Source of the DNA: a virus
Strand: one strand, 5' to 3'
Length of the DNA stretch: 41,815 nucleotides
Virus record (IMG/VR): IMGVR_UViG_3300023184_005978
Coordinates: 1-41,815 of that record
The notes beneath the pieces are model-generated. The model did no database searches. It was not told where the DNA came from and saw nothing but the letters and a program-made list of their open reading frames with translations. The position numbers were made by a program, and so were the translations under genes. Shown one piece after another: positions 1 to 41,815 of this stretch; position 1 is the first letter of the stretch; every line of letters begins with the position of its first letter.

Positions 1-20
1 TCACACAATGCTGTGTGCTA

Positions 21-39
21 AACCGTGTGATAACCGTGT
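21..39 (+). repeat. Phased direct repeat left of the attachment core
   Basis: AACCGTGT occurs at 21-28 and again at 32-39, an 11-base period that puts both copies on one face of the helix. It lies 45 bases left of the tRNA-like core. It could be an arm-type integrase or excisionase site, which would mean this flank is phage DNA (attP). Two 8-base copies may also be chance. Confidence 0.3.
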
Positions 40-83
40 TACAGAAAAGGCTAGCACGTTTTCACGTCCTAGCCCTTATGTAG

Positions 84-100
84 TGGCTCCTCGACCTGGA
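84..100 (-). other. Attachment-site core: 3' end of tRNA-Asn
   Basis: Read on the minus strand, these 17 bases are TCCAGGTCGAGGAGCCA, which I recognise as the T-arm/acceptor 3' end plus CCA of betaproteobacterial tRNA-Asn. The bases at 101 and beyond do not continue as a tRNA, so this is only the 3' fragment, as expected for a phage attachment core 100 bp upstream of an integrase. If this is an integrated prophage, the complete tRNA-Asn should be rebuilt at the other end, outside the window. If it is a free phage genome, this is attP. The match rests on memory, not alignment. Confidence 0.65.
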
Positions 101-140
101 GCCGTACAGCGCCCTGCAACCCGCATGAATGCTATAGACC

Positions 141-167
141 CCTTGTTATTTGTCCCCTTTTTGTCCC
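141..167 (+). repeat. GTCCC-type phased repeat upstream of integrase (copy 1 of 2)
   Basis: TTGTCCC occurs at 150-156 and 161-167, an 11-base period, between the attachment core and the integrase start. The whole 27-base block is repeated in inverted orientation at 22001-22027 with 24 of 27 positions identical. Phased repeats at this place are typical of arm-type integrase binding sites, but that is inference. Confidence 0.5.
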
Positions 168-200
168 ATAATTTTCCATGGACACTAAAAAGGGATACAG

Positions 201-1241
201 ATGGCTTCAATCACAAAGTACGGTGCAGATGGCTGGCGTTGCCGGGTAAAAAAAGCTGGCCACCAAACAATCACAAAAACCTTTGCCAAGAAAGTTGACG
301 CTCAAACTTGGGCCCGGCAACAACTTAACAAGTTAGACAAAGGTCAAAGCTTTGATGTGGAGGTGGCTGGTAGGGGCGTGACTGTCCGGGAGCTATTCCA
401 AAAGCATGTTGACACAGTAATACCGCCAAAGCCAGAAAAGGCTGGTGGCGAGGACCCTTACAAGGGCTCCAGAAACACGCTGCTACGGTTGATTCGAAAT
501 GCGGAGTTCATGAACCGCCGAATTAACCAGATCAGGCCAATCGATATAGCCAACTGGCGAGATGCTCGGCTGCTTGAAATTAAGCCTGATAGCGTGAATC
601 GCGAATTCACTGCCATTTCAGGTGTTTTTAGCCACGCTATCAAAAATCATCAAATCACAATCCAGAACCCAGCTCGCGATGCTGGTAGGCCCAAGGCACC
701 AGACACTAGGCGTGAGGTTCGTTGGACAGACAAAGATATTCAGAAACTTCTTAAAGCGGCCGAGTTCAATCCTGATGAAAAACCAATCAAGACCATGGAC
801 TATGTTGGTTGGGCTTTACTTGTAGCCCTTGAGACAGCCATGAGGGCAGGGGAGATTTGCAAGCTTAAAGTTTCTGACTTTCATCCAGATCGCCGAGAGG
901 TTTTTCTGGCCAAGACCAAAAACGGTGACCCAAGAAAGGTGCCGCTGTCCAAAAAGGCGATGGAGTACTTTGAGCTTTTGACCGCTGACCGTGATCCGGA
1001 TGAAAAAATATTCCCGCCATACGGAAGCCTGGGCGTGTATTTTCGCGATGCCAGGAAGGTGGCCAAGCTATCCAGTGATCTGCGCTTCCATGACATGCGC
1101 CACGAGGCGGCTACTCGGCTTTCAAATAAACTAGTCAATGTGCTGGAGCTAAGTGCAATGACTGGTCACAGGTCGCTTAAGTCCTTGAAGCGCTACTACA
1201 ACCCAACGTCTGAAGAGATAGCGGCGAAGTTGGACTCGTAA
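201..1241 (+). CDS. int: Tyrosine-type site-specific integrase
   Basis: This 346-residue tyrosine recombinase would integrate the phage into the tRNA-Asn site and, with an excision factor, remove it. The C-terminal catalytic domain shows the family residues: Arg215 in ETAMRAGE, His297-x-x-Arg300 in HDMRH, His323 in TGHRS, and the nucleophile Tyr332 (or 333) in KRYYNP. The N-terminal part (about 1-60) resembles an arm-binding domain, followed by a SAM-like core-binding region (about 60-165). The start has a good ribosome site (AAGGGA, six bases before ATG). It lies 100 bp from the attachment core and converges on mcrC with a 23-base gap. No truncation is visible. Confidence 0.95.
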   Translation: MASITKYGADGWRCRVKKAGHQTITKTFAKKVDAQTWARQQLNKLDKGQSFDVEVAGRGVTVRELFQKHVDTVIPPKPEKAGGEDPYKGSRNTLLRLIRNAEFMNRRINQIRPIDIANWRDARLLEIKPDSVNREFTAISGVFSHAIKNHQITIQNPARDAGRPKAPDTRREVRWTDKDIQKLLKAAEFNPDEKPIKTMDYVGWALLVALETAMRAGEICKLKVSDFHPDRREVFLAKTKNGDPRKVPLSKKAMEYFELLTADRDPDEKIFPPYGSLGVYFRDARKVAKLSSDLRFHDMRHEAATRLSNKLVNVLELSAMTGHRSLKSLKRYYNPTSEEIAAKLDS

Positions 1242-1264
1242 AAATGTAAGACTAGATAATAGAT

Positions 1265-2485
1265 TTAAATCTCTGAAGACGTTTGAAGTAACCAATCTTT
1301 TACCTCAGTAATTAATTGAGTACTGCTGTTCATAGGATCGATATCTGATGCGGCATTCCACGCAAATACTCTAGTATTTATTCCGCCAATACTTACTGGC
1401 CTCGGCAAAGTAGCAAGTTTATTTTGTGTGAAACCGAAAACAGCTGCTTTATCAGTTCTGAAGCCTGTTGCAAAGGACACAATTTGGTAAAAAGCGTTTT
1501 TGGACCAGTCTTTATTAAAGTACCTGTACTTGACATCGCCAACAGCTAAAGTGTTTCCAAAAATTAAATCGGGGTTTATTGATAAACCTGTTTCTCCTAA
1601 TACTAGTTTTCTTTTTTCAATATTGATTCCTTTAATTCCTTCAGACAAAATATTACGTAAACCATCTTCGATAATTTCTGGAGTACGAATCAGAAATGAT
1701 TTTCCTGCCTTACCGTTTAGCTTTGAATCGAATCCAAGGCTTCTAAGAATTAAAAGTGCAAGAGGCAAAACTTCAGAATATTCTGAAGCAAGTCGATCAA
1801 GTGTGATCTGAGTGTCGCCAGGTAGTAAATTTCCAACTTCCTCAAGCCGCACTAAAATTTTATGGGCTCGATTTTTGCTTAAAATTGAAATACTCAAACT
1901 TGTAGCAACCTTTAGTGCAGCAGCTTTAATAACGCGATTTAAAGGGGTGTTTTCTGTGAATTCATCAAACGTACATAAGGCTTCTGGAATTCCGCGTTGA
2001 ACATTGATTAAAGTTTCAAGCGCATGTAACTGACCTCTCACATATGGAAGTGCTTCTTCAAATTCTGAATACCCTTTTCGTAAGCCCCGTCGCAAGAGAG
2101 TTTCACTGCAAGTGACAAACCACTGCGCGAGTAATTCCAAATAATCAGTTCCGTCGTGGATTGATATGGAACTGTCCTTTATACGTGGAGCTATTGAGGA
2201 CCGTTGGACAATATATTTAAAATGAAGAGCAGGAATTTTTGGCTTAATTTTAAGCTGTAGCTCGCCAAATTGAACAATCCCAATAACATCGCGAAAAGTA
2301 ACTTTATACCGACCAACGTGCAGCATTTCAAGTCCGATAACTGATCGGTCGGCATCAGAACTTTTTGCACCCCACCAAGTACTTTTTGATGCTAGCTCAA
2401 AACCAAGGGCGCTCAGTTTTTTAGCTTCCTCATCCGAAATTTCAAGGACGCTTGCTGATGATTCAGTTAGCTCGAATTCACGCAT
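1265..2485 (-). CDS. mcrC: McrC-like subunit of a McrBC restriction system
   Basis: The 406-residue protein resembles the McrC family, the nuclease partner that joins a McrB ring and cuts DNA carrying modified cytosines. The N-terminal half carries the typical layout with a short conserved stretch (FGELQLKIKPKIP, about residues 72-84). The C-terminal half has an acidic-to-lysine nuclease pattern, with NPDLIF and GDVKYRYF at about residues 307-330 giving the D...D-x-K of a PD-(D/E)xK fold. Its ATG overlaps the last eight bases of mcrB, so the two are probably translationally coupled. The gene is AT-rich relative to the phage replication genes, which fits acquired cargo. The family call comes from motifs and partner gene. 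Confidence 0.88.
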   Translation of the reverse strand: MREFELTESSASVLEISDEEAKKLSALGFELASKSTWWGAKSSDADRSVIGLEMLHVGRYKVTFRDVIGIVQFGELQLKIKPKIPALHFKYIVQRSSIAPRIKDSSISIHDGTDYLELLAQWFVTCSETLLRRGLRKGYSEFEEALPYVRGQLHALETLINVQRGIPEALCTFDEFTENTPLNRVIKAAALKVATSLSISILSKNRAHKILVRLEEVGNLLPGDTQITLDRLASEYSEVLPLALLILRSLGFDSKLNGKAGKSFLIRTPEIIEDGLRNILSEGIKGINIEKRKLVLGETGLSINPDLIFGNTLAVGDVKYRYFNKDWSKNAFYQIVSFATGFRTDKAAVFGFTQNKLATLPRPVSIGGINTRVFAWNAASDIDPMNSSTQLITEVKDWLLQTSSEI

Positions 2486-4715
2486 TACGTTGAGTGCTTG
2501 GCCAAAATTTTTCTAATGAGTATTCATCCAAAATTTCTGGTCTGTCAAAGAAAAATTCTTCAATCAATGGAAAAACTTTGCGTTTCCATACTTGAGTGAT
2601 TTTTGAGGCGGACATGTTCTGCTGCATAAAAAAGGCGTGGCCGATCGTATGGTGTCTGTCAAGGTGAAGCATTAGTTTCTCATTTAATGCTTCAAATCCA
2701 TTTATCAAATCATCTGCAACTATTGTGTTGTTGTCAGAATGGTATTTTTTAAGAATTTCGGAGTCTGGAGTAAGTTCAAAAACTTCAAAACGTCTGCGTA
2801 AGGCGGTATCAATTGATCGTATGCTTCTATCTGCGGTATTCATTGTTGCAATGAATCTTAGATTTTTGGGTAGTGAGAACTTTCCTGAGTACTGCAATAT
2901 TGCGTGGTCATTTCGATACTCAAAAAGAAACATTAACTCGCCTAAAACTCTAGGCAGATTTGCCCTATTTGCTTCGTCAATGACAATTACAAATTCGTTT
3001 CCATCAGAGTTGATTGCCGACAGACGCTCCATAGAGTTAACTGTCTCTTTTACTACACCTGGTGTTAGCTCAAAACTGACACCACTAGATTTTGTAACTG
3101 GACGAAGTCCTTCGATAAACGATTCATACCCGTAGTTAGGGTGGAACTGAACAAAGCGAATTTGATCTTTACGGTTTCTAGTTAAGAAATCTGCAAGTTG
3201 TCTAGCCACCCATGTTTTGCTTGTACCTGGTGGACCCGCTAAGATGATTTGAGGAGAGCTACCTAATATAGACTCAACCATTTCATTTAATAAACTTTGT
3301 GGCAAGCCCGTTCTTTGAACTAGCCATTCAATTGGAAGTGGGCTAGGTAGAACGATATCAGGTGCAAATCTTGTTGCTGGTAATTGACTATCGATAACAT
3401 AGCCGAAACTGTTCTGATTCAATACGTTCTTATCAGTCGATAGTCCAGGTGCAGGACTAAAACTTTTGAATGGAATTGAAGGCTCAATTTTTTCAATAGC
3501 ACCAATTTTGAACCAAGTTTTTAAAATGTCAGTCTGCCTATCGCCTGTTGTTGTTTTATCTAAATATTCGTCATCGGTTATTTCAGGCCAGGGTGATTGA
3601 ATACCTAGTTTTCCTTTGCTGGTTACAAATTCATCAATTCTCAACTTGGCTACGAGATTACCTTGTCCGGCACTTGCATATAAATTAAAGGGGACTTTCA
3701 GTTTTTCAGCGGCAGTATTTTTAATTGGAAAGCTCCAAGGACTTGCCCAATGCCCATTCTTCTCAATTAGTTCTGAAATAGCAGAAAAATCAGATAAGAC
3801 GTCACGCCATGTTCCTATAAGGGCAACTGGGTGCTCATGCGGTAAAGCGTTTTCGACTGCTCTAGGGTTTGATTCAACGAAGCTATTGTATTTTTGTAAA
3901 AGTATTTCCAGGTCTGCAAAAAGCTCCTCATCCGATGGCATTGAATCTAGTGAATAGTATTTTGAGGCGATCGTTGAGGCTTCATACAATATGGCCTTTT
4001 TACTTTTAACTCTAGTATCTGTAGTGCCTGAGAGATCGAACTTAAATTCAGCCAAATCTAAACAGTTTTTCCTGATTTCAGCTGCTTGAGCTTTCAAAAT
4101 TTCAGCTGCTTTTTTTCTTCCGTATTCTTTTTCAATTTTGCTAACACCTTGACCGAATTTCAGGGATATGCCAGCCCCGTTTTCATGAAAGATATAAACT
4201 GGATAAGTTCCGTCTTGGGTGGTATTGGTTTCTCGTAAATCCAATAGTGAAATCCACGGAACTGCAGCCCATCCACCTTGGCCGTAGGATGAATTTACGC
4301 TTATGTTTGGTCTTGAAGTTACAGGATTTGAAGATTCAATTTCTTTTTTGGCCTGATTTAGAAGTTCGTAAATCTCATGCTTCCCAGCAAATGGCTCCCT
4401 ATTGCTAATTTCAGGATAACGTTTACTTATCTGTATCAAAATTTCTCGCAGAGAGCTATTTCGAATCTTTATGATTGAAAAACCTAACGTTGTCAAAAAG
4501 TCGTTTGATTCTTTTCCGCCTGAAAAACTACTAGTAGGAATACTTGCAGCAATTGAAATTATTTTTTTTGGAGGGTACTTTTTTTCTTGAAATTCGATCG
4601 CCCATATGTTGGCGTGATTTAGTTCCCAACTACTGAATTCTGGAGTTGTTCGGTAATTTTGATCGAAATTCAATAACGCTTCTTCAATCTGCTGACTTGT
4701 AACTGCTGGAATCAT
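2478..4715 (-). CDS. mcrB: McrB-like AAA+ GTPase/ATPase of a McrBC system
   Basis: This 745-residue protein has a C-terminal AAA+ module with Walker A GPPGTSKT (about 494-501), Walker B VIVIDEAN (576-583), the McrB signature MNTADRS (625-631) and arginine fingers ALRRRFE (638-644). McrB forms a ring, binds modified DNA through its N terminus and drives translocation for McrC. The N terminus is long: residues about 115-240 look like the MrcB_N/DUF3578 domain. Residues about 295-440 (containing GHWASPWSFPI and an L-Y-A-S-A-G-Q-G turn) could be an EVE/PUA-like modified-base reader, with lower certainty. It follows the 155-residue gene by seven bases and overlaps mcrC. Confidence 0.92.
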   Translation of the reverse strand: MIPAVTSQQIEEALLNFDQNYRTTPEFSSWELNHANIWAIEFQEKKYPPKKIISIAASIPTSSFSGGKESNDFLTTLGFSIIKIRNSSLREILIQISKRYPEISNREPFAGKHEIYELLNQAKKEIESSNPVTSRPNISVNSSYGQGGWAAVPWISLLDLRETNTTQDGTYPVYIFHENGAGISLKFGQGVSKIEKEYGRKKAAEILKAQAAEIRKNCLDLAEFKFDLSGTTDTRVKSKKAILYEASTIASKYYSLDSMPSDEELFADLEILLQKYNSFVESNPRAVENALPHEHPVALIGTWRDVLSDFSAISELIEKNGHWASPWSFPIKNTAAEKLKVPFNLYASAGQGNLVAKLRIDEFVTSKGKLGIQSPWPEITDDEYLDKTTTGDRQTDILKTWFKIGAIEKIEPSIPFKSFSPAPGLSTDKNVLNQNSFGYVIDSQLPATRFAPDIVLPSPLPIEWLVQRTGLPQSLLNEMVESILGSSPQIILAGPPGTSKTWVARQLADFLTRNRKDQIRFVQFHPNYGYESFIEGLRPVTKSSGVSFELTPGVVKETVNSMERLSAINSDGNEFVIVIDEANRANLPRVLGELMFLFEYRNDHAILQYSGKFSLPKNLRFIATMNTADRSIRSIDTALRRRFEVFELTPDSEILKKYHSDNNTIVADDLINGFEALNEKLMLHLDRHHTIGHAFFMQQNMSASKITQVWKRKVFPLIEEFFFDRPEILDEYSLEKFWPSTQRNA

Positions 4716-4722
4716 TTGTTGC

Positions 4723-5190
4723 CTAATTTAAATTTTGATAGTAATCAAGTTTCAATTGCATCAACTCGTTTTCACAAAGTACTTGAATCAGCATGCTTAA
4801 TAATTTATTGTTTTCATTAAGGCTGCGAAATTCAAATCCACTGGAGTCCATCTGGAGTGCAACTTTGATAAATAATTTAACGATGTTGTGTACAGTATCA
4901 ACTTCGTCTTCTTCAAACAGACCAGAAGTAAACGGTAAAAATACCTGGTGGTGTTCGTCCCAGGCGAACATGATTAAAAATTTCCTAGCTTCTTTATCTC
5001 CTAAGCAATCAAAAGCTATTTCGATGTTGCGCTGTACATTTTCGTAATTTTCAAATTGTCGAAGCAACTCACTGGCTGAATGTTCTTCCACAAGTTTTTC
5101 TAGTAATGGTAAAAACTTGTCATAGTCTTGTGCCGTGTCCACAAGAAATATCCTTACTGGTTGAGCCAGTTGGTCGATTGTTTCAGCCAT
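4723..5190 (-). CDS. Uncharacterised 155-residue protein, first gene of the McrBC operon
   Basis: I do not recognise this family. It is an acidic, mostly helical-looking protein without a signal peptide or membrane segment. It has a central aromatic patch (MFAWDEHHQVFLPF, about residues 74-87) and Leu/Asn-rich C-terminal helices. It starts the three-gene minus-strand operon and ends seven bases before mcrB, so it is very likely co-expressed with McrBC. A role as accessory or regulatory subunit is inference from position. Its start lies 105 bases from a divergent regulator gene. Confidence 0.75.
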   Translation of the reverse strand: MAETIDQLAQPVRIFLVDTAQDYDKFLPLLEKLVEEHSASELLRQFENYENVQRNIEIAFDCLGDKEARKFLIMFAWDEHHQVFLPFTSGLFEEDEVDTVHNIVKLFIKVALQMDSSGFEFRSLNENNKLLSMLIQVLCENELMQLKLDYYQNLN

Positions 5191-5235
5191 CTAAATTCAT
5201 CTTTTCTTGCAATTAAATACATTGTCTTTCGGCCA

Positions 5236-5281
5236 CTATTGCTTAATAGCTATCGAAAGCATAATCTACTTCTAATCTACT
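5236..5281. promoter_or_regulatory. Candidate operator repeats between mcr operon and regulator
   Basis: The 105-base divergent gap contains an inverted repeat CTATT-GCTT-AATAG (5236-5249) and a direct repeat AATCTACT at 5263-5270 and 5274-5281 with an 11-base period. These are plausible binding sites through which the 5296 regulator controls itself and the restriction operon. No strong sigma-70 hexamers are obvious, so promoter positions are left open. Confidence 0.35.
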
Positions 5282-5295
5282 CAAGTTGCAAATTT

Positions 5296-5673
5296 ATGCC
5301 AAATTCATCCGTTGAAACCCAAAAATTTGCAGCTCGACTGAAGCTGGCATTGGCCACAAAGGGCTTCAAACAGAGTCCGACAGTTGTTGCTAACAAATTT
5401 AATGAAGTATTCCACGGGAGGGCAATTACTATCATAACTGTTAGAAACTGGATGCTCGGTAACGCGATTCCGACGCATGACAACTTGGTATGCCTGGCAA
5501 AGTTGCTAGATACAACTCCTGAGGAATTGCGTTTTGGCCGCTCAGTTGAAAAGACCTATGTTTTTGACGGCGAGGATCTTTCGGCAGTTGACCAAATGTT
5601 TCTTAGGTCCTATTTAAACTTACCTATTAAACAGAAACGGTTAATTTGTGAAATGACTTTGGCCATTAACTGA
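5296..5673 (+). CDS. XRE/Cro-type transcriptional regulator
   Basis: The 125-residue protein has one helix-turn-helix of the Cro/C1 type. An N-terminal helix (FAARLKLALATKGF) leads into SPTVVANKFN as scaffold, TVRNWMLG as recognition helix, and a conserved tail (LCVLAKLLDTTPEELRFG-like, about 65-85). Similar small regulators are common in betaproteobacterial accessory regions. The in-frame reading extends upstream to 5128, but that would run into the divergent mcr gene. The ATG at 5296 begins the recognisable domain. It is the natural candidate to regulate the divergent McrBC operon. The target is inferred. Confidence 0.8.
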   Translation: MPNSSVETQKFAARLKLALATKGFKQSPTVVANKFNEVFHGRAITIITVRNWMLGNAIPTHDNLVCLAKLLDTTPEELRFGRSVEKTYVFDGEDLSAVDQMFLRSYLNLPIKQKRLICEMTLAIN

Positions 5674-5690
5674 GTCAAGGCAAGAGCACC

Positions 5691-5870
5691 TCAACCTTTA
5701 GTTTTTGTTCGAACACTTACGATTTTTTCGTGCGTGAGAAACTTATGGATTTCTTGGGTCTTGTAAGAACCGTAACACTGATAAGTTCGTCTATTTACAT
5801 CGCCTTTTTTTTGAAGTCTGGTTTCTTTGACTTCAGATACAGCTCCGCATTCAGGGCATCTCATCGCCAT
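5691..5870 (-). CDS. Small zinc-ribbon protein, last gene of early-left operon
   Basis: This 59-residue gene starts MAMRCPECGA and reads to TGA at 5691. It has a clear ribosome site (GGAG seven bases before ATG). CPEC is half of a zinc ribbon, and RRTYQCYGSYKT resembles the second half of Ogr/Delta or NrdR-type ribbons. In those, Cys-x-x-Cys is expected; here only one cysteine is present, so metal binding may be altered. It follows the AlpA-like gene by 24 bases. Ogr-like proteins activate late phage genes, but that role is not shown here. Confidence 0.7.
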   Translation of the reverse strand: MAMRCPECGAVSEVKETRLQKKGDVNRRTYQCYGSYKTQEIHKFLTHEKIVSVRTKTKG

Positions 5871-5894
5871 AGTTGTCTCCGGTTTTAATTTATT

Positions 5895-6092
5895 TTAACT
5901 ACGACTGCGATGCTTATCCAGCCATTTCAGCACGTCCTCTTCCAGCCACAAAAGCTTTCGTGAGTCTGGGATGCGCATCCTGGGTGGCAGGCTCTGAGGC
6001 CGGCGCTGGGCATCAGCCCGTATCGTTGCCACTGTTTTATGCAGCAGGCTTGCCAAGTACTCTGGGCCTACGAGTTTGGGTTCAGCAATCAT
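5895..6092 (-). CDS. AlpA-like helix-turn-helix protein, excisionase candidate
   Basis: The 65-residue basic protein has the look of AlpA/excisionase winged helices: EYLASLLHKTVATIRADAQ gives a helix-turn-helix (about residues 11-29), then a strand-like LPPRMRIPDSRKLLWLEEDVLKWL. Its ATG overlaps the polymerase stop (ATGA). As a small basic DNA-binding protein on the integrase side of the early operon it is the best candidate for the recombination directionality factor, but it could instead be a transcription activator. Confidence 0.6.
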   Translation of the reverse strand: MIAEPKLVGPEYLASLLHKTVATIRADAQRRPQSLPPRMRIPDSRKLLWLEEDVLKWLDKHRSRS

Positions 6093-8059
6093 TGAATTTC
6101 CTTGCAGTAATAAGGCGTAGCGAAGCCATCCGCCTTAAGCGGTAGACCCAAAGCCCAGTTGATAGGGCGCGACATGATTTCAGTGATGGCTTCAAGCCCT
6201 GTCTCAGTCTCAATGACGATCTCATCGTGAACGGTCATCACCATTGAATAGCCAGCATCAGAAACAGCAAACATCGCTTCGCGCAAGCAGTCCCTGGCCA
6301 CTGCTTGGGTGATGTTTTCGCAAAGCTTGCCGCCATAGGTGCCAATGCGAGACCACTTCTTGGTCTTCTGGTCATTGCCCTCATAGGTGATTGAGTCTGT
6401 CCGGGCAACTGTGTAGCCATCCTTGACCAGGTCTTCTTTCTCTAGCCTCGGTTTGACATAGGCAAGCCGTCTCTTGCTTGGCAGCTCAATAAACAGAAAC
6501 CCGGACTCGTAGCTGAATTTCAGTTCAGAACTTTGGCCAATGGCTAGGGTTTGCACTTTGCGCTCCAGGATCGCCCGTTTGGCTGCGCTTTCACAGGCAT
6601 ACCAAAACTGAACAATCTCTGGGTTTGCCTTGCGCCAAGCAACTTTGATGGGCTCGAGCTCATCCTCTGTGAGCCCCATCTCCAGCGCCCCCATAGTTTT
6701 CAAAGCACCGGCACCACCGCCATAGCCGAGCGCCAATTCCGAAATTTTCCCTTTTTGCCTATACGGTGATTTCTTGTCCACGCTGCCTGGTAGCAGCTTG
6801 AACATCTGCTCAGCCGAAGCTTCATAGATTTTCATGTGGCTGTTAAATACATCCATTCGCCACTGGCAGTTTGACATCCAGGCTAACACCCTTGCCTCGA
6901 TAGCATTGAAGTCAACCACAACAAAGGGGCCAACGAAGGCTGTCCGAATGAGCTGCGATAGGGTGTCTGGAACGTTGCCAAACATCATCTGGAGGGTTTC
7001 AAGGTCGCCTTGCTTAACAAGCTGCCTGGCTGCATCAAGATCTAATAGGTGGTTCTGCGGCAGGTTCTGCACCTGCACAAGTTGACCTGCCCAACGACCA
7101 GTGCGGTTGGCGCCATAGAACCTTGTCAGCCCCTTAATGCGCCCATCAGAGCAGACACATCGAAGCATCGCGTCGTATTTGGTTACGCTGGTCTTGGCAA
7201 GTTCCTGGCGTAGCTCAAGTACTTCCTTGACGATGTGGCTATCGGTTTTCTCCAAAATGGCTGGTATTGATTTTTTTGTCAGGTCAGTAACACCTTCTTC
7301 AGTCAACTGCAGCCAAGCCAAAAGCTGGTTGCGACTATTAGGGTTACTAAGCCCAGTCAGCGCTGTAGCCTGAGCCAACTGGCTTTCTCTGACAGTGCTT
7401 CCAATCGTGATTGCATTTTCTATAAACGCCTTATCAACTGAGACACCGGAAGAGTTCATACGTTGGTCCAAAACCCACAGGTCCTGTTCTCGCTCAGGTA
7501 TAGGGAAAAGCTCCAGCTTCTGGGCAACAAACCGCTCAGCCACAACATCGCCCACGCAGTAGGCTTTGAACTCGCGCCACTTTTCAGGGGCGTGATGTGG
7601 AAAGTTTCGTGTGCGTTCGTTATTCGCCTTGGTTGGAAGGCAGGGCATGCAAAAATATTTGATCAATGTCCAGCCCATCATCTTTTGATGGTCTTTGGGA
7701 AGCTGCACAACGGCTCCAACTTCTGCCAAGCTTCCAGGCAGGCCCAGTGTTAATGCATGAACGCTTGTACAGCGCCATTGCCTGGCATCCAATTTCATAC
7801 AGAAATGTGCGTTTAAACATGCAATCTCAAAAGCGGCATTGAACGCCGTTTTGATTACATCAGGATTATTCAGATCGGCCATCAGTTCAGGTGGCATTGA
7901 CTCGCCGCTTGCAAAGTCAATGATCTCAACTGGGCCGTCATCGTAGGCGTAGCCGAATAACAGTATTTCAAAGTCCAGCGAATCAGCGTAGCGGTAAACG
8001 CCACACTTGCGCAGGTCTTGACTGCTAAAAGTCTCAATATCAACGCGCAGTGTTTTCAA
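6089..8059 (-). CDS. Phage family A DNA polymerase with 3'-5' exonuclease domain
   Basis: This 656-residue DNA polymerase would replicate phage DNA. The N-terminal DnaQ-like exonuclease begins with DIETFS (residues 7-12). The polymerase domain shows the GRWAGQ-x-QNLPQ block (321-335), motif A VVDFNAIEAR (381-390; Asp383, Glu388, Arg390), motif B RQKGKISELALGYGG (434-448) and motif C HDE (611-613). The length fits compact phage PolA enzymes lacking a 5' nuclease. The start codon is TTG, overlapping the stop of the upstream gene as TTGA, so it is probably translated by coupling. It sits in the early-left operon with SSB and a Cas4-like nuclease. Confidence 0.95.
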   Translation of the reverse strand: MKTLRVDIETFSSQDLRKCGVYRYADSLDFEILLFGYAYDDGPVEIIDFASGESMPPELMADLNNPDVIKTAFNAAFEIACLNAHFCMKLDARQWRCTSVHALTLGLPGSLAEVGAVVQLPKDHQKMMGWTLIKYFCMPCLPTKANNERTRNFPHHAPEKWREFKAYCVGDVVAERFVAQKLELFPIPEREQDLWVLDQRMNSSGVSVDKAFIENAITIGSTVRESQLAQATALTGLSNPNSRNQLLAWLQLTEEGVTDLTKKSIPAILEKTDSHIVKEVLELRQELAKTSVTKYDAMLRCVCSDGRIKGLTRFYGANRTGRWAGQLVQVQNLPQNHLLDLDAARQLVKQGDLETLQMMFGNVPDTLSQLIRTAFVGPFVVVDFNAIEARVLAWMSNCQWRMDVFNSHMKIYEASAEQMFKLLPGSVDKKSPYRQKGKISELALGYGGGAGALKTMGALEMGLTEDELEPIKVAWRKANPEIVQFWYACESAAKRAILERKVQTLAIGQSSELKFSYESGFLFIELPSKRRLAYVKPRLEKEDLVKDGYTVARTDSITYEGNDQKTKKWSRIGTYGGKLCENITQAVARDCLREAMFAVSDAGYSMVMTVHDEIVIETETGLEAITEIMSRPINWALGLPLKADGFATPYYCKEIQ

Positions 8060-8385
8060 GGTTGTGTCCAGATGGTTTTGATGCCAGCGTGGTGTGCTGG
8101 TATCGTGCTTTGACCATAGCCATATTTCTTAATTACGCCGCAACGCGCCATATTGGCCGCCACCGATCCCCAAGCACGCTTGTCAGGGGGCGGCTCAAAG
8201 CCATCGCGTTCTGCATACTCACGTACTTGTTCAGTCATAAACGTGCAGTTTGGTTTTTCTTTGACGAAACGCCGGAAGTATTCTTCTGCGTACATAGTCC
8301 AAAAACCATTTTCAGCGTCTGCATGATCTGCAGCGACGCTTGCACCTTCAGCCGCTAACTCACGGCCAGTTGGTTGGGTGTTCAT
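8056..8385 (-). CDS. Phage protein with winged-helix look, unknown function
   Basis: The 109-residue protein has a conserved-looking C-terminal part in which RAWGSVAANMARCGVIKKYGYG (written here as read, residues about 76-97) resembles a winged-helix recognition helix and wing. Similar small proteins occur in replication modules of Burkholderiales phages, but I cannot assign a role. Its stop overlaps the TTG start of the polymerase gene. The first about 25 residues are low in pattern, so a later start is possible. Confidence 0.7.
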   Translation of the reverse strand: MNTQPTGRELAAEGASVAADHADAENGFWTMYAEEYFRRFVKEKPNCTFMTEQVREYAERDGFEPPPDKRAWGSVAANMARCGVIKKYGYGQSTIPAHHAGIKTIWTQP

Positions 8386-8406
8386 TTTTCAGCCTCTTCA
8401 ATTTGT

Positions 8407-8595
8407 TTAAGCATCTAAAACATCTGCTGTATCAACAGCAACTATTTTTTGTAAGCGAGACACTTCGTTTTTGTACTGCGCAATCACTTCTTGCACGAGT
8501 GGGTCAACTGTTTCATGCGGCAGCTTGCGAAGGGCGGCGATCATCAGCTCAGCTCCAGGCAAAGTAAATTGAAAATTGATGTAGTTCATAGTCAT
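8407..8595 (-). CDS. Small phage protein of unknown function
   Basis: A 62-residue protein with a short hydrophobic start (MNYINFQFTLPGAEL) and a helical body ending in acidic residues; not recognised. The first ATG (8595) overlaps the upstream stop as ATGA. A second ATG two codons later (8589) is better spaced from the GGA ribosome site, so either may be used. Proteins of this kind with an IAALRKLP-like helix are frequent in betaproteobacterial phage early regions. Confidence 0.6.
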   Translation of the reverse strand: MTMNYINFQFTLPGAELMIAALRKLPHETVDPLVQEVIAQYKNEVSRLQKIVAVDTADVLDA

Positions 8596-8948
8596 TCCAA
8601 AAAAGTTAAGTTTGTTAGGTCAGCAATTGCTTGCTTGAATTCGTAATGGTTGTCTCTTCGGTATTCCCAAAAGTCAACTTGAGCAGGGTAAAGAACCACA
8701 AAAGCTCGTGCTAGATCTGGTGCGTGGTTGTTGTTCAACTTGAAGCTATCTTCAGCGCCACGCAAATTAGATTCGTGCCGAAGAACCTCCAAAATTGTTC
8801 TGGATGAGTAGTGCTTGCGTCCTTGTTTGATCAGGCCGAGGGTGACCGCTTCAAACGCTTGCACTACGTGCCAGTTCAATTTGAACCATTCCGCACCCTC
8901 AGAAAAGAGGGCAGGGTACAGACGAACAAAAGCCACCACCTCTGCCAT
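8592..8948 (-). CDS. Conserved phage protein of unknown function
   Basis: This 118-residue protein belongs to a family I have seen often but that has no function: an aromatic start (FKLNWHVVQAFEAVTL), then HYSSRTILEVLRHES, then FKLNNNHAPDLARAF and a final aromatic FWEYR. Its pattern suggests an all-helical, possibly nucleic-acid-binding fold. The ATG overlaps the SSB stop by one base (TGATG) and its own stop overlaps the next start, so it is part of a tightly coupled replication operon. Confidence 0.75.
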   Translation of the reverse strand: MAEVVAFVRLYPALFSEGAEWFKLNWHVVQAFEAVTLGLIKQGRKHYSSRTILEVLRHESNLRGAEDSFKLNNNHAPDLARAFVVLYPAQVDFWEYRRDNHYEFKQAIADLTNLTFLE

Positions 8949-9499
8949 CAGGCTAAGAAGTCTTCAACTGGTTCCGTGAAGTCAGCCGCAGCAGAGCTTC
9001 GACCGCTGAAGGGTTCACCGTCTTCAAGCTTTTGAATCGAGTTAAGTCCAACGGCAACGCCTTTAGCTGTTGAGCTTGCATTGAAGGGGTAAAAATTAAC
9101 ACTTACCCGTGCATAACAACCGCTGTAAACCTCACTTTTATCGAGAATCACATTGGTATCCACGTCAACGATGTTTGGTTTGGTTTTGCTATTTGCGTTG
9201 AAAAAGTAGTGGCCCTTGTATGCTGGGTCATCCTTTTCAAGGTCGCCATCGCGCAAAGGTAATTTAATGCCTGCTGGAATTTTTCCACCCCATTTGGCTT
9301 TGCCTTGTTCTTTGGCTGCTTCAATCGCGTCTTGAATTTTCTTAATCGTTGCTGTATCTGTCTTTGGAACTAAGATTGCTGCAGAGTATTTAGGCTCTTG
9401 CTCGGGTGTGGAGCTATGTGGCTCCCAAGCGTGCAAGTAACTTAATCGAACTTTGCCTGTCACAACTTTTGTGCTTAATGGTTTTTCTGTCTTGGTCAT
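8948..9499 (-). CDS. DUF2815/Enc34-type single-stranded DNA-binding protein
   Basis: The 183-residue protein matches the phage DUF2815 (Enc34-like) ssDNA-binding family. It begins TGKVRLSYLHAWEP, then YSAAILVPKTD (about 40-50), a central GHYFFNANSKTKP and YSGCYARVSVNFYPF (about 128-142), and a disordered tail ending in acidic/aromatic VEDFLA, as SSB-type tips do. The open frame extends to 9601, but ATG at 9499 has a good site (GAGG) and lies just after the DUF2800 stop, so I use it. It would protect ssDNA during replication and recombination beside the polymerase and nuclease genes. Confidence 0.88.
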   Translation of the reverse strand: MTKTEKPLSTKVVTGKVRLSYLHAWEPHSSTPEQEPKYSAAILVPKTDTATIKKIQDAIEAAKEQGKAKWGGKIPAGIKLPLRDGDLEKDDPAYKGHYFFNANSKTKPNIVDVDTNVILDKSEVYSGCYARVSVNFYPFNASSTAKGVAVGLNSIQKLEDGEPFSGRSSAAADFTEPVEDFLA

Positions 9500-9512
9500 G
9501 GTGTACCTCGGT

Positions 9513-10661
9513 TTAACTGTTTGAAAAATCCGCAGCGGCTGCTGCGAGTGGATGAAACTCGGGCCGTTTGTCATCAACGGGCACGAGAGTTGGTTTGCCA
9601 TTGGTCTTAGCGACTAGGTCGCCAAGAAGTTGGGCAAACTTGTTTTTTCCGAGCTTGGTTTCAAGCCCAGTGAGTGAACGCAAATTGCGCTCGAATATGT
9701 CGTCGTTGGAAATACCAGCATCAATGAGTACTTGTGCAGCTGCCGTGACATCTTTGAATTTGCGGCTGCCGCGAGCTTCAACTAACTTGAATCCTGGCCA
9801 TGTGCGTCCCGCCATTGCCTGCGAGTAAGCAAATTCTTCCAAGTCGCGAACCCAAGCGTGAAGTTGTTGAGCTTTTACAAGTACTTCGGCAATATCTGTG
9901 TCACTCATTGATGCTGGCTCTGCAAAATCATGACGAGCTAATGCCAGATTGGATTCATTGCGGGCAGGGCATTGAGCCTTGCCTCTGCACCAGCGGCAGT
10001 GGTCACCTGGTACAAATTCACCTTCGCCGGCCCAGGCCAACTTAGCTTTGGGAGCAACTTCGTTTTCAGCCCATGCCAAAAGTTCAGTGGTTGTCAAACC
10101 TTCTTTGCTGATATGGCCAAGACGCGGCTGAACAATAATGGTGATGACTTGGTCAAAGTCATACAGGTGGCTGAACATTTCAATTGCGCCAACCCCGTAA
10201 AGTCGAAGCTGACTGTTGTCTTGGGCATTAACCCTCAACCCTTGGCCAAATTTCAGATCAATAACGTAAGCAGTCCCATCTGTAACAACAATCAGATCGC
10301 AAGTCCCAAATCCTTCTGGAACCCATTTGGAGAAATCTACCCGTCGCTCAAGCAGTACTGCTGTGCTTGCATCTTTCCGACGGGCTTCCTCAATCAAATT
10401 TATGGCAAATGACACATATGTATTCACATGTGCCCGAAGGTCTGGTGAGTCGTAATGTAGAAGCTCTGTTGGAAGAGGCTTGACCTCAAGCGCCAAGTAG
10501 ACCGAGAGGGCTTGTTCTGCAACAGCATGCGCAAAAGTGCCTTCTTCAGAAAACTTGGTATTTGGTGATTCAGGGAACTGCGCCTCGAAGGCTGAGCTTC
10601 GAGTGCAGCCCATCCAGCGGTCTGAGCCGCTGGCTGAGAGTTTTGCATGTGCTGCGCTCAT
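9513..10661 (-). CDS. DUF2800-family PD-(D/E)xK nuclease, Cas4/AddB-like
   Basis: This 382-residue protein matches phage DUF2800. The nuclease core is visible as His45 in GTFAHAVAEQ, Asp122 in GTCDLIVV, and Asp135-x-Lys137 in VIDLKFGQG. A first cysteine (Cys19, in DRWMGC) and a later C-x2-C-x5-C (222, 225, 231) reproduce the four-cysteine arrangement that holds an Fe-S cluster in Cas4 and AddB. I infer an Fe-S nuclease used in phage recombination or end processing. It lies directly before the DUF2815 SSB, a pairing common in phages, and its start overlaps the upstream stop by four bases. Confidence 0.88.
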   Translation of the reverse strand: MSAAHAKLSASGSDRWMGCTRSSAFEAQFPESPNTKFSEEGTFAHAVAEQALSVYLALEVKPLPTELLHYDSPDLRAHVNTYVSFAINLIEEARRKDASTAVLLERRVDFSKWVPEGFGTCDLIVVTDGTAYVIDLKFGQGLRVNAQDNSQLRLYGVGAIEMFSHLYDFDQVITIIVQPRLGHISKEGLTTTELLAWAENEVAPKAKLAWAGEGEFVPGDHCRWCRGKAQCPARNESNLALARHDFAEPASMSDTDIAEVLVKAQQLHAWVRDLEEFAYSQAMAGRTWPGFKLVEARGSRKFKDVTAAAQVLIDAGISNDDIFERNLRSLTGLETKLGKNKFAQLLGDLVAKTNGKPTLVPVDDKRPEFHPLAAAAADFSNS

Positions 10662-11050
10662 TTGATTCCCAGAGCGGCCAGTGCTTCATCAAGGCCAGCA
10701 ACTTCACGTTGACCAAGAATGGTTATTGTTACCGTTTGCTTTGCAGTGTCTTGAGTGACGCGGTGCTTACCATTGCCTAAAACTTTGTTGGTTTTTCCAG
10801 AGGCAACCGAACTCAAGCTTCTAAGGGGTCTACCCTTTGCTTCAAACACAACTTGATCGCCTGGTTGAGCAGCTCTTACCTTTTCTGAAATTTTCAGGTC
10901 AGACCAGTCGTACACTTTTGGTCGTGTAGTGCAGGTTTTACTTGTGTGGACGTTACCAAAATGGTCATTGATTTTGTATCCGCAGCCAAGCTTCTTTAAA
11001 GTGGCTGTTGCTTGTTCAAGTGTTTGAGCGTAGATTTCTTTTGGTGACAT
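10658..11050 (-). CDS. Early phage protein of unknown function
   Basis: The 130-residue basic protein is not recognised. It has a helical N terminus (IYAQTLEQATATLKKLG), a middle with two cysteines, and a C-terminal half rich in strands and lysine (KTNKVLGNGKHRVTQ, then TVTITILG). It may bind DNA, given its composition and place in the replication operon, but no motif proves it. The start is three bases after the upstream stop, and its own stop overlaps the DUF2800 start. Confidence 0.65.
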   Translation of the reverse strand: MSPKEIYAQTLEQATATLKKLGCGYKINDHFGNVHTSKTCTTRPKVYDWSDLKISEKVRAAQPGDQVVFEAKGRPLRSLSSVASGKTNKVLGNGKHRVTQDTAKQTVTITILGQREVAGLDEALAALGIK

Positions 11051-11053
11051 GGT

Positions 11054-11257
11054 TTATTCCTGAGTGAGGGTTTTAAAGGCGACGTTTTGAGCGGCGTACC
11101 AAGCCCACGATTGACGGGCAATGGCTTCCTGGTTTGCTGCAAGGTAAGCAGCTATCTGTTCAGCGGGTGAAGTTAGCTGGCTTGATGAGTAAGCCAGTTG
11201 ACCGGCAAAGCGAACACCTGTCGGTGTGTCTTGAATTTGGATGCGTGCAATAGACAT
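11054..11257 (-). CDS. Small early phage protein of unknown function
   Basis: A 67-residue protein, not recognised. It has a strand-like start (SIARIQIQDTPTGVRFAGQL) and an alanine-rich helix with aromatic residues (AIARQSWAWYAAQNVAF). Its ATG overlaps the stop of the preceding gene by one base, so it belongs to the same coupled early operon. Confidence 0.6.
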   Translation of the reverse strand: MSIARIQIQDTPTGVRFAGQLAYSSSQLTSPAEQIAAYLAANQEAIARQSWAWYAAQNVAFKTLTQE

Positions 11258-11541
11258 TACAGTGCCCCCGCTTTTTCAAGGACGGCTGCGAAATCTGCAG
11301 GCACGAGTTCTTTGACGTTGCGGGCACCAAATTCAGCCAGAAGCGTTTTGATTTGGGCTGCTTTGCCGTCTTGGCTTATCTTGGTCAGCGCTTGACGAAG
11401 TGCCTCAAGGGTTACGGCTGGCTCAGTAGGGGCGGGGCTGCTGACCTCAGTTGAGACTGGGGCAGTGCTATTCCAGCGTTGCAGCAGGGCTAGAAGCTCC
11501 TCTGTGTGCTGGGGTGGTACTTCAAATGCTATTGTGGTCAT
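11257..11541 (-). CDS. First gene of the early-left operon; helical phage protein
   Basis: The 94-residue protein has an N-terminal strand-helix, a Pro/Ser/Thr-rich linker (about 28-43), and a C-terminal helical module. That module reads LEALRQALTKISQDGKAAQIKTLL followed by GARNVKELVPADFAAVLEKA, written in two parts. This module recurs in many phage early proteins (sometimes annotated as rrp5-like). Function is unknown. It is the promoter-proximal gene, about 105 bases downstream of the predicted start of transcription. Confidence 0.7.
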   Translation of the reverse strand: MTTIAFEVPPQHTEELLALLQRWNSTAPVSTEVSSPAPTEPAVTLEALRQALTKISQDGKAAQIKTLLAEFGARNVKELVPADFAAVLEKAGAL

Positions 11542-11647
11542 GTTATTCCTGTGTTAAAGTTTTCGGTGATCACCAGGTTCGTGGTGGTCACTGCTGCCAG
11601 TTCAGTAAACATGTTTATTTACTATTGTCGACGGCGTGACAGTAGTA

Positions 11648-11675
11648 ATTATAGGGCCGAAAGAAATAGTTTCAA
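11648..11675 (-). promoter_or_regulatory. Predicted early-left promoter
   Basis: On the minus strand, TTGAAA (11670-11675) and a perfect TATAAT (11648-11653) are separated by 16 bases, a near-consensus sigma-70 promoter. Transcription would start near 11641 and run into the operon beginning at 11541. A perfect palindrome (11674-11695) abuts and overlaps the -35 box by two bases. Confidence 0.75.
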
Positions 11676-11695
11676 TACACTATATGTAGTGTATT
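11674..11695. promoter_or_regulatory. Palindromic operator at the early-left promoter
   Basis: A perfect inverted repeat with nine-base arms, AATACACTA and TAGTGTATT, separated by TATG. It touches the -35 box of the early-left promoter and lies 89 bases downstream of the repressor candidate's stop. It is the best operator candidate in the window. A single related half-site, AATCCACTA (8 of 9 identical), lies at 13137-13145 in the opposite early promoter. Confidence 0.65.
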
Positions 11696-11733
11696 TTGAA
11701 TGCTTAGATCTACTTTTGAATACAAAAGAACGT

Positions 11734-11760
11734 AAAAAAACCCACGGTGTTGGCCGTGGG
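11734..11760 (-). terminator. Intrinsic terminator of the repressor gene
   Basis: The hairpin CCCACGG-(loop)-CCGTGGG at 11741-11760 is followed, on the minus strand, by seven T (11740-11734). It stands 23 bases after the stop of the 419-residue repressor candidate and separates it from the early-left promoter. Confidence 0.85.
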
Positions 11761-11783
11761 CTGTAGTTGGTAGAGGCTGGCTC

Positions 11784-13043
11784 TTAATCTATAAAAGTCT
11801 TTTCCGTCTTAAAGGTTGCAATGCCCTCGGCGACCTCAAGGGGCCCGCTGGCAAAGCGAACCTGAACCCCTAAAAGCTCTGAACTGTGGATCAATTCGTC
11901 AAGTTTTTCTTCAAGCGGGAATAGCTTTAGCCCCTTTTCAAAGGTGCTGACCAAGATGAGTTTCTTCGACGTCCTTTTTTTCATTCGGTCTACAAAACAT
12001 AGCTCCATCATTTTGTTTTGAAGTGATCTGCGAAGCACTCGCATCTCGGTATTTCTGTGAATTGTTATCACTTGAATTGCTCGGTCACCATCAAAGTAAT
12101 TAACGTGTTGTGATATTGCGCCTGTTTGAATTTTTTGATTAAAGTGTTCGGTTGGAATAAAGTGATCGTTGCTTGCAAAAAACTTTACGGCTGCCCAAAA
12201 GTTATTTCCAATTTCTATATCGTAATCTTCATCAGTTTCAAACTCATTGGTATTTGGTCGAGCGGGTGGTAATGGGCGGAACTCCACCAGATCTGCAACT
12301 ATTGGACCACGTGAGGCAAACAAGCCTGTTCGTTTGAGCGATGCACTTGAAAGAAGTGCGTTTTTAACTGGTCCTCCAATGGTCATCGATTCAGGTTCGT
12401 GTGATTTGCCGCCAATAGCGATTGCATTGCTTGAAAGCAATCCACCAATTCCTTCTGTGTGAAGTTGATTTCCACAATGGGCGCAAATCCTTGTCAAGTC
12501 AGGATTTTTGTATCCGCATTTCTTGCATGGCGTGCCAGTCAGTAGGCCGGCTATGCCTAAAGCCCTTTGCTGGGAATTAATAATGGGTTGCTCGGGTGGT
12601 TCGTAAAGTGACCACATTGTGCTTGGCTCTGCTCTCCAAGCAAGTAGCTTGTCAGCGATTGGCGCGCTGTACTTTTCTTTGTACTCGGCAGCCATCCCAG
12701 CAAGTAGCTCTTCTTCTTGCTCGGGTGACATGTCTGGAGGCGCGATGGTGAACTGGCCATCTGGGTAAAGCTCATACCCGCGTTTGTGGTCAATGTCATC
12801 ACGCATAAACCACCACATCGTTTCCCATGGACGACTTGTTAGTTCGGCAATGGCAGCAAGCTGCTCATCAGTCGGATTGGCGCGGTTTTTAAGGTTTGAT
12901 TCCCATTGACTTGCTAGCGAATCGTTCAGGGGCGTGCTTAGATGCAGCTTTTTACTGACTGCAAGGATAAAGTCCTTCTGAGTCAGCCCCAATCGCTTCC
13001 TGGTGTCTTTGATTTTCCCTGCCACATTGATTAACTTAGGCAT
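11784..13043 (-). CDS. Repressor candidate: helix-turn-helix, zinc ribbon, unknown C-terminal domain
   Basis: This 419-residue protein occupies the classic cI position, divergent from a Cro-like gene. Residues about 8-72 form an XRE helix-turn-helix (RLGLTQKDFILAVS, then SLASQWESN). A zinc ribbon follows: Cys173-x2-Cys176 and Cys187-x2-Cys190. Residues about 280-415 form a mixed alpha/beta domain (FWAAVKFFAS; RAIQVITIHRNTE; KKLILVSTFEKG) that I do not recognise. There is no LexA/S24 self-cleaving peptidase, so induction must work differently from lambda. It is monocistronic, with its own terminator. The role as lysogeny repressor is inferred from position and the DNA-binding domain. Confidence 0.75.
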   Translation of the reverse strand: MPKLINVAGKIKDTRKRLGLTQKDFILAVSKKLHLSTPLNDSLASQWESNLKNRANPTDEQLAAIAELTSRPWETMWWFMRDDIDHKRGYELYPDGQFTIAPPDMSPEQEEELLAGMAAEYKEKYSAPIADKLLAWRAEPSTMWSLYEPPEQPIINSQQRALGIAGLLTGTPCKKCGYKNPDLTRICAHCGNQLHTEGIGGLLSSNAIAIGGKSHEPESMTIGGPVKNALLSSASLKRTGLFASRGPIVADLVEFRPLPPARPNTNEFETDEDYDIEIGNNFWAAVKFFASNDHFIPTEHFNQKIQTGAISQHVNYFDGDRAIQVITIHRNTEMRVLRRSLQNKMMELCFVDRMKKRTSKKLILVSTFEKGLKLFPLEEKLDELIHSSELLGVQVRFASGPLEVAEGIATFKTEKTFID

Positions 13044-13054
13044 AAGTTGTGTGT

Positions 13055-13103
13055 AAAAGTGGAATAGAGTAGAAGTATAAGTACAAAAAAGTAGTGAAAA
13101 GTG
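13055..13103. promoter_or_regulatory. Repeat-rich divergent control region
   Basis: The 113-base gap between repressor candidate and Cro-like gene holds AAAAGTG at 13055-13061 and 13097-13103, and a related AAAAGTAGTG at 13087-13096, all on the plus strand. These are candidate operator half-sites. The A/T-rich palindrome AATAT-TTGA-ATATT follows (13116-13129). No convincing minus-strand promoter could be fixed by eye. Confidence 0.4.
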
Positions 13104-13120
13104 TTTTTTGCCGAAAATAT

Positions 13121-13149
13121 TTGAATATTAGTTGTAAATCCACTAAAGT
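13121..13149 (+). promoter_or_regulatory. Candidate early-right promoter, possibly leaderless transcript
   Basis: TTGAAT (13121-13126) and TAAAGT (13144-13149) are 17 bases apart, each with four of six consensus bases. The -10 box ends seven bases before the ATG at 13157, so transcription would start at or next to the start codon. The only Shine-Dalgarno-like stretch is GGGG four bases... before ATG at very short spacing, which fits a leaderless message. Moderate evidence only. Confidence 0.35.
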
Positions 13150-13156
13150 TTGGGGC

Positions 13157-13366
13157 ATGACTGAGCACCAAATCCTTTCAAAACTAGGCGGTCCAAGCCG
13201 AATTGGACGCCGTTTGGGGGTCAAGCCCCAAGCCGTTTCGGGCTGGAAAAGTCGTGGGATTCCCATGGACCGTATACCCAGCCTACTGCGTATGGCAAAG
13301 GAAAAGGGGCTCAACATCGGCCCAGAAGCACTGCGTCCAGACCTGGACTGGAGTGGTTTTAGGTGA
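13157..13366 (+). CDS. Cro/YdaS-like DNA-binding protein
   Basis: The 69-residue protein reads as a small Cro/YdaS-type helix-turn-helix: GGPSRIGRRLGVKPQAVSGW holds both helices (about residues 10-29), followed by KSRGIPMDRIPSLLRMAKEKG. The open frame reaches back to 13094, but ATG at 13157 starts the recognised domain and fits the promoter. It is the first gene of the rightward early operon, divergent from the repressor candidate, and would act as the lytic switch. It overlaps the next gene by GTGA. Confidence 0.8.
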   Translation: MTEHQILSKLGGPSRIGRRLGVKPQAVSGWKSRGIPMDRIPSLLRMAKEKGLNIGPEALRPDLDWSGFR

Positions 13367-13554
13367 GAGAAATTCCAATCAGCCTGTCAATGGAAGATTT
13401 GGAGCTTCTTGGACAAGGTGGAACTTTAGGTTTTGATGAGCAAGGCTACATCATCACTTTGAGGGCCGACTCGAGCGCTGTCACAGCGTTCCAGCAGCAC
13501 GTCCAAGCTGCAATTTTAAAACTGCTCGAACCCGTCAACCCGATCAAACACTAA
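13363..13554 (+). CDS. Small early phage protein of unknown function
   Basis: A 63-residue protein starting with GTG that overlaps the Cro-like stop (GTGA), so it is likely coupled. It has a compact alpha/beta pattern (REIPISLSMEDLELLGQ, then LGFDEQGYIITLRA, then a C-terminal helix). It is not recognised, and no catalytic motif is visible. Confidence 0.6.
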   Translation: MREIPISLSMEDLELLGQGGTLGFDEQGYIITLRADSSAVTAFQQHVQAAILKLLEPVNPIKH

Positions 13555-13596
13555 CCGAGTCGCGCGGTTCGCGGTGCTATTTTTTGACTGTTTATC

Positions 13597-13797
13597 ATGG
13601 CTATTGCTCGTTCTGAGTACCTGCGTGATCTCTATGAAGACGCGCAGGTTGTAACTAACAACCCCGAAATTATTTCTGCATTGATCCTGAACGACGCCCT
13701 CAACGGCTGTCGCAAAGCACTGCTTGATATTGCTGAAACAAATCGTTTGATCGCCAATGAGCTTGGCGCAATCGCTGACGCAGCGAGTCAAACATGA
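13597..13797 (+). CDS. Small early phage protein of unknown function
   Basis: A 66-residue, largely helical acidic protein. It starts after a 42-base gap without a strong ribosome site and its stop overlaps the primase start as ATGA. A tight link to the primase gene suggests a replication accessory role, which is inference. Confidence 0.6.
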   Translation: MAIARSEYLRDLYEDAQVVTNNPEIISALILNDALNGCRKALLDIAETNRLIANELGAIADAASQT

Positions 13798-16256
13798 TCG
13801 CCCGTCCCCAAGCCTTGCCGGTTAATTTCGGAGGTATACCCGACGACATTCGTGCCCACCCAGACTGGGTTTTGTGGGGCTACATCTTTGAAGACGGTGT
13901 CTGGAAGAAGATGCCTTATCAACTCAACGGCGATAGAGCATCAACAAGTGACCCAAAGACTTGGACCAGTTTTGAAGAGGTTTGGGATTACGCAATGCTC
14001 AACCCAGCATATGGCGTTGGCATAGTACTCACCCAAAACATCGATGGCATTGACCTGGATGATTGCCGTGATGAGAGTACTGGTGAACTTACAGAAATTG
14101 CCAACAAAACTTTAAGCCAAGTTGATGGCTACGCCGAGGTCAGTCCATCAGGAACAGGTATCAAGCTGTTCACGATTTCCAACTTGGCTGCTTCTTCACA
14201 AGTAAAGGGCGTCAAAGACAACCTTGGTGAGCAAGAAACGCAAATCGACATTGAGCTGTACAAGCACGGCACTGGGCGTTACTTCACGGTCACAGGTCAT
14301 GCACTTAACGGCCACAATGCGTTGCCGATGTTTGAGCAAGACGTTGGCTGGCTTGCAAGCATGACGGGTGAACAAAAAAACACAGATGTCATTGGAACCG
14401 ACGATGAGATGGCATTGGCTAATCTCAAAGCACCCATCGAGGGCTGGGACGCTGATCGCATCAGGGATGAAATCGCGCCATACCTTGACCAGTCGATGCA
14501 CTACAACGAATGGCTCAAAGTTGGCCAAGCACTGCATCACCAGTTCGATGGCGGTGACGAAGGCTTGGAGCTTTGGCATGAGATGTTTGCTCAGTCACCC
14601 AAGAAAAACCCAAACCGTAACTACGAAGATAACAAGTGGAAGTCTTTCAATTGCAAAAAATCTACAGGTGTCGTGACCCTTGGCTGGATCATTAAGATCA
14701 CAAAGGTTGCGCGCGAGGATGCTCAAGAGCAGCAAAAGCGGGATGCCGTCGAACTTTCAAAAAAACTGATCGAAGACTGTACCGATGACATGGCGCTTCG
14801 CACCAAAGTCGCCAAGGCTATTTGTCTAGATAAGCACCTTGATGTAAACCAAAAAGAAATATTGGTGGCCACTTGGAACGTGAAGCACAAAGCGCTTACA
14901 GGCGCGAAGCTGCCAACTAAAACAGTTCGCGAACTGCTTGGTGTTAACTCCCAGGTTGTGCCAACTGGTGGCTCATCAAATGCACCTGCTTGGGTAAAGC
15001 CATGGGTCTATGTGACTGACGTTGATAAGTTTCTCAACCTTGAATCCAAACAAGAGGTCACCAGCAAGGGTTTTAAAGGTATGTACAACCGATACATGCC
15101 AACCAACTTTTTTGGTGTTCGTGAGCAAGCTGATTTGTTTGCGCTTGAAGAGTGGCGCATTCCAGTTGCTGCTCACAAATCCTATATGCCGGCTTGCGGC
15201 TCAATGTTCACCCTGTTTGGAAAGCTCTGGGTCAATCTGTACCGCGTTGGCTCGGAGCCAGAGATGCCCGCGCAACTCAGTGCAGAAAACCTAGAAGCCA
15301 TTGAGCTTGTTCAAAACCATTTCACAAAGTACATCAAGAATGAGCGGGAGAGGGGCATCTTCATGTCATGGGTCGCCCATAACGTGCAGCGCCCAGGTGT
15401 GAAGATTCGCTGGACTCCCTATCTGCATGGACCGCCTGGTGACGGCAAAAGCTTCTTTGGTGAGTTGCTTGGCCACTGCATGGGCGGTCAAAACGTGCGC
15501 TCCCTTAATGGCTCGACGCTTGAGAGCAACTTCACCGATTGGGCGATGGGCTACGCCCTCACAACCATTGAAGAGATGAAGCAGCACGGTCATAACCGGT
15601 TTGATGTGATGAACCGCTTGAAGCCTTTCATCACAAACACTGAAGTTGAAATTCATCCAAAGGGCAAGCCCAGCTATGTGGCGCCTAACTCAACGAATTA
15701 CTTGGTGCTTTCAAACTATTTGGATGGCGCTCCAGTTGAGGACGATGATCGGCGGTTCATGTTCATCAGCTCATCCATTGGGCTTGCCGAGGTTAAGCGC
15801 ATGACCGATGAGGGGTACTACAAGAAGCTTTTCATTGCGATTCAAAACAATGCGGGTGCACTGCGCCAATGGTTCTTAAGCTATCCCTTGCATGAGGAGT
15901 TCAAAGCCGATGGACGGGCTCCACACACTGCCACTAAAGACACGGTGGTTGAGATGAGTAAGTCCGAGTTGGACATCTTGACCGAGGAGTTGATTGAGGG
16001 TGGTGCGGTTGGTGTTCACAAACAGGTTGTTTCATCACAGCACCTTTCAAGAGCCCTTCGGGCGAAGACTGATGAACCATTTCAGACCACTCGGGTCAAC
16101 CGAATGTTGACCGCCAAAGGGTTCAGATTCCTGACAAGAAAGTGGTGGAACGGTGAGGCATGTCGAGTCTGGACGCTGCAAGGCGAGGACATGTCTGTCG
16201 ATGAGGCGATCAAGTTACTTGATTCAACCACCGGCATGGATTTTTTAGGAGTCTAA
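13794..16256 (+). CDS. Primase-polymerase/helicase (PriCT_2 and DUF5906 type)
   Basis: The 820-residue protein has the layout of NrS-1-like phage primase-helicases. Residues 1-190 form a prim-pol domain with the metal-binding GIDLDD (85-90) and SPSGTGIK (117-124). About 215-290 is a primase C-terminal (PriCT_2) domain with WLKVGQALHHQF. The C-terminal superfamily 3-like helicase has Walker A GPPGDGKS (546-553), an acidic TTIEEMKQ as Walker B, and a later sensor/arginine region (EDDDRRFMFI). In the prim-pol motif, a histidine is usual where Lys124 stands, so primase activity is less certain than helicase. It precedes the iteron cluster, where it could open the origin. Confidence 0.92.
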   Translation: MIARPQALPVNFGGIPDDIRAHPDWVLWGYIFEDGVWKKMPYQLNGDRASTSDPKTWTSFEEVWDYAMLNPAYGVGIVLTQNIDGIDLDDCRDESTGELTEIANKTLSQVDGYAEVSPSGTGIKLFTISNLAASSQVKGVKDNLGEQETQIDIELYKHGTGRYFTVTGHALNGHNALPMFEQDVGWLASMTGEQKNTDVIGTDDEMALANLKAPIEGWDADRIRDEIAPYLDQSMHYNEWLKVGQALHHQFDGGDEGLELWHEMFAQSPKKNPNRNYEDNKWKSFNCKKSTGVVTLGWIIKITKVAREDAQEQQKRDAVELSKKLIEDCTDDMALRTKVAKAICLDKHLDVNQKEILVATWNVKHKALTGAKLPTKTVRELLGVNSQVVPTGGSSNAPAWVKPWVYVTDVDKFLNLESKQEVTSKGFKGMYNRYMPTNFFGVREQADLFALEEWRIPVAAHKSYMPACGSMFTLFGKLWVNLYRVGSEPEMPAQLSAENLEAIELVQNHFTKYIKNERERGIFMSWVAHNVQRPGVKIRWTPYLHGPPGDGKSFFGELLGHCMGGQNVRSLNGSTLESNFTDWAMGYALTTIEEMKQHGHNRFDVMNRLKPFITNTEVEIHPKGKPSYVAPNSTNYLVLSNYLDGAPVEDDDRRFMFISSSIGLAEVKRMTDEGYYKKLFIAIQNNAGALRQWFLSYPLHEEFKADGRAPHTATKDTVVEMSKSELDILTEELIEGGAVGVHKQVVSSQHLSRALRAKTDEPFQTTRVNRMLTAKGFRFLTRKWWNGEACRVWTLQGEDMSVDEAIKLLDSTTGMDFLGV

Positions 16257-16340
16257 CTTGTCAGCGACTCAACTTGTCAGACATCTTGTCAGAGCACCTT
16301 TTCAGAAGAGAAATGCTTATTTCCTGACAAGCCTGACAAG
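16257..16340. repeat. Iteron cluster CTTGTCAG/CTGACAAG, candidate replication origin
   Basis: The 164-base gap after the primase gene has CTTGTCAG at 16257-16264, 16273-16280 and 16285-16292, and the reverse form CTGACAAG at 16324-16331 and 16333-16340. More copies lie nearby: CTGACAAG at 16131-16138 inside the primase gene and a 7-of-8 match at 16428-16435. An A/T-rich stretch at about 16366-16394 could be the unwinding element. Iterons, an A/T stretch and a neighbouring helicase gene fit a phage origin. The copies may instead be operators or pair as hairpins. Confidence 0.6.
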
Positions 16341-16420
16341 TTTTACAGGTTGCTCACATGTAGTAACTTTTTTTCCCAAAACAAAAAATACATATGTTGA
16401 CGACTTGAAAGGCCCTTGAC

Positions 16421-16696
16421 ATGTCTGGTTGTCAGGAAATCGATGTTGAAAGGTATTTGGTCAAGCGCGTTAAAGCGCTGGGTGGCCAATGTTTTAAATG
16501 GGTCAGTCCGGGTCATGCCGGTGTACCCGATCGAATTGGTGTATTGCCACAAGGGCAGGTGTTCTTTGTGGAGGTTAAGCGGCCAGGCGCTAAGCCGACA
16601 AAGCTGCAACTTCACACCTTGGAAGTTTTAACGCGGTTGGGCTGCCGAGCAGTCTGGCTAGATTCAAAGGAGGCAGTTGATGAATTTCTCACCTAG
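16421..16696 (+). CDS. VRR-NUC domain nuclease
   Basis: This 91-residue protein is a stand-alone VRR-NUC domain. Conserved features are GVPDRIG (34-40; the PD), then FFVEVKRPG (48-56; Glu51-x-Lys53), an alpha/beta body and a terminal helix. Such phage enzymes cut branched DNA or Holliday junctions. It precedes the SNF2-type helicase with a 17-base overlap, a pairing common in phages. No strong ribosome site is visible at ATG, and one iteron-like sequence lies within the first codons. Confidence 0.93.
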   Translation: MSGCQEIDVERYLVKRVKALGGQCFKWVSPGHAGVPDRIGVLPQGQVFFVEVKRPGAKPTKLQLHTLEVLTRLGCRAVWLDSKEAVDEFLT

Positions 16697-17978
16697 GCCG
16701 TATCAGAGCTTGGCTGTAAAACGGATGGTCGATCAGCCAGCACATCTTTTGGCGCTCAGGATGGGTGCCGGCAAAACTGTGATCATGTTGCTTGCCATTA
16801 AAGCCATGAAGGCTAAAAAGGTCTTGGTTGTTGCTCCCAAACGGGTTGCCGAACTGGTTTGGCATACCGAGGCAGCAAAGTGGAATCAGACTAAGCACTT
16901 CAAAGTTCAGCGTGTACTTGGTAACGCTGCAGCCAGAAAAAAAGCTTTGGCTGCTGATGCGGATATTTATGTCATCAACCGTGAGAACTTCAGTTGGTTG
17001 GTGGGGGAGCTACCAAATTGGCCATTTGATTGTGTCGTGATCGATGAGAACAGGGGTTTCAAGGATCGCTCCAGTAAAAGCTGGAAGTCACTCAAAAGTG
17101 TCAGGGACAAGACTAAGCGTTTGTACATCCTGAGCGGAACCCCAGCGCCGAACTCATTGCTAGAGCTTTGGCCACAGATCAGCATGCTTGACTGGGGTAG
17201 GCGCCTTGGCCGCTCACTCACTGCTTACCGGGACAAATGGTTTGTGCCTGATAAGCGAAACGGACATGTTGTTTATTCCTGGTCGCTTAAAACAGGTGCA
17301 GCGCAAGAAATTCATGCCGCCGTGGCCGACATCATGCTCAGCGTTGAAAGTGACATCGTTTTGCCAGATCGGATCGACAACGTTGTGTCGGTGAGCTTTG
17401 ACATGACCGAGTACGAAGAGATGAAAGAAGAGATGATGGTCGAGGACATCGTTGCGGTTTCCGCGGGCGTCCTGGCCGGCAAGCTGGCCCAGATGGCAAA
17501 CGGGGCGGTCTACAACGAGAGCAGGGCTGTTAGGCATATTCACGATGCAAAGCTTGATGCCTTGGAGGAGATCGTTGACCAGGGCGAGCCAGTTCTTTGC
17601 TTAACCAGCTTTCAACACGACCAGGCTCGAATCCTGGAGCGGTTTCCAGAAGCCGTGGTGTTTGACGGAGAGCCATCTTTAAAAGCTTGGCAAAAAGGTT
17701 TAGTTCCTCTGCTCTTAATGCACCCAGCCTCTGGTGGCCATGGCGTTGATGGCCTTCAGGTGGGCGGCAATGTGATTGTTTGGTTTGGCTTGCCTTTTAG
17801 CCTGGACTTGTATGAGCAAGCAAATGCCAGATTGCACAGAACGGGTCAAAAGAATGGGGTTGTGGTTCACCACCTGGTGGCCATCGACACGATTGATGAA
17901 CAAATTATGGAAGTGCTTGCGACCAAAGGTGACATGCAGCAAGCGCTTTTGGATGCCGTAAAAAAGGAATTCGCATGA
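16680..17978 (+). CDS. SNF2-type superfamily 2 DNA helicase
   Basis: The 432-residue protein has motif I LRMGAGKT (26-33), motif II VVIDENR (119-125), motif III SGTPAPN (152-158), and the C-terminal motif VI ARLHRTGQ (383-390). Motif II reads DENR rather than the DEAH/DESH usual in the family. ATG at 16680 is preceded by a strong AAAGGAGG site; a TTG one codon earlier is less likely. It may remodel branched DNA or act with the VRR-NUC nuclease encoded upstream. It overlaps the next gene by ATGA. Confidence 0.92.
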   Translation: MNFSPRPYQSLAVKRMVDQPAHLLALRMGAGKTVIMLLAIKAMKAKKVLVVAPKRVAELVWHTEAAKWNQTKHFKVQRVLGNAAARKKALAADADIYVINRENFSWLVGELPNWPFDCVVIDENRGFKDRSSKSWKSLKSVRDKTKRLYILSGTPAPNSLLELWPQISMLDWGRRLGRSLTAYRDKWFVPDKRNGHVVYSWSLKTGAAQEIHAAVADIMLSVESDIVLPDRIDNVVSVSFDMTEYEEMKEEMMVEDIVAVSAGVLAGKLAQMANGAVYNESRAVRHIHDAKLDALEEIVDQGEPVLCLTSFQHDQARILERFPEAVVFDGEPSLKAWQKGLVPLLLMHPASGGHGVDGLQVGGNVIVWFGLPFSLDLYEQANARLHRTGQKNGVVVHHLVAIDTIDEQIMEVLATKGDMQQALLDAVKKEFA

Positions 17979-18466
17979 CTACAAAAGAGAGAATGGTTCG
18001 CAGCCAGACTTCAAGCAACCTTGGCGAAGCTGTCAACGGTGAGTTTGGCGACATCGACATTGTCAGAGCGACTGGGATGGTTGGGCAGTCCAATCCGATT
18101 GGTGTGAGTCTGTGGCGGCTTAAGTACGCGGGTGATTCAGCCGAGTTTCCCAAAGTCGTCACGGCCCTTGCTGAAATGCTGGCCAAGCGAAATGTTAAAT
18201 ACACAGATGCCTTGCTTTTGGCATTCAACGCTGTAAAGCACTATGTTGATGATGTTTGCAAGCCTTGTGTCGGCAGGGGCTACGACATCATTCCAGGCAC
18301 ACCAGTTCTAAGCGACCAGATTTGCACGCATTGCCGAGGGGCTGGGAGAGCACCCTTTGAGCACACAGGCGACGAGTCGGAGTGGCTTGAGGTGACCATC
18401 TCCCGGATGGAAAGGGAAGTTGCCGGGGCTGTGATGAAGAAGTTGGCTGCCGAGTTGGATTTTTAA
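17975..18466 (+). CDS. Zinc-finger protein, Q antiterminator candidate
   Basis: The 163-residue protein has a helical N-terminal half and a DnaJ-like zinc module: CKPCVGRGYD, 13 residues later CTHCRGAGR. This pattern appears in lambda-Q/Q21-like antitermination proteins, and this gene is the last in the rightward early operon, as Q is. Downstream lies a cargo block and then a promoter with two terminators close behind it. The DNA-binding and RNA polymerase contacts of Q cannot be read here, so other zinc-finger early proteins remain possible. Confidence 0.45.
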   Translation: MTTKERMVRSQTSSNLGEAVNGEFGDIDIVRATGMVGQSNPIGVSLWRLKYAGDSAEFPKVVTALAEMLAKRNVKYTDALLLAFNAVKHYVDDVCKPCVGRGYDIIPGTPVLSDQICTHCRGAGRAPFEHTGDESEWLEVTISRMEREVAGAVMKKLAAELDF

Positions 18467-18478
18467 GTCTGAGCCACC

Positions 18479-18540
18479 GCAGATTTTTTTCCGTACCGCA
18501 ATTGCGGTGACAACCTCTCGTAAATCTGCTTTATTTTTTA
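18479..18540. terminator. Nested inverted repeats between convergent genes
   Basis: GCAGATTT (18479-18486) pairs with AAATCTGC (18522-18529). Inside it is the perfect 14-base palindrome ACCGCAATTGCGGT (18495-18508). A T-rich run follows on the plus strand (18530-18540), and an A-run on the left gives T on the minus strand. It lies between the stops of the 17975 and 18549 genes and likely ends transcription from both sides. Confidence 0.55.
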
Positions 18541-18548
18541 TGGTGCAT

Positions 18549-19376
18549 TTATTTTGCTGGCTCAATAAAATTTTTGTTAGCAGCAATTTTATAAAACAAC
18601 TGCTGTACAGCTACAGGAAATTCTTGAGCAGCTTTAAGGCAACTTTGCGTACCTTCCATAGTTGAAGTTGCAAATTGGTGAGAATGCGAATAGTTAATTT
18701 TTCTCCCACTTTCAAGTTTCAAGTCTAGCTCTAGATCCCAACTTCCGCTTGGAAATGTAGAAGATGAAATTCTTTTGATATCAGCAGTTAACAACGTACC
18801 TTGTTCTGAATACAAATCCGCTGCTTGTAGCTCTGAATTAAAAGCATTTTCAATAAATTTGTTTATAGGAATATTTTGAGCAGAAACGTATATTGGGTTT
18901 GTAGACAAGCGACAGTTGATTGACAAAGATTCAGGCTCTGAAAATGAAACAAAGCGCATTTTTGGAAAAGTTCCATTTTTTAAAAGTACGCCATTTAAGT
19001 CGGAAACCTTATATTGGACAGGGGAAATTTTTGCTGCATTTTCTAATCGAAAGGCGTAATTCTGTTTGGAAACTCGTTGAACGGGTACCCCGTCTTCTAA
19101 AACAGGTTTGAATTGGCACTTAACTAATGCGCTCCTTGCAGCTTCGTCCAAGCGTCTAAAACCAGACGATTTTTCAACTTCAGCGCTGATCACTTTTCCA
19201 TCAGTCCCCACTAAGTACCTAAGAGTTACCGTACCTTCTTCCTCTAGCCTTTTTGATGCGCTTGGATAATCTGGCCCGACACATTTTGGTTGTGTTTCAG
19301 GTACTGTCTGTCCAATGGCCGTCAAAGCCCAAAAATTGCTTGCTAAAACTAGCAAAAGATAAAACAGTTTTTTCAT
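18549..19376 (-). CDS. Secreted protein with TonB C-terminal-like domain
   Basis: The 275-residue protein starts with a signal peptide (MKKLFYLLLVLASNFWALTA-IGQ). Residues about 30-115 match the TonB C-terminal fold: YPSASKRLEEEGTVTLRYLV, DGKVISAEVEKSSGFRRLD, and KCQFKPVLEDGVPVQ. There is no proline-rich spanning part, so it is not a normal TonB. The C-terminal 150 residues (beta-rich) are not recognised. It is the last gene of a four-gene cargo operon. I infer a periplasmic or envelope protein of the lysogen; function unknown. Confidence 0.75.
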   Translation of the reverse strand: MKKLFYLLLVLASNFWALTAIGQTVPETQPKCVGPDYPSASKRLEEEGTVTLRYLVGTDGKVISAEVEKSSGFRRLDEAARSALVKCQFKPVLEDGVPVQRVSKQNYAFRLENAAKISPVQYKVSDLNGVLLKNGTFPKMRFVSFSEPESLSINCRLSTNPIYVSAQNIPINKFIENAFNSELQAADLYSEQGTLLTADIKRISSSTFPSGSWDLELDLKLESGRKINYSHSHQFATSTMEGTQSCLKAAQEFPVAVQQLFYKIAANKNFIEPAK

Positions 19377-19386
19377 TTCTAAATTC

Positions 19387-20196
19387 TCACAATTCCAAGT
19401 TTTTTTCAGGCAGGCTACATGCCGTAATTAGTGTTAAAGTTTTTTCATCACTAGCTTTTGATATTGGTTTAATCAAAGATAAGGAAGAGTTAAAAATTTG
19501 AATAGGTATTGATTCTTTGTACTCTTTAAAAGCAAGCGTTCTAAGATCAAAGGTTCGATAAGGATAGGTTGCTGTTTGATGGATAAGTTCTTTGTTTAAA
19601 GATTTCAATCTTGCGATATTCCCATCAGCAAGTCTTCTCATTTCCTGAAATGCTAGATTACTTGCGCAAAAAAACTCTTCCGTCTGGAGGACTTCACATT
19701 CATAAAAAAAGTTTGGATTGAATTTGTTGTAAAGCTCAACTACAAGCAATTTAAACTCTTCAGATTGAAGAAAATTCTGTTCTTGTTGAAATAATCCCAG
19801 CCGGAAAATATTCTGACTTTTATTTACCCTCACTAAGTAAAGTGTTGCAGGTATTTTTATTGAGCTGGATTCTTTAGCCCTATCACTAAATTCTTCAGCC
19901 AGTAATTCATTTGCGTTTTGACGTAAAACTTCAATTGCATCGTTAATTGAAATTGAAAAAAATTCACGATTTCCGTTGTAACGTCTATTTTGAAAAAAGT
20001 TGTGAGCGTAAGCTTCTAGTCCAGCTGGATCACGGCACTCCAGTTGGTATTCGATACAAAATTCAATCGGAACCCCGGTAGCAAGGGAGAGTTCTTTGAC
20101 TCGGCCTTCAACTGTGTTTAATGTGTAGCCGATTTTTAGTAGGCCAGGCATTGCTGGGTTACTCAATACATACACACGGCCTACAGGAGCTTTCAT
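19387..20196 (-). CDS. GIY-YIG-like (T5orf172 type) protein
   Basis: The 269-residue protein begins with GRVYVLSNP (6-14) and LLKIGYT (19-25), the degenerate GIY...YIG of the T5orf172/MUG113 family. It also has Arg32 in GRVKEL and Glu61 in GLEAYAH as likely catalytic residues. Residues about 110-269 are not recognised. Related domains occur in DNA nucleases and in phage anti-phage cargo. It is cytoplasmic-looking, in contrast to its three envelope-type neighbours, and sits ten bases before the TonB-domain gene. Confidence 0.8.
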   Translation of the reverse strand: MKAPVGRVYVLSNPAMPGLLKIGYTLNTVEGRVKELSLATGVPIEFCIEYQLECRDPAGLEAYAHNFFQNRRYNGNREFFSISINDAIEVLRQNANELLAEEFSDRAKESSSIKIPATLYLVRVNKSQNIFRLGLFQQEQNFLQSEEFKLLVVELYNKFNPNFFYECEVLQTEEFFCASNLAFQEMRRLADGNIARLKSLNKELIHQTATYPYRTFDLRTLAFKEYKESIPIQIFNSSLSLIKPISKASDEKTLTLITACSLPEKNLEL

Positions 20197-20219
20197 TTTT
20201 TAAAGGATTTGTTTTTTTG

Positions 20220-21053
20220 TTACAAAGGTCGCTTTAGTTCATCTAAAAGCGCCACATTTGAATGTAGATATATTTCTTTTTCAAACGTCGAATCCGAGCG
20301 GTAGTGGCTCGTTGAAGTACCTCCCCCGTCGTAGTTAAAGACTGAATAGATGGCAAACTCGTTTGTGCGTTTAATGTGAATGCCGTAAAGGTTATCCGGT
20401 CGTGAACGGTAAATCATTTTCACTGCGAAGAAATCGTTGTCTAGCATTCCAGTTTCTTTGTCGCGCATGGTGTAGTAAGCATCCATGGCTTGGTCTGTTC
20501 GCATAATTAACTTCGTATCTTCAATTCGTTCTACGTATTCCAATAAATGCTCAAGCTTGTCTGGAACATGTTCAGCAGTAAAGTTAAAATCAATTTGGTA
20601 TTTCGCATCCTGCCAAGATGCGTTACTTTGGAGGGAAAGGGCAACGAAAGTAGCGAGATCTCTATAATTTGCTTCAAGTTTCTCGTAGCTGTTCCACGAA
20701 ACTGCATCTGGATACAAAACATACTCTTTTGAACCAATGGTGTCGAAGTCTGCGTAAAACGGATATTCTTTACTCAACTCTGACAACCTTTTATTGATCT
20801 CCTCCAGACGCCAAGACTTAAAGGAATTGAACTCTGAGCAAAGTTCTTTATACAGCTTGACATAGCGCTGGGGATCTCGCCAAATTAGTATGTTTGCTAG
20901 TTCTCGGCGCAAAGTAAACAGGTAATTTGCTCGATCTATTGCTTGGTTCTTCTCCATTTCCTTGATCTCAGGCTGAGCTGCCTTAGCAAACAACTTGAAT
21001 CCCAAAAAGAAGCCGACTACAAGCGCAACGAGTCCAACGAAAAAAAGCTCCAT
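20220..21053 (-). CDS. Membrane-anchored protein of unknown function
   Basis: The 277-residue protein has one N-terminal membrane helix (ELFFVGLVALVVGFFLGFKL, residues 2-21). A charged helical linker, probable coiled coil (about 25-110), and a C-terminal mixed region with strands (VKMIYRSRP, IHIKRTNEFAIYSVF) follow. The family is not recognised. An upstream GTG adds three residues, but ATG at 21053 is well placed behind GGAAGG. It is second in the cargo operon, between a lipoprotein and the GIY-YIG-like gene, and would anchor a cytoplasmic or periplasmic domain at the inner membrane. Confidence 0.7.
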   Translation of the reverse strand: MELFFVGLVALVVGFFLGFKLFAKAAQPEIKEMEKNQAIDRANYLFTLRRELANILIWRDPQRYVKLYKELCSEFNSFKSWRLEEINKRLSELSKEYPFYADFDTIGSKEYVLYPDAVSWNSYEKLEANYRDLATFVALSLQSNASWQDAKYQIDFNFTAEHVPDKLEHLLEYVERIEDTKLIMRTDQAMDAYYTMRDKETGMLDNDFFAVKMIYRSRPDNLYGIHIKRTNEFAIYSVFNYDGGGTSTSHYRSDSTFEKEIYLHSNVALLDELKRPL

Positions 21054-21085
21054 TAGAGACACCTTCCGAGCATTTAAAAATTATG

Positions 21086-21448
21086 TCAATTACAAATGGA
21101 TTGATATTGGCCAGAAGCTGCGTTGTATGTTGTTGTGCAACGAACTGGTTGAGGTAAAGTTGGCAAAGGTGCAGCAGGGGCATAAGTTCTTTGGCCAGCT
21201 TGTAATAGTTGCAATGAATTGCCAAGACCTTGAAGAGCAGCAGCCCTTGCTTGAACATATTCCCTTGTTGTGCAATGTGTGACCCCCCTTTTGTCTAGTT
21301 CGTTTTTGAGGTCAGGGTGCATGAACATTGGATTAAGCGGGGCAGAATAATTATCGCAAAGGATGGAACTGGAGGTTGTTTTGATTTGCTCTGGCGTTAA
21401 CGCGCAACCAGACAAACAAGCAATAAGAGCAAGGGTGTAGATTTTCAT
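21086..21448 (-). CDS. Small lipoprotein
   Basis: The 120-residue protein has a lipoprotein signal: MKIYTLALIACLSGC, with lipobox L-S-G-C and Cys15 as the lipidated residue. The mature part holds four more cysteines, an Ala/Leu/Gln-rich helix and a proline segment. No family was recognised. It is the first gene of the cargo operon, about 20 bases from the predicted start of transcription. A role in changing the lysogen's surface is possible but not shown. Rz1-type spanin is unlikely, because no lysis partner lies nearby. Confidence 0.75.
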   Translation of the reverse strand: MKIYTLALIACLSGCALTPEQIKTTSSSILCDNYSAPLNPMFMHPDLKNELDKRGVTHCTTREYVQARAAALQGLGNSLQLLQAGQRTYAPAAPLPTLPQPVRCTTTYNAASGQYQSICN

Positions 21449-21475
21449 TTGTAGCTCTCTTTTTTTGATAACTTA

Positions 21476-21504
21476 AACATATTGTTTCAATTACTATAAG
21501 TCAA
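21476..21504 (-). promoter_or_regulatory. Predicted promoter of the cargo operon
   Basis: On the minus strand TTGACT (21499-21504) and TATGTT (21476-21481) are separated by exactly 17 bases. Transcription would start near 21469, giving a leader of about 20 bases before the lipoprotein ATG with a GAGAG ribosome site. It points away from the late operon, so the block can be expressed in the lysogen. Confidence 0.6.
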
Positions 21505-21617
21505 CGTTGCCTTAAATCAAAATGCTGGCATTTATGGCGGGTTCAATTGTTTTGGATGTTGTGGGCTCGCCATTTGAAACCAGGGCTTTCAAATCGCTAT
21601 TTTCAGGTCGTTTCACC

Positions 21618-21646
21618 CTTGACCGTACGATTTCATTTCTGTTAAA
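21618..21646 (+). promoter_or_regulatory. Candidate late promoter
   Basis: TTGACC (21618-21623), 17 bases, then TTAAAT (21641-21646) on the plus strand. The expected start near 21653 is only about 35 bases before two tandem terminators, an arrangement like lambda pR' with tR'. This is the only candidate promoter I found in the 304-base gap at 21449-21752 that would drive the late genes. The hexamers are moderate. Confidence 0.4.
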
Positions 21647-21686
21647 TTTCCCCGCAGGAGAGCCGCGTCTGCAGAACTCCCTAGTT

Positions 21687-21709
21687 GCCGCCTAACCAGC
21701 GGCTTTTTT
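21687..21709 (+). terminator. First of two tandem terminators before the late genes
   Basis: GCCGC-(CTAACCA)-GCGGC hairpin at 21687-21703 followed by six T (21704-21709). It stands shortly after the candidate late promoter and before the first late gene. Confidence 0.7.
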
Positions 21710-21712
21710 ATG

Positions 21713-21735
21713 GCCGCCTTTTGGGCGGCTTTGTC
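21713..21735 (+). terminator. Second tandem terminator before the late genes
   Basis: GCCGCC (21713-21718), a short T-rich loop and GGCGGC (21724-21729), followed by TTTGT. It begins four bases after the first terminator's T-run. The T-run is weaker than that of the first one. Confidence 0.55.
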
Positions 21736-21752
21736 GTTTCTGGAGCGCGACG

Positions 21753-22001
21753 ATGGAAACAATCACGATTGAGATCAACGATGACGGCTCAGTTCGGGTG
21801 ACTGAAGATGCGGGCGATCAAACCACCGAGCCAATGACTCAAGAGTTTGACTCTGTTGGCCAAGCTGCTCAGGTGTTGATGGAAATGCTGCAGCCAAGCG
21901 AAGAGCAAAACGAAGCAGCGCCTGATCAAGAAGCTTCACCAGAGCGTATGTGGGATGAAGAAGCAAATCTCAGGTCAAAAGAGCAAAAAACCTACGCCTA
22001 G
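21753..22001 (+). CDS. First late-region gene; acidic phage protein of unknown function
   Basis: The 82-residue protein is very acidic (rich in Glu, Asp, Gln) with a strand-like start (METITIEINDDGSVRVTED) and a probably disordered tail. It is not recognised. It has a GGAG ribosome site and opens the late operon just after the tandem terminators. Proteins of this kind often precede small terminase genes in podovirus-like prophages. Confidence 0.65.
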   Translation: METITIEINDDGSVRVTEDAGDQTTEPMTQEFDSVGQAAQVLMEMLQPSEEQNEAAPDQEASPERMWDEEANLRSKEQKTYA

Positions 22002-22027
22002 GGACAAAAAAGGGACAAATTTCAAGG
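22001..22027 (-). repeat. GTCCC-type phased repeat (copy 2 of 2, inverted)
   Basis: Two GGGACAA motifs at 22001-22007 and 22012-22018 (11-base period) start at the last base of the preceding stop. Read on the minus strand, this block matches 141-167 at 24 of 27 positions. Why an integrase-region element recurs in front of the terminase genes is not clear. Confidence 0.5.
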
Positions 22028-22066
22028 TCTCTCAAGGAAACATGCGGGTTTCCAAGCTTTTTACGG

Positions 22067-22094
22067 CTCCTTGACTAGGAGTTTCTTATTTTTA
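22067..22094 (+). terminator. Weak terminator-like hairpin before the small 22108 gene
   Basis: CTCCT-(TGACT)-AGGAG hairpin (22067-22081) followed by a T-rich stretch with interruptions. Another six-base hairpin GGAAAC...GTTTCC lies at 22036-22053. The stems are short, so termination is uncertain. Confidence 0.35.
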
Positions 22095-22107
22095 ATGGAG
22101 AAAATCG

Positions 22108-22281
22108 ATGCAAAACTACAGCAACCCAGCCGCTCGCAATGAGAAGGCCGCCGCAGGTGTGAAGCCAGGAATGGTTTCAGTGAAATTTCCAGACAACTGC
22201 GCCACACCACAAAAATCTGGTGCCACTAAGCCCAAATCACCACCTGGCTTTGCCAGTGGCTTGATTCCTGGGAAAGTTTAA
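22108..22281 (+). CDS. Small basic phage protein of unknown function
   Basis: This 57-residue gene runs from ATG at 22108 to TAA. It has a good GGAG site at 22097-22100. The product begins MQNYSNPAARNEK and ends in a Lys/Pro/Gly-rich tail; it looks disordered. It lies just before the putative small terminase gene. Coding is supported by the ribosome site and position only. Confidence 0.55.
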   Translation: MQNYSNPAARNEKAAAGVKPGMVSVKFPDNCATPQKSGATKPKSPPGFASGLIPGKV

Positions 22282-22290
22282 GCCGCTTTC

Positions 22291-22746
22291 ATGGCTAAAC
22301 ACCACTCGGTGACTCGCTTGTCTGATCTGGCAGGCGCACCGCCCCAACTGGCGACTGTGCAAGACCTGCTTGGGGCCAACCCGTTTCACACGGGGCATGA
22401 AGACCGGAAGCGCTCATCCAAGAAAAAGGGCTCGATCAATTTGGTGCCGGTGTACGAGGCGCTCATTGACGAGGGGCTTGATCCTACCGTTGAGATGATC
22501 CGAATCCTCAAGGCCAAAGTGATGGTGACTGATCGTTCAGGGCAGCCAGTTCTTGACCAGGATGGCAGACACATGATGGTGGATGCCGTGGACAACGACA
22601 CCAAGCTCAGGGTACTGAACGAACTTTTGAGCTATACCCAGCCCAAGCTAAAGGCCGTTGAGATGAGGGTCTCTGGCCACCTGGAGCTTAGCAACGACCA
22701 GCTCGATCAGCGGTTGCAAGCTCTCATGGCAAAGGCTTTAGTGTGA
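22291..22746 (+). CDS. Probable terminase small subunit
   Basis: The 151-residue protein is assigned mainly by position directly before the large terminase, with a GTGA overlap. It has a basic N-terminal third (DRKRSSKKKG, about 32-41) that could bind DNA, a middle helix-rich part and an acidic/helical C terminus (LSNDQLDQRLQALMAKAL). Small terminases recognise the packaging site and regulate the large subunit. The sequence does not show the usual helix-turn-helix clearly. Confidence 0.55.
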   Translation: MAKHHSVTRLSDLAGAPPQLATVQDLLGANPFHTGHEDRKRSSKKKGSINLVPVYEALIDEGLDPTVEMIRILKAKVMVTDRSGQPVLDQDGRHMMVDAVDNDTKLRVLNELLSYTQPKLKAVEMRVSGHLELSNDQLDQRLQALMAKALV

Positions 22747-24185
22747 ATCTGGCAGCTTTGAATGAAGACGAGAAGCGTGAACTCTACGAGTTGATGCGTC
22801 TCAAAAATCTGAGATTCAAACGAGACCGTTTAGCCAACTACAAGCCCTACACGAAGCAAAAAGATTTTCACCACACCGGCTCATTTCGAGAGCGGTTATT
22901 TATGGCCGGTAACCAGCTTGGCAAAACCTGGGCGGGTGCATTTGAGGTTGCTATGCATGTCACTGGGCTATATCCAGACTGGTGGCAGGGCCGGCGCTAC
23001 CAGCATGCCACCCGATGGCTAGTGGGTTCGGAGTCAGCTGAATTAACCAGGAAGGGTGTACAGCGACTGCTGATTGGCCCACCCGAGATTCGAGATGAGT
23101 GGGGCACAGGTGCTATTCCGTTTGAGCTACTCAAAGACACCAGCATGCGCCCTGGGGTACCAGATGCGATCAGCTCTGCTGTTGTGAAGCACATCAATGG
23201 TGAAGATAGCGTGATCCAGTTCAACAGCTATGACCAAGGCCGAAGCAAGTGGCAAGCTGACACTGTGGACGGCGTATGGTTTGACGAAGAGCCACCGCTG
23301 ACAATTTACTCTGAGGGTTTGACTCGAACTCAAGCCACAGGTGGCATGGTGTTCGTGACCTTCACGCCTCTCTTGGGTATGTCGGATGTGGTTAAACGGT
23401 TCCTGATTGAAAAGCCAGAGAGCGCCATCACCACCACGATGACGATCGATGATGCTGAGCACTACTCAGAAGGGGAACGTAAATCGATCATCGCAAGTTA
23501 CCCAGAGCATGAAAGGGAAGCCAGGGCCAAGGGCATACCCGTCATGGGCTCTGGCCGAGTTTTCCCAGTAGCTGAGTCAGCTATCAAAGTTAGCCCCTTC
23601 CCGATTCCAGGCTACTGGCCTCGGATCGTTGGGCTGGACTTCGGATGGGGTCACCCAACAGCAGCCGTTTGGCTTGCTTGGGACAGAGACACAGACACTT
23701 TGTATGTCACAGACTGCTACAGGCAAAAGGAAGCCAGTGTGCCAATTCACGCAGCAGCCATTCGTGGCAGAGGCGAGTGGTGCCCAGTGGCATGGCCACA
23801 CGACGGGCTGCAGCATGACAAAGGCTCTGGTGACCAATTAGCCCAGCAATACAAAAATGCCGGGGTAAACATGCTGCCCCACAGAGCCACATTTGAAGAC
23901 GGCAGCAACGGCTTAGAAGCCGGCGTGAGTGAGATGCTGGCCAGGATGCAGACCATGCGCATCAGAGTGTTTTCACACCTTGATGACTGGTTTGAAGAGT
24001 TCAGGCTCTACCACCGCAAAGATGGCTTGATCGTAAAGTCTGGCGATGACCTGATGGCCGCGACTCGTTACGCAATGATGATGCGCCGCAAGGCCAAGAC
24101 ACAAGAAGAAGCCAGCAGCAGGCTTTCGCAAATGGCGATGCCAGTGGTTGAGTTTGGCTTATTTGACCCAGTAGCTGGGTACTAG
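22743..24185 (+). CDS. terL: Terminase large subunit (packaging ATPase/nuclease)
   Basis: The 480-residue protein has Walker A GNQLGKT (56-62), Walker B VDGVWFDEE (about 174-182), a coupling motif region with FVTFTPLLG (about 201-209), and the RNase H-type nuclease start VGLDFGWGH (about 296-304). It pumps DNA into the prohead and cuts it. The length is usual for the P22/T7-type large terminases. The start codon is GTG, overlapping the stop of the upstream gene. Packaging mode (cos or headful) cannot be read from the sequence. Confidence 0.95.
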   Translation: MNLAALNEDEKRELYELMRLKNLRFKRDRLANYKPYTKQKDFHHTGSFRERLFMAGNQLGKTWAGAFEVAMHVTGLYPDWWQGRRYQHATRWLVGSESAELTRKGVQRLLIGPPEIRDEWGTGAIPFELLKDTSMRPGVPDAISSAVVKHINGEDSVIQFNSYDQGRSKWQADTVDGVWFDEEPPLTIYSEGLTRTQATGGMVFVTFTPLLGMSDVVKRFLIEKPESAITTTMTIDDAEHYSEGERKSIIASYPEHEREARAKGIPVMGSGRVFPVAESAIKVSPFPIPGYWPRIVGLDFGWGHPTAAVWLAWDRDTDTLYVTDCYRQKEASVPIHAAAIRGRGEWCPVAWPHDGLQHDKGSGDQLAQQYKNAGVNMLPHRATFEDGSNGLEAGVSEMLARMQTMRIRVFSHLDDWFEEFRLYHRKDGLIVKSGDDLMAATRYAMMMRRKAKTQEEASSRLSQMAMPVVEFGLFDPVAGY

Positions 24186-24186
24186 G

Positions 24187-26430
24187 ATGAACATGGACTT
24201 TCCCAACCAACCACAAGTAGAGATCGAGATCAGTGACCCTGATATTGCAAAGCAAAGGGACGAGGATCGCTTGCAGGCATTTGGTTCGGGCTTATCTCAA
24301 CAACGCGACGAGTGGATCAGAAGCCGCTACAGCTACGGCGTAGACAAGCGCTGGCTAGAGGACGAAGACCAGTACAACGCCAAAGATAACGTCAACCGCG
24401 CGGCCAGTCAGATGATGACAAGCGTGGAGCAGGGCTACCCGGTCACTGTCAACCATGCCAAGGCGCATAGATCAACAGTGTTCATCGGCATGACTCGGCA
24501 AAAGACAAACAGTGCAGAAGCCCGCCTATCGGACATCTTGCTTCCAACCGATGACCGCAACTGGGGTATCCAGCCTACGCCTGATCCCAAGATGATGGGT
24601 ATGACGAAGAGCGAGAAGCCCGCAGTTGATCCAGTTACCGGGCAGCAAATGGTCGACCCCAAGACGGGCAAGCCCATGGCGCACAAGGACATTGCGAGAA
24701 ACATGATGGAGATGGCACGCGATAGGGCTGATGCAATGCAGCGCGCCATTGACGACCAGCTCATTGAAGCCGAGTACAACGGTGAGATCAGGAAGGTCAT
24801 GCATGACGCTGCCGTATTGGGCACAGGTGTGATCAAGGGACCAGTTGTTACCAACCGTATGCGAAAAGCCTGGCAACCCATGACAGATGGCTACGGCGAG
24901 ACTGTCCATCAGGTCGCTTTGGTTCAAGAGATTGATCCAGCAAGTTTCAGGGTCGACCCACGAAACTGTTGGCCAGACCCAGCCGCTGGAGAAGACATCC
25001 ATGATGGCAAAGGCATTTACGAGCGGACTCAGATGACGGCCAAGCAAGTGAGGGACCTCGCAAAGCAGCCTGGCTACATGAAAGAGCAACTAAGGAAAGT
25101 GCTGGAAGAGGGGCCGCAAAGAAGCGCCACTCTCCAGGAGTTGCGCGATGAGACCGAGCGCGACCAGACTAAAGCGACCTACGACGTTTGGGAGTACTGG
25201 GGCGAAATCGACAAAGAGGATTTATTGGCCTCGGGTGTGGAAGGTATTGACACTGAAGACGATGAACTTAAGACCATCAGTGCATGTGTGGTGGTGATTA
25301 ACTCCACAGTAGTTAAAGCGTTCTTGAACCCGATAGAGAATGGCGATATTCCTTATGACTTCTTTGTTTGGGAGAAGGTTTCGGGCAGTTGCTGGGGTTA
25401 CGGCATCCCATACCTGATGCGTGCTCAACAAAAAGTTTTAAACGCTGCGTGGCGTCAGATGATGGACAACGCTGGAGTATCGAGCGGCCCGCAGATCGTA
25501 ATCAAGGCCGGCACCATTCAGCCGGCAGACAAGCAGTGGCAACTCAGTAGTCGCAAGATTTGGTACGCGAGCGATGACGTGGACGACGTGCGTAAAGCGT
25601 TTACGACGTTCGAGTTCAACTCGCACCAGGCAGAGCTCTCAGCCATTATCAAGATGGCCGCAGAACTTGCTGACCAGGAAACTGGTGTGCCCATGTTGAT
25701 GCAAGGAGAGAAGGGCAGTGCACCAGATACTGTGGGCGGCATGCAGCTCTTGATGAATAACAGCAATGTTGTACTTCGCCGCTTGGTCAAGCAGTTCGAT
25801 GACATGGTCACCAAGCCCCACATCAAGCGCTACTACGACTACAACATGATGTACAACGACGACGAGGAAATCAAAGGCGACTTCTCCATCGATGCCAGGG
25901 GCTCTAGTGCGCTTTTGGTTCGGGACATTCAGAACCAGTCATTCCTCAACTTATTGGCCGCTGGTGCCAATCCAATTTATGGTGTGTATTTGGACACCAA
26001 AAAGTTGTTTGAGAAAGCGTTACAAGCTCAGCACATCGACCCGGCTGAGGTGTTTAAGTCAGACGAAGAGATCGAGCAGATCAAAGAGCAGCAAAAGCAA
26101 GTAGCGCAGCAAGGGCAGCAGCAAGACCCAAGGCTTATGGCGGCGCAGATCAGGGCTCAGTCCACGATGGAGCAAGCCAAGGTGCAGAACCAAAGCGACA
26201 TGATGGAGCTTCAAACTCGCCAACAGATCGCGCAGCAACAAGCGCAGATGCGCATGGCAGAGCTGCAAATGACCCGCGAGATCGAGATGCTCAAGCTCTC
26301 CAACACTCAGAACATGACTCTGGAACAAATCAAAGCCAAGCTGGCTGACACGGCCATCAAAGAGCGCGGTAAGAAGGAACTCTTCGCCGCAGAGCAACGA
26401 CTCAAGTTGGTCGCAGGATCAGGAATATAA
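24187..26430 (+). CDS. Portal protein, large P22-type
   Basis: The 747-residue protein follows terL by one base and matches large podovirus portals in size and N-terminal layout (WLEDEDQYNAKDN and IGMTRQKTNSAE regions). The last about 130 residues are a Gln/Met/Glu-rich long helix, for example AQQQAQMRMAELQMTREIEM, which is the kind of barrel helix that extends into the capsid in P22. The portal forms the ring through which DNA passes. A second ATG two codons later is possible. I rate the portal call high from order, size and composition. Confidence 0.9.
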   Translation: MNMDFPNQPQVEIEISDPDIAKQRDEDRLQAFGSGLSQQRDEWIRSRYSYGVDKRWLEDEDQYNAKDNVNRAASQMMTSVEQGYPVTVNHAKAHRSTVFIGMTRQKTNSAEARLSDILLPTDDRNWGIQPTPDPKMMGMTKSEKPAVDPVTGQQMVDPKTGKPMAHKDIARNMMEMARDRADAMQRAIDDQLIEAEYNGEIRKVMHDAAVLGTGVIKGPVVTNRMRKAWQPMTDGYGETVHQVALVQEIDPASFRVDPRNCWPDPAAGEDIHDGKGIYERTQMTAKQVRDLAKQPGYMKEQLRKVLEEGPQRSATLQELRDETERDQTKATYDVWEYWGEIDKEDLLASGVEGIDTEDDELKTISACVVVINSTVVKAFLNPIENGDIPYDFFVWEKVSGSCWGYGIPYLMRAQQKVLNAAWRQMMDNAGVSSGPQIVIKAGTIQPADKQWQLSSRKIWYASDDVDDVRKAFTTFEFNSHQAELSAIIKMAAELADQETGVPMLMQGEKGSAPDTVGGMQLLMNNSNVVLRRLVKQFDDMVTKPHIKRYYDYNMMYNDDEEIKGDFSIDARGSSALLVRDIQNQSFLNLLAAGANPIYGVYLDTKKLFEKALQAQHIDPAEVFKSDEEIEQIKEQQKQVAQQGQQQDPRLMAAQIRAQSTMEQAKVQNQSDMMELQTRQQIAQQQAQMRMAELQMTREIEMLKLSNTQNMTLEQIKAKLADTAIKERGKKELFAAEQRLKLVAGSGI

Positions 26431-26439
26431 GGAAGCATC

Positions 26440-27297
26440 ATGGCCGTAACTGACCAACAAGTTAAGGATTACCTAATAGCCAATCCAGGGCTGAGCGACT
26501 ATGCCATTGCCCAAAAGATGGATGAATTTAAAGTAACGCCTGCTCAAATGGCACAGGCCACGGGCACTAAGCTTGATGACATTCAAGGCCGCTACAACAC
26601 AGCCAAAGACATTGGTGGCTACTTCTCAGCCAATCAAGGATTGGATGACACCGTATACGCTCGGAAAATCAACGACTCAAAATGGACTGCAGCTGATGTT
26701 TCGCGTGTCACGGGAACGGCTTTACCCGATGTGACGGCTCGCCTCGGTACCGCAACAAAATTTAATACGCTGACTGATTCAAATGCAGCATTAACGACTG
26801 GTCTAGAAAATGCGAACACCGCCTTAACGGGATTGCAAACCCAAACCAAAGGCTACCAAGACCAGATAGGTTTACTCAACACGCAGTATGGCGCTTTAAA
26901 CACGAGCTATCTAGATTTGCAAAAGCAACTGGCGGCGCTTAAAGCTAAGAGCGTATCTACTTCTACTTCGCCCAGTCTTACCTCGGGCTCTGGTGTAGTC
27001 TCAACTGGGGTAACAAATACAAGCGGCCTAGGCTCTACTCCGGGAGCTTCTTCTACTGGTGCAGTTTATGGGCCAGACGGCACAGCCTACCCAGGACCAG
27101 CTGCTGCCATTGCGGCAGGGGTCTACAACTACACGATGTTCCCACCCACTACGACAGGGCAGCCAAATGGTTTGGTAACGAATTCCATGGATACAACAAC
27201 AGCCGCAAAACTCTCTGGTGTGACAGGTAACTACTACGGCGGCATTAACCAAAACCCAGATAACCCCTGGGTTAATCTATATCCAACGAAAGCATAA
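26440..27297 (+). CDS. Phage structural or internal protein with coiled coil
   Basis: The 285-residue protein has two copies of a helical repeat (ANPGLSDYAIAQKMDEFKVT; and a version at about 66-85, each followed by a TGT...DV/DI-x-x-RY/RL motif). A probable coiled coil (about 108-170) and a Gly/Ser/Thr-rich C terminus follow. Similar proteins lie after portals in Burkholderiales podovirus-like phages. It may be an internal or ejection protein; this is inference from place and shape. Confidence 0.65.
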   Translation: MAVTDQQVKDYLIANPGLSDYAIAQKMDEFKVTPAQMAQATGTKLDDIQGRYNTAKDIGGYFSANQGLDDTVYARKINDSKWTAADVSRVTGTALPDVTARLGTATKFNTLTDSNAALTTGLENANTALTGLQTQTKGYQDQIGLLNTQYGALNTSYLDLQKQLAALKAKSVSTSTSPSLTSGSGVVSTGVTNTSGLGSTPGASSTGAVYGPDGTAYPGPAAAIAAGVYNYTMFPPTTTGQPNGLVTNSMDTTTAAKLSGVTGNYYGGINQNPDNPWVNLYPTKA

Positions 27298-27299
27298 CC

Positions 27300-27659
27300 A
27301 TGGCTACAGTAAACGCAACCACTGACAGAAACAGCTTAAACGGCGCGGTCTTAGTGACATGGACTCTTGCCGATGCTGATACCGGAACAGCCTTTCCTGT
27401 TCCTTATGCTGCCGATCTGACTGTACAAGTCTCAGGCACTTTTGGAAGTGCGACGGCGGTGCTCCAAGGTTCGAACGACGGAACCAACTGGTCAACGCTG
27501 AATGCTTGGATTGGCACAAACACTTCATTCACGGCAGCAGGTATTCGCAAAGTAACGGAAAACCCCGGTTACATTCGCGCCGTCTCTAGCGGCGGCACAA
27601 GCACATCGATAAGCGTTGTGGTTGCTGTTAAAGCGATGTTTGATAAGAAAGCTTACTGA
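27300..27659 (+). CDS. Beta-rich structural protein, possible head decoration
   Basis: The 119-residue protein is Thr/Ser/Gly/Ala-rich with a strand pattern (VLVTWTLADAD; LTVQVSGTFG; ATAVLQGSNDGTNWSTL) typical of immunoglobulin or carbohydrate-binding-like folds. SNDGTNWSTL is common in such domains. It overlaps the next gene as TGATG. A decoration or head-fibre role is likely from order, but I have no direct proof. Confidence 0.6.
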   Translation: MATVNATTDRNSLNGAVLVTWTLADADTGTAFPVPYAADLTVQVSGTFGSATAVLQGSNDGTNWSTLNAWIGTNTSFTAAGIRKVTENPGYIRAVSSGGTSTSISVVVAVKAMFDKKAY

Positions 27660-28033
27660 TGAGAAAGGCTGGCCAATACGTAGCCCTATTATTCCTGGCA
27701 CGGGACATGGCTCACCGTGCACATTTGAAGTCCACGGGTCCTGGTAGCTTTGCGGCGCACATATCACTAGGAAACTTTTATGAAGGAATTGTTGAGCGAG
27801 CTGACGCATTTGCTGAAGCCTACCAAGGTCGCTACAACGAACTTCTTGAAATACCACTTTTGGAGAATGAATATGCTGGAGAAATTGCAGATGTACTTGA
27901 GCAGCAGATGGCTTGGATTGAAGATAACCGTGAAGAAATATGTAAGCGCAATGAAACAGCGCTTCACAACTTGATTGATGAGGCCGTCGCCCTCTATCAG
28001 TCAACTCTGTATAAGTTGAGATTTTTGGAATGA
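27659..28033 (+). CDS. Ferritin-like DUF5856-type phage protein
   Basis: The 124-residue all-helical protein resembles the Dps/ferritin-like DUF5856 family seen in phages. It has DMAHRAHLKSTG (16-27), HISLGNFYEGIVERADAFAE (35-54, with His, Glu and Asp spaced as in diiron sites), and a further helix with conserved Tyr and acidic residues. The diiron function is not proven by the sequence. It is followed by an intrinsic terminator at 28075. It is unusual as a gene within the head-assembly block. Confidence 0.6.
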   Translation: MRKAGQYVALLFLARDMAHRAHLKSTGPGSFAAHISLGNFYEGIVERADAFAEAYQGRYNELLEIPLLENEYAGEIADVLEQQMAWIEDNREEICKRNETALHNLIDEAVALYQSTLYKLRFLE

Positions 28034-28074
28034 CGATTGACAAATGAATTTAGTCTTATCAAAATACGACTCAC

Positions 28075-28095
28075 GGGCACTTGTGCCCTTTTTTT
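28075..28095 (+). terminator. Terminator directly joined to a start codon
   Basis: GGGCA-(CTTG)-TGCCC at 28075-28088 followed by seven T (28089-28095). The next base begins the ATG at 28096. Confidence 0.75.
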
Positions 28096-28296
28096 ATGAT
28101 TGATTTTGGCTCGCCTGCTTGGCACCAAATTAAGAAGTGGACTCAAGAGGAGCTGGAAAAAGCGCGTTTAAAGAACGACGCTTTTTTAGACCAGATTCAA
28201 ACTGCTGCTCTTCGCGGCGAAATCCGATTACTTAAAAGAATTCTCGACTTGCCTAACCAGGCAACTCGGGGTGTAGCCGCTGAACCGGAGGATTAA
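28096..28296 (+). CDS. Small helical phage protein without ribosome site
   Basis: The 66-residue protein (MIDFGSPAWHQIKKW...) resembles small helical phage proteins with the pattern LEKARLKND...TAALRGEIR-x-LKRILDLP, so coding is likely. Its ATG immediately follows the T-run of a terminator. No Shine-Dalgarno is present, so expression must use read-through, coupling or a structural signal. The upstream TTG is inside the hairpin and unlikely. It is followed by another terminator at 28319. Confidence 0.6.
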   Translation: MIDFGSPAWHQIKKWTQEELEKARLKNDAFLDQIQTAALRGEIRLLKRILDLPNQATRGVAAEPED

Positions 28297-28318
28297 TCCC
28301 GTTCAGCTTTGTTAGTCA

Positions 28319-28342
28319 AACCGCCTTTAAGGCGGTTTTTTT
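28319..28342 (+). terminator. Terminator before the scaffold gene
   Basis: AACCGCC-TTT-type hairpin: CCGCC (28321-28325) and GGCGG (28331-28335) with AA/TT extension, followed by seven T (28336-28342). A strong intrinsic terminator by eye. Confidence 0.8.
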
Positions 28343-28357
28343 ATGGGCGTTTGAAAA

Positions 28358-29227
28358 GTGGAAGAAAACCAAGAAAACATGCAAGAGCTTTGGAACGAGG
28401 AAGCAGCGATTCTCCAAGCCGGTGATGAGTCACCCGCAAAAGAGGAGGTCGTTGTCGCGGAGCAAGCTTCGCTAACCCCCGAACCAGAACCCGAGATTGT
28501 TGAACCGGAAGACCCTCTTGCTGGGCTGTCAGACACCGTCAGAGCAAAGCTTGCTCAGATTGACGAGCTGGCACAAGCAAACGCTCAATTGCTGCATCAC
28601 GTCAAAACGACAGAGGGTCGAGTCGCGGCGATGCAACGAGACGCTGAATTGGCCCGCCGGCAAGTCGCCGATGCGCCATCGCAAAAGCAGATCGTTACAG
28701 CAACGGCCAACCCTGAGAAATGGGATCAGCTCAAGGAAGATTTTCCTGAGTGGGCAGGGGCCATGGAAGAGTACGTCACCGCCAAGATGGCTGGAGTCAC
28801 GCAGCAGCAAAACCTAACGCCTGAACAGGTGGCTGGGTATGTGCAGCAGCAAGTCTCTGAAACCAGACAGGAGATGACGCGAGAGTTAGAGAAAGCCCGC
28901 ATTGAAGGTAAGCACGAGGACTGGGAAACGACGGTTAATACGCCTGAGTTTGTCAACTGGTTCTCTGTGCAAACGCCCGAGACCCGCGCTTTAGCTGGCT
29001 CAGCTTCGGCCAAGGATGCAATTCGCATGTTGGACATGTTTCAAAGCGCAAAAGCAAAGCCTGCATCAGAAATCAAGCAAGAACGCGGAGCACGTCTAGC
29101 TGCTGCCGCGGTAACTCGACCGGGACAAGTGGCACCGCCCAAAACACTGGACGACCTCTCGCCGGAAGAACTCTGGAACTACGAAGCCACAAAGCGCGAA
29201 AAAACAAAAGCGCAGCGTGGTTATTGA
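28358..29227 (+). CDS. Scaffolding protein
   Basis: The 289-residue protein precedes the capsid gene by 27 bases, where scaffold genes lie. It is acidic at the N terminus (AEEEVVV-like; EPEPEIVEPED), has coiled-coil helices (about 65-105), a Gln-rich middle and a basic end (TKREKTKAQRG), which is typical of scaffolds. GTG at 28358 has no clear Shine-Dalgarno and comes 16 bases after a terminator; ATG at 28379 is an alternative start. Scaffold is inferred from order and composition. Confidence 0.7.
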   Translation: MEENQENMQELWNEEAAILQAGDESPAKEEVVVAEQASLTPEPEPEIVEPEDPLAGLSDTVRAKLAQIDELAQANAQLLHHVKTTEGRVAAMQRDAELARRQVADAPSQKQIVTATANPEKWDQLKEDFPEWAGAMEEYVTAKMAGVTQQQNLTPEQVAGYVQQQVSETRQEMTRELEKARIEGKHEDWETTVNTPEFVNWFSVQTPETRALAGSASAKDAIRMLDMFQSAKAKPASEIKQERGARLAAAAVTRPGQVAPPKTLDDLSPEELWNYEATKREKTKAQRGY

Positions 29228-29254
29228 AATCTCAATATTTAAGGAACTACTAAC

Positions 29255-30316
29255 ATGTCCATTCAAAACTATGGCACCAGTGCATCGCGAAATCTAATTC
29301 GTGCAGCACAGGGCATGCTTGAGCACGCCCAACCTATCACCGTCCTCGGTGACTTTGGTACACAACGCGAAATGCCGCAAAACTCGACCGACACTCTGGT
29401 GTTCCGTCGCACTTTGCCTTTTGGCGCTTCCACATCTGGCACAACGATTGAGAACACCTCTCGATATGTTGGTACGCCCGATATCACAGCGAGTAACTTT
29501 GTTTTGGCCGAGGGCGTAACGCCCAACTCCAATACGATCTCGTTTCAAGACGTTTCTGTTCAGTTACAACAATACGGCGTGCTTTTCAAGTACTCCAGCA
29601 AGGTTGAGCAACTGTACGAAGACGACATTCCCGGCGAAATGGTCAAGCTCACGGGCGAGACCCTTGCTGAGGTGATGGAGATGGTTCGCTACGGCGTCTT
29701 GAAGGCTGGCTCTACGGTGATCTACGCTAACGGCTCTAGCCGAGCAGCAGTGAACACGCCTGTCAGCTTAAACGCTTTGCGTAAATCGGCTCGTACCCTT
29801 GAGTCCAACCGAGCTCGCCGCGTGACCTCACGCTTGGCGCCTGGTGTGAACTTTGGTACACGCGCTGTGCAGCCTTCATACATTGTGTTTGTTCACACAG
29901 ATGCCGTGTCTGACATTCGCAACTTACCTGGCTTCACACGCGTTGAAGAGTACGGCTCATTTAAGCCTATCCATGACCGCGAAGTTGGCGCATGCGAAGA
30001 CTTCCGCTTCATCTCCTCACCGCTGCTCAAATCATTTGCAGCGGCCGGTGCAAGCGTTGGCTCAAGCGGCATGTTGTCAGTTGGCGGCACAAGCGTTGAC
30101 GTATACCCATTCATCATCATTGGTGAAGACGCATGGGGCCAAGTTGCGCTTAAAGGCATGTCAGCGATTAAGCCTGTTGTGCTCAAAGCCAGCCAGACTA
30201 ATCACGCTAACCCCTTGGGTCAGTTCGGTTATGTCGGCGCATCCACTTGGTTTGCCACTGTCCGCTTGAACGATGCCTTTATGGCTCGTATCGAAGCCGG
30301 CGTAACTGCTCTTTAA
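29255..30316 (+). CDS. Major capsid protein, N4-gp56 type
   Basis: The 353-residue protein matches the N4-gp56 family of major capsid proteins. The short N-terminal arm is followed by VLGDFGTQREMPQNSTDTLV, FRRTLPFG, then the conserved LTGETLAEVMEMVRYGVL and a late domain with YIVFVHTDAVSDIRNLPGF. These are HK97-fold capsid proteins, assembling the icosahedral shell on the scaffold. A good AAGGA site precedes the ATG. The gene is the most strongly conserved-looking of the structural block. Confidence 0.9.
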   Translation: MSIQNYGTSASRNLIRAAQGMLEHAQPITVLGDFGTQREMPQNSTDTLVFRRTLPFGASTSGTTIENTSRYVGTPDITASNFVLAEGVTPNSNTISFQDVSVQLQQYGVLFKYSSKVEQLYEDDIPGEMVKLTGETLAEVMEMVRYGVLKAGSTVIYANGSSRAAVNTPVSLNALRKSARTLESNRARRVTSRLAPGVNFGTRAVQPSYIVFVHTDAVSDIRNLPGFTRVEEYGSFKPIHDREVGACEDFRFISSPLLKSFAAAGASVGSSGMLSVGGTSVDVYPFIIIGEDAWGQVALKGMSAIKPVVLKASQTNHANPLGQFGYVGASTWFATVRLNDAFMARIEAGVTAL

Positions 30317-30326
30317 GGAGTTAAGC

Positions 30327-30536
30327 ATGGCTGAATCAATCAACCAACGAATGGTAGCTGTGCCTGACCTTCTCACCAGTGATGAGATTAGGCAACTATT
30401 CAATTCGGTCTTAACCGACCTTGCCGCGCTTCGCACAGCGCTAAACGCTCACACCCATGGCGGCATTACAACTGGCTCCGGTACATCCGGCGCAGCTAAT
30501 GCTTCAACCATGGGCACGCTCAACACTGTTCAATAA
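30327..30536 (+). CDS. Small structural protein of unknown function
   Basis: A 69-residue protein with a helical N-terminal half (LLTSDEIRQLFNSVLTDLAAL) and a Gly/Ser/Thr-rich C terminus (HTHGGITTGSGTSG). The His-Gly turn and glycine stretch resemble tail- or head-fibre ends. It follows the capsid gene by ten bases with an AAGGAG site. Not recognised. Confidence 0.6.
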   Translation: MAESINQRMVAVPDLLTSDEIRQLFNSVLTDLAALRTALNAHTHGGITTGSGTSGAANASTMGTLNTVQ

Positions 30537-30547
30537 GGAAAATCAAA

Positions 30548-30985
30548 ATGTCATACAACATCGAACAAGCCAATAGTGGCTACATGACCCTGACGGCCGG
30601 TGGCCTAACCTACGGTTCGTCCGTCAACACAAAGCTGAAGAATGCAAACACTGTTGTCTATACAAACAATGGCGTTTTGAAATCTTTCGCTTCGGCCGAG
30701 ACGGCATTTACCTCAGGCCACACCTCGTTGGCTGCAAACCAGAGTTGTTTGTTTGCACTTTGGCTGACTGGCGCTGGGGTGGCTTCAACCACCCAAGGTC
30801 CAATCGTTGGAGCAGGCGAGCCTTGCCCAGTGCCTCCACAAACCACTGCCAATACAACCTTGATTGGTTTACTGAAGATCAGCTCGACAGTCGCGTTTGT
30901 TCCTAACACCACGGCACTTAACGGCGTGAGTGGTGTGACTTACACGTTCTACGACACGGCTTTGATGCCTGGTACAGCACTGTAA
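30548..30985 (+). CDS. Structural protein, possible capsid decoration
   Basis: The 145-residue protein is beta-rich and low in charge (NSGYMTLTAGGLTYGSS; GHTSLAANQSCLFALWLTG). It lies after the capsid gene and before a terminator, the usual place of decoration or minor head proteins. I cannot name a family. It is expressed with AAGGA upstream. Confidence 0.6.
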   Translation: MSYNIEQANSGYMTLTAGGLTYGSSVNTKLKNANTVVYTNNGVLKSFASAETAFTSGHTSLAANQSCLFALWLTGAGVASTTQGPIVGAGEPCPVPPQTTANTTLIGLLKISSTVAFVPNTTALNGVSGVTYTFYDTALMPGTAL

Positions 30986-31019
30986 TTGTTGCCATCCTCC
31001 TTAACAGAGGGTTTTGAAG

Positions 31020-31047
31020 GGGTCGCTTTATGCGGCCCTTTCTTTTT
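31020..31047 (+). terminator. Terminator within the late region
   Basis: A seven-pair stem (GGGTCGC / GCGGCCC, with one G-T pair) at 31020-31038, loop TTTAT, then T-rich TTTCTTTTT to 31047. It separates head genes from the connector genes. Confidence 0.7.
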
Positions 31048-31065
31048 GATTAACTGGAGAAACGA

Positions 31066-31485
31066 ATGGCTATGAAACCAATTAAAGGTATTGAGATTAC
31101 AGATGACGCTCCTGTGATCGAGACTCTTGCAGAGTCAAAAGATTTCAGTGCATTGGCAAGTGAAGAATCATTTATGAATGAACTCGTCACGATCAATGTG
31201 CATTCAACGACAGATGAAAACCAGTCGCCACAAGTTATTGTTAATGTGAATGGCACCAACCAGCCAATCATTCGCGGCTATCCAACCTTGGTTCGCCGCA
31301 AGTACGTTGAAGTGCTGGCTCGCATGAAAGAGACCAAGTACTCGCAAATTACGCGCAATGCGTCTGCACCAGACCAAATTGACATGGTGGCTCGACATGG
31401 TCTTTGCTACCCATTCGACCTGGTAGAGGACACCAACCCAAGAGGCCGCGCTTGGCTGCAACATGTATTAGCTGAGCCAGCATGA
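31066..31485 (+). CDS. Phage structural protein of unknown function
   Basis: The 139-residue protein has a long acidic N-terminal part and a strand-helix middle (VTINVHSTTDEN; VIVNVNGTNQPIIRGYPTLV). A conserved helix RRKYVEVLARMKETKYSQI follows. It precedes the tail adaptor with an ATGA-type overlap, suggesting a head-tail connector or minor head component. No homologue could be named. Confidence 0.6.
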   Translation: MAMKPIKGIEITDDAPVIETLAESKDFSALASEESFMNELVTINVHSTTDENQSPQVIVNVNGTNQPIIRGYPTLVRRKYVEVLARMKETKYSQITRNASAPDQIDMVARHGLCYPFDLVEDTNPRGRAWLQHVLAEPA

Positions 31486-32162
31486 ATTTTCTTGAGCTTG
31501 TTAACCGTACTCGCGTTGAGTGCGGGGTCACTGGGCCAGCCTTAGCCACTGTGCAAAATTTAACGGGCGAAGCCGCCCGCATTGCAAACTGGGTAACGTC
31601 GGCTTGGGTTGACATTCAAACAAGCAAAGAAGATTGGTTGTTTATGCGAGCTACGGTAACTTTTAATACAGTTACACATCAACAGTTCTACACCCCCACA
31701 GAAGCCGGAATTGGTAGCACCTTTGCGAATTGGAAAAGGGATAGTTTCCGCTGTAGCTCAGTCGGACAAAATTATGCCGATGAGCAGTTGATGAACTATA
31801 TGGAGTACACGACGTTTCGCAATTTGTACATGTACGGAAATATGCGAACTACGTATGCAAGGCCAGTGGTAGCAACTATCGATGGAACTAAACGCCTTGG
31901 ACTTGGGTCAATTCCCGATCAGGCATACGTTATTGATGGCGAGTACTACGTCAAACCCATTGAGCTGTCAGCTGATTTCGATTCACCAGCACTGCCCACT
32001 AACTTTCACATGTTGGTTGTCTACCGTGCTATGTATTACTACGCTGGTTACGAGTCCGCGCCTGAGGTCTATCTAAGAGCTGAATTTGAATTTCAGCGTT
32101 TGATGCAACGCCTCAATATTGATCAACTGCCAACTCTAGTCAGCGGCCCACCTCTGGCTTAA
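31482..32162 (+). CDS. Head-to-tail adaptor (P22 gp4/podovirus type)
   Basis: The 226-residue protein begins FLELVNRTRVECGVTGPA, followed by ARIANWVTSAWVDIQTSKEDW and WLFMRATVTF, a pattern shared by podovirus tail adaptors that dock beneath the portal. The C terminus has aromatic strands (YVIDGEYYVKPI; LVVYRAMYYYAGYE). It starts by overlapping the preceding gene and is two bases from the next. The adaptor call is from pattern memory and order. Confidence 0.7.
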   Translation: MNFLELVNRTRVECGVTGPALATVQNLTGEAARIANWVTSAWVDIQTSKEDWLFMRATVTFNTVTHQQFYTPTEAGIGSTFANWKRDSFRCSSVGQNYADEQLMNYMEYTTFRNLYMYGNMRTTYARPVVATIDGTKRLGLGSIPDQAYVIDGEYYVKPIELSADFDSPALPTNFHMLVVYRAMYYYAGYESAPEVYLRAEFEFQRLMQRLNIDQLPTLVSGPPLA

Positions 32163-32164
32163 GT

Positions 32165-34207
32165 ATGTTTAAAGCAGTTCCAGTTAAATACGATCTGATC
32201 CGGCTCAACGGTGGTCTTGATCAGGTCACGCCTACGCTATCCCTGCCAGCTGGAGTTGCACGGCGGGCAGCAAACTTTGAATGCAGTATTACTGGCGGCT
32301 ATACAAGAATTGCGGGTTATGAACGCTTTGATGGTCGCCCCAATCCTTCAGACGCAAACTACAACATCTTAGTTTGCACTTTCATATCATCGGTTTCAGT
32401 TGGAACAACCATAACTGGTGCACTTTCTGCAGCAACCGGTAAAGTTATATTTGTAGATGCCACAACAATTGTGACTACAAAAGAAACTGGTACGTTTCTT
32501 AATGGTGAAATTGTGCGGGTCAGTAGCACCAATGTAGCAACGATTTCGGTTGTACAAGGGGTGTCCGCAGATGGTTTGACCGACGCCACATACCGCAATT
32601 TGGCGGCTGACGACTATCGCGCTGATATCACCCTAGTTCCAGGTTCAGGCCGAATTTTGGGCGTGAGTTTCTACAACGGTGTGGTTTACGCTTGGCGAAA
32701 TAATTCAAGCGGTACGGCGGCAGTTCTCTACAAATCAAGTACTAGCGGTTGGATAATTGTCCCGCTAGGCAAAGAGTTACGATTTAACACAGGCACCGCT
32801 TTGGTCTTAGACGGAGACACGGTAACAGGCGCATCTAGTGGAGCGACTGGAGTCGTAGCTCGAGTGGTATTGCAGTCCGGAACGGCAGGTGCTGGAACTG
32901 CCGCTGGCAGATTAATACTCTCCTCCTCCACTGGCACATTTACCAACGGAGAAAACTTAACGGTTAGCGGCGAGGTTAAAGCCAAGGCTGGCGGTGCTGC
33001 GACTCAGATAACGTTAGCACCAAGCGGGCGATACGAAACTGTGGTTGCCAACTTTGGCGGCGGCACAGCAAATTACAAGATCTACGGTGCTGATGGCGTG
33101 AATCGTGGATTTGAGTTTGACGGAACAACATTTGTTCCGATTGAAACGGGAATGACAGTAGATACGCCAAACCACATTGCTTTTCACAAGCAGCATCTTT
33201 TTTTTAGTTTTGGGGCCTCTTTACAGTTCTCTGGGCTTGGGTACCCTTATCAATGGTCTCCGCTGCTTGGAGCAGGGGAACTTGCAATGAACGCACAGGT
33301 CACAAATCTTTTGACCTTGCCAGGAGATCAAACAAGTGGCGCTCTTGCGGTGTACACCCGCTCGGACACTTCAGTTCTCTATGGCACAAGCTCAGCCAAT
33401 TTCAGCTTGTCAACGTTCAATTCGGGCACAGGTGCGATTGCCTATACAGCTCAAAACATGGATCAAGCTTATGTGCTTGATGACAGGGGAATCGTCAGCC
33501 TAGGCACAACGCTGAATTTTGGTAACTTTTTACCTGCTTCATTAACCATGAACTTAAGGCCATTTATTCAGCAAAACCGTGACACTGCTGCTGGAAGCTT
33601 GGTTAATAGGGACAAGGGTCAATACCGGATTTTCTTCTCTAACGGTAATGCGCTTTACTTGACCGTCTTAAATGGCAAGTTACTTGGCAGCATGCCGGTT
33701 CAGTTCGCGCACGCAGTCAGCTGCTGCGTGGAAGGTGAGACGCCAACGGGTAATACGTCTCAGTTTTTTGGGTCAACTAACGGCTTTGTTTACAGACTTG
33801 ATGCAGGCACTAGTTTTGATGGCGACCCTATTCCTGCCAACCTTAATTTAGTTTTTACTTCAACTGGATCACCTCGAATGCTTAAGCGCTATCGAAAAGC
33901 CAGTGTTGAATTGACTGGAAATTCATATACCGAGATTCAATTTGGCTACGACCTTGGTTACAGAACCAATGCAATTGACCAACCTTTAGATGAAACATAC
34001 GAAAACGACTTGAGATCAGGATTTTGGGATTCCATGATTTGGGACAACTTTGTCTGGGATGGCACTGATATTTCTCCCTCAGAAATTGAAGTCAACGGAA
34101 CAGCTGAAAACATGTCGGTTCGTATCTCGTCTAACTCTGACCTCTTTCCGCAATTTACCGTGAACAGCATCATTGTTCACTACACACCTCGCCGAGGACT
34201 GAGATGA
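32165..34207 (+). CDS. Large tail-hub protein (P22 gp10-like role)
   Basis: The 680-residue protein starts with a recognisable podovirus pattern, LNGGLDQVTPTLSLPAGVAR and GGYTRIAGYERFDGR. A beta-rich body with many short glycine turns may be propeller-like (for example KIYGADGVNRGFEFDG; FGLSLQFSGLGYP-like stretch). Such proteins sit below the adaptor and plug the tail or hold fibres. It overlaps the fibre gene by ATGA. Order and start pattern support the call; the fold is inference. Confidence 0.7.
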   Translation: MFKAVPVKYDLIRLNGGLDQVTPTLSLPAGVARRAANFECSITGGYTRIAGYERFDGRPNPSDANYNILVCTFISSVSVGTTITGALSAATGKVIFVDATTIVTTKETGTFLNGEIVRVSSTNVATISVVQGVSADGLTDATYRNLAADDYRADITLVPGSGRILGVSFYNGVVYAWRNNSSGTAAVLYKSSTSGWIIVPLGKELRFNTGTALVLDGDTVTGASSGATGVVARVVLQSGTAGAGTAAGRLILSSSTGTFTNGENLTVSGEVKAKAGGAATQITLAPSGRYETVVANFGGGTANYKIYGADGVNRGFEFDGTTFVPIETGMTVDTPNHIAFHKQHLFFSFGASLQFSGLGYPYQWSPLLGAGELAMNAQVTNLLTLPGDQTSGALAVYTRSDTSVLYGTSSANFSLSTFNSGTGAIAYTAQNMDQAYVLDDRGIVSLGTTLNFGNFLPASLTMNLRPFIQQNRDTAAGSLVNRDKGQYRIFFSNGNALYLTVLNGKLLGSMPVQFAHAVSCCVEGETPTGNTSQFFGSTNGFVYRLDAGTSFDGDPIPANLNLVFTSTGSPRMLKRYRKASVELTGNSYTEIQFGYDLGYRTNAIDQPLDETYENDLRSGFWDSMIWDNFVWDGTDISPSEIEVNGTAENMSVRISSNSDLFPQFTVNSIIVHYTPRRGLR

Positions 34208-37200
34208 GCAATAGCTATTACAACCACGCCACTTACCCAACGCCCAACTCACCAGGCTCATCCGCGCAATTGCGGGCTGAACTAGAGAGCATCACGGCAG
34301 GCTTTGCATTGCTACCCACTCTTGCATCTAATGGCTACAAGATTGCGATGATTAATTCAGCTGGTACTGCCCTGACGGCCTCATCAGCTTTACAGTCTTT
34401 GGCAATCACATCTTCAACTATAAATAGCACGCCGATTGGCGCGAGTATGCCCTCTGCTGGCACGTTCACCAGTTTGACGGTGACCGGAACAGCTTCGCTT
34501 GGCTCGACCACTGTAATAACTGGCGGTACGATCAATAGCACTCCAATTGGCGGCACTACACCATCAACCGGTGCTTTTACGACGGTAAGCGCAAGCTCAG
34601 GTTTTGCGGGAGCACTTACTGGTAATGTCACTGGGAATTTAACAGGCAATGTAACTGGCAACGTCGTAGGGAATCTTACGGGTAACGTAGCTTCTAGTGG
34701 CACATCGACCTTTGCAGCTATTACCATGTCCGGCGCCATTGTGATGAGCACCAGCAAGATCACGGGTCTCGGAAATCCCACACTGGCCCAAGATGCAACC
34801 ACTAAAACTTACGTCGATACTGCTGACGCGCTTAAATTAAACTTGACTGGTGGCAACATGAGTGGCGCAATCGCCATGGGCACTAGCAAAATTACGGGAG
34901 TTGGTGATCCGACGGCGGCCCAAGATGCCGCAACTAAAAACTATACCGATACAGGCTTAGCTTTAAAACTCAATTTAGTTGGCGGCACTATGAGCGGCCC
35001 CATTGCAATGGGCACTAGCAAGATCACGGATCTTGGAAATCCCACACAGGCTCAAGACGCAGTTACAAAAACTTATGTTGATACAGCTGATGCTCTCAAG
35101 CTCAATTTAAGCGGCGGCACCATGAGCGGTGCAATTGCTATGGGTGCATCCAAAATTACTGGAGTAGGCGATCCGACAGCAGCTCAGGACGTTGCCACTA
35201 AAACTTATGTCGATACAGCTGACGCGTTTAAGCTGAATTTAAGCGGTGGCACCATGAGTGGTGCGATTGCAATGGGTACCAGCAAGATCACTGGACTTGG
35301 CGATCCTATTGCAGCACAAGATGCAGCTACAAAAAATTATGTTGATAACACCGCACAAGGACTTGATGCCAAAGCAAGTTGTGTTGTCGCGACAATCGCC
35401 AATATTACCCTGTCTGGAATTCAGACAATTGATGGAGTCTTGTTAGCCGTAGGCGACAGGGTTTTGGTAAAAGACCAATCAACGCAAGCCAATAACGGTA
35501 TTTATCTTTGTGCAGCTGGTTCATGGACACGTTCAACTGATACTGATACTTGGACTGAGCTGGTCTCTGCATTTACCTTTATTGAAAAGGGCACAACTAA
35601 CAGTGAAAGCGGTTGGGTTTGTACGGTTGACCAGGGTGGTACCATTGGTACTTCAGCAGTAACTTGGGTTCAATTTAGCGGAGCAGGGCAGATCACGGCC
35701 GGTGCAGGACTGACTAAAACTGGAAATACCCTAGATGTTGGCACGGCTTCAAGCAGCCGTATTGTGATCAACGCTGACAACATTGACCTAGCAACAACAG
35801 CTGTAACTGCAGGCACTTATCAGTCCTTGACAGTTGATACCTACGGCCGAGTGACTGCTGGATCAAACCCAACGACCATAGCTGGCTACAACATCAGTAA
35901 CGCTTATACGAGTACTCAAATCGATGCAGCTTTGGCATTAAAGCTGAATTTAACTGGCGGCATCATGAGTGGTGCTATTGCTATGAGCGCAAACAAGATT
36001 ACTGGGCTGGGCGATCCAACCTTTGCCCAAGATGCAGTAACCAAGACTTATGTTGATACCGCATATGCGCTTAAACTGAATTTGGCTGGCGGCACTATGA
36101 GTGGTGCTATTGCCATGGGTACAAACAAAATAACTGGGCTAGGCGATCCTACGCTTGCGCAAGACGCAACAACCAAAACCTATGTTGATACCGCTGACGC
36201 GCTTAAGTTAAATTTGGCTGGTGGCACTATGACTGGTGCTCTAGCTATGGGCACCAGCAAAATTACTGGGCTTGGCAATCCTACAACGGCTCAAGACGCA
36301 GCAACTAAAACCTATGTTGATACGGCTGATGCGCTTAAGCTAAATTTGTCAGGCGGCACCATGAGTGGCGCAATTGCATTGGGAGCAAACAAAATCACCG
36401 GGCTTGCTGATCCGACGGCAGCTCAGGACGCAACGACTAAGACTTATGTTGATGGCATTTTGGGCTCTGCTACCGCAGCTTCGACTTCTGCCGCAGCCGC
36501 AGCCGTCAGTGCAACAAACGCGAGTAACAGTGCCACGGCATCTGCTACCAGCGCAGCGGCATCTGCGAACAGCGCAGCAAGTTCACTTAGTTCGTTAAAT
36601 ACCTTCAAAGGTCAGTACTACGGCTCTCTATCCTCAGACCCTACGCTCGACCCCTTAGGTAGTGCCATGACCAGTGGCGACCTGTATTTCAACACCACCA
36701 TTGGCTATATGAAGGTGTACGACGGAACTACATGGTTAATTGCCTATTTGCCAGCGACTGGATATCTAGCCTTAGGTGGCGGCACAATGACTGGCTCAAT
36801 CACCTTTGCTGGTGCGCAGACTTGGCCAACTTTTAATCAAAATACTTCTGGAACTGCGGCTGGTCTGTCTGCTACTTTGGCCGTGGCTTCTGGTGGTACA
36901 GGAGTGACAACCTCTACTGGCTCTGGTTCAAATGTGCTTTCTATTTCACCAACGCTGGTAACACCCATTCTTGGCACCCCAACATCTGGAAATTTCAGTG
37001 CAGGCGCATTTACTTGGCCAACTTTTAATCAGAATACAACAGGTACATCGTCTAATGTCACAGGTATTATTTCAGTCGCAAATGGAGGTACAGGTTTAGC
37101 AACTTCGCCTTCTAACGGAATGCTAGACATTGGTAATGGAACTGGATTTACGCGTACTACTCTTACTGCTGGCTCTGGAGTAACTATCACCAACAGTGCT

Positions 37201-38346
37201 GGCGGTATTACTATCGCTGCCACAGGTTCTGGAGGAACCGTTACTTCAGTAACGGGTACGGCTCCGATCGTGTCTTCTGGTGGAACGGCTCCCGCAATAA
37301 GTATGGCGGCAGCAACATCATCGTCCAGTGGGTATTTGACTTCAACTGACTGGAACACATTTAATGGCAAACAAGCAGCGGGGTCATATGTATCTGTAGG
37401 TGGTGCTTTAGGTACGCCATCATCTGGAATTTTGACTAACTGCACGTTTCCAACTTTGAACCAAAATACAACGGGAACTGCCTCCAATGTCACAGGAATA
37501 GTAGCAATTGCAAATGGTGGTACAGGAAGTACAACTGCGCAAGGGGCATTAAATACATTTTCTGGTGGTGTGACAAGCGGTTCGTATTTACGCGGTAATG
37601 GCACAAACATAACCCTATCATCGATACAAGCGGGTGATGTCCCAACGCTGAATCAAAACACAACTGGGACAGCCTCTAACGTAACTGGAACGGTTGCAGT
37701 TTCAAATGGTGGATCAGGAACCACAACTGCTCAAGCGGCAATAAATACTTTTGCAGGCGGCGTCACAAGCGGTTCTTATTTACGCGGTAACGGGACTAAC
37801 GTAACTTTGTCGGCAATTCAAGTTGGCGATGTTCCAACATTAAATCAAAACACGACAGGAACTGCAGCTAACGTCACTGGAACTATTGCAATTGCAAATG
37901 GTGGTACAGGATCAACAAACGCCTCAGCCGCAAGAACGGCATTGGGGGCAACCACTTTAGGTGCAAATCTATTCACTATTACAAATCCAAGCGCAATAAC
38001 TTTTGCAAGGTTCAATGCCGATAACACTGTTTCTTCATTAGATGCTGCAACTTTCCGAACAGCAATCGGTGCTGGTACTGGCAGTGGATCAGTCACTAGC
38101 ATCACAGTGACAGCGGGCACGGGTATGTCAGGCGGTGGTACGGTATCTACAAGTGGAACAGTAACCTTAACGAATTCTGGCGTAACAAGTCTATTTGCTG
38201 GAACAGGAATTTCAGTAAATGCGTCAACTGGTGGGGTTACGGTGACAAATAGTGGAGTCACATCTGTCAATGGATCAACTGGAGCTGTAACTGTAGCTAG
38301 CGGTACACAAGCATTCGTTGCTTTTGGCGCAACTGGTGGTTTTTAA
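34204..38346 (+). CDS. Long repeat-rich tail fibre
   Basis: The 1380-residue fibre is beta- and Gly/Thr/Ser-rich. Nine tandem copies of a 44-residue unit ([40 protein letters not shown]-like; broken here) occur in two blocks. Between the blocks is a trimer-domain-like stretch ([20 protein letters not shown], about 422-441). After them come an Ala/Ser coiled coil (about 765-800), [17 protein letters not shown], and a C-terminal set of 64-residue repeats ([13 protein letters not shown]...). The N terminus should attach to the tail; the C terminus is likely the receptor side. It follows the hub protein by overlap. Confidence 0.9.
34726..35385 (+). repeat. First block of 132-base coding repeats in the tail fibre
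   Basis: Five units start with ATG-(A/T)G(T/C) at 34726, 34858, 34990, 35122 and 35254, exactly 132 bases apart. The units encode the MSGAIAMG...[11 protein letters not shown] repeat and are similar at the DNA level. Confidence 0.9.
35965..36466 (+). repeat. Second block of 132-base coding repeats in the tail fibre
   Basis: Four units start at 35965, 36097, 36229 and 36361, again 132 bases apart. The last is partial and runs into the Ala/Ser-rich linker. It shares sequence with the first block 580 bases upstream. Confidence 0.9.
37450..37913 (+). repeat. 192-base coding repeats near the fibre C terminus
   Basis: [11 protein letters not shown](S/A)NVTG starts at 37450, 37642 and 37834, a 192-base (64-residue) period. 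Between them is the [15 protein letters not shown] segment. The third copy is partial. Related single elements lie at about 36830 and 37020. Confidence 0.8.
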
Positions 38347-38359
38347 TTAAGGAGAAAAC

Positions 38360-38908
38360 ATGGCACAAACAATTGCAATGCAGCGCGGTAGTCTAAGCGT
38401 AACTGCTGATCAAACTTGGAACACGCTTTGGACTCAAAGTTCAGGAGTCGCCGCTCGGGTGATTCCAAACCAAATTAACGGTAATTGGGTATACAGCGGA
38501 ACTGGATCAACAATCTATTTTCAATTGGCAATTGTTAGTAGCGGTGGAAGTGGACAAATACTTTCCATGACACAAGGTATGTATTACTCGCAATTTAACA
38601 GCTGGCAAATACCATGTACGGGTAACCAATCAGGGAGCATAGTTTACGGTCAAAGTCCAAGCTATTTCAACTCTTTTGGAATAGTTGGTGGCAGCTCAGG
38701 AAGTACTCCCTACAACGCAAGCCTTACTAATGTCTCACTGCAAATGCCTGTAACCGGGCAATCTAGTCCAGCACCAGTAGGTCAGTTCTTTTTAGGTAAT
38801 GGCGACTCAGTTCGGGTACGGGCTTACGGCCTTCGGCCTTCTGGTAAAGGTACTTCAAACAACGTCATGCAAATTTATTGGAACTTCACAACAATCACTG
38901 AATCCTAA
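38360..38908 (+). CDS. Tail-fibre-associated protein, unknown function
   Basis: The 182-residue protein is beta-rich, Gly/Ser/Gln/Asn-rich and nearly without charge, like fibre-tip or host-binding domains (ADQTWNTLWTQSSGVAAR; FQLAIVSSGGSGQIL; DSVRVRAYGL). It has a GGAG site and follows the fibre by 13 bases, and the next gene follows closely. It might be a fibre tip, chaperone or capping protein; which is unknown. Confidence 0.65.
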   Translation: MAQTIAMQRGSLSVTADQTWNTLWTQSSGVAARVIPNQINGNWVYSGTGSTIYFQLAIVSSGGSGQILSMTQGMYYSQFNSWQIPCTGNQSGSIVYGQSPSYFNSFGIVGGSSGSTPYNASLTNVSLQMPVTGQSSPAPVGQFFLGNGDSVRVRAYGLRPSGKGTSNNVMQIYWNFTTITES

Positions 38909-38917
38909 GGAGTGTAT

Positions 38918-39232
38918 ATGCCAAGAAAAATTTACTACGCACTTTACAAAAAAAGCAACAAACAAGTTTTGCAAACACGAATTGAAATGTCTGACAACGC
39001 TAACATACTCCCCTTAGATTTTTGGCTAGCAGAGTTTTGCGGCGATAGAAATTTTGATACTACCGAATATGCTGCATCCATATTGTCCGCGCCAGCACCA
39101 AAAGAAGGTGGGCATGACATGTATATCTACGATGAGACAACTAATGCTTTAGTAGTTGATCCCAATTGGATTGAGCCGCCTGCAGTAGAAACTGCAATTA
39201 TTCCTGTGTCAGACCCTGGAGCTCCTCAATGA
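38918..39232 (+). CDS. Small fibre-region protein of unknown function
   Basis: The 104-residue protein starts MPRKIYYALYKKSNKQVLQT and is followed by mixed strands and an acidic middle. A GTG six bases upstream is in frame, but ATG at 38918 is better spaced from the AAGGAG. It overlaps the cupin gene (ATGA). No family is recognised; a fibre-assembly or host-modifying role is possible. Confidence 0.6.
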   Translation: MPRKIYYALYKKSNKQVLQTRIEMSDNANILPLDFWLAEFCGDRNFDTTEYAASILSAPAPKEGGHDMYIYDETTNALVVDPNWIEPPAVETAIIPVSDPGAPQ

Positions 39233-39612
39233 CAGAGCATCCTGAAATTTCTGTTAGTTGTGTCTCGTCCGTATATGTACGTCAAATGCACTTTAAAAAA
39301 TCGGGTGATATAGAACAAGGACATTCACACCAGTTTGACCATCAAACGTTGTTGTCCCGTGGCACTCTAAAAATCACGTTAGAAGGCGTAGAAAATATTT
39401 ACCATGCACCTCACATTATTTTTATTCGTAAAGATCACAGGCATGAATTGGTTGCATTAGAAGATGACACGCTATGTTATTGCATACATGCTTTGCGTGA
39501 CGGTGACGATGTTTGCGACATTATTCCACCAGATTCAATTCCAATTGGTGCTGGTAGTGGGGAAGCTTTTGCAGTTGCTAAAGGACTGCTAAATGAACCC
39601 GGCTGTATTTAG
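39229..39612 (+). CDS. Cupin-like protein
   Basis: The 127-residue protein has a cupin pattern. EQGHSHQFDHQTLLSRGTLK (about 30-49) looks like motif 1 with histidines and a glycine turn, and HIIFIRKDHRHELVALED (about 62-79) like motif 2 with a His. It may bind a metal. It overlaps the 2-oxoglutarate oxygenase gene by 20 bases, so the two are probably expressed together and may act on the same substrate; that is inference. Confidence 0.65.
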   Translation: MTEHPEISVSCVSSVYVRQMHFKKSGDIEQGHSHQFDHQTLLSRGTLKITLEGVENIYHAPHIIFIRKDHRHELVALEDDTLCYCIHALRDGDDVCDIIPPDSIPIGAGSGEAFAVAKGLLNEPGCI

Positions 39613-40198
39613 AAAAAAGCAATTTCTAACCCATACACAGTGCCATGAACTTAACAAATGGGTGAGGCTAGCCATCGATAGTAAATGGATGGATTTCGGA
39701 ACAAGCCCTGAAATTGGATGGGTAAATCAAAAGCGGTTAACAACTAGAGCTTATGGTAATCGATTTAAATATCCAGAAATTGTGTATCAAATATCTGAAA
39801 AAATAACCGATACATTAGGGCTGACAGATCTACCAAAAAGTATTGCTGGTGGTGGAAGAGACGGTATTGTGGTTTCTTTCACACAAACTGCGGGCGATGT
39901 CTTTGAGCACATAGATCAAATGGAAGGCGACAGCCATATTCTCCGCTGCAACATCATGTCGCAGCAAGCTGATATGGGTGCTGATCTATACATAGGAAAA
40001 GAACTTGTCGATGTTGAAGTTGGTGAACTGCATTGCTACTTACCATCAGATGTGCCGCACTATGTAACTACAGTAAAGGGTCAAATGCCTCGAATAATGT
40101 GGATGTTTGGCTACCAGTGCTCAAAACAAAGATTTGAGAAATTATTAAATACACCCGCTAAAGCGGGTTTTTTTACGTCAGAAATTTATGGAACATGA
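39593..40198 (+). CDS. 2-Oxoglutarate/Fe(II)-dependent oxygenase
   Basis: The 201-residue protein has the double-stranded beta-helix oxygenase signature: His106-x-Asp108 (FEHIDQ), distal His156 (VPHYVTT) and Arg167 (QMPRIMW) as a likely 2-oxoglutarate ligand, with strand LRCNIMSQQADMGADLYI between. Enzymes of this class hydroxylate proteins, nucleic acids or small molecules; the target here is unknown. The last about 25 codons overlap a strong terminator hairpin (40153-40174), so the C terminus may be an extension. The gene lies between fibre and lysis genes. Confidence 0.85.
   Translation: MNPAVFRKKQFLTHTQCHELNKWVRLAIDSKWMDFGTSPEIGWVNQKRLTTRAYGNRFKYPEIVYQISEKITDTLGLTDLPKSIAGGGRDGIVVSFTQTAGDVFEHIDQMEGDSHILRCNIMSQQADMGADLYIGKELVDVEVGELHCYLPSDVPHYVTTVKGQMPRIMWMFGYQCSKQRFEKLLNTPAKAGFFTSEIYGT
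40153..40174 (+). terminator. Terminator inside the 3' end of the oxygenase gene
   Basis: ACCCGC-(TAAA)-GCGGGT at 40153-40168 followed by T to 40174. It lies within the reading frame of the oxygenase and 14 bases before the ATG of the next gene. Confidence 0.8.
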
Positions 40199-40379
40199 AA
40201 CAAAACTCGCTGTACACGAAGCTATATGTGCTGAACGCTACAGCCGCATTCAAGAGTCGCTGACAGCAGGCGATAAGCGAATGACAAAGATTGAGTATTT
40301 GCTTTATGTGGTGATTTTGGCTGTGCTACTTGGACCGGGTGTCGCCGCTGAGGTTGTTAAGAAATTATTTGGTTTGTGA
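40188..40379 (+). CDS. Small membrane protein, XhlA-like holin candidate
   Basis: The 63-residue protein has a helical N-terminal half (HEAICAERYSRIQESLTAGD) and one C-terminal membrane helix (EYLLYVVILAVLLGPGVAAE, 36-55). This shape resembles XhlA-type hemolysin/holin-helper proteins and suggests a lysis role. It starts within the oxygenase gene end and has no ribosome site, lying right after a terminator. The assignment depends on shape and position next to other lysis genes. Confidence 0.55.
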   Translation: MEHETKLAVHEAICAERYSRIQESLTAGDKRMTKIEYLLYVVILAVLLGPGVAAEVVKKLFGL

Positions 40380-40384
40380 AATGA

Positions 40385-40675
40385 ATGCGATGGCTCCTTC
40401 TTTTACTGTTGCTGTTGGTTCTAATTGGCGCCGTAGCGAAGAGCGGTTGCCACGTTAGAGAGTTTTATGGAATTGGTTACACAGTACACGACCCAAATGA
40501 GCGGCATAAAGAAATGCTGGCCTGGCTTATTACAAATACTCAACATTGCAAGTCAACGGATTTCATAGTTATTTGGAACAACCTGGCTGAATGGGCAGGC
40601 GCAGCCGATTCCACAAAGCTTAGAGAACTGGTGATTCACGGATACAAAGATGCGCTTGATCGTGAAAAGAAATGA
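40385..40675 (+). CDS. Small protein with N-terminal membrane helix
   Basis: The 96-residue protein has a leucine-rich N-terminal segment (MRWLLLLLLLLVLIGAVAK, written here in part) that would act as a signal peptide or anchor. It is followed by a mostly polar, probably periplasmic domain with two cysteines. It lies in the lysis area and overlaps the next gene by ATGA. It could be a spanin-like or membrane protein, but the usual features of Rz are not clear. Confidence 0.55.
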   Translation: MRWLLLLLLLLVLIGAVAKSGCHVREFYGIGYTVHDPNERHKEMLAWLITNTQHCKSTDFIVIWNNLAEWAGAADSTKLRELVIHGYKDALDREKK

Positions 40676-40908
40676 TCACGCTTCATAAGTGGTATCCGAT
40701 GCTAGGTGTTGCTGATTACCCTACCAAAGCAGATGTAAGTGAACGAAGAGCACAACGCTTACAAGAAGAGTACGACACAGCACTTAAATTTAAAAAAGCC
40801 AAAGACAAAGTGGATGAGCTTGAAGTAGAGCTGTACAACAAAAAATGTGAACAGCATAAATTGTCATTAGAGATTTTTCAAATAAGAAAAGTAAACATTT
40901 TGGTATAG
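40672..40908 (+). CDS. Coiled-coil protein of unknown function
   Basis: The 78-residue protein is highly charged and predicted by eye to form a coiled coil from about residue 20 (RRAQRLQEEYDTALKFKKAK onward). No membrane segment or signal is seen. It overlaps the gene before (ATGA) and precedes a two-helix membrane protein. A lysis or assembly role is possible but not shown. Confidence 0.5.
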   Translation: MITLHKWYPMLGVADYPTKADVSERRAQRLQEEYDTALKFKKAKDKVDELEVELYNKKCEQHKLSLEIFQIRKVNILV

Positions 40909-40919
40909 GGGCCAGAGGT

Positions 40920-41162
40920 ATGGAATCAATGAAAGCAAAACTGACTTTTTACGTCACCTTGATTGTTGCAGGAACTTTGTGTCTTTGCATGCTCTCAATG
41001 GTTGGAGCTTTTTTAGTTGGACTTTGGGCAAAGGAAGTTGATAACGCCGCCATCTTTGCATTGATCGGTCCGGCATTTCAAACCATCGTTGGCGGTTTCA
41101 TTGGCTTATTGGCTGGAGTAAAGCTGTCACACGATGAAGAAAAACATTGCAAGAAGGAGTAG
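40920..41162 (+). CDS. Two-helix membrane protein, holin candidate
   Basis: The 80-residue protein has two membrane helices (about 7-34, FYVTLIVAGTLCLCMLSMVG...; and about 43-68, containing FALIGPAFQTIVGGFIGLLA) and a charged C terminus (SHDEEKHCKKE). That is a class II holin shape. It is followed directly by a three-helix holin-type gene, so either or both could set lysis time. Confidence 0.6.
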   Translation: MESMKAKLTFYVTLIVAGTLCLCMLSMVGAFLVGLWAKEVDNAAIFALIGPAFQTIVGGFIGLLAGVKLSHDEEKHCKKE

Positions 41163-41164
41163 TC

Positions 41165-41659
41165 ATGTTCGATTTATTAGGCGGTGGAATTCTCGGCGGT
41201 ATATTTGGTGGCGTTTTTCGACTTGCTCCTGAAGTTCTTAAGTTCTTTGATAAAAAGAACGAGCGTTCTCATGAACTGATGATGTTTTCACGTCAATGTG
41301 ACCTTGAGCAGCAGCGAGGTCAAATGCGATTAGCTGAGATTGGTGCTCAAAGAGAAGCTGCTGTGGATTCAGGCGTTATGGATGCCTTTAATGCTGCTAT
41401 CAACCAACAAGCCGAAATGGTCAAAGCAGCTGGTGGTTGGGCTGCTAGTTTGTCAGCGTCAGTCAGGCCAGTGGTGACTTATTGGATGTTATTGATCTGG
41501 TCGTTTGTTCATATTTGGTTTGCTTGGAACGCATGGCTTGCAGGTGCACCAGCAACCGAGGTGTTTAAAACAATGATGTCACCAGATTTTTCGGCACTTT
41601 TGGCAGGGACAATTAATTTCTGGTTTTTAGACCGTACTTTGAAGCAACGCGGACTATGA
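41165..41659 (+). CDS. Holin, GTA three-transmembrane type
   Basis: The 164-residue protein has a glycine-rich N-terminal hydrophobic segment (LLGGGILGGIFGGVFRLAPE), a long helical linker, then two strong C-terminal membrane helices (VRPVVTYWMLLIWSFVHIWF; and LLAGTINFWFLDRTL). This is the arrangement of the 3TM holins linked to gene transfer agent and phage release. A frame starting at 41147 is open, but ATG at 41165 has an AAGGAG site. It overlaps the endolysin start (ATGA), so holin and endolysin are coupled. Confidence 0.75.
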   Translation: MFDLLGGGILGGIFGGVFRLAPEVLKFFDKKNERSHELMMFSRQCDLEQQRGQMRLAEIGAQREAAVDSGVMDAFNAAINQQAEMVKAAGGWAASLSASVRPVVTYWMLLIWSFVHIWFAWNAWLAGAPATEVFKTMMSPDFSALLAGTINFWFLDRTLKQRGL

Positions 41660-41815
41660 ACCTAGAACTAGCAGCCGCTTTGTGTCGGCAGTTCGAGGGC
41701 TACCGCGCCAAACCTTACCTTTGTCCAGCAGGCGTGGCCACAATTGGCTACGGCTCAACTTACTACGCAGACAAACGCAAGGTAACCCTTGAGGATGCCC
41801 CCATGGACGAACCCA
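41656..41815 (+). CDS. GH24 lysozyme-type endolysin, 3' end beyond window
   Basis: The first 53 codons are present; the gene runs off the window. The start MNLELAAALCRQFEG... and KPYLCPAGVATIGYGSTYY carry the T4-type lysozyme pattern, with Glu14 in FEGYRAKPYLCPAG as the likely catalytic acid and GYGST following. It overlaps the holin gene by ATGA. It would degrade peptidoglycan after the holin opens the membrane. Confidence 0.85.
   Translation, partial: MNLELAAALCRQFEGYRAKPYLCPAGVATIGYGSTYYADKRKVTLEDAPMDEP

What the first reader, a model, noticed from the sequence alone, without database searches (positions are those of the whole stretch)
18549..21448. Four-gene cargo operon with its own promoter: TonB-domain protein, GIY-YIG-like protein, membrane protein and lipoprotein
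The block runs against the late genes, has a good sigma-70 promoter and ends at a palindromic terminator. Three products are envelope-directed and one is nuclease-like. That mix suggests a multi-part system acting across the envelope, such as superinfection exclusion or defence. None of the genes other than the GIY-YIG-like one and the TonB domain was recognised.
Basis: partly seen in the sequence, partly recalled or inferred. Interest (0 to 1): 0.65.

Follow-up and report, generated by a model that had tools for sequence, protein, structure and literature searches.

The report
Swappable prophage envelope cargo cassette
A temperate phage carries, between its late-gene switch (Q) and its late promoter, a small gene cassette that relatives replace with entirely different, mostly envelope-directed genes; this looks like a lysogen-expressed slot for keeping rival phages out, but the function itself is inferred, not shown.

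Summary
The four reverse-strand genes are real and tightly spaced. They do not form one fixed four-gene system. Three relatives show what is there. L102 is 85% identical through the antiterminator-Q-like gene and 83% from the late promoter onward, yet its 3.1-kb stretch between them holds five unrelated reverse-strand genes. L015 and L016 keep the window's promoter and lipoprotein gene (dN/dS 0.03-0.04) but lose all similarity at the lipoprotein's stop codon, where a different membrane-anchored protein follows. So this is an exchangeable cargo slot between Q and the late promoter. The lipoprotein is the longer-resident head, and an AT-rich trio is the newer cargo: membrane-anchored orphan, T5orf172 GIY-YIG nuclease, and periplasmic TonB_C protein. 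The TonB protein is an apparently new fusion: signal peptide, TonB_C, then a domain normally found as a free-standing ~180-aa lipoprotein absent from Pfam. Its orientation and conserved promoter suit expression in the lysogen. Superinfection exclusion or defence is the best reading (about 0.5). It rests on location, turnover and protein types, not on any functional test.

The parts
17975..18466 (+). Q-like late antitermination gene; left anchor of the cargo slot
   Evidence: phrog_127 anti-termination protein Q-like, E 1.7e-5, with two CxxC-type pairs; 91% identical in L102
18487..18490 (.). left edge of the exchangeable segment as seen against L102
   Evidence: 85% DNA identity ends at 18487, 21 nt after the Q stop
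18497..18510 (.). perfect palindrome ACCGCAATTGCGGT at the 3' end of the cassette; not a canonical intrinsic terminator
   Evidence: sequence; fold -19.9 kcal/mol, z -1.9, no U-run on the minus strand
18549..19376 (-). periplasmic fusion protein: signal peptide + TonB_C (aa 35-111) + domain of a ~180-aa lipoprotein family (aa ~114-275); GC 38%
   Evidence: PF03544 E 9e-17; C-domain matches Citrobacter plasmid pLNU-11 E 6e-6 and Aliarcobacter/Caballeronia plasmids; family present in 13 of 398 Pseudomonadota genomes, none fused to TonB_C in the 7 loci checked
19387..20196 (-). T5orf172-type GIY-YIG protein, nuclease residues kept, C-terminal half (aa 109-269) unknown; GC 36%
   Evidence: PF10544 E 8e-15, PADLOC PDC-S57 E 1e-28 over aa 2-108; K21 I22 G23, R32, E61, H65, R72 invariant with phage relatives
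20220..21053 (-). orphan protein with one N-terminal TM helix, helical middle, C-terminal beta domain; probably C-terminus in cytoplasm (positive-inside rule)
   Evidence: no family; 28-31% relatives only in Bradyrhizobium; model pLDDT 59.6
21086..21448 (-). lipoprotein of 120 aa (lipobox LSGC), four Cys after the lipidated one; shared with L015 and L016
   Evidence: 98% aa identity in L015/L016, dN/dS 0.03-0.04
21476..21504 (-). promoter TTGACT-17-TATGTT of the cassette
   Evidence: 9/12 consensus; 41-bp core 100% identical in L015, 98% in L016, absent in L102
21573..21576 (.). right edge of the exchangeable segment as seen against L102 (against L015/L016 the edge is at 21081-21090, at the LIPO stop codon)
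   Evidence: blastn breakpoints
21619..21648 (+). late promoter TTGACC-18-TAAATT with extended -10, pR'-like
   Evidence: region 88-98% conserved in three relatives
21687..21730 (+). two intrinsic terminators directly downstream of the late promoter, tR'-like, as expected for Q-dependent late expression
   Evidence: conserved in all four phages
21753..22001 (+). first late gene (82 aa), kept whatever the cargo
   Evidence: 98%, 88% and 80% identity in L015, L016 and L102

Best explanation
This is a lysogen-expressed cargo slot of a temperate podovirus-like phage, lying between the Q-like gene and the Q-dependent late promoter, currently filled with lipoprotein - membrane protein - T5orf172 nuclease - periplasmic TonB_C fusion. 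Shown: the slot boundaries, the exchange of its content between close relatives, and the longer residence of the lipoprotein and its promoter. Inferred: the cassette is read from its own reverse promoter in the lysogen and works as a superinfection-exclusion / anti-phage module. In this model the lipoprotein and the periplasmic TonB_C fusion act on outer-membrane (probably TonB-dependent) receptors from the periplasmic side, as T5 Llp jams FhuA. The membrane-anchored protein and the GIY-YIG nuclease form a second, cytoplasmic line that could cut DNA entering at the inner membrane. Whether the genes cooperate or are stacked independently is open; the exchange pattern favours LIPO working on its own.
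For: Exchange: L102 matches at 85% to 18487 and at 83% from 21573, with an unrelated 3.1-kb, five-gene reverse-strand cargo between. L015 and L016 match to the LIPO stop, then carry unrelated membrane-anchored proteins of 278 and 307 aa. The occupants are mostly envelope-type: lipoproteins in all four phages, TM proteins in all four. AT-rich cargo: trio GC 36-42%, GC3 28-45%, against core GC about 50-53%. Purifying selection on LIPO and a conserved promoter. The place and size fit the published definition of phage defence hotspots, 1-5 kb of high turnover between two conserved genes (PMC9122126). Tai defence genes of phi80-like phages lie predominantly upstream of the packaging module (PMC11364771). 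Small phage lipoproteins block TonB-dependent receptors from the periplasm (PMC9586334). The GIY domain matches the PADLOC candidate PDC-S57 and PD-Lambda-1.
Against: No protein matches a validated defence or exclusion family over its length. PDC-S57 is only a candidate and is covered over half its length. TonB_C proteins and the lipoprotein family of its C-domain are mostly chromosomal or plasmid genes of unknown role. No evidence of expression. Only four phages of the lineage show the slot. The host is unknown. The trio was found together only here.
Confidence: 0.5

Rival explanations
1. Lysogenic-conversion cargo for the host rather than against phages: the envelope proteins alter outer-membrane transport or surface properties (for example TonB-dependent uptake) and so raise lysogen fitness; the nuclease is an unrelated passenger.
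For: The TonB_C domain and the C-domain lipoprotein family are ordinary bacterial envelope proteins. MEM relatives sit in Bradyrhizobium chromosomes and plasmids.
Against: The content turns over completely between close relatives, which is more typical of conflict genes than of host maintenance; the nuclease is unexplained.
Confidence: 0.25
2. The T5orf172 gene is a homing-type endonuclease that marks or drives exchange at a mosaic boundary; the neighbours are morons swept in with it and there is no joint function.
For: T5orf172 genes are described as homing endonucleases lying at exchange boundaries, most often near terminase genes (PMC10448857). The slot is an exchange boundary next to terminase. 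A different GIY-YIG gene lies in the same interval of L042.
Against: It sits third in a tight operon, not at an edge. It lacks the Zn-finger DNA-binding domains found in 87% of phage T5orf172 homing endonucleases (no CxxC). L102, L015 and L016 show exchange without any such gene in the stretch seen.
Confidence: 0.15
3. LIPO belongs to the phage's own lysis or late programme (for example a spanin-like role) and only the trio is cargo.
For: LIPO is conserved with the late region in three phages; the trio is not.
Against: LIPO is on the strand opposite the late genes, with its own promoter, and L102 lacks it entirely. MEM is not an inner-membrane spanin of usual size, and its C-domain is probably cytoplasmic.
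Confidence: 0.07

Closest known systems
Prophage/satellite defence hotspots (P2, P4 and others; Rousset et al. 2022, PMC9122126)
   Same: small (about 3 kb) locus of total gene turnover between two conserved phage genes, several genes per occupant
   Different: another phage lineage and another place (Q to late promoter); no occupant here matches a validated system; occupants lean to envelope proteins
Tai of phi80-like phages (PMC11364771)
   Same: defence gene mostly located just upstream of the packaging module, with late genes under Q
   Different: no sequence comparison with Tai was made; here the first late gene is kept whatever the cargo, so it does not look like a cargo-specific antidote
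T5 Llp / Cor exclusion lipoproteins (PMC9586334, PMC11436027)
   Same: small cysteine-containing phage lipoprotein with its own promoter; TonB-dependent receptors as plausible target
   Different: LIPO is 120 aa with no detectable sequence relation and is not next to a receptor-binding protein gene; target unknown
T5orf172 GIY-YIG homing endonucleases (PMC10448857); PADLOC PDC-S57 and PD-Lambda-1
   Same: nuclease domain with the conserved residues
   Different: no Zn finger; 160-aa C-terminal half of unknown kind, not detectably a second GIY-YIG domain
TonB energy transducer C-terminal domain (PF03544)
   Same: the domain itself, E 9e-17, aligning to solved TonB C-domains
   Different: signal peptide instead of a TM anchor and Pro-rich linker, domain at the N-terminus, fused to a lipoprotein-family domain

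Membership tests
Phage defence/cargo hotspot | 1-5 kb of high gene turnover between two conserved phage genes | tested here: met
   unrelated 3.1-kb content between Q and the late promoter; second breakpoint after LIPO
Phage defence/cargo hotspot | occupants give phage resistance | not testable with these tools
   no validated family matched; needs plating assays
Llp/Cor exclusion lipoproteins | lipobox, small size, own expression in the infected or lysogenic cell | tested here: inconclusive
   lipobox LSGC and conserved promoter found; expression not testable
Llp/Cor exclusion lipoproteins | sequence relation to Llp or Cor | tested here: not met
   no PHROG, Pfam or phage-record match
T5orf172 GIY-YIG nuclease domain | Pfam domain and conserved catalytic positions | tested here: met
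T5orf172 homing endonuclease | Zn-finger DNA-binding domain (87% of known phage members) | tested here: not met
   no CxxC in the protein; statistic
PDC-S57 candidate defence protein | match over most of the profile | tested here: inconclusive
   E 1e-28 but only positions 2-107 of 212
TonB energy transducer | N-terminal TM anchor, Pro-rich linker, C-terminal TonB_C | tested here: not met
   signal peptide, TonB_C at aa 35-111, further domain behind it
Plasmid/chromosomal ~180-aa lipoprotein family (C-domain of the TonB-domain protein) | homologous over the domain | tested here: met
   31.7% over 90% of the domain, E 6e-6; shared CR, EL, G-W, C motifs
Tai (phi80) | sequence relation to a Tai protein | not tested
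   only the location was compared

The most novel reading that the evidence does not exclude
The Q-to-late-promoter slot of this phage lineage is a dedicated reservoir of envelope-acting exclusion modules. The window's occupant is a new multi-compartment system: outer-membrane lipoprotein and periplasmic TonB_C-lipoprotein-domain fusion tied to an inner-membrane protein and a GIY-YIG nuclease that destroys incoming DNA at its entry site.
Probability: 0.15. Interest if true: 0.75.

Novelty: new variant of a known kind. Interest (0 to 1): 0.42.

Why it matters
It gives an anchor (Q-like gene on one side, pR'-like promoter with paired terminators on the other) by which unknown exclusion or defence cargo can be collected from related phages. 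It also gives orphan families and one apparently new domain fusion to test. If the envelope bias of the occupants holds in more relatives, it would point to a slot specialised for blocking phage entry.

Tried and rejected
Second degenerate GIY-YIG domain in the C-terminal half of the nuclease: suggested by eye, not supported by profile comparison (E 0.08). Whole four-gene set in other phages: none found in viral contigs, phage or plasmid records. Structure models: MEM pLDDT 59.6 and the TonB fusion 38.3, with no fold match at E<=0.001; LptE-type hits at E 0.30-0.38 are only a hint. Link between L102's 473-aa protein and the neighbour of a Bradyrhizobium MEM relative: suggested by eye, not supported by BLAST. 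RNA families in the region: none. Host: not found. More slot relatives by late-promoter pattern: only the same three contigs. Spanin role for LIPO/MEM: rejected on strand, promoter and absence in L102.

Full report
What is there. The window is a 41.8-kb virus record of a temperate phage. It has an integrase (201-1241), a DNA polymerase, exonuclease, primase, a Q-like antitermination gene (17975-18466), terminase, portal and a T7-like tail-fibre N-domain. Between the Q-like gene and the late genes lie four reverse-strand ORFs with gaps of 23, 23 and 10 nt. In order of transcription they encode LIPO (120 aa, lipobox LSGC), MEM (277 aa from the better start at 21053, one N-terminal TM helix), GIY (269 aa, T5orf172) and a 275-aa protein with a signal peptide and TonB_C.

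Signals. The reverse promoter TTGACT-17-TATGTT (21504-21476) scores 9/12, and such sites are not over-represented in the region. Its core is 41/41 and 40/41 conserved in L015 and L016, against 92-94% identity in the adjacent LIPO gene. The palindrome at about 18497-18510 is perfect, but no U-run follows on the reverse strand and the hairpin is only weakly better than shuffles, so 'terminator' is unproven. On the + strand, an extended -10 promoter (21619-21648) is followed at once by two intrinsic terminators (21687-21730). This arrangement is conserved in all four phages and is the layout of a lambda-type pR'-tR' late promoter read through by Q (established knowledge of lambdoid phages). The cassette is therefore convergent with the early operon and divergent from the late promoter, so neither lytic transcript would express it in sense.

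Exchange. Three near relatives carry the place. L102 aligns at 85% over 12503-18487, ending 21 nt after the Q stop, and again at 83% from 21573. Its intervening 3.1 kb holds five unrelated reverse-strand genes: a 94-aa membrane protein, a 77-aa lipoprotein, a 473-aa protein, a 119-aa TM protein and a 94-aa protein. L015 and L016 align at 88-90% from the portal through the promoter and LIPO, and stop aligning at positions 21090 and 21081, the LIPO stop codon. Beyond it are a 278-aa protein with an N-terminal TM helix and a 307-aa protein with a C-terminal one. LIPO is under purifying selection (dN 0.009-0.013, dS 0.24-0.46). More distant relatives carry other reverse-strand genes in the same interval, such as DUF932 proteins, and in L042 a different GIY-YIG protein. 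The late-promoter pattern finds no further contigs. So the unit is not a fixed four-gene system. It is a cargo slot with a longer-resident head (promoter plus LIPO) and an exchangeable trio. The trio and the other occupants are AT-rich (trio 36-42% GC, other occupants 30-42%) compared with about 50-53% in core genes.

The proteins. GIY keeps the T5orf172 residues (K21-I22-G23, R32, E61, H65, R72). A T5orf172 nuclease has been shown to depend on a glutamate inferred to be catalytic (PMC10448857); that E61 is its equivalent is my inference. GIY matches the candidate defence family PDC-S57 over half the profile. It lacks the Zn fingers typical of phage T5orf172 homing endonucleases. MEM has relatives only in Bradyrhizobium, at 28-31% identity, sometimes next to a short protein repeating its C-terminal domain; one fragmentary relative turned up in another sampled Pseudomonadota genome. 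The TonB-domain protein is a new combination as far as could be searched. After TonB_C it carries a domain whose relatives are free-standing ~180-aa lipoproteins on Citrobacter, Aliarcobacter and Caballeronia plasmids and in 13 of 398 sampled Pseudomonadota genomes, none fused to TonB_C in the seven loci checked. Pfam has no model for them. A low-confidence model and LptE-type matches at E 0.30-0.38 only hint at an LptE-like fold.

How it probably works (inference). Location, complete turnover and protein types fit lysogen-expressed exclusion or defence cargo. Published hotspots have the same size and definition (PMC9122126), and phi80-type Tai genes sit predominantly upstream of the packaging module (PMC11364771). 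Small phage lipoproteins such as T5 Llp jam TonB-dependent receptors from the periplasm (PMC9586334). LIPO plus a soluble periplasmic TonB_C protein suggest the same kind of target, with MEM and GIY as a possible inner line against entering DNA. Nothing here tests that. The alternatives are host-directed lysogenic conversion and a homing nuclease with passengers.

Verdict. Observation partly confirmed, interpretation partly supported. The firm result is the exchangeable slot and its boundaries; the function is a reasoned guess at about 0.5.

Noticed in passing
window 1265-4715 (-): A second AT-rich (38-39% GC) cargo block beside the integrase: McrC-like (PF10117, E 1e-29) and McrB-like (MrcB_N plus AAA_5) proteins, with an unknown 155-aa ORF at 4723-5190. 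This is a probable McrBC-type restriction system carried by the phage.
   Followed up: partly
window 21613-21735 (+): pR'-like late promoter followed by two intrinsic terminators, conserved in four phages; a handle for finding related slots.
   Followed up: yes
L042:8237-8704 (+); L029:4789-5745 and L045:7141-8355 (-): Distant relatives carry a different GIY-YIG protein or DUF932 proteins in the same Q-to-terminase interval.
   Followed up: no
L097:9228-10696, L100:7740-8938, L101:7740-8938: In Bradyrhizobium the MEM relative lies directly behind a short TM protein (132 aa; 222 aa with an extra N-terminal part in L097) repeating its C-terminal beta domain (motif G-K-EY-S-F-YR-D-TF-K-L): an unnamed domain family.
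   Followed up: partly
L112:5884-6423, L113:4851-5399, L134:3801-4337: Lipoprotein family of ~180 aa (GCSTYS...RYS...NV..L...CRGVGPIKTPDGEPF...), on plasmids and in about 3% of sampled Pseudomonadota genomes, without a Pfam model.
   Followed up: partly
L102:10163-10496: The terminase small-subunit end is inverted at the contig end, probably an assembly chimera; it does not touch the cargo slot.
   Followed up: no
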